Source of the DNA: Gammaproteobacteria bacterium
Lineage (GTDB): Bacteria > Pseudomonadota > Gammaproteobacteria > SZUA-229
Assembly: GCA_029881795.1 (NCBI GenBank)
Contig: JAOULX010000011.1
Coordinates: 1-41,082, forward strand
Length of the DNA stretch: 41,082 nucleotides
Direction of reading: 5' to 3'
Positions 1 through 41,082 of this stretch are shown here, one piece after another. The notes beneath the pieces are model-generated. The model saw only the letters and a list, made by a program, of their open reading frames with translations. It did no database searches and had not been told where the DNA came from. A program made the position numbers and the translations under genes. Within the stretch, counting starts at the first letter, position 1; each line of letters begins with the position of its first letter.

Positions 1-1
1 G

Positions 2-202
2 CTTCGTCATAACCTTGAAAACTTCAAAAAGCGTCTCAAGGCTCTTGAAGAAAAGGTCGCAAAAGAAGGCATTATTCTCAGTGATTCACAGATAGCCGCA
101 CTTGAAAAGAAAAAGCACGATGACGAAGCCTGTGGCGAGATTGAGACGATTCATCCAGGCTATCTTGGCTCACAAGATACGTTTTATGTTGGTAATTTGA
201 AG
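2..202 (+). pseudogene. Integrase-type transposase fragment (IS481-like)
   Basis: An open frame enters from the window edge and reads a lysine/glutamate-rich coiled segment (about residues 1-40), then a stretch including HPGYLGSQDTFYVGNLK. This resembles the segment just before the DDE catalytic core of IS481-like integrase transposases. The family-like reading stops at about position 202, where an IS256-type left end begins, so the catalytic core is missing. No start codon is visible because the gene begins outside the window. I read it as the first layer of a nested set of insertions. The family call rests on remembered sequence resemblance, not a search. Confidence 0.5.
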
Positions 203-781
203 GTAGTGTTCAAAAATCTGTGTCATTCCTTTACTATTAATGCACGAGCATTAAGGAGTGACTTATGTCCGATCAACCTTTTGATTTCAATGAAGCCCTG
301 AAGCAATTACAGGCAGGAAAAGATTTAACCGGTAAAGACGGTATTTTAATGCCGTTGATAAAACAGCTTACCGAAGCGGCGATAACCGCTGATTTAGATC
401 ACCACCTTGATAGTAATGATGAGCCAAACCGTAAAAATGGAAAAGGCTCAAAGACTATAAAGACAGGTTCTGGAAGTTTCGAATTGAATGCACCAAGAGA
501 TCGTGCTGGCACTTTTGAACCTCAGCTCATCAAAAAGAATCAAACACAACTGACACCTGAAGTTGACCGGAAAATATTTTCCCTGTTTAGTCATGGCATG
601 AGCTATCGGGATATTAAATATCACATCCATGACATGTACGGTATCGAGGTGGCTACTGGCACCATCACCGCAATTACAGACCAGTTAATACCGGAACTGG
701 AGGCGTGGAAACAAAGACCATTAAACAGTGTTTATCCCATCGGCTGGATGGACGCTGTTCATTATAAAGTTCGTGAAGAAA
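203..781 (+). mobile_element. Truncated IS256-type element, left end
   Basis: The left terminus appears to begin at about 203 with gtagtgttcaaaaatctgtg, a sequence like IS256-family inverted repeats. It is followed by a short leader and the 5' part of the transposase gene. It interrupts the integrase fragment to its left. The right half of the element is absent: a MITE starts at 782 and no transposase sequence resumes after the MITE ends at 918. The target duplication cannot be seen because the right end is lost. Confidence 0.55.
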
Positions 782-816
782 GTCTTGTCTGGACACCCAT
801 TTTATGGATTTCATAA
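265..816 (+). pseudogene. IS256-family (mutator) transposase, 5' fragment
   Basis: The frame gives 183 codons against roughly 400 for the family. The start ATG follows an AAGGAG ribosome site. The N-terminal part (GKDGILMPLIKQLTEAA, then NAPRDRAGTFEPQLIKKNQT) is typical of IS256 transposases. The first catalytic aspartate region is seen at about residue 163 (YPIGWMDAVHYKVRE). From codon 173 on, the residues (SLVWTPILWIS) come from the inserted MITE, and the frame stops inside it. The second Asp and the catalytic Glu are missing, so the protein cannot transpose. The remainder may have been lost by deletion after the MITE insertion. Confidence 0.8.
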
Positions 817-918
817 AAAGATAATAAAAACAGAAGTTTGTCTTGTTAGTTAGTAAATCATAAATACCTAATATATGCTTTTTATTTTATTTTGTTAAGA
901 TGGGTGTCCAGACAAGTC
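782..918 (+). mobile_element. 137-bp MITE, copy 1
   Basis: The ends read gtcttgtctggacaccca on the left and tgggtgtccagacaagtc on the right, which are inverted copies of each other (core ttgtctggacaccca). The inside is AT-rich and has no long frame. An almost identical copy of the same length and orientation lies at 8128-8264; I count three substitutions. The bases gtc flank the core at both ends, so they are either part of the terminus or a 3-bp target duplication. This copy lies in the IS256 transposase gene. No transposase in the window has matching ends, so the element is non-autonomous here. The parent family is unknown to me. Confidence 0.85.
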
Positions 919-973
919 ACAGACCTGATTAATGTTAAGATGGGTGTCCAGTCAAGTCACAGACCTGATTAAT
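894..973 (+). repeat. 40-bp tandem duplication at the MITE right end
   Basis: The block 894-933 (MITE right end plus flank acagacctgattaat) is repeated at 934-973 with a single substitution inside the terminal repeat (gacaag becomes gtcaag). The second copy therefore carries an extra MITE right terminus. It could come from a second insertion event, slippage or aborted transposition. Confidence 0.85.
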
Positions 974-1194
974 AAGTGAGTCTATGAAGTGTTGCGTAAT
1001 TCGACCTGCCATGAGGATAGTATATCAAGTTTTATAGACTCCCTCTCACTTTGGAGAGGGATGGAGTGAGGGGAGTCGCAAATTAAAAGTCCAAACTGAA
1101 ATGATTTGTCCAAACTTACACATCTGGACGACAGGATGCTGACATGGACCCATAATTCGACTCACAGCAAGCACATTTCAAGAGGTAACCAGTC
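974..1194. other. Intergenic stretch with a palindromic repeat
   Basis: No gene is seen here. A hairpin with a perfect 7-bp stem (1041-1047 with 1054-1060) sits inside a larger imperfect inverted repeat (1037-1049 with 1066-1077, gactccctctcac against gtgaggggagtc). Sequences of this ccctctc...gagaggg type are common interspersed repeats in proteobacteria, from general memory. The 5' leader and promoter of the Omp85-like gene must lie in the last 100 bases, but I see no clear -35/-10 pair. Confidence 0.45.
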
Positions 1195-2448
1195 ATGATT
1201 AAATGGATAGCTTTCGTATTAAGTCTACTCTTCAGTAGCCAGGTACTAACAGAAAGCCTGAGCGGGCAGTTTGAATGGTTACCTGATCGTCGTAAAGATC
1301 AGTTCCCAACTGAATCTGCACACCTGTTTGTTCCATTGCCTTATAGTTATCCCGGTATCGGGGAAGGATTTTTCCTGATTGGCTATGGCTCCAATCTTGG
1401 TGGTACGACGATGGATGGTGTTGTCATTGGCGTTACTGGTGATGCCACCGGCAATGTGGTGCAATTTGATGAGATTCCGATTATTGAAGATACGTTATTG
1501 ATGCATATTTATTTGCAAGAAATTGATCGCGCTGTAGTCAACAACTATGAAATTCGTGGTATGGATGACAGTAGTGCATTTAATTTGCTGGATGTAACCC
1601 GTGCTGATGAAAGCCGGTTTCAACTGCAGTATACGATGGAACAACGGCGGATTAATTTCTACCTGACACACTACGCTCATGATTTTGAAATTGATTTAAT
1701 ACGTGATGAAGAGGGTGTGGTTCTTCAGGATTTTAGCCCGAATTATGCTGGCTCAACTGAAAGTACGCAGTTGGCTGTGAAACTTGATTTTACTGACGAC
1801 TACCTTGATCCAAGGCGTGGTTTTAAATTTGAATTAACCTATATGGATGCGCCGCCGGTTTCAGCTAACGATCCGGATTATTACAAGCTGGATTATGATT
1901 TTCAGTTTTATATTCCCTTTTTTAGCAATGATGTCGTAGTCATGAATTATTATCAGTCGGATGCGCATGTGCGTGAGGCTGGCAATACTAATGCGGCAGA
2001 TATTATCTCGGAACTTGGATTAAACTGTGGAGCAGATCCGGATTGTTTAACAATACAAAACCAGCTTGTGCAGAACACAATTAATGATCGGGCCAATGGT
2101 AGTGCAACATCACTGGGTGGGCTAGAGCGTCTGCGTTCTTATCCACAGAGTCGTTTTCAGGGAGGTCACATGGCATTCGTTGGAGTCGAGTATCGCTGGA
2201 ATATGGCGGACGAAGAGACACCGTTTGATTATTTTATCTGGAAAGATGTGCGTACCGGCAAGCAGATTGCGTTCTTTGCTGAAATAGGTACCGTGTCAGA
2301 AACATCGGATGAAATCTGGAATGAAACCCGTTCATCTGTCGGTGTTGGTTTCAGATTGGTTACTGCATCAGGTTCAGTATATCGAGCAGATATTGCATCT
2401 GGCGAGGAGGGCAGTGAAATGTCAGTGTTCTTCTTTTATCCATGGTAG
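1195..2448 (+). CDS. Short Omp85-type outer-membrane barrel protein
   Basis: The 417-aa product has an N-terminal signal peptide (about residues 1-19, cleavage near VLTES) and no recognisable POTRA repeats. The C-terminal part carries the Omp85/BamA-type signature: a GGLERLRSYPQSRFQGG segment around residues 305-322 followed by VGVEYRWNM, [11 protein letters not shown] beta strands, and a terminal aromatic (FFFYPW) suited to BAM-dependent insertion. BamA and TamA are longer because of their POTRA domains, so this is a barrel-only member. The ATG follows AGAGG at good spacing. The MipA-like gene starts 7 bp after the stop, so the two are probably co-transcribed. The substrate is unknown. It could also be called a surface antigen (D15) family protein. 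Confidence 0.7.
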   Translation: MIKWIAFVLSLLFSSQVLTESLSGQFEWLPDRRKDQFPTESAHLFVPLPYSYPGIGEGFFLIGYGSNLGGTTMDGVVIGVTGDATGNVVQFDEIPIIEDTLLMHIYLQEIDRAVVNNYEIRGMDDSSAFNLLDVTRADESRFQLQYTMEQRRINFYLTHYAHDFEIDLIRDEEGVVLQDFSPNYAGSTESTQLAVKLDFTDDYLDPRRGFKFELTYMDAPPVSANDPDYYKLDYDFQFYIPFFSNDVVVMNYYQSDAHVREAGNTNAADIISELGLNCGADPDCLTIQNQLVQNTINDRANGSATSLGGLERLRSYPQSRFQGGHMAFVGVEYRWNMADEETPFDYFIWKDVRTGKQIAFFAEIGTVSETSDEIWNETRSSVGVGFRLVTASGSVYRADIASGEEGSEMSVFFFYPW

Positions 2449-2455
2449 AAAAATA

Positions 2456-3196
2456 GTGAAAACGTTACTCCCGTTATATTTATTACTTTTTATAGGTTTA
2501 GCTGTGAGACCAACTTTATCTACAGCAGGGGAATGGGGGCTAGGCGCAGCCATCGCTTATTATCAGCCACCACATAACGGTGTTGAGAGCGAGTCAATCA
2601 GTTTACCGTTTGTTAGTTATCAAAGTGAGCGACTCAATATTAATTTACGTGCATTCTCTTACCGTTTATTCAAATTTGATGAGATGCAAATTTCGTTAGA
2701 AGGAGAAATTCGACTTGAAGGTTATGATCCGGATGGCAACATTGCATTAACAGGCATGGAGAAGCGTAATCCTTCTCTTGATGCAGGAGTCAGTGTTGCT
2801 CGCAACGATGCATGGGGAGAGATGATATTCATGATCCTGGCAGATATGACTGAAACTCACGAAGGCTATGAAGCAAGGCTGCTATACCAGATTCCTTACA
2901 GATTAAAACGTCTGATCTTTATATCTGCAGTAGGTGTTGGTTGGCTGGATAATGCGCTGGTGGATTACTATTATGGAGTACGGCTAGATGAAGTGAGCAG
3001 TACGCGCAGTTATTATGCCGGACTTTCCACGACGAATACATTTGTTGAGCTATCGATAGGTTACGACATCAGTGACAGCTTGGAGTTCTCGGCAGGATTG
3101 AAAGTTATGCATCTTGGTAAAAGTATTGAAGCCAGTCCAATTGTGGATAAAAAGTATGACACGAGTGCTATTAGCTCGCTGCAATACAGATTTTGA
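2456..3196 (+). CDS. MipA/OmpV-like outer-membrane protein
   Basis: I chose GTG at 2456 because it gives a clean signal peptide (KTLLPLYLLLFIGLA, cleavage after LSTA) just after the Omp85-like stop. The frame is open further upstream, but only inside the previous gene. The mature protein of about 223 residues starts GEWGLGAAIAYYQPP and continues as [11 protein letters not shown] beta strands, ending in SSLQYRF with a C-terminal Phe, as in MipA/OmpV scaffold-type porins. MipA in E. coli links murein enzymes; OmpV-like proteins occur widely with unclear roles. Expression is probably coupled to the gene upstream, since no strong ribosome site precedes the GTG. Confidence 0.65.
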   Translation: MKTLLPLYLLLFIGLAVRPTLSTAGEWGLGAAIAYYQPPHNGVESESISLPFVSYQSERLNINLRAFSYRLFKFDEMQISLEGEIRLEGYDPDGNIALTGMEKRNPSLDAGVSVARNDAWGEMIFMILADMTETHEGYEARLLYQIPYRLKRLIFISAVGVGWLDNALVDYYYGVRLDEVSSTRSYYAGLSTTNTFVELSIGYDISDSLEFSAGLKVMHLGKSIEASPIVDKKYDTSAISSLQYRF

Positions 3197-3248
3197 GTTT
3201 TGAGGTATCGAGAAAAACATTGTAATAACTGGTAGAGGATAATTTATT

Positions 3249-4079
3249 ATGACTGATGCAATAAAACATTACCGCCATCCTGTTGCTTTTTATTTTCTGG
3301 CAACACTGATTCCCTGGGTGTTCTGGTTTGCTGCTGGCTATGTAAGTCATCTTCAACCAGAAAAATCATTTTATAATGATCTGGTCAGTGTGTTCGGGTT
3401 AATCGGTTTGATAAGTCCGGTGATAGTTGCCGCTTGGCTAATGCTGAAAGACACGCATCTCAGAGGTGATTTTTTAAAGCGCCTATTTAGTTTTAAATCA
3501 ATCAGGCCGGTTTATCTTTTTCTAACATGTCTTCTCATGCTAGCCAGTATCTTACTGGCGCAGTTAGTTTCACTATTGTTTGGTTACAGTAGTGAGCAAT
3601 TTGTTATTACGGGTCATTTTACTTTTTCATCGGGCGTGTTTCCAGTGTGGGCATTATTAATTATTGCCCCGCTGCTTGAGGAACTGGCATGGCACTCATA
3701 TGGTACGGACTGCCTGAGAAGCCGGTTTAACCTGTTCAAAACTTCAATAATATTCTCACTGTTCTGGGGAGTGTGGCATATCCCGTTATCTTTTATTGAT
3801 AATTATTATCATAGCAATATTGTAGAAACGGGATGGGTGCACGGTGTGAATTTTCTGGTGAGTGTTTTCCCGTTTGTTTTGATAATGAACTGGCTATATT
3901 ACAAAACAGGAAGGAATATTATGGTGGCTGTTATATTCCATATTACCGCTGGATTTTTTAACGAAATATTTGCAACCCACCCGGACAGCAAGATTATTCA
4001 AACGGCTTTGTTAATTTTGTTTGCAGTTTATATTGTTATGAATGACAGAGATTTCTTTTTCAAACGGGAATATTCGTAA
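3249..4079 (+). CDS. CPBP-family intramembrane metalloprotease
   Basis: The 276-aa protein has about seven to eight hydrophobic helices. Three conserved CPBP (CAAX protease and bacteriocin-processing) motifs are visible: EELAWHSYG at about residues 144-152, WGVWHIPLSF with His177, and FHITAGFFNE with His231 and Asn238. The usual first motif is EExxxR; here the Arg position is His149. The glutamates and histidines expected to bind zinc remain, so activity is plausible. The ATG has a GAGG site about 10 bases upstream. It follows the two outer-membrane genes by 52 bp on the same strand, so a shared envelope role is likely, but the substrate is not known. Confidence 0.8.
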   Translation: MTDAIKHYRHPVAFYFLATLIPWVFWFAAGYVSHLQPEKSFYNDLVSVFGLIGLISPVIVAAWLMLKDTHLRGDFLKRLFSFKSIRPVYLFLTCLLMLASILLAQLVSLLFGYSSEQFVITGHFTFSSGVFPVWALLIIAPLLEELAWHSYGTDCLRSRFNLFKTSIIFSLFWGVWHIPLSFIDNYYHSNIVETGWVHGVNFLVSVFPFVLIMNWLYYKTGRNIMVAVIFHITAGFFNEIFATHPDSKIIQTALLILFAVYIVMNDRDFFFKREYS

Positions 4080-4145
4080 ACACAATCTGTAGTAGATGAG
4101 ATGCAACGTGCTATTACATAAGAAAACATTAATGAGGCTAACGTT

Positions 4146-4238
4146 ATGGAAAAATTTTGGTTGTACACAGCAAATACTATAGGAATAATCGTGCTGGCAC
4201 TGTTAATATGGTGGCTGGTATCAACATTTTTGCTATAA
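4146..4238 (+). CDS. 30-aa single-pass membrane peptide
   Basis: The frame ATG to TAA encodes 30 residues. The N-terminus is short and polar (MEKFWLYTAN), followed by one hydrophobic helix (TIGIIVLALLIWWLVSTFLL). A GAGG ribosome site lies 8 bases before the ATG. It sits between the CPBP protease gene and the AraC-type regulator gene, 12 bp before the latter, in the same direction. I do not recognise a family. It could be a small partner or substrate of the neighbouring membrane proteins, but that is inference; it may also be a chance frame. Confidence 0.5.
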   Translation: MEKFWLYTANTIGIIVLALLIWWLVSTFLL

Positions 4239-4250
4239 ATTGTAAACCTT

Positions 4251-5462
4251 ATGGAACCTGAGATTACCCTGTTTTCTGTCATTATGTTGCTGGGCGCAGC
4301 CCATGGCTTGTTTCTGGCATTAGCACTGATCAATACCAGAGCCAGAAATGGGACAGGTCATTTTTTTCTTGCCTTGTTAACACTGACGTTTGCTATCGAT
4401 CTGGGACATGAGTTTTTATACCAGTCGAATTATTTACTCAACGTATTGGTACTAGCCTTTGTCGATCCGGTCATCAATTTACTATATGGACCTTCATTTT
4501 ATTTATATGTTCGTGTATTAACCGATGTAAGTGCTTTTAAATTAACTGGTAAAAGGTGGTTACATTTTTTACCAATTGGCATAGGCATTACTATTTGTGT
4601 GATGCTTCCTGAGCTTGATGCTGAGCAATTTAAAAAACTGTTTTATGCGGATCAAGTTGCGAGTGGTAAGGATGAGAAAGTAGTACTGTCAACCATTAGC
4701 GGTATCGCGATGGCCTCAATTATTTCTATCGGCATTTATTTGGTATTAAGCATCAATCGTCTGGTTCGTCATGCGAGAGCGATCCGGCAACAGTTTTCAT
4801 CGATTGAGCGAATCAATCTTAACTGGCTGAGAAATCTTTTGGTTGCGATATCGATACTTTATTTTGTCCTGATATTTGGTGGCTTCTTTTCGCAAATTTT
4901 TGGGTTAGATGAAAACTTCAATAATCTTCTTTACCTGATGATTGTCGCTGCTATTTACTCGATGGGCTATCTGGGATTTCGTCAGCCGGTGATATTTACC
5001 CAATCTGAAGTTGACGCGGGTAAAAATTCAGAAGCGATATTACCAACAACAGAAGATGAAGAAACCATTGTCGTGCTGGGTAATGCTAGCAAGTATAAAA
5101 CATCATCACTTGATGCCGACATGAGTGCTGCATTACGAGTGGAATTGCAGCGTCATATGGAAACTGAAAACCCACATCTGGATAGCAAGTTAACATTATC
5201 TCAACTGGCGAAGCAGCTAGGTATTTCTTCAAACTACCTTTCACAGGTTATCAATGAACAATTCGAAAAGAACTTTTTTGATTTTATTAATGGCTACCGT
5301 GTAGAAGAAGCTAAACGAATGCTTGCTGATTCGGCAAATGTAGATTCTAATATTATTAGTATTGCTTATGATTCGGGTTTTAATTCAAAGTCTGCTTTTT
5401 ATACGGCATTCAAAAGGTATGTGGGTAGCACTCCGATAAAATACAGGGCATCTTTGGCTTAG
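4251..5462 (+). CDS. Membrane-anchored AraC-family transcriptional regulator
   Basis: The 403-aa protein starts with about seven transmembrane helices (residues 5-250) and ends in an AraC/XylS DNA-binding domain (about residues 300-400) with two helix-turn-helix units: LTLSQLAKQLGISSNYLSQ and IISIAYDSGFNSKSAFYTAF, followed by the usual GSTPIKYR. Regulators with this architecture are common in Bacteroidetes and some Gammaproteobacteria and are thought to sense signals at the membrane. It is the last gene of the plus-strand cluster, so it may control the outer-membrane genes upstream. The ATG at 4251 has only a weak ribosome site. Confidence 0.85.
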   Translation: MEPEITLFSVIMLLGAAHGLFLALALINTRARNGTGHFFLALLTLTFAIDLGHEFLYQSNYLLNVLVLAFVDPVINLLYGPSFYLYVRVLTDVSAFKLTGKRWLHFLPIGIGITICVMLPELDAEQFKKLFYADQVASGKDEKVVLSTISGIAMASIISIGIYLVLSINRLVRHARAIRQQFSSIERINLNWLRNLLVAISILYFVLIFGGFFSQIFGLDENFNNLLYLMIVAAIYSMGYLGFRQPVIFTQSEVDAGKNSEAILPTTEDEETIVVLGNASKYKTSSLDADMSAALRVELQRHMETENPHLDSKLTLSQLAKQLGISSNYLSQVINEQFEKNFFDFINGYRVEEAKRMLADSANVDSNIISIAYDSGFNSKSAFYTAFKRYVGSTPIKYRASLA

Positions 5463-5611
5463 TGTGCAGAGTTCTGAGTAAGTGTAGGGAGATCAAAAGG
5501 AGCATAATAGATAAAAGTCAAAGGCGTCGCTGGTTGACCGAAGTACTTTAATTAGGTTGTCTTAGAAATAGGCATCACTAGATTTACATAATTATCTTAT
5601 CTTAAGTTAGG

Positions 5612-5895
5612 ACACTGTAAATAATTCTGTGTAACTGGCTTAGTTAAATATAATCAGTTAAACGTTCTTCAAATTCAATCATAAACCGATTCAACGCAGG
5701 TTTCCAATTTCTAATGGGCAGAGTCCATTTTTTGGAAGCGTGTTGTGTTGCCAAATAAATCACTTTTTTAGCAGAATCATCAGTTGGAAATAGCTTTCGT
5801 TTTTTAATGGCTTTTCGAATCACGCTGTTTAACGATTCGATAGCATTGGTGGTATTAATGCCAGAAATATGACTACTTCGGCCATTAATAGGTCA
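5612..5895 (-). pseudogene. IS256-family transposase, 3' fragment
   Basis: On the minus strand the frame reads INTTNAIESLNSVIRKAIKK, then KRKLFPTDDSAKKVIYLATQ, and ends FMIEFEERLTDYI with a TAA at 5644-5646. This is the conserved C-terminal tail of IS256 transposases (about the last 80 residues). An IS256-like terminal repeat (ggacactgtaaataattctg on the plus strand) follows the stop at about 5611-5630. The catalytic core and N-terminus are absent. It is in opposite orientation to the 5' fragment at 265-781. Whether both come from one rearranged copy or from two elements cannot be told here. Confidence 0.75.
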
Positions 5896-5945
5896 CAAAC
5901 ACCATTGAAGGTTAAGTCGGTTACAGCCACTATAAGCTTATAAAT

Positions 5946-5976
5946 AAAAAAGCCCGACATATGTCAGGCTTTTTTT
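5946..5976 (-). terminator. Rho-independent terminator after mddA-like gene
   Basis: The stem gcccgacatatgtcaggc (5952-5969) is flanked by A-rich and T-rich runs on the two sides, so it can work in both directions. On the minus strand it lies about 50 bp after the mddA-like stop and ends in a run of six T. Confidence 0.85.
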
Positions 5977-6027
5977 GAAGCTGATTTTAAAAATATGTTT
6001 TAAATATTCTTAAATAGCCATTAACGC

Positions 6028-6768
6028 TTAACTGTTAGCGGCATTCTTTTTCCAACCGATATACATCGGTACAGTCTGTTGGTATTTTTTATATTCTGGC
6101 AATGCATCAAGCAGATCTTTTTCTTCCAGCAGCGTTCCAATAAAAACGTAACCTGTACAGCCTAGTGCAAATACCAGGTGTGCGATTGTCATTGTCGGTG
6201 CTGCCCAAAGTCCAATTATTAATCCAACATAAAGTGGGTGACGCATGTGACGGTATAACCAGGGAGTTTTAAATGGCAAAGCGGTATACGGTTGACCTCT
6301 GAACTGAAGCCATACCTGGCGCAAGCCAAACAAGTCAAAGTGATTTAACTGGAATGTTGCCAAAAACAGGATAGCCCAGCCAATGGTAAACAGGCCGTAA
6401 GTTATTGCCACCAGAGTAGGGTCAGTGATTTGCCAGATAACACCACCAAGTGGTTGCCAGTAATACACGATGGCGGCGAGAATGATCGTTGAGGCGAGTA
6501 CGTAGGTGCTGCGCTCAGCAGGCTCTGGAATGATTTGTGTCCAGAGGCGTTTGAATGCCGGTCTTGCCATGATGCTGTGTTGTAGTGCAAATACAGCCAG
6601 TAAGCCGATGTCTATTAATAATGCTTCTGTTAAATTTACTGGTGCCAGTGTATCGAGTGATGGACTGACCAGGATGTTGCCAATAAATAAGATCGCATAG
6701 TTAAATACGACAAAAAACAGACTGTAGGCAATGACGCCGTAACTGAGTAATATTGATTTTTTAAACAT
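6028..6768 (-). CDS. mddA: Methanethiol S-methyltransferase-like membrane protein
   Basis: The 246-aa protein has about six transmembrane helices and belongs to the NnrU/isoprenylcysteine methyltransferase-like superfamily. Features shared with MddA are the N-terminal LLSYGVIAYSLFFVVFNYAI, the LQHSIMARPAFKR segment, NHFDLFGLRQVWLQFRG, and the S-adenosylmethionine-site motif RHPLYVGLIIGLW with LLEEKDLL near the C-terminus. MddA methylates methanethiol to dimethyl sulfide using S-adenosylmethionine. An AGGAG site precedes the ATG. It is the last gene of a three-gene minus-strand operon and is followed by a clear terminator. The substrate is inferred from resemblance; other small thiols are possible. 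Confidence 0.75.
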   Translation of the reverse strand: MFKKSILLSYGVIAYSLFFVVFNYAILFIGNILVSPSLDTLAPVNLTEALLIDIGLLAVFALQHSIMARPAFKRLWTQIIPEPAERSTYVLASTIILAAIVYYWQPLGGVIWQITDPTLVAITYGLFTIGWAILFLATFQLNHFDLFGLRQVWLQFRGQPYTALPFKTPWLYRHMRHPLYVGLIIGLWAAPTMTIAHLVFALGCTGYVFIGTLLEEKDLLDALPEYKKYQQTVPMYIGWKKNAANS

Positions 6769-6798
6769 GGTAAATCTCCTTTAAGCTTATTGCGTTGG

Positions 6799-6894
6799 TT
6801 AGCTGGCAGCATAAGCCAGGTTACAGAAGACCTCGGTGAGGATGCTGTTAATTTCTTTGATATATCGTTTCAAGTTATGTTTTGCTTGTGACAT
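6799..6894 (-). CDS. 31-aa peptide in the mddA operon
   Basis: This short frame starts MSQAKHNLKRYIKEI and ends with NLAYAAS, 31 residues, with a basic N-terminal half and a weakly hydrophobic end containing one cysteine. The ATG is preceded by GGGAGAG with a 4-base gap, a much better ribosome site than expected by chance, and the frame fills the space between the 77-aa gene and mddA. I do not recognise a family. Either a small accessory protein or a leader peptide coupling translation into mddA would fit. Confidence 0.6.
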   Translation of the reverse strand: MSQAKHNLKRYIKEINSILTEVFCNLAYAAS

Positions 6895-6915
6895 TTCACT
6901 CTCCCTGTTGCGAAA

Positions 6916-7149
6916 TCAAATACCAACCAATGAGGCATTAAAGCCAAGGCTGGTCATTTTATCTAGAATGTTAATTGCTCGTGTCTGGCTGGCGTTATAA
7001 GCTACCATAATCAGACTAGGAACTCGTTGATTGCGATCGAATTTAACTACGCCAGCAATCTTTTTAATCTGACTGGCAATTTCACTAAATTCAATATCAT
7101 TCAATGAGTTCTTTGTATAAATCATGACATCTGTCGTTTGTGTGTTCAT
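6916..7149 (-). CDS. HMA-like small protein without cysteines
   Basis: The 77-aa product has a beta-alpha-beta pattern like the heavy-metal-associated (HMA) ferredoxin-like fold: TTDVMIYTKNSL (strand), FSEIASQIKKIAGVV (helix), SLIMVAYNASQ (strand), AINILDKMTSLGF (helix), ASLVGI (strand). The metal-binding CxxC is absent, and there is no cysteine at all. Similar cysteine-free HMA-like proteins occur in proteobacteria, but I know of no assigned function. A GGAGAAG ribosome site precedes the ATG. It is the first gene of the mddA operon and divergent from the HxlR regulator. Confidence 0.65.
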   Translation of the reverse strand: MNTQTTDVMIYTKNSLNDIEFSEIASQIKKIAGVVKFDRNQRVPSLIMVAYNASQTRAINILDKMTSLGFNASLVGI

Positions 7150-7238
7150 TTTTCTTCTCCGGTAATGAATGTTAATAACGTCTTGCGACCTTGAAGAAAA
7201 GTTTAGGCGTGAAGTGCTTTTAAAAATACTCTCAATTG

Positions 7239-7275
7239 TGTAGTATCTAACTACAGAAAATGGAGTAACGTACTA
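7239..7275. promoter_or_regulatory. Candidate HxlR operator in the divergent promoter region
   Basis: A perfect palindrome with 6-bp arms, tgtagt-atcta-actaca (7239-7255), and a second small one, agta-acg-tact (7264-7274), lie between the divergent operon and regulator genes. HxlR-type regulators bind short palindromes in such intergenic regions, so this is the likely site of control of both directions. No footprint or promoter pair could be confirmed. Confidence 0.5.
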
Positions 7276-7321
7276 CTCATAATGAACTTACGGGGCATTT
7301 TCAGCCTTGGGGATGGATTTA

Positions 7322-8005
7322 ATGGAATATGGCCAGTTTTGTCCGATTGCAAAAGCCACTGAAATTCTTGGAGAAAAGTGGACTATTTTAATTGTGCGAG
7401 AGCTGATAATGGGCAGCACGCGCTTCAATGATTTGCAGCGTGGTCTTAGTTTAATTTCTCCCACGCTGTTGTCGAAACGCCTTGAATCATTGACAGAGCA
7501 GGGGCTGATTTTAAAAAAGAAAATTCCCGGTCAGAAAAGCTATGAGTATTTTGCGACAGAATCCTGTAAAGAGTTATTGCCTGTTATTATCAATTTGGGT
7601 GAATGGGGTATGCGCTGGGCAAGATCGAATCTGACAGAAAAAGATTATGATGTCGAATTACTCATGCTCTATTTAAAGCGCAGTGTTATCCCTGAAAAGC
7701 TGATAGGCACTGAAACCGTTATTCGATTTAAATTCACAGACATTAAAGAATACCCTGACTGGTGGCTGGTTGTAGCTAACAATGAACTTGATGTTTGTGT
7801 GAAAGACCCGGGCAAGGATGTCGATGTTTACTTTACATCGACCGTAAGAACACTGGCGGATATCTGGATGGGCGATTGCAGTTATAAAAAAGCTCAGAGT
7901 CAGGGGCTTATGAAAATTGTCGGGAATAAACAGTTAACCAATAATATTACTTCATGGCTGGCAAACAGTATTTTTGCTGGCTTGCCGCCAGCGAGTGAGA
8001 TTTAA
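7322..8005 (+). CDS. HxlR-family transcriptional regulator with C-terminal extension
   Basis: The first about 110 residues are a winged helix of the HxlR type: FCPIAKATEILGEKWTILIV, then RFNDLQRGLSLISPTLLSKR and LTEQGLILKK, with the N-terminal Cys typical of the family. Residues 115-227 form an extension with a pattern like sterol-carrier (SCP2-like) domains found in some longer HxlR proteins (VYFTSTVRTLADIWMGDCS). I chose the ATG at 7322 because a GGGGA lies about 8 bases before it; an ATG at 7313 is possible. It is divergent from the 77-aa/31-aa/mddA operon and is its likely regulator. The ligand is unknown; a sulfur or redox signal would be a guess. Confidence 0.85.
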   Translation: MEYGQFCPIAKATEILGEKWTILIVRELIMGSTRFNDLQRGLSLISPTLLSKRLESLTEQGLILKKKIPGQKSYEYFATESCKELLPVIINLGEWGMRWARSNLTEKDYDVELLMLYLKRSVIPEKLIGTETVIRFKFTDIKEYPDWWLVVANNELDVCVKDPGKDVDVYFTSTVRTLADIWMGDCSYKKAQSQGLMKIVGNKQLTNNITSWLANSIFAGLPPASEI

Positions 8006-8127
8006 GTTTGAAATTAAGCAGTTTTATTTAACATGAAAAAACAAAGCTTGTTCTGGGTAGACTAAAGAAATTTCTAGGGAAAGTTTTTCAGTGTAAATAA
8101 TTCTCATTTGTTACCTGCATGGACGCA

Positions 8128-8264
8128 GTCTTGTCTGGACACCCATTTTATGGATTTCATAAAAAGATAATAAAAACAGCCGTTTGTCTTGTTAGTTAGT
8201 AAATCATAAATACCTAATATATGCTTTTCATTTTATTTTGTTAAGATGGGTGTCCAGACAAGTC
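8128..8264 (+). mobile_element. 137-bp MITE, copy 2
   Basis: This copy has the same length, orientation and termini as 782-918 (gtcttgtctggacaccca ... tgggtgtccagacaagtc). I count three substitutions, in cagccg versus cagaag and gcttttc versus gcttttt. It ends 14 bases before the stop codon of the ImmA-like gene and follows the HxlR gene by 122 bp, so it marks the left border of the accessory XRE-ImmA/E2-like region. The high identity suggests recent movement. Confidence 0.85.
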
Positions 8265-8278
8265 GGAAGAGAATAATA

Positions 8279-9139
8279 TCAATCGAAATTCCTTGGAGGC
8301 CATGCTTCTAAAGGTTTAGGTAAAACGAGCAATGTAATTATCATGTCATGTTGATTTGAATAAATTTTCATTTCTTGAATATCCATATCGCGTTCAGCAT
8401 GCTCAAACCAAATATTTGCTGCTATGTTTGCTCCATTGCGTTCATCAAATATCAATGTGTTGGCAGCAAGAGATTTTTCAGGAATTGGGATAATGTTACT
8501 ACGTGTTTTAAAAAAGGCCCCTGCCTTAAAAGCAGCTTTACTTGACCAAGCCCAATTCATAAAACCATCATTCGAAATTATTAATACAGCTTTTATATCT
8601 GTGTAGTCTAACCATTTTAATATAGATGCTATCATTGAAACACCATACCGGTCAGCACAATGACTAAATAGATCCATGTTTATTCTTGAAGTGACTTGCT
8701 TGCGATAATCATCAAGAGGCATTAATAAATACGAAGCGAACTGATCGGCCTGTGCTTCAATGTCTTTCTCAGCATCTGACCAGTTAAGCATATCGTTCTC
8801 ATTACATTGAAATGAGTCCTTTTGTGTCCGATGAAGTAGATAGTGACCTAGCTCGTGCGCTTGTGTGAATCTTATTCGTCCTGATGATAATGTATTGTTA
8901 TAAAGTAGTTTCCATTTGTCTTTACTATCATTGGAGAATAAGCAGCCAACAAAATTCTTTATATCCGCTGCTTGAATTTCTGTAATTTCGCTACCTAAAT
9001 CAAATTGCTTCCCACATTGAAGAGCAAGATCTTTGACATCAACTGGAAATCTTTTATTTATATTGTCAGCACTGTATGCCTCAAGAATACGCGATAGTCT
9101 ATTTGCCGTACTTTTGGGAGACAATTTACCGGTCTTCAT
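8279..9139 (-). CDS. ImmA/IrrE-family metallopeptidase
   Basis: The 286-aa protein carries the zinc protease motif HELGHYLLH (His95, Glu96, His99) and the downstream EAQADQFASYLLMP with Glu128 as the likely third ligand. This is the ImmA/IrrE (DUF955) signature. The C-terminal half (residues 150-286) is a less conserved sensor-like region. ImmA-type proteases cleave or relieve partner XRE repressors in mobile elements; IrrE acts the same way on DdrO. The start ATGA overlaps the stop of the XRE gene by 4 bp, so the two are translationally coupled and very likely a functional pair. Confidence 0.9.
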   Translation of the reverse strand: MKTGKLSPKSTANRLSRILEAYSADNINKRFPVDVKDLALQCGKQFDLGSEITEIQAADIKNFVGCLFSNDSKDKWKLLYNNTLSSGRIRFTQAHELGHYLLHRTQKDSFQCNENDMLNWSDAEKDIEAQADQFASYLLMPLDDYRKQVTSRINMDLFSHCADRYGVSMIASILKWLDYTDIKAVLIISNDGFMNWAWSSKAAFKAGAFFKTRSNIIPIPEKSLAANTLIFDERNGANIAANIWFEHAERDMDIQEMKIYSNQHDMIITLLVLPKPLEAWPPRNFD

Positions 9140-9459
9140 GTTTTCTTTTTAAATGTTTCCATGATTTTTTTGAGCTGTTCCTTATCATCTGGTTCAAGCT
9201 TTTTATAACTTCGAAAAAAAGCTTCATCTAAATGCTGTTCTTCAGGGGCCTCAAAATCCTGTTCGATTAAGTATGCTGCTGTAATACCTAGCGCATCAGC
9301 AAGAGTAGTTAACTTCTCTGCTGATGGGCTTCTTTCTTCACGGTTCTCTAGTTCCCATATATAGCTTTTACTAATATTGGTAATTGTCGCCAACTGCTCA
9401 AGAGTCATTTTTTTCTCTTTTCGAAGCGCTCGGAGTTTGTCACCAAGGCGAGATGCCAT
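9136..9459 (-). CDS. XRE-family transcriptional regulator
   Basis: The 107-aa protein starts with a Cro/CI-type helix-turn-helix (residues 5-62): LRALRKEKKMTLEQLATIT, then ISKSYIWELENREERSPSAE. The acidic C-terminal tail (EEQHLDEAFFRSYKKLEPD) looks like a partner-contact or cleavage region. A GAGG site lies about 9 bases before the ATG. It is the first gene of the XRE-ImmA pair and is divergent from the E2-like unit across about 150-300 bp containing TATCGA-type repeats, its likely operators. It probably represses itself and perhaps the E2-like genes. Confidence 0.9.
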   Translation of the reverse strand: MASRLGDKLRALRKEKKMTLEQLATITNISKSYIWELENREERSPSAEKLTTLADALGITAAYLIEQDFEAPEEQHLDEAFFRSYKKLEPDDKEQLKKIMETFKKKT

Positions 9460-9499
9460 ATATAAACCTCGTTAATAAATATAATAAGAGAATATACCA

Positions 9500-9597
9500 C
9501 TATATCGAAAATAAAGTTTGACAATGATGGTCTTTTAACCGAATATACTCAATAAGTTCGATATATAGGAAAATAATTATCGAAATATAAGTAAAGA
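9500..9597. promoter_or_regulatory. Candidate XRE operators and divergent promoter
   Basis: Related motifs recur in this AT-rich gap: ctatatcgaaaataaag (about 9500-9516), ttcgatatatagg (about 9557-9569) and tatcgaaatataag (about 9579-9592). The first two form an inverted pair around ctatatcga/tcgatatatag. A TTGACA box at 9518-9523 points to the plus strand, with gaatat at 9541 (17-base spacing) or tatact at 9544 (20-base spacing) as a -10. This arrangement would let the XRE protein control both sides. The exact sites are inferred. Confidence 0.45.
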
Positions 9598-9755
9598 TAG
9601 AGAAGAAATAAACATGAAGACACTTTTACATGAAGATTTGCGGTTGATTGGACTTCAGTTGGATAAGAATATTTTTCCTCGAGTCTTAAATGGTGGTGTT
9701 GTCATGCCCAGCAAGACTGCCATTCCTTCGATAATTATGGGCGAGGTAAGTAACG

Positions 9756-9914
9756 ATGAAAGACGAAAAAGACAGAAACGACCCGAAACCAGACAAGGGC
9801 AAAGGCCCCCCAGATGGCAAGGGGAAACCAGAGGACGCAGGAAGACCAGTGGAGCCACACAGGTCATCAGCTCAAGTATTCATGAAAAATACATGGATGA
9901 ACTCGTCAGTCTAA
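9756..9914 (+). CDS. Small Lys/Asp/Pro/Gly-rich ORF upstream of the E2-like gene
   Basis: This 52-codon frame begins MKDEKDRNDPKPDKGKGPPD and continues GKGKPEDAGRPVEP. It has a GGCGAGG ribosome site 9 bases before the ATG. In the overlapping E2 reading frame the same bases give an arginine-rich string using the rare codons AGA, AGG and CGA, which argues that this frame is the coding one between 9756 and about 9870. Low-complexity K/D/P/G-rich leaders of this kind occur at the N-termini of some bacterial ubiquitin-like (multiubiquitin) proteins, but no beta-grasp domain follows. It overlaps the preferred E2 start by 22 bases in the -1 relation, so it may be a separate coupled peptide, a truncated gene, or the N-terminus of the E2 protein joined by frameshift. 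Confidence 0.45.
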   Translation: MKDEKDRNDPKPDKGKGPPDGKGKPEDAGRPVEPHRSSAQVFMKNTWMNSSV

Positions 9915-10477
9915 AAGAGGCGTATCCAGGGATGAAAATATGGGAACAAAAGGATGGGATGTGGCTGTTATGCCAAAGTGCATTAATACCTAATGCATTA
10001 CACAGAGCGATATTTTTATGTGGCATCCCGTTTGACCCGAGAAAAAGGGTGCGAAGTTGGGGTTTTTGGAATGAGGGCGTATGGATCGGACCTAGGCACA
10101 CAAATATGCCCGATGGTTCAATTTGTGCATTTGAGCCATCCGATGGTACGTGGTTGCCGGGTGATTCAATTATAAAGTTACTAGATATCTATACTTTGTG
10201 GGCAGTACGGCACCTGCACTTACAGGTATTAAATCGCTGGCCTGGTGCACAAGTAGCGCACCATGCTTATGAAAGACTTTCGGAATTAAAAGAAGACGAG
10301 CTTTGTGGTTGTGGGTCTTTTACTAAAAAATATGGTGAGTGTTGTCGGCCTAATGACCTCAGGAGAGACCGAGTTGCTGATGCAACTAAATTTATATTTG
10401 ATGGCGGGGCAGATCGTAAACCACCAGAAGATGTAATGCGATTTATAGATGAGAAAGATACCCCACCATTATTGTAA
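9893..10477 (+). CDS. E2 ubiquitin-conjugating-like protein with SEC-C zinc motif
   Basis: From the ATG at 9893 the product has 194 residues. Residues 1-110 show an E2-like order: N-terminal helix (MDELVSLKEAYPGMKIWEQ), strands, then GPRHTNMPDGSICAF with His69 and candidate catalytic Cys78, then TWLPGDSIIKLLDIY, matching the E2 pattern HPN..G.ICL....W.P...I..LL. Residues 138-151 are a SEC-C zinc motif, CGCGSFTKKYGECC. E2 enzymes carry ubiquitin-like proteins on the cysteine; bacterial ones act in CBASS Cap2 and Bil-type conjugation. No ThiF (E1) or JAB gene is in the window. The frame is open back to an ATG at 9614 with a fair AGAAG site, giving 287 residues, but the extra part is unlike any domain I know. 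Function is inferred from motifs only. Confidence 0.65.
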   Translation: MDELVSLKEAYPGMKIWEQKDGMWLLCQSALIPNALHRAIFLCGIPFDPRKRVRSWGFWNEGVWIGPRHTNMPDGSICAFEPSDGTWLPGDSIIKLLDIYTLWAVRHLHLQVLNRWPGAQVAHHAYERLSELKEDELCGCGSFTKKYGECCRPNDLRRDRVADATKFIFDGGADRKPPEDVMRFIDEKDTPPLL

Positions 10478-10922
10478 ACAACTTAAGGGGTCAGAGCCCT
10501 TAAACTCGTTGGGTTTCCTTCGTTAACCCAATCTACAAAAAAATGCATGCTTTAGAATTTGATTTATCCCTCCCCATTTAACCAAGCCGAGGAAGGCGCA
10601 ATATGGACGGGGCTTTCTGCGAGGATGTTTGAGCGAATGCTTTTTTCGCGAGTTCCGCAGTAGCCGTCGATATTGCGACTGACGAGGGGACTCTCATTGC
10701 TTTTTAATGAGAGCTTGATTAACGGGGCGGCTCTCTTTTGGTTACTTTTCTATAGCTGTAGATAGAAAAGTGACTAGCTGTCGGTCTACCACCGACGCCT
10801 TTGATTTTGATCTTAAGAATTGTTGGGGTTCGTTCCTCACCCCAACCTACAAAACTATTTACACAAACAAAAAAGCCCAACACAAGTCGGGCTTCCTCAC
10901 AAAAAGTTAAAACTAAAAACTT
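10478..10922. repeat. Structured intergenic block bounded by 29-bp repeats
   Basis: No gene is seen. Two related 29-bp sequences in the same orientation bound the block: gttgggtttccttcgttaac... at 10508-10536 and gttggggttcgttcctcacc... at 10822-10850, each an internal hairpin and each ending in ctac. Between them are hairpins at 10691-10713 (ctctcatt/aatgagag) and 10744-10771 (acttttctat/atagaaaagt, 10-bp perfect stem). A separate hairpin, 10483-10503 (ttaaggg/cccttaa), follows the E2-like stop. Sequences of this gttgggtt...aacccaa type are widespread interspersed repeats in Gammaproteobacteria, from memory. It may be a non-coding mobile repeat or a structured RNA. Confidence 0.5.
10867..10893 (-). 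terminator. Terminator after gltD
   Basis: On the minus strand aagcccgac-ttgt-gttgggctt forms a stem with one mismatch followed by a run of T, about 30 bp after the gltD stop. Confidence 0.8.
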
Positions 10923-12374
10923 TTAACTTTTCAAATAACCATCAATAACCTCAGCCGCACCACGTCCTTCATTAATCCCCCAAACCACCAGCGACTGACC
11001 ACGACGACAATCGCCCGCCGTAAATACACCTTTTACGCTAGTCGCGTAATTGCCGTATTCCGCTTTATAGTTTGAGCGATCATCTGTATCAACACCTAAT
11101 GCTTCACTGATGTAATGCTCTGGCCCAAGAAAGCCCATTGCGAGTAACACTAAATCAGCAGGCCAGACTTTTTCTGAACCAGCGATTTCTTTCATGTTCC
11201 AACGACCTGTTTCTTCGTCCGCTTCCCATTCAACTTCTACTGAGGTTACAGACTTCACGTTGCCGTTGCCATCATCACTGAAGTTTTTGCTCAGTTTGCA
11301 GTAAGTACGTGGGTCTTCGCCTTGTACTTTTTCTGCTTCTGCGTGACCGTAATCAACGCGGTAGATGTGCGGCCATGCTGGCCATGGATTATTTTCTGCA
11401 CGTTCTGCTGGCGGTGTTGGCATTAACTCGAAGTTAACCACTGACTTGCAGCCGTGACGCAGAGCGGTACCGATACAATCGGTACCGGTATCACCACCAC
11501 CGATAACAACCACATTTTTATCTTTAGCAGAAATGTAATTGCCGTCTGCTAAATTCGAATCTAATAAACTTTTTGTGTTCGCTGTCAGGTATTCCATGGC
11601 GAAATGAACACCGTTTAAATCACGGCCTTCAACCGCTAAATCACGCGGTGTTGTTGCGCCGGTTGCTAATAACAGTGCATCGTTATTCGTCATCACTTCT
11701 TTAACATCGACATTGTTACCAACATCAGCGTTTACTTCAAATTGGATGCCAGCTTCGCGCATTAAATCAACACGGCGATCGATAACGGCTTTTTCAAGCT
11801 TCATGTTGGGGATGCCGTACATTAACAGGCCACCGATACGGTCAGCACGTTCGTAAACAGTGACGTCATGGCCAGCTTCATTTAATTGTTCTGCTGCGGC
11901 TAAACCGGCAGGGCCTGAGCCGACGATAGCGACTTTTTTACCGGAACGTGAGGCTGATTTTTTTGCTGTGATCCAGCCTTCGTCAAAGGCGCGGTCAACG
12001 ATAGCGCATTCGATATTTTTAATGGTAACCGCCGGCTCAATCACACCCAGTACACAAGCGCCTTCACAGGGAGCAGGGCAGACGCGGCCAGTGAATTCAG
12101 GGAAGTTGTTGGTAGAGTGCAGACGTTCGTTAGCATCTTGCCAGCGATTGTTATAAACCAGATCGTTCCATTCTGGAATTAAGTTATCAACCGGGCAGCC
12201 ATCATTTGACTGACAGAACGGAATGCCACAATCCATACAACGTGCACCCTGAGTGTTCAGCTGTGCTTCGTCATGTGCGGTGTAAATTTCGCCGTAGTCT
12301 TTCAGGCGTTCAGTCACATCGCGGTATGGCGCTGTCTTACGTTCAAATTCTTTAAAGCCTGTTACTTTACCCAT
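10923..12374 (-). CDS. gltD: Glutamate synthase [NADPH] small subunit
   Basis: The 483-aa protein supplies electrons from NADPH to the GltB subunit for making two glutamates from glutamine and 2-oxoglutarate. The N-terminal domain has the cysteine clusters for two 4Fe-4S centres ([10 protein letters not shown], then CPVDN, and [12 protein letters not shown]). The FAD site is [17 protein letters not shown] at about residue 148 and the NADPH site [15 protein letters not shown] at about residue 287. A C-terminal FAD motif ([19 protein letters not shown]) is present. Length and motifs are normal. It follows gltB by 171 bp that contain a long inverted repeat, so its expression may be tuned separately from gltB. 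Confidence 0.98.
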
Positions 12375-12405
12375 TTCTTCTTAAACCTTTCTTAAAAAGT
12401 TTTTT

Positions 12406-12510
12406 CCGCGAATGAACGCGAATGTACGCAAATTTAATGATGGTATATCTCTTAAATATAATTCAATTAGTAATTATATTTTTTTTGCGTTTATTCGCGT
12501 GTATTTGCGG
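12406..12510. repeat. Long inverted repeat between gltB and gltD
   Basis: The left arm, ccgcgaatgaacgcgaatgt and following bases (12406-12433), and the right arm (12485-12510) are inverted copies. The right arm read in reverse is ccgcaaatacacgcgaataa and continues acgcaa. They differ at a few positions and are separated by about 51 AT-rich bases. As RNA the gltB-gltD transcript would fold into a stem of about 26 bp. It could be an interspersed repeat of the gcgaat/acgcgaat type or a processing/attenuation element. Confidence 0.7.
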
Positions 12511-12545
12511 ACCTCTTTGTTTGTATAGTTTTGCTATTCAATCAA

Positions 12546-15500
12546 CTAAGCAGCCGCCGCCTTTTTCTTCTGCTCTTCAAGTACACGCTTGTAATCGGTT
12601 GGCATGACTTTGACGAACTGGCTTAATGCGCTGTCCCAGTCATTCAACAGACGTTTTGCTACGTCTGAATCAGTGTACTTCAGGTGCTTTTCGATCATTT
12701 CTTTCAGTTCGGCAATGTCTTCATCGGCAGAAACGGTTTCCAGCTCAACCATGCCCATATTGCACTTGGTGGCCAGATCGCCAGCGTGATCCCAGATGTA
12801 AGCCACACCACCACTCATACCGGCAGCAAAGTTACGGCCAATAGAACCCAGTACCGCAATACGGCCACCGGTCATGTATTCACAACCGTGATCGCCAATG
12901 CCTTCAACCACGGCTTTGGCGCCGGAGTTACGTACGCAGAAACGCTCGGCGGCAATACCGCGGAAGTAGGCTTCGCCACTGGTTGCGCCGTATAAGCAGA
13001 CGTTACCGACGATGATGTTTTCTTCGGCTACAAACGAGCTGTTTTTAGCTGGGTAAACCACCACGCGACCGCCGGATAATCCTTTACCGACGTAATCGTT
13101 GGCATCGCCTTCCACTTCAATGCTGATACCTTTAGCCAGGAACGCGCCGAGTGACTGACCGGCAGAACCGTTTAGTTTGATGTTGATGGTGTCATCTGGC
13201 AGCATCGCTGCGCCGTATTTTTTCGATACTTCATTAGACAGCATGGTACCGACAACGCGGTTGATGTTAATTACCGGCAATTCAATATTCACTTTGTTGC
13301 CGTTCTCAAGCGCGTCTTTAGCCAGTTTGATAATCTCGTTATCTAAGGCCAGTTCCAGTGCATGGTCCTGCTTGATCGTCTGATGTACTTCAACATTGGC
13401 ATGTGGTTTTTCGGCAGGCGTTAACAGCATGCTTAAATCGATACCGCTTTGTTTCCAGTGCTCAGAGTTTGTTGCTGCTTGTAGGCAATCGACCCGGCCA
13501 ATCATTTCATTGATGCTACGGAATCCCAGCTCGGCCATGATCTGACGCATATCTTCCGCCACCATAAACAGGTAGTTAACGATGTGCTCTGGCTTGCCTT
13601 TGAATTTCTTACGCAGTTCTTTGTCCTGTGTCGCGATACCGACCGGGCAGGTGTTTAAGTGACACTTGCGCATCATCACACAACCCAGAGTAATCAGCGG
13701 CGCAGTTGCAAAGCCGTATTCTTCTGCGCCTAACAGCGCAGCAATCGCAACATCACGACCGGTTTTCATCTGGCCGTCAGTTTGAATCACAACGCGTGAG
13801 CGCAGGTCATTCATCACCAGAGTTTGATGAGTTTCGGCAACACCTAATTCCCATGGCAAACCTGCGTGCTTGATAGAAGTAATTGGTGATGCACCGGTGC
13901 CGCCGTCATGGCCGGCGATAACAATGTGATCCGCGTGTGCTTTGGTAACACCTGATGCAATTGTACCGACGCCGTTCTCTGCTACTAATTTCACCGAGAT
14001 ACGGGCTGCGCGGTTGGCGTTTTTCAAGTCGTGAATTAGCTGGGCTAAATCTTCGATTGAATATATATCGTGATGCGGTGGTGGCGAGATTAAACCAACA
14101 CCCGGTGTTGAGTGACGCAGACGCGCAATCAAATCATCAACTTTAGTACCCGGCAGCTCACCACCTTCACCCGGCTTTGCGCCCTGTGATACTTTGATCT
14201 GGATCTCGTCAGCATTGGTTAAGTAATCTATCGTCACACCGAAACGACCGGAAGCGACCTGCTTGATCGCAGAGCGACGTGAGTCGCCATTGGCTTCTGG
14301 TGTCCAGCGCGCTGCATCTTCACCACCTTCACCGGTGTTTGATTTGCCGCCCATACGGTTCATCGCAATCGCTAGTGACTCGTGTGACTCAGGTGAAATA
14401 GAACCAAAGCTCATGGCGCCGGTTGCAAAACGTTTAACAATTTCTTTAGCGGATTCCACTTCAGAAATATCAATCGCACCGCCGTTAGCCGATGTGTTGA
14501 ATTCAAGCATACCGCGCAGAGTACATTTAGCGGTATCTTCATTGGCCATTTTTGCAAAGCGTTCGTAAACACTTTTATCGCCGGTACGGGCTGCTTGTTG
14601 CAGGTTAGAAATGCTCTGTGGGTTCCACATGTGGGCATCACCTTTGGAGCGCCAGTGCATATCACCCTGATTAGGTAAGACGGCCACATTGGCTTGGCGT
14701 TCTGCGTAACCTAAATCGTGACGACGCAGCGACTCTTCAGCCAGGACGTCAAAGTTAACGCCTTTAATGCGGCTGGCTGTGCCTTCGAAACAGCGTGCAA
14801 TGACGTCTTCGGCTAAACCAACGGCTTCAAAAATTTGTGCTGATTTATATGATTGCAGCGTGGAGATACCCATTTTTGCAAAAACTTTAAACATGCCTTT
14901 ACCAACTGATTTGCGGTAACCTTCAACGATTTTTTCGTCGCTGTCGTGAACGCCGTCGTTCAGCAGGCCTTTACGCGATGCATCCCACAGTGCTTCAAAA
15001 GCCAGGTACGGATTGATGGCATCGATGCCGTAACCGGTTAGCAGGCAGTGGTGATGAACTTCGCGGGCTTCACCGGATTCTAAAATCAGACCGATCCGGG
15101 TCCGGCAATGTTTGTTAACCAGGTGACTGTGAACCGCACCGGTTGCCAGCAATGCACTGACTGGTACGCGTTCTGCGCTGATCTTACGGTCTGACATAAT
15201 GACCAGGCTGTGGCCATCGTCGATCGCCTGTTCGGCTTCTGCACAGATACGATCAATCGCTTTAGCAAGACCGGCAGCACCTTCTGACTTGGCATACGTC
15301 ATGTCGATGGTCTGAGTGGTCCAGCCACGGTAATCCATGTGTTTCAGTGCTGCCAGCTCTTCGTTAGTCAGAATCGGGTGTGGCAGTAATAAACGGTGTG
15401 CGTGTTGTTCGGTGGCTTGCAGAATGTTTTTCTCCGGGCCAACATAACACTGTAATGACATCACCACTTCTTCACGAATCGAGTCAATCGCCGGGTTGGT

Positions 15501-17114
15501 AACCTGTGCGAATAACTGCTTGAAGTAGTCGTAAATCATCCGGGATTTGTCAGACATGCAGGCTAATGCGGCATCGTTACCCATTGAACCGACCGGATCA
15601 CGGCCTTCTTTAACCAGTGGCATTAACATGAATTGCATGGTTTCAGAGGTGTAACCAAATGCGCGCATGCGTTGCAGTAAATCATCCTGATTAAAACCGT
15701 GAGCCTGTTTAGCAGGCTCCAGCTGAGACAGCGAGATACGCTGGTCTGATAACCACTGATGATAAGGCTGTTTCTTTGCGAACTCGTGTTTCAGTTCTTC
15801 ATCTGGAATCATGCGACCTTTATCGAAATCGATCAGGAACATTTTACCCGGCTGCAGACGGCCTTTGAATTTAACGTTGTCAGAATCAACCGGTAATACA
15901 CCGACTTCTGATGCCATGATCACACGGTCATCGTGAGTCAGGTAATAACGGCTTGGGCGCAGACCGTTACGGTCAAGTGTTGCGCCGATATAACGGCCAT
16001 CGGTAAAGACGATAGAAGCCGGGCCATCCCAGGGCTCCATCAGTGCAGACTGGTATTCATAGAAAGCACGCTTTTCTTCTGACATGCTGGCGTCGTTCTG
16101 CCAGGCTTCAGGTACCATCATCATCACCGCTTCCTGCAGACTGCGGCCACCCATTAATAAGAATTCTAAAACGTTATCGAAGCTGCCTGAATCAGATACT
16201 TCTGCTTCTATAACCGGCAGCACGCGTTTGATATCATCACCAAACAGTTCGCTTTCTGCCGTGCCTTCACGTGCGGTCATCCAGTTGGCATTACCTAAAC
16301 GCGTGTTGATCTCACCGTTGTGACTCATAAAACGCTTAGGCTGCGCACGGTCCCAAGAGGGGAAGGTATTGGTCGAGAAACGTGAATGCACCATCGCCAG
16401 ATGTGAAGTGTAATCTTCAGCATTCAGGTCAGTGTAGAACGGCATCATCTGATCCGGGTTAAGCATGCCTTTGTAGACGATAACTTTGGTCGATAACGAA
16501 CAGAAGTAGAACAGATCAGCTTGTTTCAGGCTTTGATTGCCACGGATCGTGTGCGCGGCATCTTTACGCAGGATATACAGTTTGCGCTCAAAATCTTCGG
16601 TATTAATGCCATCGGCGGCAGCAACAAATAATTGCTCCATATGTGGCATCGCATGACGGGCCGTCGCACCGATATCGGCTTTGATCGGGTCAACCGGCAG
16701 TTCACGCCAGCCTATTAGCTTCTGGCCGGAGGCTTCGATTAACTCATTAACCAGTTTTTTACACTGAGCGCGCTCTGTTTCATCGACCGGTAAAAACACG
16801 TTACCGGCGGCATACTGACCTTTTGCTGGCAAGTCGACAGCAAACGTTTCTTTCGCAACACGAGTTAAAAAGGCATAAGGCAGGCCAGTCATGATACCGG
16901 CACCGTCACCGGTATTGGTTTCGCAGCCGCAAGCGCCACGGTGTTCCATACGACGCAGAATATGATCGGCATCTAACACGATCTGGTGACTGGGCTCACC
17001 TTTTATGTGCGCAACAAAACCGACTCCGCAGTTCTCTGTTTCGTTAGCAGGATCGTATAAACCGTGCTTTTTTGGAAGACGATATTGATTAAAAACCGTG
17101 TTTTTTTCGCTCAT
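12546..17114 (-). CDS. gltB: Glutamate synthase large subunit
   Basis: The 1522-aa protein is the large subunit of NADPH-GOGAT. A short propeptide is followed by ENCGVGFVAHIKG, where Cys29 becomes the N-terminal nucleophile of the glutaminase domain after processing. The central and FMN-binding synthase domains are present (TGEGGEDAARW, SQGAKPGEGGELPGTKV, HDGGTGASP), and the 3Fe-4S cluster cysteines lie in CVMMRKCHLNTCPVGIATQ. The C-terminal glutamate-synthase-type beta-helix has the repeated G-rich segments (GKGLSGGRVVVYP). The ATG has a GAGG site 6 bases upstream, next to a perfect hairpin. It makes glutamate from glutamine and 2-oxoglutarate, the main route of nitrogen assimilation together with GS. 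Confidence 0.98.
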   Translation of the reverse strand: MSEKNTVFNQYRLPKKHGLYDPANETENCGVGFVAHIKGEPSHQIVLDADHILRRMEHRGACGCETNTGDGAGIMTGLPYAFLTRVAKETFAVDLPAKGQYAAGNVFLPVDETERAQCKKLVNELIEASGQKLIGWRELPVDPIKADIGATARHAMPHMEQLFVAAADGINTEDFERKLYILRKDAAHTIRGNQSLKQADLFYFCSLSTKVIVYKGMLNPDQMMPFYTDLNAEDYTSHLAMVHSRFSTNTFPSWDRAQPKRFMSHNGEINTRLGNANWMTAREGTAESELFGDDIKRVLPVIEAEVSDSGSFDNVLEFLLMGGRSLQEAVMMMVPEAWQNDASMSEEKRAFYEYQSALMEPWDGPASIVFTDGRYIGATLDRNGLRPSRYYLTHDDRVIMASEVGVLPVDSDNVKFKGRLQPGKMFLIDFDKGRMIPDEELKHEFAKKQPYHQWLSDQRISLSQLEPAKQAHGFNQDDLLQRMRAFGYTSETMQFMLMPLVKEGRDPVGSMGNDAALACMSDKSRMIYDYFKQLFAQVTNPAIDSIREEVVMSLQCYVGPEKNILQATEQHAHRLLLPHPILTNEELAALKHMDYRGWTTQTIDMTYAKSEGAAGLAKAIDRICAEAEQAIDDGHSLVIMSDRKISAERVPVSALLATGAVHSHLVNKHCRTRIGLILESGEAREVHHHCLLTGYGIDAINPYLAFEALWDASRKGLLNDGVHDSDEKIVEGYRKSVGKGMFKVFAKMGISTLQSYKSAQIFEAVGLAEDVIARCFEGTASRIKGVNFDVLAEESLRRHDLGYAERQANVAVLPNQGDMHWRSKGDAHMWNPQSISNLQQAARTGDKSVYERFAKMANEDTAKCTLRGMLEFNTSANGGAIDISEVESAKEIVKRFATGAMSFGSISPESHESLAIAMNRMGGKSNTGEGGEDAARWTPEANGDSRRSAIKQVASGRFGVTIDYLTNADEIQIKVSQGAKPGEGGELPGTKVDDLIARLRHSTPGVGLISPPPHHDIYSIEDLAQLIHDLKNANRAARISVKLVAENGVGTIASGVTKAHADHIVIAGHDGGTGASPITSIKHAGLPWELGVAETHQTLVMNDLRSRVVIQTDGQMKTGRDVAIAALLGAEEYGFATAPLITLGCVMMRKCHLNTCPVGIATQDKELRKKFKGKPEHIVNYLFMVAEDMRQIMAELGFRSINEMIGRVDCLQAATNSEHWKQSGIDLSMLLTPAEKPHANVEVHQTIKQDHALELALDNEIIKLAKDALENGNKVNIELPVININRVVGTMLSNEVSKKYGAAMLPDDTINIKLNGSAGQSLGAFLAKGISIEVEGDANDYVGKGLSGGRVVVYPAKNSSFVAEENIIVGNVCLYGATSGEAYFRGIAAERFCVRNSGAKAVVEGIGDHGCEYMTGGRIAVLGSIGRNFAAGMSGGVAYIWDHAGDLATKCNMGMVELETVSADEDIAELKEMIEKHLKYTDSDVAKRLLNDWDSALSQFVKVMPTDYKRVLEEQKKKAAAA

Positions 17115-17126
17115 AACTGCCTCTGA

Positions 17127-17149
17127 ATACCTGAGGAATGCTCAGGTAT
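17127..17149. promoter_or_regulatory. Perfect palindrome in the gltB leader
   Basis: The sequence atacctgag-gaatg-ctcaggtat has 9-bp perfect arms and lies 13-35 bases before the gltB ATG, directly upstream of its ribosome site. It could be an operator for a dimeric regulator or an mRNA hairpin controlling gltB translation. No T-run follows, so it is not a terminator. Confidence 0.6.
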
Positions 17150-17342
17150 CGTAAAAATTCTTTAACTTTGACTGCTTTGGCCGGTCATTTAGCCGATGAT
17201 TCGACCCAAATCTGGCGATTTAACCCCCAGATTAAAGGGCAGGACATTTTACAGGAAGCGACGCTTAAAAAAAAGCTAAGGGCAAGGATATTAGGGCCGG
17301 ATAAAATAACGGCAGTGAGGCTGCTGCTATCAGATTAACGCT

Positions 17343-18956
17343 TTACTGTTGTTTTATCGCGTTTTGAACCGATTTCATGTCTTTAGGCCAGGGTTTTTGC
17401 TGTCGAATATAGTCCGGCAAGCCTTTAATGGCGGCTTTAGCCGCGGCTTTAGACGGGTATTGCCCGTAAAGAATGACGTGCCAGTCTTTATTACCCAGAT
17501 GGCTGGGGAAATAGGCCACTTTGTTGTTTAAACGGTGCTGTTTAATAAAGTCGAGTAGGGTTTCTGGCTGATGCCCACCCAGTATTTGTAAACTCCAGCG
17601 ACTGGATGGCTGCTTTAACAGCCATGACGGGGCCAAGGCACCAGCATCGATAAAGGAACGGGTGACTTGATCAAGCGGCTGTCGGGCAGGCTTGATTATT
17701 GGCTGCGATAAAACCGGCGACTGGATTACCGGTTTCGCTTTATCTGCTGTGGTTGTCTGTTTCTCTGTTGTAGCGGCTTTGTCGATGACGGTGCTGGCAA
17801 CGGCGCTTGTAGCTGGCTTTATTGCTACTGGTGCGATGCTGTCGGTTTGTTCTGGTACGGTGTCTGCCAGCGGCGTTGCGGTCACAGCAGCTGCGATTTC
17901 ATTGGCGCTTGTCAGTGGCGTGTTGTCGGCTGTCGGCACGCTTAGCTTTGGCGTCAGTTTAGCCAGTGTCTCTGGCTTGGGTTGTTGTTTTACCGCCATG
18001 TTGTTATTGGCAGGGCTGAACAGCTTATCAACAGCCGATTGTGAGCTGAGCGGAATCTCGGCTGGCAGGCTGGGTTCTAAAGCAGGCGAAGACGGTTTTA
18101 ACAACAGGCTGTTGTAGATGATGGCGGCAATAAAAAGTGCTGCGGCAAGAATAATCAGTGGCTTTTTGGCTTTTTTCTCAGCGGGGATATGGTCTTCATG
18201 CAGATTTTTTTTCTGGTTTAATAGTTCGGCAGCATAGACCATAGTATGCTCCGGGTTACCGTTTGCCGCATTGTAGATATTGGTAATATCTTTGTCGCTG
18301 AACGGGCTGGCATCGCGGAAGCCGGCAGCCGTCAGTCGATGCATTAAAAAACTGCGGGTATTGCTGACATTCAGCATGGGCAGTTCAATCATATAATACT
18401 GGTTGTGATTGATGATGCCGTAACGGTCGAGATTTTTTTCAAGACTCAGGTCGCCCAGTAACAGCAGCTTTAATTGTACCTGCTGGTTGCTGTCTTTCTT
18501 CTGGCTGGCGTACTTAATCAGTTCGCGTAATTCATTTTCTGGCAGCTTCTCGGCATCGTTTATTATCAGTACCGGTTGCTGGCCGCGATACATGATGTCC
18601 TGAATCCGCCCTTCAAGCTGCTGAATACTTTCGGCATTATTATTGACGGCGGCTTTATTCAGAATGGATGAAACTGCGTCGTTAGCTACGGCGGTAGCAT
18701 TAAAAAAATAAAGCGCGGGATGTTCGCTGATAATTAGGCTGTTAGCCAGACAGTTTTTGCCGCTGCCTTTAGAGCCCTGAATAATCATTAATAAATGACT
18801 GAATTGCAGGTGATGCGAGACTGTGTCGCGTGTCTGTTTTAAGGCATCGAAGTCATAAAGGTTTTCTGCGGTCGGCGATTTGCTAAAAGGCTGCTGTATT
18901 AGCTTCATGCCTAGCAGGGTTTCTGGTTGCAGATCTTTCGGGTTAAGAGCGTCCAT
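17343..18956 (-). CDS. DamX-like AAA ATPase with SPOR domain
   Basis: The 537-aa protein has an N-terminal AAA-type ATPase domain (about residues 20-250) with a Walker A-like GSKGSGKNCL (61-70) and a Walker B-like PVLIINDAEKL (128-138). One transmembrane helix follows at about 267-287 (KPLIILAAALFIAAIIYNSL), then a Pro/Ala/Thr-rich periplasmic linker, then a C-terminal SPOR domain (about 455-535) that binds denuded peptidoglycan at division sites. This matches the DamX family, found in this gene neighbourhood beside aroB in Enterobacteria and relatives. The Walker A Thr/Ser is Asn69 rather than Thr, so nucleotide hydrolysis may be weak. It lies 29 bp after dgt and is probably in the same operon. 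Confidence 0.85.
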   Translation of the reverse strand: MDALNPKDLQPETLLGMKLIQQPFSKSPTAENLYDFDALKQTRDTVSHHLQFSHLLMIIQGSKGSGKNCLANSLIISEHPALYFFNATAVANDAVSSILNKAAVNNNAESIQQLEGRIQDIMYRGQQPVLIINDAEKLPENELRELIKYASQKKDSNQQVQLKLLLLGDLSLEKNLDRYGIINHNQYYMIELPMLNVSNTRSFLMHRLTAAGFRDASPFSDKDITNIYNAANGNPEHTMVYAAELLNQKKNLHEDHIPAEKKAKKPLIILAAALFIAAIIYNSLLLKPSSPALEPSLPAEIPLSSQSAVDKLFSPANNNMAVKQQPKPETLAKLTPKLSVPTADNTPLTSANEIAAAVTATPLADTVPEQTDSIAPVAIKPATSAVASTVIDKAATTEKQTTTADKAKPVIQSPVLSQPIIKPARQPLDQVTRSFIDAGALAPSWLLKQPSSRWSLQILGGHQPETLLDFIKQHRLNNKVAYFPSHLGNKDWHVILYGQYPSKAAAKAAIKGLPDYIRQQKPWPKDMKSVQNAIKQQ

Positions 18957-18985
18957 AATTTTATTGTTTTTTTGACTGACTGAAT

Positions 18986-20170
18986 TTAAGGAATCAGATT
19001 TATCATTGATAATTGTCTGGGATTGAATATACGCTCATATTCAACAATTGCAAAACGGTCTGTCATGCCGGCTATATAATCAGCAACGCCACGTATATTA
19101 CCGTTTTCGCCTTCTTTCTCAAACAGTGAGCGGCAATGTTGCTGTGCCTCTGGTGGCAGTATTCGCAGATCCTGAATAAAAACATCAAATAGGGCAGTGA
19201 TGGTCTGCGATGCTTTAATGCTCATGCGGTGAACGCGATAGTGGCGGTACAGTGTCTTGAACATAAATTGTTTTAATTCACTGGCCTGTTGTGCCAGTTC
19301 ATCGCTGAATGCAATCAGTGGCCCGTTCTGCTGGCGCACTTCATCGGCTGATTGCGGGCTGGCCTGCAGAATGTTTTTGCGGCTGTTTTCAATCAGGTTG
19401 ACCACCATATGGCTGATCATCCGGCGGATGATTTCATGGGTCAGGATACGCTGGTTCTGATCCGGGTATTTTTTTATTACGTGGTCATATTGCTGGCGAA
19501 ATAAGCTGGCTTCCATCATTTCTTCGAAACTGAGCAAACCATAGCGCAGGCCATCGTCAATATCGTGATTGCTATAGGCGATTTCATCGGCCAGATTGGT
19601 CAGCTGAGCTTCCAGCGACGGCTGGGTATTCGTTAAAAAACGTTCGCCGACATCGCCGAGTTTTTTCGCATTTTTTAATGAGCAATGTTTGAGAATGCCT
19701 TCACGGGATTCAAAGGTCAGGTTGATGCCTTTGTAATCGGCATAGCGCTGTTCAAGGCTGTCAACAATGCGCAGCGACTGCAGGTTGTGTTCAAAGCCGC
19801 CATAGTCTTTCATGCATTTGTTTAGCGCGGTTTGGCCGGCATGACCAAACGGCGTGTGGCCTAAATCATGCGATAAGGCAATGGCTTCAGTGAGGTCTTC
19901 ATTCAACTGTAGTTCGCGGGCAATTGAACGGGCAATTTGTGCGACTTCAATCGAATGGGTTAAACGGGTGCGAAACAGATCACCTTCGTGATTAACAAAA
20001 ACCTGAGTTTTATATTCCAGTCTGCGGAATGCGGCGCTGTGAATAATACGGTCGCGATCACGCTGATATAGTGTGCGATGACTCGGCGCTTTTTCATCAT
20101 ATAACTGGCCACGACTGGTGGCATCACTGCAGGCATAGGGAGCGAGTATAAGATGAGCATTCTGGGGCAT
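18986..20170 (-). CDS. dgt: Deoxyguanosinetriphosphate triphosphohydrolase-like protein
   Basis: The 394-aa protein is an HD-domain dNTPase that splits dGTP to deoxyguanosine and triphosphate. The HD residues are seen in RTRLTHSIEVAQIAR and ALSHDLGHTPFGHAGQ, with the third histidine/aspartate later in the helices (YSNHDIDDGL). The N-terminal DRDRIIHSAAFRRLEYKTQV is typical of the dGTPase family. Length fits the shorter, dGTPase-like type 2 group. It sits 15 bp after aroB on the same strand and is probably co-transcribed with it. Confidence 0.93.
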   Translation of the reverse strand: MPQNAHLILAPYACSDATSRGQLYDEKAPSHRTLYQRDRDRIIHSAAFRRLEYKTQVFVNHEGDLFRTRLTHSIEVAQIARSIARELQLNEDLTEAIALSHDLGHTPFGHAGQTALNKCMKDYGGFEHNLQSLRIVDSLEQRYADYKGINLTFESREGILKHCSLKNAKKLGDVGERFLTNTQPSLEAQLTNLADEIAYSNHDIDDGLRYGLLSFEEMMEASLFRQQYDHVIKKYPDQNQRILTHEIIRRMISHMVVNLIENSRKNILQASPQSADEVRQQNGPLIAFSDELAQQASELKQFMFKTLYRHYRVHRMSIKASQTITALFDVFIQDLRILPPEAQQHCRSLFEKEGENGNIRGVADYIAGMTDRFAIVEYERIFNPRQLSMINLIP

Positions 20171-20185
20171 GGTGTTTTTGTCCGC

Positions 20186-21265
20186 CTAACAGTAACTGCA
20201 GTTTATGCAGTCGGTGAGCAGCTGATCGTCATAATCATCTGTAATATAGGCGTCGCCAATGGCGTGCAGTAAAATAAAACGAATTTTTCCATCCTGAACT
20301 TTTTTGTCAACCGCCATCAGTTTTTTAAAGCCTTTGGCAGTCAGTGCTTCAGGAGCATGTATCGGCAGTCGGGCTGTTTCCAGCAGGTGCCTGATTTCGG
20401 TCACCGCATCTTCATTAATATTACCCATTTTGCAGGATAAAATAGCCGCCATCATCATACCGGTAGCGACCGCTTCGCCGTGTAACCATTCGCCATAACC
20501 CATGCCGGTTTCAATCGCGTGACCGAAAGTGTGGCCAAGGTTAAGCAATGCGCGCTGGCCTTTTTCTTTTTCGTCGGCAGAAACCACATCGGCTTTGTTC
20601 TGGCATGAGCGTTCAATCGCATAAGCAAGAGCGACCGGGTCACGATGCAACAAGGCTTTCATGTGTTCTTTAAGCCAGCTATGAAATTCAGTATCACGAA
20701 TCAGTCCGTATTTGATGACTTCGGCAATGCCGGAACTGAGCTGACGGTCTTCTAAAGTGTTGAGTGTGTTGGTGTCTGCGATAACGGCTTTGGGCTGGTA
20801 AAAAGCACCGATCATGTTTTTACCGGCAGGGTGATTAACCGCAGTTTTTCCGCCGACCGATGAATCAACCTGAGACAGTAAGGTGGTGGGAATTTGGATT
20901 AAGCTGACACCGCGCTGGTAGGTGGCAGCGGCGAAGCCGGTGATGTCACCAATCACACCGCCGCCGAGTGCGATCAGCGTGGTGTCACGGTCAAACTGAT
21001 TGCTGAGCAGGGCGTCGTAAATGAGATTGAGTGTTTCTAGGTTTTTAAACTGCTCACCATCAGGCAGAATCACCACGTCGTGTTTGATCGATCCCAGGTG
21101 TTGTTTAACCTGCTGCAGATAAAGCGGTGCAACGGTTTCATTGGTCACAATCAGCGCGCTGTTACCAGCGATATGCTGAGTTAATAAATCGGCCTGATTC
21201 AGAAGGTCAGTGCCAATATAGATAGGGTAGCTACGGTCGCCAAGCTCAACATTTAAGGTCTTCAT
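20186..21265 (-). CDS. aroB: 3-dehydroquinate synthase
   Basis: AroB converts DAHP to 3-dehydroquinate, the second step of the shikimate pathway, using NAD and a divalent metal. I chose the ATG at 21265 because the product then begins [15 protein letters not shown] like other AroB proteins; the ATG at 21283 would add six residues. Neither has a clear ribosome site. The NAD-binding region shows [21 protein letters not shown], followed by [22 protein letters not shown], and the metal ligands lie in [13 protein letters not shown] and [10 protein letters not shown]. The protein has about 359 residues, normal length. Confidence 0.96.
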
Positions 21266-21316
21266 AAAAGCCAGTTTATTCATTAATGGTTAAGATAAAG
21301 TCTCATTATAAACTGA

Positions 21317-21338
21317 AACAGGCCCGAAATAGCCTGTT
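21317..21338. other. Hairpin between aroK and aroB
   Basis: The arms aacaggc (21317-21323) and gcctgtt (21332-21338) flank an 8-base loop in the 116-bp gap between aroK stop and aroB start. No run of T follows on the minus strand, so a full terminator is unlikely; it may reduce read-through or stabilise the mRNA. Confidence 0.4.
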
Positions 21339-21399
21339 AATCTGCCTTTTTAAGCAAACAATGCTGAAAATAGGCGGTGGCTGATGCCGCTTGTGCGGT

Positions 21400-21927
21400 T
21401 CAGCTCAAAGGATTCTGTCGGGCCTGTAATTCGATGATCTGATTGATAATCGCCTGCACTGAATGCTTACCGGTATCAATCACATGATCGGCAGTTTGCA
21501 GGTAAAAGGCTTCTCTTTCCTGCATGATCTGGCGTAATTTTTTTTCCGGATCGGTACCTTGTAGTAGCGGGCGATTACGGTCTTTGCGGGTGCGCCGCAA
21601 TAAATGTTTGATATCGGCCTGCAGGTAAATCACCAGACCCCGGTTGATCAGGTGCTGGCGGTTATCTTCTCTGATAACCGCACCGCCGCCGGTGGCCAGT
21701 ACGATATTGTGCTTGCTGGTCAGCTCATCAATGATCTCGGCCTCGCGTTTACGGAAACCCTGTTCGCCTTCTTTTTCAAAAATCAGCGGAATATCGACAC
21801 CGGTATGGTTTTCAATCTCATGATCGCTGTCGATAAAGGTCAGTGACAGTTTTTGAGCCAAAACACGTCCGACAGTGGTTTTGCCGGCACCCATCGGGCC
21901 GATCAGGAAAATATTGGTGGATTTCAT
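21400..21927 (-). CDS. aroK: Shikimate kinase
   Basis: The 175-aa protein phosphorylates shikimate at the 3-hydroxyl with ATP. Walker A is LIGPMGAGKTTVGRVLA (residues 8-24). The shikimate-binding DSDHEIE with Asp34 and Arg58 (FRKREAEII) and GGGAVI follow, with the lid RTRKDRNRPLLQG. It lies upstream of aroB on the same strand, the usual gammaproteobacterial aroKB pair. Confidence 0.97.
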   Translation of the reverse strand: MKSTNIFLIGPMGAGKTTVGRVLAQKLSLTFIDSDHEIENHTGVDIPLIFEKEGEQGFRKREAEIIDELTSKHNIVLATGGGAVIREDNRQHLINRGLVIYLQADIKHLLRRTRKDRNRPLLQGTDPEKKLRQIMQEREAFYLQTADHVIDTGKHSVQAIINQIIELQARQNPLS

Positions 21928-21983
21928 AGCTTAAGTTAAGTGATTAATTGCAGCTGATTATATGCCATATACAGGGCTAGAAA

Positions 21984-22012
21984 CAAAACAGTCACCTATT
22001 GGTGACTGTTTT
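21984..22012 (-). terminator. Terminator between the lipoprotein gene and aroK
   Basis: A perfect 10-bp stem, aacagtcacc (21987-21996) and ggtgactgtt (22001-22010), with a 4-base loop is flanked by A-rich and T-rich runs on either side, so it can end the lipoprotein transcript on the minus strand. Confidence 0.85.
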
Positions 22013-22041
22013 TGGGTGTTTGTAAATAATTATACTGAAGC

Positions 22042-22818
22042 TTAGATACAAGTATTGGTCGCAGCAGGTACAGTTGCAGTGGTCTCATCTTTGAAGTCAA
22101 TATGGCTTCCATCCCATATGATGGTTGTTTGTGTTGTGGAACAAAAGTTAGTAGTTGAGCAGGTAGCTGATCCGTTGTAATTACCATCACCTGCATCGTG
22201 TAAACCAAATCCTGTTATTATTTTATCATTGGCTGATATAAAGACACCGTCATCATCAACGTCAAAAAATGGCTCTGGTAGATCAATAAAACCATTAACA
22301 AAACCTTCTGTGTTAGCAAATGCAGCCGTTGTATCTGCATCGTCGAAAATACCATTGCCATTACTATCTCTAAAACTTTCTTCTCCGAAAGTATAGGCTA
22401 CGATTCTTACGCAGTTGTCTAAAGGTCTGTTTTCAATAGCAGAAGTCCCCCATTGAACGGTACATGTCCCAGTGCTGTCTGTAATACACGAGCTAATTCC
22501 GTCAGGGAACTGCCCCCATTCAAGTGCGAAATTGATTGTGGCATTTGAAACCGGAATGCCATTTCTATCAAATGCATGAGCTACTAGGGTGTTAGTGCCG
22601 TGAGTAAAGGTTTGTGTGTTATCTGGGTCAATCAGAGTCATAGCCCAGCCATCTTCAAAAGTTAATCTAAAATTCTCTATTGCAGGTATTCCTGTTGCCG
22701 CAGTTATACCACCGGCAGTATTACCATCACTAAACGCCGGGTTGTCGCCAATATCACCACAGGCGGATTGCAGCAATGCTGCGATAAGTGCCAGTGTGAT
22801 TGATATTTGTTTTTTCAT
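22042..22818 (-). CDS. Predicted lipoprotein with Ig-like and calcium-loop segments
   Basis: I chose the ATG at 22818, which follows AGGAG; the frame is open 11 codons further back. The product has 258 residues with a lipoprotein signal (MKKQISITLALIAALLQSAC, lipobox LQSAC). Residues 60-140 have an Ig-like (Big-type) pattern: TLVAHAFDRNGIPVSNATI and TDSTGTCTVQW. Two acidic loops, DSNGNGIFDDAD and DVDDDGVF, look like calcium-binding DxDxDG motifs. Eight cysteines in the mature part suggest disulfides outside the cytoplasm. It lies after pilQ but is separated from it by a strong terminator, so it has its own promoter. A pilus link is only positional. I do not recognise the family. Confidence 0.75.
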   Translation of the reverse strand: MKKQISITLALIAALLQSACGDIGDNPAFSDGNTAGGITAATGIPAIENFRLTFEDGWAMTLIDPDNTQTFTHGTNTLVAHAFDRNGIPVSNATINFALEWGQFPDGISSCITDSTGTCTVQWGTSAIENRPLDNCVRIVAYTFGEESFRDSNGNGIFDDADTTAAFANTEGFVNGFIDLPEPFFDVDDDGVFISANDKIITGFGLHDAGDGNYNGSATCSTTNFCSTTQTTIIWDGSHIDFKDETTATVPAATNTCI

Positions 22819-22880
22819 TGTTGACTCCTGTTTGCAGCCGGTGGCAAACAAATGTTCTTAATTCTGTCAGTTTGGTGCCA

Positions 22881-22917
22881 TAAAAATTAACCGCTGTGTT
22901 TATCAGCAGCGGTTAAT
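22881..22917 (-). terminator. Terminator after pilQ
   Basis: A perfect 11-bp stem, attaaccgctg (22886-22896) and cagcggttaat (22907-22917), with a 10-base loop is followed on the minus strand by TTTTTA. It ends the pilM-Q operon just after the pilQ stop at 22925. Confidence 0.9.
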
Positions 22918-22924
22918 CGATTAG

Positions 22925-25090
22925 TTAGAGTTCGAGTGTGTCTTTTAATACCTTAGGCGTTACAAAGATTAACAACTCGTTTTTCTCTTTTTCTTCCAGC
23001 GTGTGGCGGAATAAGCCACCGATCAGAGGCAGTTCGCCAAGGAAGGGGACTTTGTCTTCTTCGTTACGGGCTACAGATTCGTAGATACCACCGAGTACCA
23101 CCGTTTCGCCGTTATTGACCAGTACCTGAGTACTGACTTCGCGGGTATCAATACTCGGAATATTGGCAAATATTTCACCAACCGAATCTTTGTTGATTTG
23201 TAAATCAAGGATAATGCGGTCATCCGGTGTGATTTGTGGCGTAACTTTTATTGCCAGTACTGCTTTTTTGAACGATACCTGAGTCGCACCGCTTGAAGTG
23301 GCGGATAAGTACGGCACTTCAACACCTTGCTCGATGAAAGCCTCTTTTCTGTCGGCGGTTATAACACGAGGGCTGGAGATGATTTCGCCGGCATTTTCTT
23401 CATGCAAGGCAGACAGTTCCAGATCGACCAGACTGTTCTGGCCTAAAATAGCCAGCGAGAAGGCACCGCTTGGATTAAGCACCGGCATATTGACATTAAG
23501 TCGATCAGGTATGCCGCCCAGTGTAACCGGATTAATAGGGTCGCCATTAGCCAAATTATTAAGGCCACTGTCTACGACACTGTTAGTGCCGTTGATAGAA
23601 CCACTGGTTGTGGTCAGTGTGTTGCCACTGGCATCAACATTGTTTTGACCGAAGCGGGTTCCAAATTCTTCTTTGAATTTTTCATTGGCAATAACAATAC
23701 GGGACTCGACCAGTACCTGCTTAACCGGTACATCGAGTCGGGTCAGTACGCGGCGTACTTCCGCCAGTGAGCTTTCGGTATCTTTCACCATTATGGAGTT
23801 GGTGCGTTCATCAATCAGTACATAGCCGCGCTTGGTGAGCAAACTCTGCTCATCTTTAAAGAGTTTTTCAAGTTCAGATACTTTGGCAAAGTTGATGGTG
23901 AAGAAAGCAGTTTGTAAAGGTGCCAGTTCCGTCACTGCCTGTTGAGACTCAAGGTCGATTTTTTCTTGAGCTGTGATTTCTTCGCTCGGTGCAATCAGCA
24001 TGACTGTGCCGGTTTCACGTTTCGCCAGACCTTTTGATTTTAGAATAATGTCCAGTGCCTGATCCCACGGAACATTTTTCAGTCGCAGTGTCAGATTGCC
24101 GGTGACCGTATCACTGACTACGACGTTGAGGTTGGTGAAGTCTGCAATCAGCTGCAACACAGCGCGGATTGGAATGTCCTGGAAATTAAGCGAGAGTCGC
24201 TCGCCGACATAACCAAATTTTTCTTTCTTCTTGTCTTCCAGTTCCTCTTTTGAAATTTGTTTAAGCTCAATCGTAACGATATTGTCAGATTGATAAACCA
24301 GATGTTCGAAATTATTATTAATCGGTAATATTTCAATCCGGGTAGCGCCATCCTGCTCAAAACTGTCAATGGTTTTTGCTGGTGTTGCAAAGTCGAGTAC
24401 ATCCAGACGCTGGCGCAATGAATCCGGTAGTTTTGAATTTGGGAAATTAATAACAATTTTGCCAAATTCTTCAGTTACATCCATTGGCAGGTTGGCATGA
24501 CTCAGCGCAATGATAACTCGGCCTTCACCGCGTTCACCGCGACGAAAATCAATTTTGCGAATCCCACGCCCAGTCGCAGTAAACCGTTGTGTGTCTTCTA
24601 TGGTGCTGCTGCCACTGCTGGTGCTGTCTTTAGCATCGCTATAGATGGCTGAGGCTTCAGTAGAACCTTGTGTATCAAGAGTAATATAAACCTGGTTGCC
24701 ATCGGCTTGCACTTGATAAGGCACGATCTCAGTCAGGTTTAAAATAACACGGGTACGATTTTTTGCGGTAATGGCAGTAACCGATTGTGCTATGCCGACA
24801 CCAATGGGTTCGGTGCGTTTGGGTAATTTGCTGATGGTGTTGGCAAAATCGAAGGCGATACGGGCAGGGTTGTCGATGGTGAAGCTCAGCGGAGCGTCTA
24901 CTGTGCGATCTGTGCCAAGAATAATCTGCACCCGGTTGCCGGATAAAGTGGCATAGCGGACGGATTCAATCGATGCCAGTGCTGCCGCTGCGGCTTGTTG
25001 ACTGGCTACTGCCGCAAATAGTAAAGCAAAGGCTAAGCCTGTTTTTATTATCTTGTAACTGTGTTTTGCGTTTATGAATGTGTTATTCAT
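22925..25090 (-). CDS. pilQ: Type IV pilus secretin PilQ
   Basis: The 721-aa protein forms the outer-membrane ring through which type IV pili leave the cell. It has a signal peptide (about residues 1-36), two AMIN domains (about 40-130 and 175-275) that bind peptidoglycan, an STN/Secretin_N region (LSLNFQDIPIRAVLQLIADF near 305 and the KLFKDEQSLL segment), and the C-terminal secretin domain with VEVPYLSATSSGATQVSFKK and GGIYESVARNEEDKVPFLGE. It is the last gene of the pilM-N-O-P-Q operon, preceded by pilP with a 15-bp gap. Confidence 0.97.
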   Translation of the reverse strand: MNNTFINAKHSYKIIKTGLAFALLFAAVASQQAAAAALASIESVRYATLSGNRVQIILGTDRTVDAPLSFTIDNPARIAFDFANTISKLPKRTEPIGVGIAQSVTAITAKNRTRVILNLTEIVPYQVQADGNQVYITLDTQGSTEASAIYSDAKDSTSSGSSTIEDTQRFTATGRGIRKIDFRRGERGEGRVIIALSHANLPMDVTEEFGKIVINFPNSKLPDSLRQRLDVLDFATPAKTIDSFEQDGATRIEILPINNNFEHLVYQSDNIVTIELKQISKEELEDKKKEKFGYVGERLSLNFQDIPIRAVLQLIADFTNLNVVVSDTVTGNLTLRLKNVPWDQALDIILKSKGLAKRETGTVMLIAPSEEITAQEKIDLESQQAVTELAPLQTAFFTINFAKVSELEKLFKDEQSLLTKRGYVLIDERTNSIMVKDTESSLAEVRRVLTRLDVPVKQVLVESRIVIANEKFKEEFGTRFGQNNVDASGNTLTTTSGSINGTNSVVDSGLNNLANGDPINPVTLGGIPDRLNVNMPVLNPSGAFSLAILGQNSLVDLELSALHEENAGEIISSPRVITADRKEAFIEQGVEVPYLSATSSGATQVSFKKAVLAIKVTPQITPDDRIILDLQINKDSVGEIFANIPSIDTREVSTQVLVNNGETVVLGGIYESVARNEEDKVPFLGELPLIGGLFRHTLEEKEKNELLIFVTPKVLKDTLEL

Positions 25091-25105
25091 AATAAACTCC
25101 TGAAA

Positions 25106-25642
25106 TTAGTCATTACCAAGGGCAAGTGATGCTTTGCGTTCGATGTAACCACCGAGCCCGTCGGCGACTATTTCTAAAAATTCAATTGAATTCTCAGTGA
25201 TGAGAACAATTTGACCTTCATTTTGTCCTGCGTAATTCCCGGGCAGAACTCTGTGCACTACATTAGTAGGGTCTTTAATCAGCCCCCATTTGATGTTGTT
25301 TTGTTCCAGCAGTCCCACCATCCGTAAAGTATCAAGCGGAAATCCTTCAAGCTGTTCTTTGGGGCGGGTGATATTGGGTCTGAGCGCGTTGGTGGCAACC
25401 GCTTCGTCAATGCTTTGAGAGACTTCTTGTTGAAACGGGTCTCTTAAATCAGATGCTGAATAAATAAAATTCTTATATGGTTTGAACTGTGGTATGGGTT
25501 TTACCGTGCCCTGATGTTTGGACTTAACGGAGTTAATGTAGGCGTTAAGGTCATCGTGGTTCTGTGAACAGCCCGATAAAAGTGCGCCACACAGAGCCAG
25601 TAAAGCAAGTGAAGATGCTGGGTGGTTTTGCAGGAAAATCAT
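25106..25642 (-). CDS. pilP: Type IV pilus inner-membrane lipoprotein PilP
   Basis: The 178-aa protein has a lipoprotein signal (LALLALCGALLSGC, lipobox LLSGC) and the PilP periplasmic domain (about residues 75-175) with FPLDTLRMVGLLEQNNIKWG and GNYAGQNEGQIVLI. PilP connects the PilN-PilO inner-membrane platform to the PilQ secretin. The start codon overlaps the end of pilO by 4 bases (25639-25642). Confidence 0.96.
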   Translation of the reverse strand: MIFLQNHPASSLALLALCGALLSGCSQNHDDLNAYINSVKSKHQGTVKPIPQFKPYKNFIYSASDLRDPFQQEVSQSIDEAVATNALRPNITRPKEQLEGFPLDTLRMVGLLEQNNIKWGLIKDPTNVVHRVLPGNYAGQNEGQIVLITENSIEFLEIVADGLGGYIERKASLALGND

Positions 25643-26301
25643 AATTTTCCTCCTGATGACTCTTCAAGATACTGATAAGTGATGACGGTTAAATCCATTA
25701 CCATTTTCACACTTTCTCGGGTTTTGCTCTTAAGAGTATCCTGAGGCTGTATTTTTATGTCCTGTAGGGTAACGATACGTGGCAGTGCTGCGACGCCGCT
25801 GACAAAATTAGCAAACTGGTGGTAACGACCACTGACTTTGAGTTTAATCGGGTATTCGGAATAAAATTCTTTTGATACCAGTTTGTCGGGTTTGAAATAT
25901 TCAATTTCCAGACCTGCAGCAATACCAGTTTGAGAAATATCTGTGAGCAGTGATTCGATTTCTGTTTTATCAGGCAGCTGTCTGAGCAGAGTACCAAATG
26001 ATTTGCGCATGTCCTCTAATTGCTGGGTATATGCCTCCAGGTTGACTGCGGTTGCCTGTTTCTGATCATAGGACTGTCGCAGTGTTTGTTCCTGTTGCTT
26101 AAGCATCTCAATCTGTGTATTTAGCTTGGTTATTTTTAAAAAATAACCGGCTGTCAGCACGGCCAGAAAAATAAAGATAAGAGCCGCAATTTTTGCTGGT
26201 TTGGGTGCCGAGCCGATATTCTTCAGGTCATTAACGTCAATGTTATTGATTTTTTCGACTATATCACCGACGTCGATATTGTTGAGATCGGAAAATTTCA
26301 T
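25639..26301 (-). CDS. pilO: Type IV pilus alignment protein PilO
   Basis: The 220-aa protein has one N-terminal transmembrane helix (about residues 37-56, PAKIAALIFIFLAVLTAGYF), a coiled coil (about 60-110, QIEMLKQQEQTLRQSYDQKQ) and a ferredoxin-like periplasmic domain (about 115-215, IAAGLEIEYFKPDKL and YPIKLKVSGRYHQFANF). PilO pairs with PilN to form the alignment complex. It follows pilN by 2 bp. Confidence 0.97.
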   Translation of the reverse strand: MKFSDLNNIDVGDIVEKINNIDVNDLKNIGSAPKPAKIAALIFIFLAVLTAGYFLKITKLNTQIEMLKQQEQTLRQSYDQKQATAVNLEAYTQQLEDMRKSFGTLLRQLPDKTEIESLLTDISQTGIAAGLEIEYFKPDKLVSKEFYSEYPIKLKVSGRYHQFANFVSGVAALPRIVTLQDIKIQPQDTLKSKTRESVKMVMDLTVITYQYLEESSGGKL

Positions 26302-26303
26302 GC

Positions 26304-26864
26304 TTAACTCTCTCCTGCTTTCTGGTCAGGAGCTGATTGATTTACCTTGAGTACAAATTCAGCATTTCGGAATGATTTCTGTTTGGTTTCAATGTATTCA
26401 AGCCGCGGGTTTGCCATCCACTCAGAGGCATCGATATTTCTCATATAAGCTGAAACTCGGCCATTGGATTCGGCCAGGCCTTTGATGATCAGCTCATCTG
26501 CTTTTTGTTCCAAAGAGACCAGGGTGATTCCCTCCGGTACGGTGCGGACAATTTCATCAAAGATATGTACGATCTGCGGGCGCTTTTGCTGTAATGACTG
26601 GATGATGTCCATTCTGGCCAGCAGTTTACTTTTTGTTGTTTCCAGATCTTTGATTTCGTTTAGTTCGGTATCGAGTTTAGAGATTTCAGTATTTAACACA
26701 TTGTTTCTGCGATTCTGATTATCCACAAAACCATTCATTTGGGTGTAAATCAGGAAAAAAACAGCTCCCGCGAACATGGCTGCTATCAGGGCGCTTTGTG
26801 AAAATTCTTTGGTCTGTTGTGCGCGCAGTTCTTCGCGCCATGGCAGCAGATTAATATGGGCCAT
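26304..26864 (-). CDS. pilN: Type IV pilus assembly protein PilN
   Basis: I chose the ATG at 26864, which has AGGAG 8 bases upstream; a TTG two codons earlier is less likely. The 186-aa product begins with the conserved INLLPWREE motif that binds PilM, then one transmembrane helix (about residues 25-41, ALIAAMFAGAVFFLIYT), a coiled coil (about 48-85) and a PilN ferredoxin-like domain. It overlaps the end of pilM by 14 bases, indicating coupled translation. Confidence 0.96.
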   Translation of the reverse strand: MAHINLLPWREELRAQQTKEFSQSALIAAMFAGAVFFLIYTQMNGFVDNQNRRNNVLNTEISKLDTELNEIKDLETTKSKLLARMDIIQSLQQKRPQIVHIFDEIVRTVPEGITLVSLEQKADELIIKGLAESNGRVSAYMRNIDASEWMANPRLEYIETKQKSFRNAEFVLKVNQSAPDQKAGES

Positions 26865-27930
26865 CGTCAAAACTCCTTAATGCTAGTCCACAGGCAATCA
26901 TCATTGATGGGGCATCATTACTTAACGTGGTCGGGTTAATTTTTGGTGACATGCTCATATTTGAAAACGGGTTTGCAATAATGGTTTTAATGCCTAATTG
27001 TTCTTCGATATGTTCATCAATGCCGGCGATTGATGCGCAGCCGCCTGCTAAGACAATTAGGTCGACATTGTCATGGTGGCCAGCGGTATAGAAAAACTGC
27101 AGAAAACGACTGACTTGCTGTGCCATTGTTTCTTTAAAGGGTTCGAGTACCTCAGGGATATAGTTATCTGGCAAACCGCCTTCTTTTTTAAGCCGGCCAG
27201 CTTCTTCATAAGACAGTGCGTAGCGACGCATAATTTCTTCGGTTAATTGCTTGCCACCAAAAGCCTGTTCACGGGTGTATATCAGGCTATTGTTAATGAT
27301 GACATTAAGGCTGGTCATGGTGGCACCAATATCAATCACCGCAATGATGCTGTCGCTGGTGATGCCGGGAATTTTTTCGACCACCAATGGGGTAGAGGTT
27401 TCGATGGTATAAGCCTCTACATCGACGATTTTGGCCTCAAGGTTCGCCATCTCTAAGGCAGCGGTACGAATTTCAATATTTTCACTGCGTGATGCCGCGA
27501 GCAGAATATCGTTCATTTCAGGGGCTTTTTCAGAAGGCCCGATGATCTGAAAATCGAGGTTTATTTCATCTAATGGATAAGGGATATACTGATCGGCTTC
27601 GAGTTCGATCTGTTCTTCGAGTTCTTTGTCGTTGAGTGCGGCAGGCATCTGAATCGATTTGGTAATGACAGCAGAGCCAGCAACGGCAACGGCCGCAAAT
27701 TTGGCTTTGGTATTAGCACGTTTCATGGCTTTTTTGATAGCTTCGGCAACCGCTTCAGGGTCCTGAATGGTTTTTTCAACCACAGCATCGGCTGGCAAGG
27801 GCTCTACAGCCTGAGCTTCGATTTTGTACTGGTCGCCATTTTTACTTAATTCCAGCAGCTTAATAGACGTAGAACTGATGTCTATTCCTAATAATGCAGC
27901 TTTTTTGCGTTTAAGAGAAAACACAAGCAT
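26851..27930 (-). CDS. pilM: Type IV pilus assembly protein PilM
   Basis: The 359-aa protein is an actin-like cytoplasmic ATP-binding protein that docks on the N-terminal tail of PilN. Actin-fold motifs are visible: LLGIDISSTSIKLLELS near the N-terminus, IAVIDIGATMTSLNVI at about residue 190 and VDLIVLAGGCASIAGIDEH at about 287. It is the first gene of the pil operon, with AGGACAGGGG just before the ATG, and is divergent from mrcA across 165 bp. Confidence 0.97.
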   Translation of the reverse strand: MLVFSLKRKKAALLGIDISSTSIKLLELSKNGDQYKIEAQAVEPLPADAVVEKTIQDPEAVAEAIKKAMKRANTKAKFAAVAVAGSAVITKSIQMPAALNDKELEEQIELEADQYIPYPLDEINLDFQIIGPSEKAPEMNDILLAASRSENIEIRTAALEMANLEAKIVDVEAYTIETSTPLVVEKIPGITSDSIIAVIDIGATMTSLNVIINNSLIYTREQAFGGKQLTEEIMRRYALSYEEAGRLKKEGGLPDNYIPEVLEPFKETMAQQVSRFLQFFYTAGHHDNVDLIVLAGGCASIAGIDEHIEEQLGIKTIIANPFSNMSMSPKINPTTLSNDAPSMMIACGLALRSFDDGPY

Positions 27931-28049
27931 CCCCTGTCCTAGTTTATGTTATGCCAATAACATGAGAATTTGGTTTAAATAGTAGCCGCAAGTTAAGAAA
28001 ATTACTAGCCAATTCTTAAATTAATATCGCTTAAAGCCCGTTGAGGCAC

Positions 28050-28055
28050 TATAAT
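28050..28055 (+). promoter_or_regulatory. Possible -10 box of mrcA
   Basis: A perfect TATAAT lies 41 bases before the mrcA ATG in the divergent pilM-mrcA gap. I see no good -35 hexamer at the proper distance, so this is a weak call. Confidence 0.35.
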
Positions 28056-28095
28056 TTTCGGATATTTGGTAAATGACAGGGTCTAAACGAGCGTT

Positions 28096-30753
28096 ATGCG
28101 TGGCTATATTAAGTTTATTAAACTGGGTTCGGCTGTATTTTTGACGGCCCTGGTGGTTGGTCTGTTGTCCGTTTTAGGGACTTATTTGTTTATTTCACCG
28201 TCATTACCATCGATTGAAGGATTAAGTGATGTAAAACTACAAGTTCCCCTGCGTATCTATAGTCAGGATGGGGCCTTAATCGGTGAGTTTGGTGAAAAAA
28301 GACGCTCACCCAAAGAGCTCGGTGAGATTCCATTACAGTTACGCCAGGCTTTTCTTTCTGCTGAGGACGACCGCTTTTATGAACATCCTGGTATTGACTA
28401 TCAGGGCATTCTGCGTGCAGTTGGGCAGCTTGTTAAAACCGGTAAGCGGGGCCAGGGTGGTAGCACGATCACCATGCAGTTAGCCCGAAACTTTTATCTT
28501 AGTCCTGAGAAAACCTACGTCAGAAAGATCAAAGAGCTGTTTTTATCACTGAAAATAGAGAGTGAGCTGGAAAAAGACCAGATTCTTGAACTTTATCTCA
28601 ATAAAATATATCTGGGTAATCGGGCCTATGGTGTGGCCGCCGCAGCGCAGGTTTATTATGGCAAACAATTAGCGGATCTTGATCTGGCGCAGATCGCGAT
28701 GATTGCCGGTCTACCTAAAGCGCCCTCGCGTTATAACCCTATTATTAACCCGGACCGAGCAGTGCTGCGGCGAAATTATGTGTTAAAGCGAATGGTTAAG
28801 CTCGGTTATATCGACGAGGCAGATATGCGCTGGGCCAGAGTACAGCCTGTTACGGCGGGCTTGCATCAGTCACCGATCGACGTCAATGCACCTTATATTG
28901 CGGAAATGGTGCGTGCGGAACTGGTTGAACAGTATGGTAATGATGCCTACACCAATGGCTTAAAAGTGATTACCACGGTTGATAGCCGCTTACAAACAGC
29001 GGCGAATAACGCACTGGTGACGTCATTATTAGATTATGACGTGAGGCACGGCTATCGCGGCGTTGAAGCTCATTTTGACATTACTTATCAGCCGGAGGAG
29101 CTGGTCCAGCCCGTTATTAAAGAGAAGCGTCGCGGCACTTCATCTCTGGGAGGCGATATCGTGCGTTTACCAGAAACAGAAGGGTTGATTGATGAATTGA
29201 TGCTGGGGCTAGGGCTGGTAGAGAAAGCAAGCGTTGATATGATGCTTGGAAAACCCGAAGTTAAGCTCTGGGAACAGGCTTATATGCAGGGCCAGTCTGA
29301 GGAATGGGATAAGCAGTTAAAGCCTTTCATCGAAGAGAATGGCCTGAAGGCGGCATTAGTGCTTGAAGTCAATGAGAAAAGTGCAAAAGTCTATTTGCGC
29401 GGAGACCGTATTATCGCACTGGACTGGGCCGGCATTGAATGGGCACGGCCCTATGAGACCGTCAATAAACAAGGGGTTGCTCCTAGCCGGGTCAGCGATG
29501 TGTTTGTTGAGGGTGATATCATCCGCATTCGCCGTGATAAAGAAGGTCACTGGCAGCTAAGTCAGATACCAGAAGTGGAAGGGTCGTTACTGGCGATAAA
29601 TCCGAATGACGGCGGCATCAGGGCACTGATCGGTGGCTTTAATTTTACCCGCAGTAGCTTTAACCGGGTGTTGCAGGCGAAGAGACAGGCCGGCTCATCT
29701 TTCAAGCCGTTTATTTATTCTGCGGCGCTTGAAAAAGACTATACAGCGGCATCGATAATTAATGACGCACCGGTTGTATTCCATGATTCGGCACTGGAGG
29801 GTATGTGGAAGCCGGAGAATTACAGCGGAAAATTTTATGGCCCGACACGGTTTCGTAAAGCCTTAATGAAATCGAGAAACCTGGTGTCAATTCGGGTGCT
29901 ACGATCAATCGGGGTGGGTTATGCTGCACGTTACGCTGAAAAATTTGGTTTTGATCGCAATTCGCTGCGTAAAGATCTGACGCTTGCGCTGGGCAGCTGT
30001 GAATTAACACCGCTTGAGCTGGGTACCGGTTTTTCAGTCATCGCTAACGGCGGTTATAAAGTAAAGCCATATTTTATCAAACGAATTATTGATATTGATT
30101 ATCGTACGGTTTTTGAAGCCGATCCGGCAGTTGCCTGCGTTAGTTGTGCATTAACACAACAGACATCCGATCAGTTTATTTTTCAGCGCAGTGAAAATGC
30201 AGCCGAGCTGCCCGTTGAATTAAAATTAGATGATGAGCCAGAAGTAATGGGGCGCTTGCCTAAACAGGCAGAGCAAACTGTTGAAGGGCGCAATATTTAT
30301 TTAATGAATTCCATATTAAGAGATGTGGTTAAGAAAGGCACAGCGCGCAGGGCCAGAGTGCTGGGTCGTAATGACCTGGCCGGCAAAACCGGTACCACCA
30401 ATGATCAGCGCGACGCCTGGTTTAATGGCTTTATGCCGGATCTGGTAGCCACTACCTGGGTCGGCTTTGATCAGGTTAAATCGCTGGGGGCCAGAGAGAC
30501 CGGCTCGCGTGCGGCCCTGCCTATGTGGATTGACTTTATGCGTGAGGCGTTAAAAGGCGTTCCAGAAAAACAACTGGAAAGACCTGAAGGTCTGCTTGAA
30601 GTCAGAATAAATGCAGATACTGGCGAGCTGGCAGCACCTGGAGATCCGCGTGCTATCTTTGAAACCTTCCGCAGTGAGCGTGCTCCTAAAGCCGGGCAGG
30701 TTTTGCCGACAGTACCAGCCGGCGATGGCGAGATGCCAGAGCATCTGTTTTAA
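28096..30753 (+). CDS. mrcA: Penicillin-binding protein 1A (bifunctional transglycosylase/transpeptidase)
   Basis: The 885-aa class A PBP polymerises and crosslinks peptidoglycan in the periplasm. One N-terminal transmembrane helix (about residues 8-33) is followed by a GT51 glycosyltransferase domain with the catalytic Glu90 in SAEDDRFYEHPGIDYQG and GQGGSTITMQLARNFYL. An OB-like insert lies in the middle. The transpeptidase domain has SxxK with Ser534 (QAGSSFKPFIY), SRN (MKSRNLVSI) and KTGTTND near residue 763. The position next to pilM is the classic gammaproteobacterial mrcA-pilM arrangement. Confidence 0.97.
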   Translation: MRGYIKFIKLGSAVFLTALVVGLLSVLGTYLFISPSLPSIEGLSDVKLQVPLRIYSQDGALIGEFGEKRRSPKELGEIPLQLRQAFLSAEDDRFYEHPGIDYQGILRAVGQLVKTGKRGQGGSTITMQLARNFYLSPEKTYVRKIKELFLSLKIESELEKDQILELYLNKIYLGNRAYGVAAAAQVYYGKQLADLDLAQIAMIAGLPKAPSRYNPIINPDRAVLRRNYVLKRMVKLGYIDEADMRWARVQPVTAGLHQSPIDVNAPYIAEMVRAELVEQYGNDAYTNGLKVITTVDSRLQTAANNALVTSLLDYDVRHGYRGVEAHFDITYQPEELVQPVIKEKRRGTSSLGGDIVRLPETEGLIDELMLGLGLVEKASVDMMLGKPEVKLWEQAYMQGQSEEWDKQLKPFIEENGLKAALVLEVNEKSAKVYLRGDRIIALDWAGIEWARPYETVNKQGVAPSRVSDVFVEGDIIRIRRDKEGHWQLSQIPEVEGSLLAINPNDGGIRALIGGFNFTRSSFNRVLQAKRQAGSSFKPFIYSAALEKDYTAASIINDAPVVFHDSALEGMWKPENYSGKFYGPTRFRKALMKSRNLVSIRVLRSIGVGYAARYAEKFGFDRNSLRKDLTLALGSCELTPLELGTGFSVIANGGYKVKPYFIKRIIDIDYRTVFEADPAVACVSCALTQQTSDQFIFQRSENAAELPVELKLDDEPEVMGRLPKQAEQTVEGRNIYLMNSILRDVVKKGTARRARVLGRNDLAGKTGTTNDQRDAWFNGFMPDLVATTWVGFDQVKSLGARETGSRAALPMWIDFMREALKGVPEKQLERPEGLLEVRINADTGELAAPGDPRAIFETFRSERAPKAGQVLPTVPAGDGEMPEHLF

Positions 30754-30835
30754 AAAATATTTTTCGAAAATAACGCAAAGCGCAGTTATCTATTGTGTTT
30801 TGCGTTACAGGCATAAGTTGTTTTGCAGCGCCGGC

Positions 30836-31753
30836 TTATTCCCACTCCATTTCCCGGTAAACTTTCTGAATATTTTTTCGGCTTAAGTTATCTGCATTCA
30901 GCAAATAACTGAACGCTGACTGATCAACAGTTGCTATTTCGGAAATGTCGCGTTCATCGTCTATAAACGTGCGCACTTGTTGCCGCAGAAAACGTAAATA
31001 ATCATAAGTGTCGTGAGTTGCTTTTTGAAGTGTAGTGGGCGCACCATGTCCCGGAATGATATGAGCAGGCTGAAGTGAGGCGATCGCTTCAAAAGCAGCA
31101 AGCCAGTTTTTGCTGTCTGAATGTTCGGCTAGGTTGAGCATGCGCTCAGTGTAGATGTTATCTCCGCTGAACAGTATCTTGCTTTGTGGTAGCCAGACAT
31201 AGCTGTCGCCAGGGGTATGAGCTGGGCCTGAGAAATAGATTTCAAGCAGGGTGTTGCCGGATGAAAAAGTATAAGATGTATCGAATGTAATATCAGCAGT
31301 TTTGGCTACGGTATTTTTAAGAACTGATGCCCCTGCAGTATTGAGCATTCGTGTTTTCTGTTGGGAAAGTTGTTGGCGTTGTGCAGTAACTGTGCGCTTG
31401 CTGGAAATGATTTTTGCACCAAGAGTGCTGAAGTAGCTGTTACCAAACCAGCGATGATCCTGCGAACCGGTATTGATGACATACCGAATCGGTTGCTGAG
31501 TAACGGTCTTTATTGCCTGATGAAGTTTCATTGCGCCAGGGTAGCCACCACCGGAATCAATCAGAACAACGCCATCAGTGGTTATAATAAAACCAAAAGT
31601 GGCATTGTTACCAAGGTTTTCTGCGCTGCGATTCGTAAGCGGACCAACAATAGCCCAACTGTTTTCGCTAACCCTGACAACTTTAAGGGCGCTATCGGCA
31701 TGTAACGAAAAGCTGTTTGAGAAGAACAAAATTATAAGGATCAGTCTTTTCAT
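30836..31753 (-). CDS. MBL-fold hydrolase with variant metal site, exported
   Basis: The 305-aa protein has a signal peptide (residues 1-19, cleavage near LHAD) and a metallo-beta-lactamase fold. The usual HxHxDH motif is GSQDH here (NTGSQDHRWFGN): the first two histidines are replaced while Asp99 and His100 remain. His179 (GPAHTPGDS), Asp198 (LFSGDNIY) and His236 (IIPGHGAP) are present. Relatives with the same NTG.QDH pattern exist, so this appears to be a subfamily feature that keeps one metal site. It is convergent with mrcA and 92 bp after the response regulator stop. The substrate is unknown. Confidence 0.8.
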   Translation of the reverse strand: MKRLILIILFFSNSFSLHADSALKVVRVSENSWAIVGPLTNRSAENLGNNATFGFIITTDGVVLIDSGGGYPGAMKLHQAIKTVTQQPIRYVINTGSQDHRWFGNSYFSTLGAKIISSKRTVTAQRQQLSQQKTRMLNTAGASVLKNTVAKTADITFDTSYTFSSGNTLLEIYFSGPAHTPGDSYVWLPQSKILFSGDNIYTERMLNLAEHSDSKNWLAAFEAIASLQPAHIIPGHGAPTTLQKATHDTYDYLRFLRQQVRTFIDDERDISEIATVDQSAFSYLLNADNLSRKNIQKVYREMEWE

Positions 31754-31783
31754 TATTGAGCTGTCCAGTTGCTTGGTGGGTAT

Positions 31784-31819
31784 AAAAAACTCGGCTTAGC
31801 TTGCAGTTTAAACTAAGCC
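31784..31819 (-). terminator. Terminator after the two-component genes
   Basis: On the minus strand ggcttag (complement of 31813-31819) and ctaagcc (complement of 31793-31799) form a 7-bp stem followed by TTTTTT. It ends the kinase/regulator transcript before the MBL gene. Confidence 0.75.
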
Positions 31820-31845
31820 TGCCACAAAAGTACAATGAAGGTGTG

Positions 31846-32475
31846 TTATAGCAAGCCCAGTTGCTGTGCTTTTATCGCAGCCTGAGCCCGGGATGAAATA
31901 TTGAGTTTGTCATAAAGACGTTTAATATGATCCATTATGGTATAGACGCTGAGATCGAGTTCAGTAGCAATTTCCTTGTTTTGCAGACCCTGTGCAATCA
32001 TTTTAAGTATCTGATTTTGACGATCAGTCAGGTTGTTTTCGGGCTCCTTGTGATTATGAAAATAATTCATCATCATGCTGGCTACTTTGGGTGATAGCGG
32101 TGGCTCTCCCTTATTGATATTAAGCAGGCTTGATTTGAAGTTTTCTCGCGAACCACTTTTTATAATATAACCATCGGCACCGAGCTGGAGTGCTGAAAAT
32201 ATATTGTCGTGATCATCAAAAATAGTGGACATGACGCAGAGTGTTTGAGCATGCTTTTGTTTTATTGCTTTAAGGATTTCAAGGCCGGAGCCGTCTGGCA
32301 GGTTAATATCCAGTAGTGCGATAGTAAAGTTTTGATTTGCTAAGTGCTGTTGAGCTTCTTTGATGTCGTCGGCTTTAAAAATAATATGCCCGGGGAATGT
32401 CTCTTTTAAAATATCTGAAATCCAGTTCTGTATATCCGGCTGGTCTTCAAGTAATAAAATATTTAGTAGGCTCAC
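31846..32475 (-). CDS. NarL/LuxR-type response regulator
   Basis: The 209-aa protein has a receiver domain (residues 1-120) with the acidic pair in LLLEDQPD, phospho-acceptor Asp in IALLDINLPDGSGLEIL (about residue 56) and Lys in YIIKSGS. A LuxR-type helix-turn-helix follows at about 145-205 (LTDRQNQILKMIAQGLQNKE, then DLSVYTIMDHIKRLYDKL). The start is a GTG that overlaps the kinase stop by 4 bases (GTGA), so the two are translationally coupled. Targets are unknown; the neighbouring large regulator and surface protein genes are candidates by position only. Confidence 0.95.
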   Translation of the reverse strand: MSLLNILLLEDQPDIQNWISDILKETFPGHIIFKADDIKEAQQHLANQNFTIALLDINLPDGSGLEILKAIKQKHAQTLCVMSTIFDDHDNIFSALQLGADGYIIKSGSRENFKSSLLNINKGEPPLSPKVASMMMNYFHNHKEPENNLTDRQNQILKMIAQGLQNKEIATELDLSVYTIMDHIKRLYDKLNISSRAQAAIKAQQLGLL

Positions 32476-34631
32476 AATTCAGGGTCCTGTTTGCTTGGAA
32501 ATGATAACTTAAAACAAATATTATTACAGTTATCAGATACATGAGAATACCAGCTAATATGTCCGTGTAGAGCTTTACTGCGACGCTTAAGGTTGTTCAA
32601 GCCGGTGCCTTTTTTCCATTCTCTTATATCACTGTCGGAGTTGTCAGTGCAAAATTTTATAGTAAGAAAGTCTTTGTGACAGTATGCTGATAAAGTAATG
32701 TTACTGGCGCTGCCGTGTCTGAGCTCGTTTGATATCAGTTCGTTAAGCATTCTTTTAATGTGCAGAACAGCATCCGGTTTAAGTTCTGTAGCACTCAGGT
32801 TGTCTTCTATTTTCCAGATGATGTTTCTGTTTTTTTCATTAGCGCGCTCACTAAGCAGTTGCCGTTGACTGGCAAGTACCTCGTCCAGTGTCATGGACTG
32901 TTCGTGCTGAATAGAATAGACGATATCACGCAGAGTACTCATGCTGTCAGTCGCCAGTTCAACCAGTGATGGTTTTTTCAGGCTATGAATCAGTGTCATA
33001 AGTTTGGGTCCAAGTTCATCGTGCAGGTCACCCATAATGCGTTCGCGTTCCTTGTTGGTAGCAAGGTCAGTGTGATCAAAGGAGTCATAGCGATATTTAT
33101 ACAATTCAGCAATACCGGTTGCCAGGTTTATATCATCATAATTGAATAAGCGTGAGCCGTTATCTGCAAAGTTAAAAATAAGAGAACTCTGCTGGGTTAT
33201 ACCGGGAAGCTGTAATGTTAGGCCTGACTGAAGAATTTGTGGTGCAGGAGTCTCTTCGTAGCTTTCACACATATTCTGTGCTTTAAAAATATCTTTAAGC
33301 GTCTGCATAAGTGCCGAGTTGAGCTCGGATTTGTTTTTAATTGAGCTGATAGATACAACAATGTCAGGAAGATAGCTGGAGATTGTTGTGTCGGGTGCAT
33401 GTGACAATGTTTTCCAAAGTTGTTGTCTTAGTGGAAAGTATATCCAGGCGATGATTATCATTGAGATAATGGCCGATGTTTTTTGCTCCAGATGAAATAA
33501 ATAAATGAAGCTTATATCTAAAATTAAAATTAACAGGCCTGCAAAAAACCAGGTCCAGATGCTGAACCACCATTTGTCAATATTAAATAGTTTGTAACGA
33601 TAGGTGCCGATAGCTATACCGATAAATATAAGATAAGAAAAAAACAGCGTTAGTGATATTCCAATATAGGGCTCGTGACCCAAAGATTGTGGCAGTATGT
33701 TAAACGCTATTATCATTCCTGTGCCGGTCTGCATGGCCAGGAAAAGCCACTTGAACTGGGCCATTTCAATGGCTTTTCCACGGGCCTTGTACCATTGCAA
33801 GGCAGCGAAAATCAAAGACAATGAATAAAGGATATTAAAATGGATGAGGTAGCTGTTCTTAGCGACTTCAATGGTTTGAGTGATCATATTGAGCCAGAAT
33901 AATATCGGCAGCACGGTGATAACAATAATGGCTTTTTTACTGGCCAGTTGGATCGGGTAGAACAGCAGAAGACCCATAAGAAAGTAGGCATAAAAAAGTG
34001 CGCTGATCATCTGCAAAGGATGTGTGTACTGAAAGACAGCTGGATTAATGACGAGCTCACGAAAAAATGTAGTTTGTCCAATGATTATGTAAAGACAGAA
34101 TGAAAACGCAGAGACAGAGAGTGCTTTAATAATGGTTTGATTTTTTTTAAACGTTGCCAGCATAATATGAAAAACAAATGCCAAAACAGCTAAAATTAAT
34201 ACGGAGAGATGTCCGATTCCGATGCTGTTTAATGGCCGGTAGGCATCAGGCTTTATGTGATAAATTTGTTTGTTATGGTCTTTAAGCCAGACACTTTCTG
34301 ACGACAGAATCGTAAAAAGTTGTTTGTTTTCCTCTGTAAATACGTTGTAACTTTCAAAACTGTCGGTATCGGATGGTTCCGGGATTAGCATACCGCTGTG
34401 CAATAAAATGGATTGCTTGCTGTTACCGATTTCGGTGACATGCATTCCGGGTGTGAGGATCGAATGAGATGGCCCGTGCATACTGATGCTGTCGATTAAC
34501 AGGCCGTTAAGCTGGTGTTTGGCAGAAAACGTAATGCCGAGCCACGGGCTGGCGTATGATAGCCACAGAAAGACTGAAGCAAGCGTCAGACTGAATAATC
34601 CGCTTATAAGAATTGTTTTTCTTGGGGTCAT
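32472..34631 (-). CDS. Membrane sensor histidine kinase (NarX/DesK type)
   Basis: The 719-aa protein begins with one transmembrane helix, an extracytoplasmic segment (about residues 30-135), then about eight transmembrane helices (140-395). The cytoplasmic part has a HisKA_3 dimerisation box with phospho-acceptor His in RERIMGDLHDELGPKLM (about residue 535) and a HATPase domain with ELISNELRHG (N box) and KGTGLNNLKRRSKALHG (G box). The layout recalls kinases with multi-TM sensor domains that respond to membrane or small-molecule signals; the ligand is unknown. It is co-transcribed with the response regulator. Confidence 0.93.
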   Translation of the reverse strand: MTPRKTILISGLFSLTLASVFLWLSYASPWLGITFSAKHQLNGLLIDSISMHGPSHSILTPGMHVTEIGNSKQSILLHSGMLIPEPSDTDSFESYNVFTEENKQLFTILSSESVWLKDHNKQIYHIKPDAYRPLNSIGIGHLSVLILAVLAFVFHIMLATFKKNQTIIKALSVSAFSFCLYIIIGQTTFFRELVINPAVFQYTHPLQMISALFYAYFLMGLLLFYPIQLASKKAIIVITVLPILFWLNMITQTIEVAKNSYLIHFNILYSLSLIFAALQWYKARGKAIEMAQFKWLFLAMQTGTGMIIAFNILPQSLGHEPYIGISLTLFFSYLIFIGIAIGTYRYKLFNIDKWWFSIWTWFFAGLLILILDISFIYLFHLEQKTSAIISMIIIAWIYFPLRQQLWKTLSHAPDTTISSYLPDIVVSISSIKNKSELNSALMQTLKDIFKAQNMCESYEETPAPQILQSGLTLQLPGITQQSSLIFNFADNGSRLFNYDDINLATGIAELYKYRYDSFDHTDLATNKERERIMGDLHDELGPKLMTLIHSLKKPSLVELATDSMSTLRDIVYSIQHEQSMTLDEVLASQRQLLSERANEKNRNIIWKIEDNLSATELKPDAVLHIKRMLNELISNELRHGSASNITLSAYCHKDFLTIKFCTDNSDSDIREWKKGTGLNNLKRRSKALHGHISWYSHVSDNCNNICFKLSFPSKQDPEL

Positions 34632-34790
34632 TAAATTATCATCTTCTGTATAAATTCATCAGGGCTTTTTATTATTATGGTCAGATGAGAAATCCCTGCT
34701 CAAAATGCCAATATAGTAGTTATCTTTATAAAATTATTCGTGTTTGATCGCTGTCAAATATAGTTTGGCATTAGGTCCAAACGCTGTATC

Positions 34791-34964
34791 TTAGCCGTTC
34801 TTTGTGTGGCTTTCTGTGATTGCGATATCATTTTCGATGCCGAGAACGGCAGCTAGTTCTATAATATTGTGAATGATAAATTCCTTGTTATCGCATACCC
34901 GACGGACTCTTGCTACCAGCAAGTCCTGTTCGTTACGATAGACCCGAACAACATAATTTTCCAT
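34791..34964 (-). CDS. 57-aa conserved-looking small protein
   Basis: The minus-strand frame encodes 57 residues starting MENYVVRVYRNEQDLLVARV, then RRVCDNKEFIIHNIIELAAV and a charged tail. It has two beta strands followed by a helix (IIHNIIELAAVLGI). An AAGG ribosome site lies 8 bases before the ATG. It fills part of the gap between the STAND/SARP regulator and the kinase on the same strand. Short bacterial proteins with a similar YVVR.YR start and a final helix exist, from memory, without a clear function. A plus-strand frame across the same bases looks like a shadow. Confidence 0.55.
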   Translation of the reverse strand: MENYVVRVYRNEQDLLVARVRRVCDNKEFIIHNIIELAAVLGIENDIAITESHTKNG

Positions 34965-35076
34965 GCTACGTACCTTAATAAAGCTTGGTTTCAGTATAAC
35001 AATAAGCTCTTGCAGATAGCTTTCAGTTTAGAATGGCAGGAAGGTAATTACTTTAAATACAATAAGTTAGGGGGCG

Positions 35077-38000
35077 CTATAGCTGGATCAGGTCGAGGGT
35101 GGCCTGTGTGGGTTCAATTTCCAGATAGCTTAACAAAGTGCGTCGGCATTGTTCAAAGCAGGCTTTAGCAAGATCCGGACGGTTTTGCTGGAGATAGAGT
35201 TTGATCAAGTTTTGATATAAGGTTTCAGACAGCGGTTCTATTTTTATAGCCTGCTGGCTTAATTCAATAGCCTGTTGAATGAGTTGTTGTTGCTCAAGCT
35301 CGTGAATCAGTTCAGTGATAGTGCGAAGGTATTCTGCTCTGAGCTGTTCTTTGCGAATCAGTACATCAAAGTCTTCTTCTTCGCCTTTCAGGTATTCGCC
35401 TTGATAAAGCTGCAGTGCTTGCTGTTTAGTATCTGGGTTGTTGCTATTGTCAGTAAGTAATGCGCTGAATGCAGCGTCATCGGACCAGCAGAATTTTGGA
35501 TTAAGCTGAAGATTGTCGCTCTCTCTTAATATGGCTTGGTCAGAATTAAGTAATTGACGTAAGCGATGCAGGTGAGTGTGCAGTGATGTCTTTTGTTTAT
35601 CGGCCGAAAGTTCAGGATATAGTTCATCATTAATGCTGGCAACTGACGCTTTACCCGAATGTTTGATGAGTGCTTTAAGCAGAAGAATCGGTCGAGCATC
35701 GCGACGTGTCTCAGCAAATAGATTTCGCCCATTTACCAGCACTTCAAATTTTCCTAAGGTGTATATTTTTATAGGCCATGGCCACTGTGAGATGCTAAGA
35801 GCAGGAGCTGGCAGGTAATCCAAATGCTTGCTTATCCACTGCTTCATGATAGCGGCTTCAATATTATGCAAAAAAGAAAAATGAGCCACTTGAGAAATAA
35901 AACTAGGGTACCAGTTACTAAAGCGCATGAGTTTATGTTCTTTAATATGTCTGATAGCTTTAGTAAGAGCAGTGCGGGCGGTTTCGGTGTCACCAGATTT
36001 GTCAGCTAGCAAAGCTTTTAACATGAGTCCGTGTGCGAAGACGCCGTGATTAGGAAAGCCTTCGACTTCTTTAACAGTGCGATCGTTAAATGCTGAGCTT
36101 TGTTCATAATCACCAATTAAAAACAGTAACTCGGCATGCATGTCGTCTAAAACAATACGCCAGGCGAATGGATTACCATCACCGATGGCCTGTTTTGAAA
36201 GTGTCAGACTTTTTAGTGCTTCCGTGTAGTCATCCTGCCACATGTAATACTGGGACTGTAAATAATAGTAATTACTGAGGTAATTTCTGTCACCCCGGCA
36301 CAGTGGGTAGAGCTTATCAAGACAGTCTTTAACTGAATCATGGCGACCCATAAATAATTCAAACTTGGCTTCTGCAATGAGTAAAAATGAATCAAGTGCA
36401 TTTATTTCGCTTTCTTTAGCAAGCTTTATCAATGAGTGCGTTAGCTGGTGACCCTTTTCGATGTCCATAACATGTAGCCATGAAAAAAGAATGCTGAAAT
36501 GGCTGGCCAGAAAGATAAAGGGTGGCATGTGGTCTTTGTTTAAAAAGGGCAGGATAAAGTCGATAGTTTTGACTATTTTTTCTGAATTGCATTCGTTGAA
36601 ATAAATCAATAACAGTGAAAGGCTGAGTTCGACGGTTTGCGCCGGATCGGCATTGAGTTCAATAGCCTGTTCGCAGCGACTAATCCAGTAGTAAACTTTC
36701 TCTCTATCGTAATCAGTAATGAAATAAGCTGACATTAATATACTGATCAGGTCTTTTTCGCTGAGATCATCTGGTAAAGGCTGATGGGTCTGCAGCTCGG
36801 TGAATTTATCCAGTAATGAAGGCAGTAGCTCAAAGCAGTGAAGTGTGGTGGTTATTTGCTTGATGGCAGAAAGTAGGGATTCATAAGCGGCAGTTATTTT
36901 CTGCTCAGCAATAAACAGCTCACAGGACTTAACAAAATGCTCTATTGCTGAGTCCGGATTACTCATTGCGTAAAGAGACGCATTGATGAAACAGAGTTGT
37001 GCATTGTTGTTTTTAATTTCGTCCGGTATTTTTTCTAAAGCCTGACTGAGTTGAGAAACCTGGCCGCTTGCAATAATTGCGCTGGCTTTTTCGCAGATGA
37101 GAGCGATGGCTTTGTCGTCATGCCCGGATTTAAAATAGAGGGATATCGCACTGAAATAATTAGCGTCTGACTGCAGTAATTCTGCTGTAAGCAATAGAGT
37201 GTTGTTGATTTCATCTTCTGAAAACTGCTTGCTCATTTCCTGTTGCAAAAATTCCTGAAACAGTGGATGCAATATATATCTATCATCTTCGTATAAAGTA
37301 ATGAACTGGTTGTTTTCGCTCATTTGATTAATGAGGCTGATGATGTCCGGATTGTTGGTAATGCTGGAAGCTGACGTCTGGGATATATAGGGTAGATATG
37401 ATAGCGTCAATAAAGATTGCTGATTTTCTTTACTGTGCTTATTCAGAATTTCTTCAGCAAAATATGAAAAACTCGATGAGGACAAAGTTTTATTTTTGTT
37501 AGACGAAGAGTTTAAATCGGATAGGCCCAGTATCAGGCCGGAAATCCATCCATTTGAGCGACTGTGTAACTCAAGCAGATAATCATTTTCAATCTGATTG
37601 CCGAGCAAGGCGGCAATATCACACCATTCTTTTTCATCAAAACGTAATGATTGTTCACTGATGTGAACAAGTTTTTGACTGGCTTTTAGTGATACAAGAG
37701 AGGCCGGTGGTTGTTGTCGGCTGATGATAATAATTGTTTGGCCTGGCTGCATGGAATCAACCATGACAGGCAGCAGTGTGTAAAAAATACTGTCTTCAGC
37801 AAGTAAATGTAAGTTGTCGAAGACGATGCATCCGTGTGGATTTAAAATCGCGGCCAGTGTATCCATAAAGCGCCGGGTAAAGTTACTGATGCCCGGCATA
37901 TATTCTGCTGTTAATGCCGGAAGTGCAATCGCATCTTTTGCTGATAATTTGCTTGCGCTTAATTTAAGGTAATGAAACAGCGTGGCGGGGTCGGTGTCGC

Positions 38001-38211
38001 CTTCATCTATTTGATACCAGATATTTTTCTTATTGGTCTTGGACAGATAACTATTGATTAGCGTTGTTTTGCCAGAGCCGCCGGGTGCAGAAAGCCAGAT
38101 TAATGGTGAATGTGAATGAGCCTCGTTAAGCTCTGTTAGTAAGCGATCACGGAGTAAAACTTGATGGGTTCGAGGCTGAGTGGTTTTTGAAGAGAAGGAT
38201 TGAGTTGGCAT
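35077..38211 (-). CDS. STAND ATPase with SARP/BTAD DNA-binding output
   Basis: The 1044-aa protein begins with a MalT-like NTPase domain (about residues 20-340): Walker A SAPGGSGKTTLINSYL (41-56), Walker B CIVFDNLHLL, and LHSRSNGWISGLILGL typical of the LuxR-MalT group. Residues 340-800 are TPR-like helical repeats that probably bind a ligand. At about 815-905 there is an OmpR/SARP-type winged helix (TLGKFEVLVNGRNL, ending SLHTHLHRLRQLL), and at about 915-1040 a bacterial transcriptional activator domain (BTAD). Such proteins are signal-gated activators that assemble on ATP. It is upstream of the 57-aa gene and the two-component genes and divergent from the tandem-repeat lipoprotein. Confidence 0.88.
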   Translation of the reverse strand: MPTQSFSSKTTQPRTHQVLLRDRLLTELNEAHSHSPLIWLSAPGGSGKTTLINSYLSKTNKKNIWYQIDEGDTDPATLFHYLKLSASKLSAKDAIALPALTAEYMPGISNFTRRFMDTLAAILNPHGCIVFDNLHLLAEDSIFYTLLPVMVDSMQPGQTIIIISRQQPPASLVSLKASQKLVHISEQSLRFDEKEWCDIAALLGNQIENDYLLELHSRSNGWISGLILGLSDLNSSSNKNKTLSSSSFSYFAEEILNKHSKENQQSLLTLSYLPYISQTSASSITNNPDIISLINQMSENNQFITLYEDDRYILHPLFQEFLQQEMSKQFSEDEINNTLLLTAELLQSDANYFSAISLYFKSGHDDKAIALICEKASAIIASGQVSQLSQALEKIPDEIKNNNAQLCFINASLYAMSNPDSAIEHFVKSCELFIAEQKITAAYESLLSAIKQITTTLHCFELLPSLLDKFTELQTHQPLPDDLSEKDLISILMSAYFITDYDREKVYYWISRCEQAIELNADPAQTVELSLSLLLIYFNECNSEKIVKTIDFILPFLNKDHMPPFIFLASHFSILFSWLHVMDIEKGHQLTHSLIKLAKESEINALDSFLLIAEAKFELFMGRHDSVKDCLDKLYPLCRGDRNYLSNYYYLQSQYYMWQDDYTEALKSLTLSKQAIGDGNPFAWRIVLDDMHAELLFLIGDYEQSSAFNDRTVKEVEGFPNHGVFAHGLMLKALLADKSGDTETARTALTKAIRHIKEHKLMRFSNWYPSFISQVAHFSFLHNIEAAIMKQWISKHLDYLPAPALSISQWPWPIKIYTLGKFEVLVNGRNLFAETRRDARPILLLKALIKHSGKASVASINDELYPELSADKQKTSLHTHLHRLRQLLNSDQAILRESDNLQLNPKFCWSDDAAFSALLTDNSNNPDTKQQALQLYQGEYLKGEEEDFDVLIRKEQLRAEYLRTITELIHELEQQQLIQQAIELSQQAIKIEPLSETLYQNLIKLYLQQNRPDLAKACFEQCRRTLLSYLEIEPTQATLDLIQL

Positions 38212-38858
38212 ATGAGGTTCTGCTTATAGCTAAAATATTGTATCGAGTCTAAAGTAAAAAATAATGCTGATATTGTAAGCTGTTTTCTTGATGTTGAATA
38301 TTACAACTATTAAATAACCCTTGTTCACCTGATTATAGATCCGTTCAAAGTAATCAAAAAATCCGCTCTGGCTTCTTCACGACTCACTCTAGCTTTAGTA
38401 AACCAAAGAAGATTTAGGCTGCTGAATTATTATAACAACTACCGACGGCACTCATTCTGCTGACGATACCATGCGCTTTTAACAATGACTGATATGCATG
38501 GCTAGTAAATTGTGAGTCTCGATCAGGATGCAGGATCACTGAATACTATGACCCAGCAGGTTAGCATATTGGCGTTGCCTCCAGATTGCTGGACCAACCG
38601 AACGGCCTCTTGTTTGTGTTTACGGCTGTATTATCGCTCTTAATAAGGTGCCCGCCATGTCGGGGTGGAGTCATTTACAGGTTAAAATACGTGTTTTTCT
38701 AATAAAAACATACGCTTATCAAATTTTTCTTATGGGATTAAAAGGGTTTAATCAATTAATTATGCCTCACCACCCACTGGAATGAGGTGGTTACCTTATT
38801 ACATTATCATTGTTACAATTTTGTGACAAATCAAAAAAAGTACAAATAGGAAGGTGAT
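38212..38858. other. Intergenic region with an IS3 remnant
   Basis: No intact gene is seen. It holds the promoter side of the STAND/SARP gene (38212-38335), a decayed IS3-type element (about 38338-38690), and an AT-rich stretch up to the lipoprotein ribosome site (aggaagg, 38848-38854). The sequence cctcaccacccactggaatg and following bases near 38764 can form a weak stem. Confidence 0.7.
38338..38690 (-). pseudogene. IS3-family element remnant (orfA and orfB pieces)
   Basis: On the minus strand an orfA-like piece (RKHKQEAVRLVQQSGGNAN, about 38585-38645) is followed by an orfB-like piece: DSQFTSHAYQSLLKAHGIVS, then MSAVGSCYNNSAA, FFGLLKLE and, after frameshifts, DYFERIYNQV (about 38340-38535). 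These match the C-terminal DDE region of IS3 orfB (GIVxSMSRxGNCYDNA, FFGxLK). Most of orfA and the first half of orfB are deleted, and several stops and shifts are present. Confidence 0.75.
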
Positions 38859-41082
38859 ATGGAAACAATGATTTCTAAAATTGTAGTGGTACTTGCATTG
38901 CTGTCAGTACTGTCTTGTAGTTCTGAAAGTGCTCAACCACCAGCTGCAGATGTATCGCCAGTCACCACAAATAATGCACCGACTGTATCAGATGCGATTG
39001 TTTCCATTGATGAGGACCTGATTCTTATACACAGCCTCGTGGCAAACGACCCCGAGGGAGATGCTTTAACATATTCAATTACTCAACAGCCCTCTAATGG
39101 TGTTGCTAGTGTTGTTGGTAATCAGGTTACGTACCAACCGAATGCAAACTTTAATGGTAGCGATAATTTTGAATATATTGCTGATGATGGAGCTTTACAA
39201 AGCAGTGTTGGAGTTGTAGATATCACAGTCAACCCGGTTAACGATGCCCCGAGTGTTGCTGATGTAAGTTACCAATTAAATGAAGATAGCAGTATCACAA
39301 TCAATTTGTTGGCCACTGATGTGGATGGCGAAAATGTTTTCTTTTCAGTTGGGTCAGTGTCTAACGGTGAACTGGCGGGTACGGGTAGTGTGTATACCTA
39401 TTTTCCAAATAATAACTGGAATGGTACCGATTCATTCACCTATATCGCTAATGATGGACATGCTAACAATGGCGTAAGTAATACCGGAGTCATAAGTCTC
39501 AATGTGATTGCTGTTAATGATGCACCGTTTGCAAATTCATCAAGTGTGGTGGTTGCAGAAGGTGGCAGCCTGGGAATTACATTGACCGCAAGTGATGCAG
39601 ATGGTGATGTTTTAAGTTATTCAATCACTTCGGCTCCTGTTAATGGGGCGCTGACGCTGGTAGGGAACACGGCTACCTATACGCCAAATCCCTTATACAA
39701 TGGTGCCGATAGTTTTAGTTTTGTTGTTAATGATGGTTCTTTGAGTAGTGCCAGTGCCAGTATTAATATCACGGTGACTGGCGTCAATAATCAGCCAGTT
39801 GCAAATGCGGGCAGCGTAGTATTAGATGAGGATAACACGGCGTCTGTCACGCTTACAGGTTCTGATTTAGATGGCGATGTACTCTTATATGCATTAAGCA
39901 CAGCGCCATCTAACGGCAGCGTTGCAATAACAGGTAATGTTGCCTACTACACACCAAATGAAAATTTTAATGGTGTCGATAGTTTTAGTTTTGTTTCAAA
40001 TGACGGCACTGTTAATAGCGTTGCTGCAGTTGTGAGCGTTACGGTTAACGCCGTCAATGATGCGCCGGTTGCAAATGCTGGTACTGCCATTGTGCAGGAA
40101 GATGGCGCGATAGCAATAACACTGAATGCCAGTGATGCTGATGCTGATACGCTAACCTACAGTATTGTCAATAACCCAACTCGCGGTGTGCTGAGTGGGA
40201 CTGCGCCAAATCTTACTTATACTCCAAATCTTAATGAAAATGGTACAGATGTTTTTACCTATATGGTGACAGATGGTCTGTTGAATAGTGCAACCGTGGC
40301 GGTTGATATTACTATTGTCGCTGTTAATGATGCGCCGCAGGCAGCTAATAATTCACTCACAACCAATGAAGACACAATGGCGGCAATTACGTTGTCAGCC
40401 ACGGATGCGGATCTGGATGCTCTGACGTATCTCGTCAATACTGCTCCATTAAATGGTTCGCTAAACATTGTTGGCGACCAGGCAAGCTACACGCCTAACG
40501 CTGACTTTAACGGCACTGACAGTTTTAAGTTTGTTGCTAATGATGGCACCGGGGATAGTTTAGCTGCCACAGTGACTATCACAGTCGCTTCAATCAATGA
40601 CGCACCGGTGGCAAACGCTGCTTCTGCTGACGTATTTGAGGATGGTGCGGTAGCAATAACACTTAATGCTCTTGATGTTGATGGAGATACGCTCACCTAT
40701 AGTATTGTAAATAACCCGGCCCGTGGCAATTTGACCGGAACCGCACCTAATCTAACGTATACCCCGAATCTTAATGCAAATGGCGCAGATATCTTTACCT
40801 ATATGGTGACGGATGGTGCATTGGATAGCTCAACCGTAGCCGTTGAAATTACCATTTCAGCCGTTAATGATCTCCCAGTTGCGTCCAGCAACGCTGTAAC
40901 AACGAACGAAGATACAGGAACGACAGTGACCTTATTGGCCACAGATGTCGACCTGGATAACCTGACTTATCGCGTTGGTACAGCACCGACTAATGGCTCG
41001 CTAAACATTGTTGGTGATCAGGCAACCTATACACCAAACGCTGACTTTAACGGCGCAGACAGTTTTAGTTTTGTTGCCAATG
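38859..41082 (+). CDS. Tandem-95/cadherin-like repeat surface lipoprotein, partial
   Basis: The frame starts at an ATG after AGGAAGG and stays open to the window end (at least 741 codons). The N-terminus is a short hydrophobic signal ending in a possible lipobox (ALLSVLSC). From about residue 45 the protein is a row of about 90-aa repeats, each with an AVNDAP start, an ED motif, ITL.A.D.DGD.LTYSI, NG.L, TYTPN.NFNG.DSF and V.DG. These are tandem-95/cadherin-like beta-sandwich repeats whose D-rich loops usually bind calcium. About eight repeats are visible. The last four form two copies of a 540-bp double unit. Such proteins are adhesins or surface fibres. The C-terminus lies outside the window. 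Confidence 0.88.
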   Translation, partial: METMISKIVVVLALLSVLSCSSESAQPPAADVSPVTTNNAPTVSDAIVSIDEDLILIHSLVANDPEGDALTYSITQQPSNGVASVVGNQVTYQPNANFNGSDNFEYIADDGALQSSVGVVDITVNPVNDAPSVADVSYQLNEDSSITINLLATDVDGENVFFSVGSVSNGELAGTGSVYTYFPNNNWNGTDSFTYIANDGHANNGVSNTGVISLNVIAVNDAPFANSSSVVVAEGGSLGITLTASDADGDVLSYSITSAPVNGALTLVGNTATYTPNPLYNGADSFSFVVNDGSLSSASASINITVTGVNNQPVANAGSVVLDEDNTASVTLTGSDLDGDVLLYALSTAPSNGSVAITGNVAYYTPNENFNGVDSFSFVSNDGTVNSVAAVVSVTVNAVNDAPVANAGTAIVQEDGAIAITLNASDADADTLTYSIVNNPTRGVLSGTAPNLTYTPNLNENGTDVFTYMVTDGLLNSATVAVDITIVAVNDAPQAANNSLTTNEDTMAAITLSATDADLDALTYLVNTAPLNGSLNIVGDQASYTPNADFNGTDSFKFVANDGTGDSLAATVTITVASINDAPVANAASADVFEDGAVAITLNALDVDGDTLTYSIVNNPARGNLTGTAPNLTYTPNLNANGADIFTYMVTDGALDSSTVAVEITISAVNDLPVASSNAVTTNEDTGTTVTLLATDVDLDNLTYRVGTAPTNGSLNIVGDQATYTPNADFNGADSFSFVAN
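40066..41082 (+). repeat. 540-bp higher-order repeat within the surface protein gene
   Basis: Matching landmarks are exactly 540 bp apart: agtattgt...aataaccc at 40161 and 40701, and ctaaacattgttgg at 40461 and 41001. The unit therefore contains two different repeats of 90 residues. Copy 1 runs about 40066-40605 and copy 2 starts at about 40606 and leaves the window. The two copies differ mostly by silent or conservative changes. Confidence 0.85.

Follow-up and report, generated by a model that had tools for sequence, protein, structure and literature searches.

Bil and Bub operons encode a ubiquitin-like protein together with an E1, and Bub operons include an E2-type protein as well. In type II CBASS, the Cap2 protein of the Cap2/Cap3 pair is an E1-E2 fusion, while CdnG-E2 of Serratia marcescens (8yjy/8hsb) carries an E2 in what we take to be a type II-short (E2-only) CBASS. 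The prokaryotic E2-like families of Iyer et al. (2006) are bacterial and have conserved residues and, in the part of that paper that was available, come with E1, JAB or Ub-like genes (PMC1779556); neither SEC-C nor overlapping appears as a term in the same portion of its text. According to the available part of another paper, CapW/BrxR and the CapH+CapP pair are DNA-damage-responsive regulators that control adjacent immune operons, CapP, once activated by ssDNA, cleaves CapH, and CapW or CapH+CapP accompany 219 of 544 Bub operons (PMC13373217). CBASS operons likewise include CapW or CapH+CapP in the accessible sections of PMC10419184, and mobile elements are also placed under XRE-ImmA-type modules in those of PMC10233336. 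Overprinted gene pairs are best known in viruses. In them, one DNA specifies two proteins in different frames, as far as the available excerpt of PMC8227390 goes.

The locus described here joins an E2-fold protein to a CapH/CapP-type locus. It lies on contig JAOULX010000011.1 of assembly GCA_029881795.1, in a stretch of 41,082 nt that is called the window below, with loci numbered on the forward strand. OrfA (9614-10477, forward strand) is a 287-aa E2-like protein, delimited by its open reading frame, by aligned same-frame relatives and by an AlphaFold2 model, and OrfB (9756-9914, forward strand, stop TAA included) is a 52-aa Pro/Gly-rich protein nested in the +1 frame of the OrfA linker and recognised by tests of dual coding. 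Upstream and on the reverse strand stand capH (9136-9459), a divergent XRE-type repressor gene, and capP (8279-9139), which encodes an ImmA/IrrE-like protease. The divergent promoter region between them and OrfA (9460-9613, no strand assigned) contains an imperfect inverted repeat (arms 9492-9509 and 9557-9574, 78% complementary) that is, from its sequence, a possible operator. The evidence for the two-gene OrfA-OrfB anatomy is strong, and the locus appears to be a compact module for stress or immunity, of an undescribed kind.

Comparison with the described systems shows both likeness and difference. CdnG-E2 is the top structural neighbour of both OrfA models and CBASS operons have regulators in common with the locus, whereas OrfA comes without a visible cyclase, is only 11-13% identical in the structural alignments, and adds an N-terminal element, a linker with a nested gene and a C-terminal cysteine cluster. 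The E2-like domain and the regulators are also common to Cap2/Cap3 systems, but an E1 domain is missing from OrfA, and its surroundings in the window showed neither a JAB nor a cyclase gene. The association with CapW or CapH+CapP recalls Bub operons; unlike in Bil and Bub, neither an E1 nor a recognised ubiquitin-like protein was found at the OrfA locus, and the E1, JAB or Ub-like companions of the Iyer et al. families likewise set those apart from OrfA. The locus is not CBASS as defined, because no cyclase goes with the module, nor is it a Cap2-, Bil- or Bub-type operon, because no E1 was found in it. In contrast to viral overprinting, the OrfA-OrfB pair is bacterial, chromosomal as well as plasmid-borne, and conserved across several proteobacterial classes. 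Our preferred reading, to which we assign a probability of about 0.5, is that it would constitute a two-protein module for DNA damage or phage stress, in which an E1-less, E2-like OrfA acts on or with the nested OrfB.

Relatives of OrfA were collected by two motif-free routes, a tblastn search in plasmids (3 records) and a search of 369 genomes of the class (1 relative besides the host), and by a pattern scan of 84,980 species genomes, which gave 66 further loci. The 71 relatives thus comprise the 66 scan loci, the window, L002 and the 3 plasmid loci; 68 of the 71 form the readable set, and representatives were chosen as 44 loci below 80% identity or, more strictly, 32 below 60%. The patterns used for the scan fall within the E2 core, so that OrfB played no part in selection. 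Record titles place the relatives in alpha-, beta-, gamma- and deltaproteobacteria, plus one contig binned as Flavobacteriales. Phage records searched for OrfA relatives gave no match, and 0 of 19 candidates from viral contigs were genuine. A wider E2 search of 398 genomes returned the window's own genome and three marginal matches (E 0.004-0.007), which were dropped. Among the 71 relatives, OrfA is broken in L066, L068 and L070, the last by a frameshift; OrfB is readable in L066 and L070 despite the broken OrfA, and the patterns missed it in L068. In L067, a frame break lies near the OrfA C-terminus only.

OrfA consists of an N-terminal element, a disordered basic linker, an E2-like domain and a SEC-C-like cysteine cluster. 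The sequence-only reading had begun the gene at 9893, and the interval 9893-10477 on the forward strand is open and encodes HTNMPDGSICAF, TWLPGDSIIKLL and CGCGSFTKKYGECC. The start has to be moved, since this frame stays open, and is conserved, as far upstream as an ATG at 9614, which yields the 287 residues. The N-terminal parts of relatives from the motif-free routes align with this extension. Its first 35 residues (9614-9718, forward strand; L..IG.QLD...FP.V.NGG.V.P) stand out as an element by pLDDT (block values of 88-96 for residues 1-30 in AlphaFold2), by frame-0 codon-position bias and by start-codon spacing, the start codon lying exactly 11 codons ahead of the conserved IG in 50 of the 67 loci with a recognised motif and in 29/44 representatives. 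In addition, 28 of the 44 representatives have no in-frame start from the OrfB start to 12 nt beyond the OrfB stop, so translation of the E2 part there has to come through from upstream. In the window an in-frame ATG is present at 9893; a short E2 starting there was rejected as not conserved among relatives.

The same reading had described OrfA as an orphan and possibly stand-alone E2, which is misleading, as it harbours a second, conserved gene, the +1 ORF at 9756-9914, which had been overlooked. Ahead of the OrfB ATG lies a ribosome-binding-like site, GAGGT (9743-9747, forward strand), recognised by the conservation of an SD-like motif that is found at this place in 66/68 loci, as against 1267 of 13812 ATGs (9.2%) in the fetched DNA. 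The consensus of OrfB is MxDxxRxDPQPDHGKGPPxGKGRPxDxGRPVPPHRSSAQ; in divergent members the middle becomes His-, Gly- or Gln-rich and the GRPVxPHRS part is kept. Its length is 41-63 residues over the 68 loci and 41-60 (median 48) in the 44 representatives, where proline makes up 16% and glycine 12%; from this composition the protein is probably disordered. At least one lysine is present in the OrfB of all 68 loci, and GKG in 58 of them. The conserved part finishes near H-[RG]-S-[SA]-[AS] and is followed by a variable tail that overlaps the start of the E2 domain; at the C-terminus there is no conserved Gly and the final residue varies. Searches of Pfam and the PDB with OrfB gave no convincing family and no match, respectively. 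We infer that OrfB is translated. An OrfB profile run against 398 genomes found the window copy and two weak matches (L074 and L075); both lack an E2 in their vicinity and were put down to chance, so that a wider OrfB family was rejected. The idea that the +1 ORF is the stump of a gene lost by deletion was likewise refuted by its conservation in relatives.

Both reading frames are under selection. Under synonymous recoding of OrfB according to local codon usage, the outer frame was expected to stay open over the OrfB core in 3.15 of the 44 representatives and did so in 44/44; in the stricter set 2.55 were expected and 32/32 observed. The converse null, in which frame 0 is recoded and an open +1 frame is asked for, is much weaker (26.4 expected vs 44). 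At third positions where T would create an outer stop it occurs 0 times in 358, against 284 of 920 at other third positions, and the outer frame is open across OrfB in 68/68 loci. By comparison, the antisense frames are open over OrfB in 13, 3 and 6 of 32 loci, and the third sense frame in 4/32. Within the overlap the third position of the +1 frame is free (entropy 1.51-1.75) and positions 1 and 2 are nearly fixed (0.19-0.64), whereas before and after it the free position is the third of frame 0; selection therefore shifts from frame 0 to +1 and back to 0. In the C-terminal block, anchored on the HRS-type motif in 32 loci, OrfB reaches an amino-acid identity of 0.69 and the outer frame 0.24. 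For the DPQPDHGKGPPDGKG block (23 of the 32 loci) the values are 0.80 and 0.36, but this block was chosen by an OrfB pattern, which flatters the 0.80. Neither frame is conserved over the final eight codons of OrfB (0.15 and 0.19). The higher identity of OrfB in the overlap indicates that OrfB is the constrained protein and that the outer frame is kept open as the link to the E2 domain. The same figures bear on whether OrfB is mainly regulatory, its nested-frame translation tuning that of OrfA much as a leader peptide would and the peptide itself being unimportant. The SD-like site in 66/68 loci and the complete nesting agree with such a role, whereas the selection on OrfB amino acids (+1 third position 1.51-1.75 vs 0.19-0.64) speaks against it, and we regard it as very unlikely.

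The structural case for OrfA rests on two AlphaFold2 models, one of full-length OrfA (42 sequences; pLDDT 85.1) and one of the E2 and cysteine part alone (pLDDT 88.8). In the former, residues 1-35 and 87-287 are mostly of high confidence, and the linker (residues 36-85) is mostly below 50. The E2-like domain, residues 86-225 (9869-10288, forward strand), was assigned from these models. VIA-align placed the E2 of Serratia CdnG-E2 (8yjy_B) first for both, with Z 8.4, rmsd 3.1 and 127 aligned residues for the full-length model (next system 6.5) and Z 9.7, rmsd 3.6 and 129 aligned residues for the domain model (next system 7.3). The program itself warns that best Z values of 7 to 8 are common for models lacking a clear match. 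Because such values alone are common, the evidence for an E2 lies in the margin, the coverage and the uniformity of the lists, which hold mostly E2, UEV and UFC1 chains and few other folds (for example capping protein, Z 6.8).

Other searches give a fainter signal in the same direction. Foldseek ranked E2 and UFC1 chains on top for the full model, not significantly (best E 0.059), and for the domain model UbcH8 came first (E 0.14, also not significant) with unrelated chains intermixed; the bacterial E1-E2-Ubl complex 8tz0/8tyz, presumably that of Bil, appears in the OrfA Foldseek list. With a cut-off of E 1, 13 of the 42 members matched the PADLOC E2 model PDLC00858; taking all PADLOC E2 models together, the lowest E was 2.8e-4. 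Profile searches of PDB sequences with OrfA found no E2 and nothing convincing, and Pfam and NCBIfam no convincing family. The sequence-only reading had proposed that the fold be predicted and compared with E2 structures; the predicted models are E2-like, and this assignment, with the CBASS-type E2 as the closest known kind, is well supported by the models, the E2-dominated VIA lists and the weak but repeated PADLOC matches, the Foldseek hits being not significant. OrfA may function in the manner of the type II-short CBASS E2.

The residues expected of such an enzyme are conserved. The catalytic-type cysteine, numbered 78 in the shorter gene and 171 in OrfA (codon 10124-10126, forward strand), is invariant in the aligned readable loci, as HTN and GS-[IVM]-C are both present in 68/68. 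The cysteine had been singled out beforehand, together with an upstream His, as a residue that should be kept among homologues, and both are. The His and Asn of HTN sit inside a pattern matched by all loci, so that the scan loci offer no independent evidence of their conservation; both residues are also present in the four loci that similarity searches alone had yielded. One scan pattern contains the cysteine, and 27 loci match only the Cys-free pattern; GS[IVM]C is present in 26 of these, the 27th being the frameshifted L070. Formation and transfer of a thioester by OrfA are putative. Further towards the C-terminus, the SEC-C-like cluster CGCGSFTKKYGECC (10304-10348, forward strand) was delimited by pattern conservation and a weak Pfam SEC-C signal. 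The residues of the motif announced at this place are real, with C-x-C...C-[CH] in 68/68 readable loci, whereas Pfam SEC-C rings in 2 of 42 members only (best E 3.3e-4) and the window protein is not among them, so that SEC-C is a weak, motif-based call for the OrfA tail.

The E2-like gene sits under swappable repressors of the DNA-damage class. The XRE-ImmA neighbours seen in the window were identified by PADLOC and PDB matches as CapH (PADLOC capH, E=2e-29; HTH_3) and CapP (PADLOC capP, E=7.9e-75; structure 7t5t, E=9.5e-112 over residues 4-284). Among the 44 representatives, 31 have XRE and/or ImmA, 8 a WYL protein and 5 none found, some seeds having been named by eye. An independent recount, with profiles of relatives of the window CapP/CapH, a Rhizobium XRE-ImmA fusion and the L008 WYL protein, gave 30 with ImmA, 1 with XRE only (L038), 8 with WYL and 5 with none. 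Altogether 39/44 carry an XRE/ImmA or WYL regulator, identity to CapH, CapP and CapW having been tested in part only. Of the five without, L012 has 353 upstream bases only, and L023 has same-strand XRE- and ImmA-looking ORFs that the seeds missed. Seven of the 8 WYL proteins scan above the Pfam cut-off; that of L020 falls below and yet rings in PADLOC, and that of L008 is CapW by sequence (7tb6, E 3.3e-56). Exchange of the regulator is seen between close relatives: L021 (WYL) and L030 (ImmA, matching CapP at 1.8e-6) have OrfAs that are 83% identical, and L042 (WYL) and L043 (ImmA+XRE) ones that are 79% identical.

The search for partners covered the flanks (3 to 13 kb) of the 71 loci and the first 22 kb of the window. 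No E1 or JAB was found by phmmer except a Cap2 at L005; the queries were the host's two E1s and one JAB, so a distant E1 or JAB could escape. The listing of ThiF and JAB genes near homologues, which the sequence-only reading had proposed as a check, came out negative with these queries but for this Cap2, which belongs to a separate CBASS operon. Elsewhere, other contigs of the host genome encode two ThiF proteins and one JAB, and ThiF-family proteins are present somewhere in 30 of 32 relatives' genomes or records. OrfA might on these grounds be the E2 of a conventional ubiquitin-like pathway that is scattered, with its E1 elsewhere in the genome and OrfB as adaptor, and the Prok-JAB beside one host ThiF would fit this. 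The host E1s are on other contigs, however, and look like housekeeping genes, presumably MoeB- and TcdA-like, and the only E1-like flank ORF among the 71 loci is that of L005, from a search whose two queries may miss distant E1s. We consider a scattered pathway decidedly unlikely. The Prok-JAB in question adjoins a ThiF gene, which we take to be MoeB-like, at G000:C1:65434-66514 in the host genome, far from the window.

The SMODS cyclase has no match in the whole host genome, and in the relatives' genomes or records it is matched somewhere in 8/32 and in none of the other 24. The sequence-only reading had also raised the possibility of a relic of a larger operon, and a decayed remnant of CBASS or Bil could draw on the CapH/CapP pair and the E2 similarity, both of which occur in CBASS. 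This is largely contradicted by the layout, as the same compact OrfA-OrfB arrangement, its two frames readable in 68/71 relatives, recurs across alpha-, beta-, gamma- and deltaproteobacteria, and by the absence of the SMODS cyclase from the host genome and from 24/32 relatives' genomes or records; a remnant is, in our estimate, barely credible.

The preferred reading, in which OrfA acts on or with OrfB, can be put as a sequence of steps. Two proteins would be made from one stretch of DNA, the E2-like OrfA and the small OrfB in the +1 frame of its linker. CapH would repress the operon until ssDNA-activated CapP cleaves it, as published for CapP/CapH, and so releases expression. OrfA would then need no E1, a mode of action that has been proposed for E2-only (type II-short) CBASS and is put forward here on the ground that the module shows no E1, cyclase or recognised Ub-like protein. 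OrfA might bind OrfB or be switched by it, and it may trim OrfB after H-[RG]-S-[SA]-[AS] and attach it to a target, the processing at this motif being a guess. A specific form of this idea, that after DNA damage OrfA trims OrfB and attaches it, as a non-ubiquitin disordered modifier, to itself or to cell targets in an E1-free reaction, is tentative. Contact between the two proteins, a joint function, and toxicity or protection would follow from the reading. Counting against it are the control of mobile elements by XRE-ImmA-type modules, the missing Pfam and PDB matches and conserved C-terminal Gly of OrfB, and the ThiF-family proteins elsewhere in the host and in 30 of 32 records, which may supply an E1 in trans.

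We favour OrfB as a substrate or partner of OrfA, with OrfB as an inhibitor in second place. In that second case the locus would be a toxin-antitoxin or inhibitor pair, in which a harmful OrfA has its active site masked by the nested, disordered OrfB and the nesting keeps the two in step. The small size of OrfB, its disordered-looking composition and its occurrence with OrfA suit such a role, and control by CapH/CapP or CapW suggests a product that needs restraint. The GKG repeats (58/68) and the fixed C-terminal block would be unusual for a plain inhibitor, and the persistence of OrfB beside a broken OrfA in two loci fits an antitoxin only in part. This alternative is unlikely in our view.

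A literature search on E2-like/SEC-C proteins, SEC-C in anti-phage defence, nested defence genes and orphan bacterial E2s returned no description of the pair among the matches listed. If OrfB were attached as a modifier, the locus would be, to our knowledge, the first E2 and modifier made from one stretch of DNA. If OrfB is translated, it is a deeply conserved, out-of-frame nested bacterial gene with a clean statistical signature, inside a gene resembling that of an immune enzyme. The pair also makes testable what a bacterial E2 does without an E1 and without ubiquitin. Standard annotation misses it: of two annotated plasmid records, one lists OrfB and a truncated OrfA and the other neither. 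The Rhizobium etli record (L004) annotates exactly OrfB as a hypothetical CDS (WP_157700430.1, with OrfA truncated as WP_157700429.1; 5864-6007 and 6232-6699), and the Sulfitobacter plasmid (L003), where neither is listed, has an incomplete gene table.

The proposal that the gene is a defence component gains support from the regulators and from neighbouring defence genes, as judged by sequence matches. Seven of 8 hand-picked neighbours match defence models and the one at L007 none; besides the cases given below, the matches include a SIR2-type protein (L029), a restriction-type protein (L018) and a PifA-like protein (L022). PADLOC families number 93 near the module and 39 in the control (120/178 neighbours vs 120/153 control proteins), figures that count families, not proteins, with 25 listed, and that are only suggestive of enrichment in defence islands. 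On the Sulfitobacter plasmid, Gabija GajA and GajB (L003, 7672-11759) lie about 1 kb downstream of the module, and on a Sinorhizobium sojae plasmid (L005, 7816-11352) a CBASS Cap4-type effector and an E1-E2 Cap2-like protein adjoin it.

In the window, the module is flanked by ORFs at 7307-8005 and 10923-12374, presumably an HxlR-type regulator and a glutamate synthase subunit as judged by eye. The sequence-only reading had pointed to a MITE beside the gene; the MITE-like repeats are real, and nothing ties them to the module. One, at 8130-8262 just past the end of capP, has a 21-nt inverted repeat that is 95% complementary with its arms 91 nt apart. Downstream of OrfA, at about 10550-10850, an interspersed repeat recurs at 8 other places in the host genome with 72-91% identity over 141-304 bases, and a further 8 matches there are shorter or weaker.
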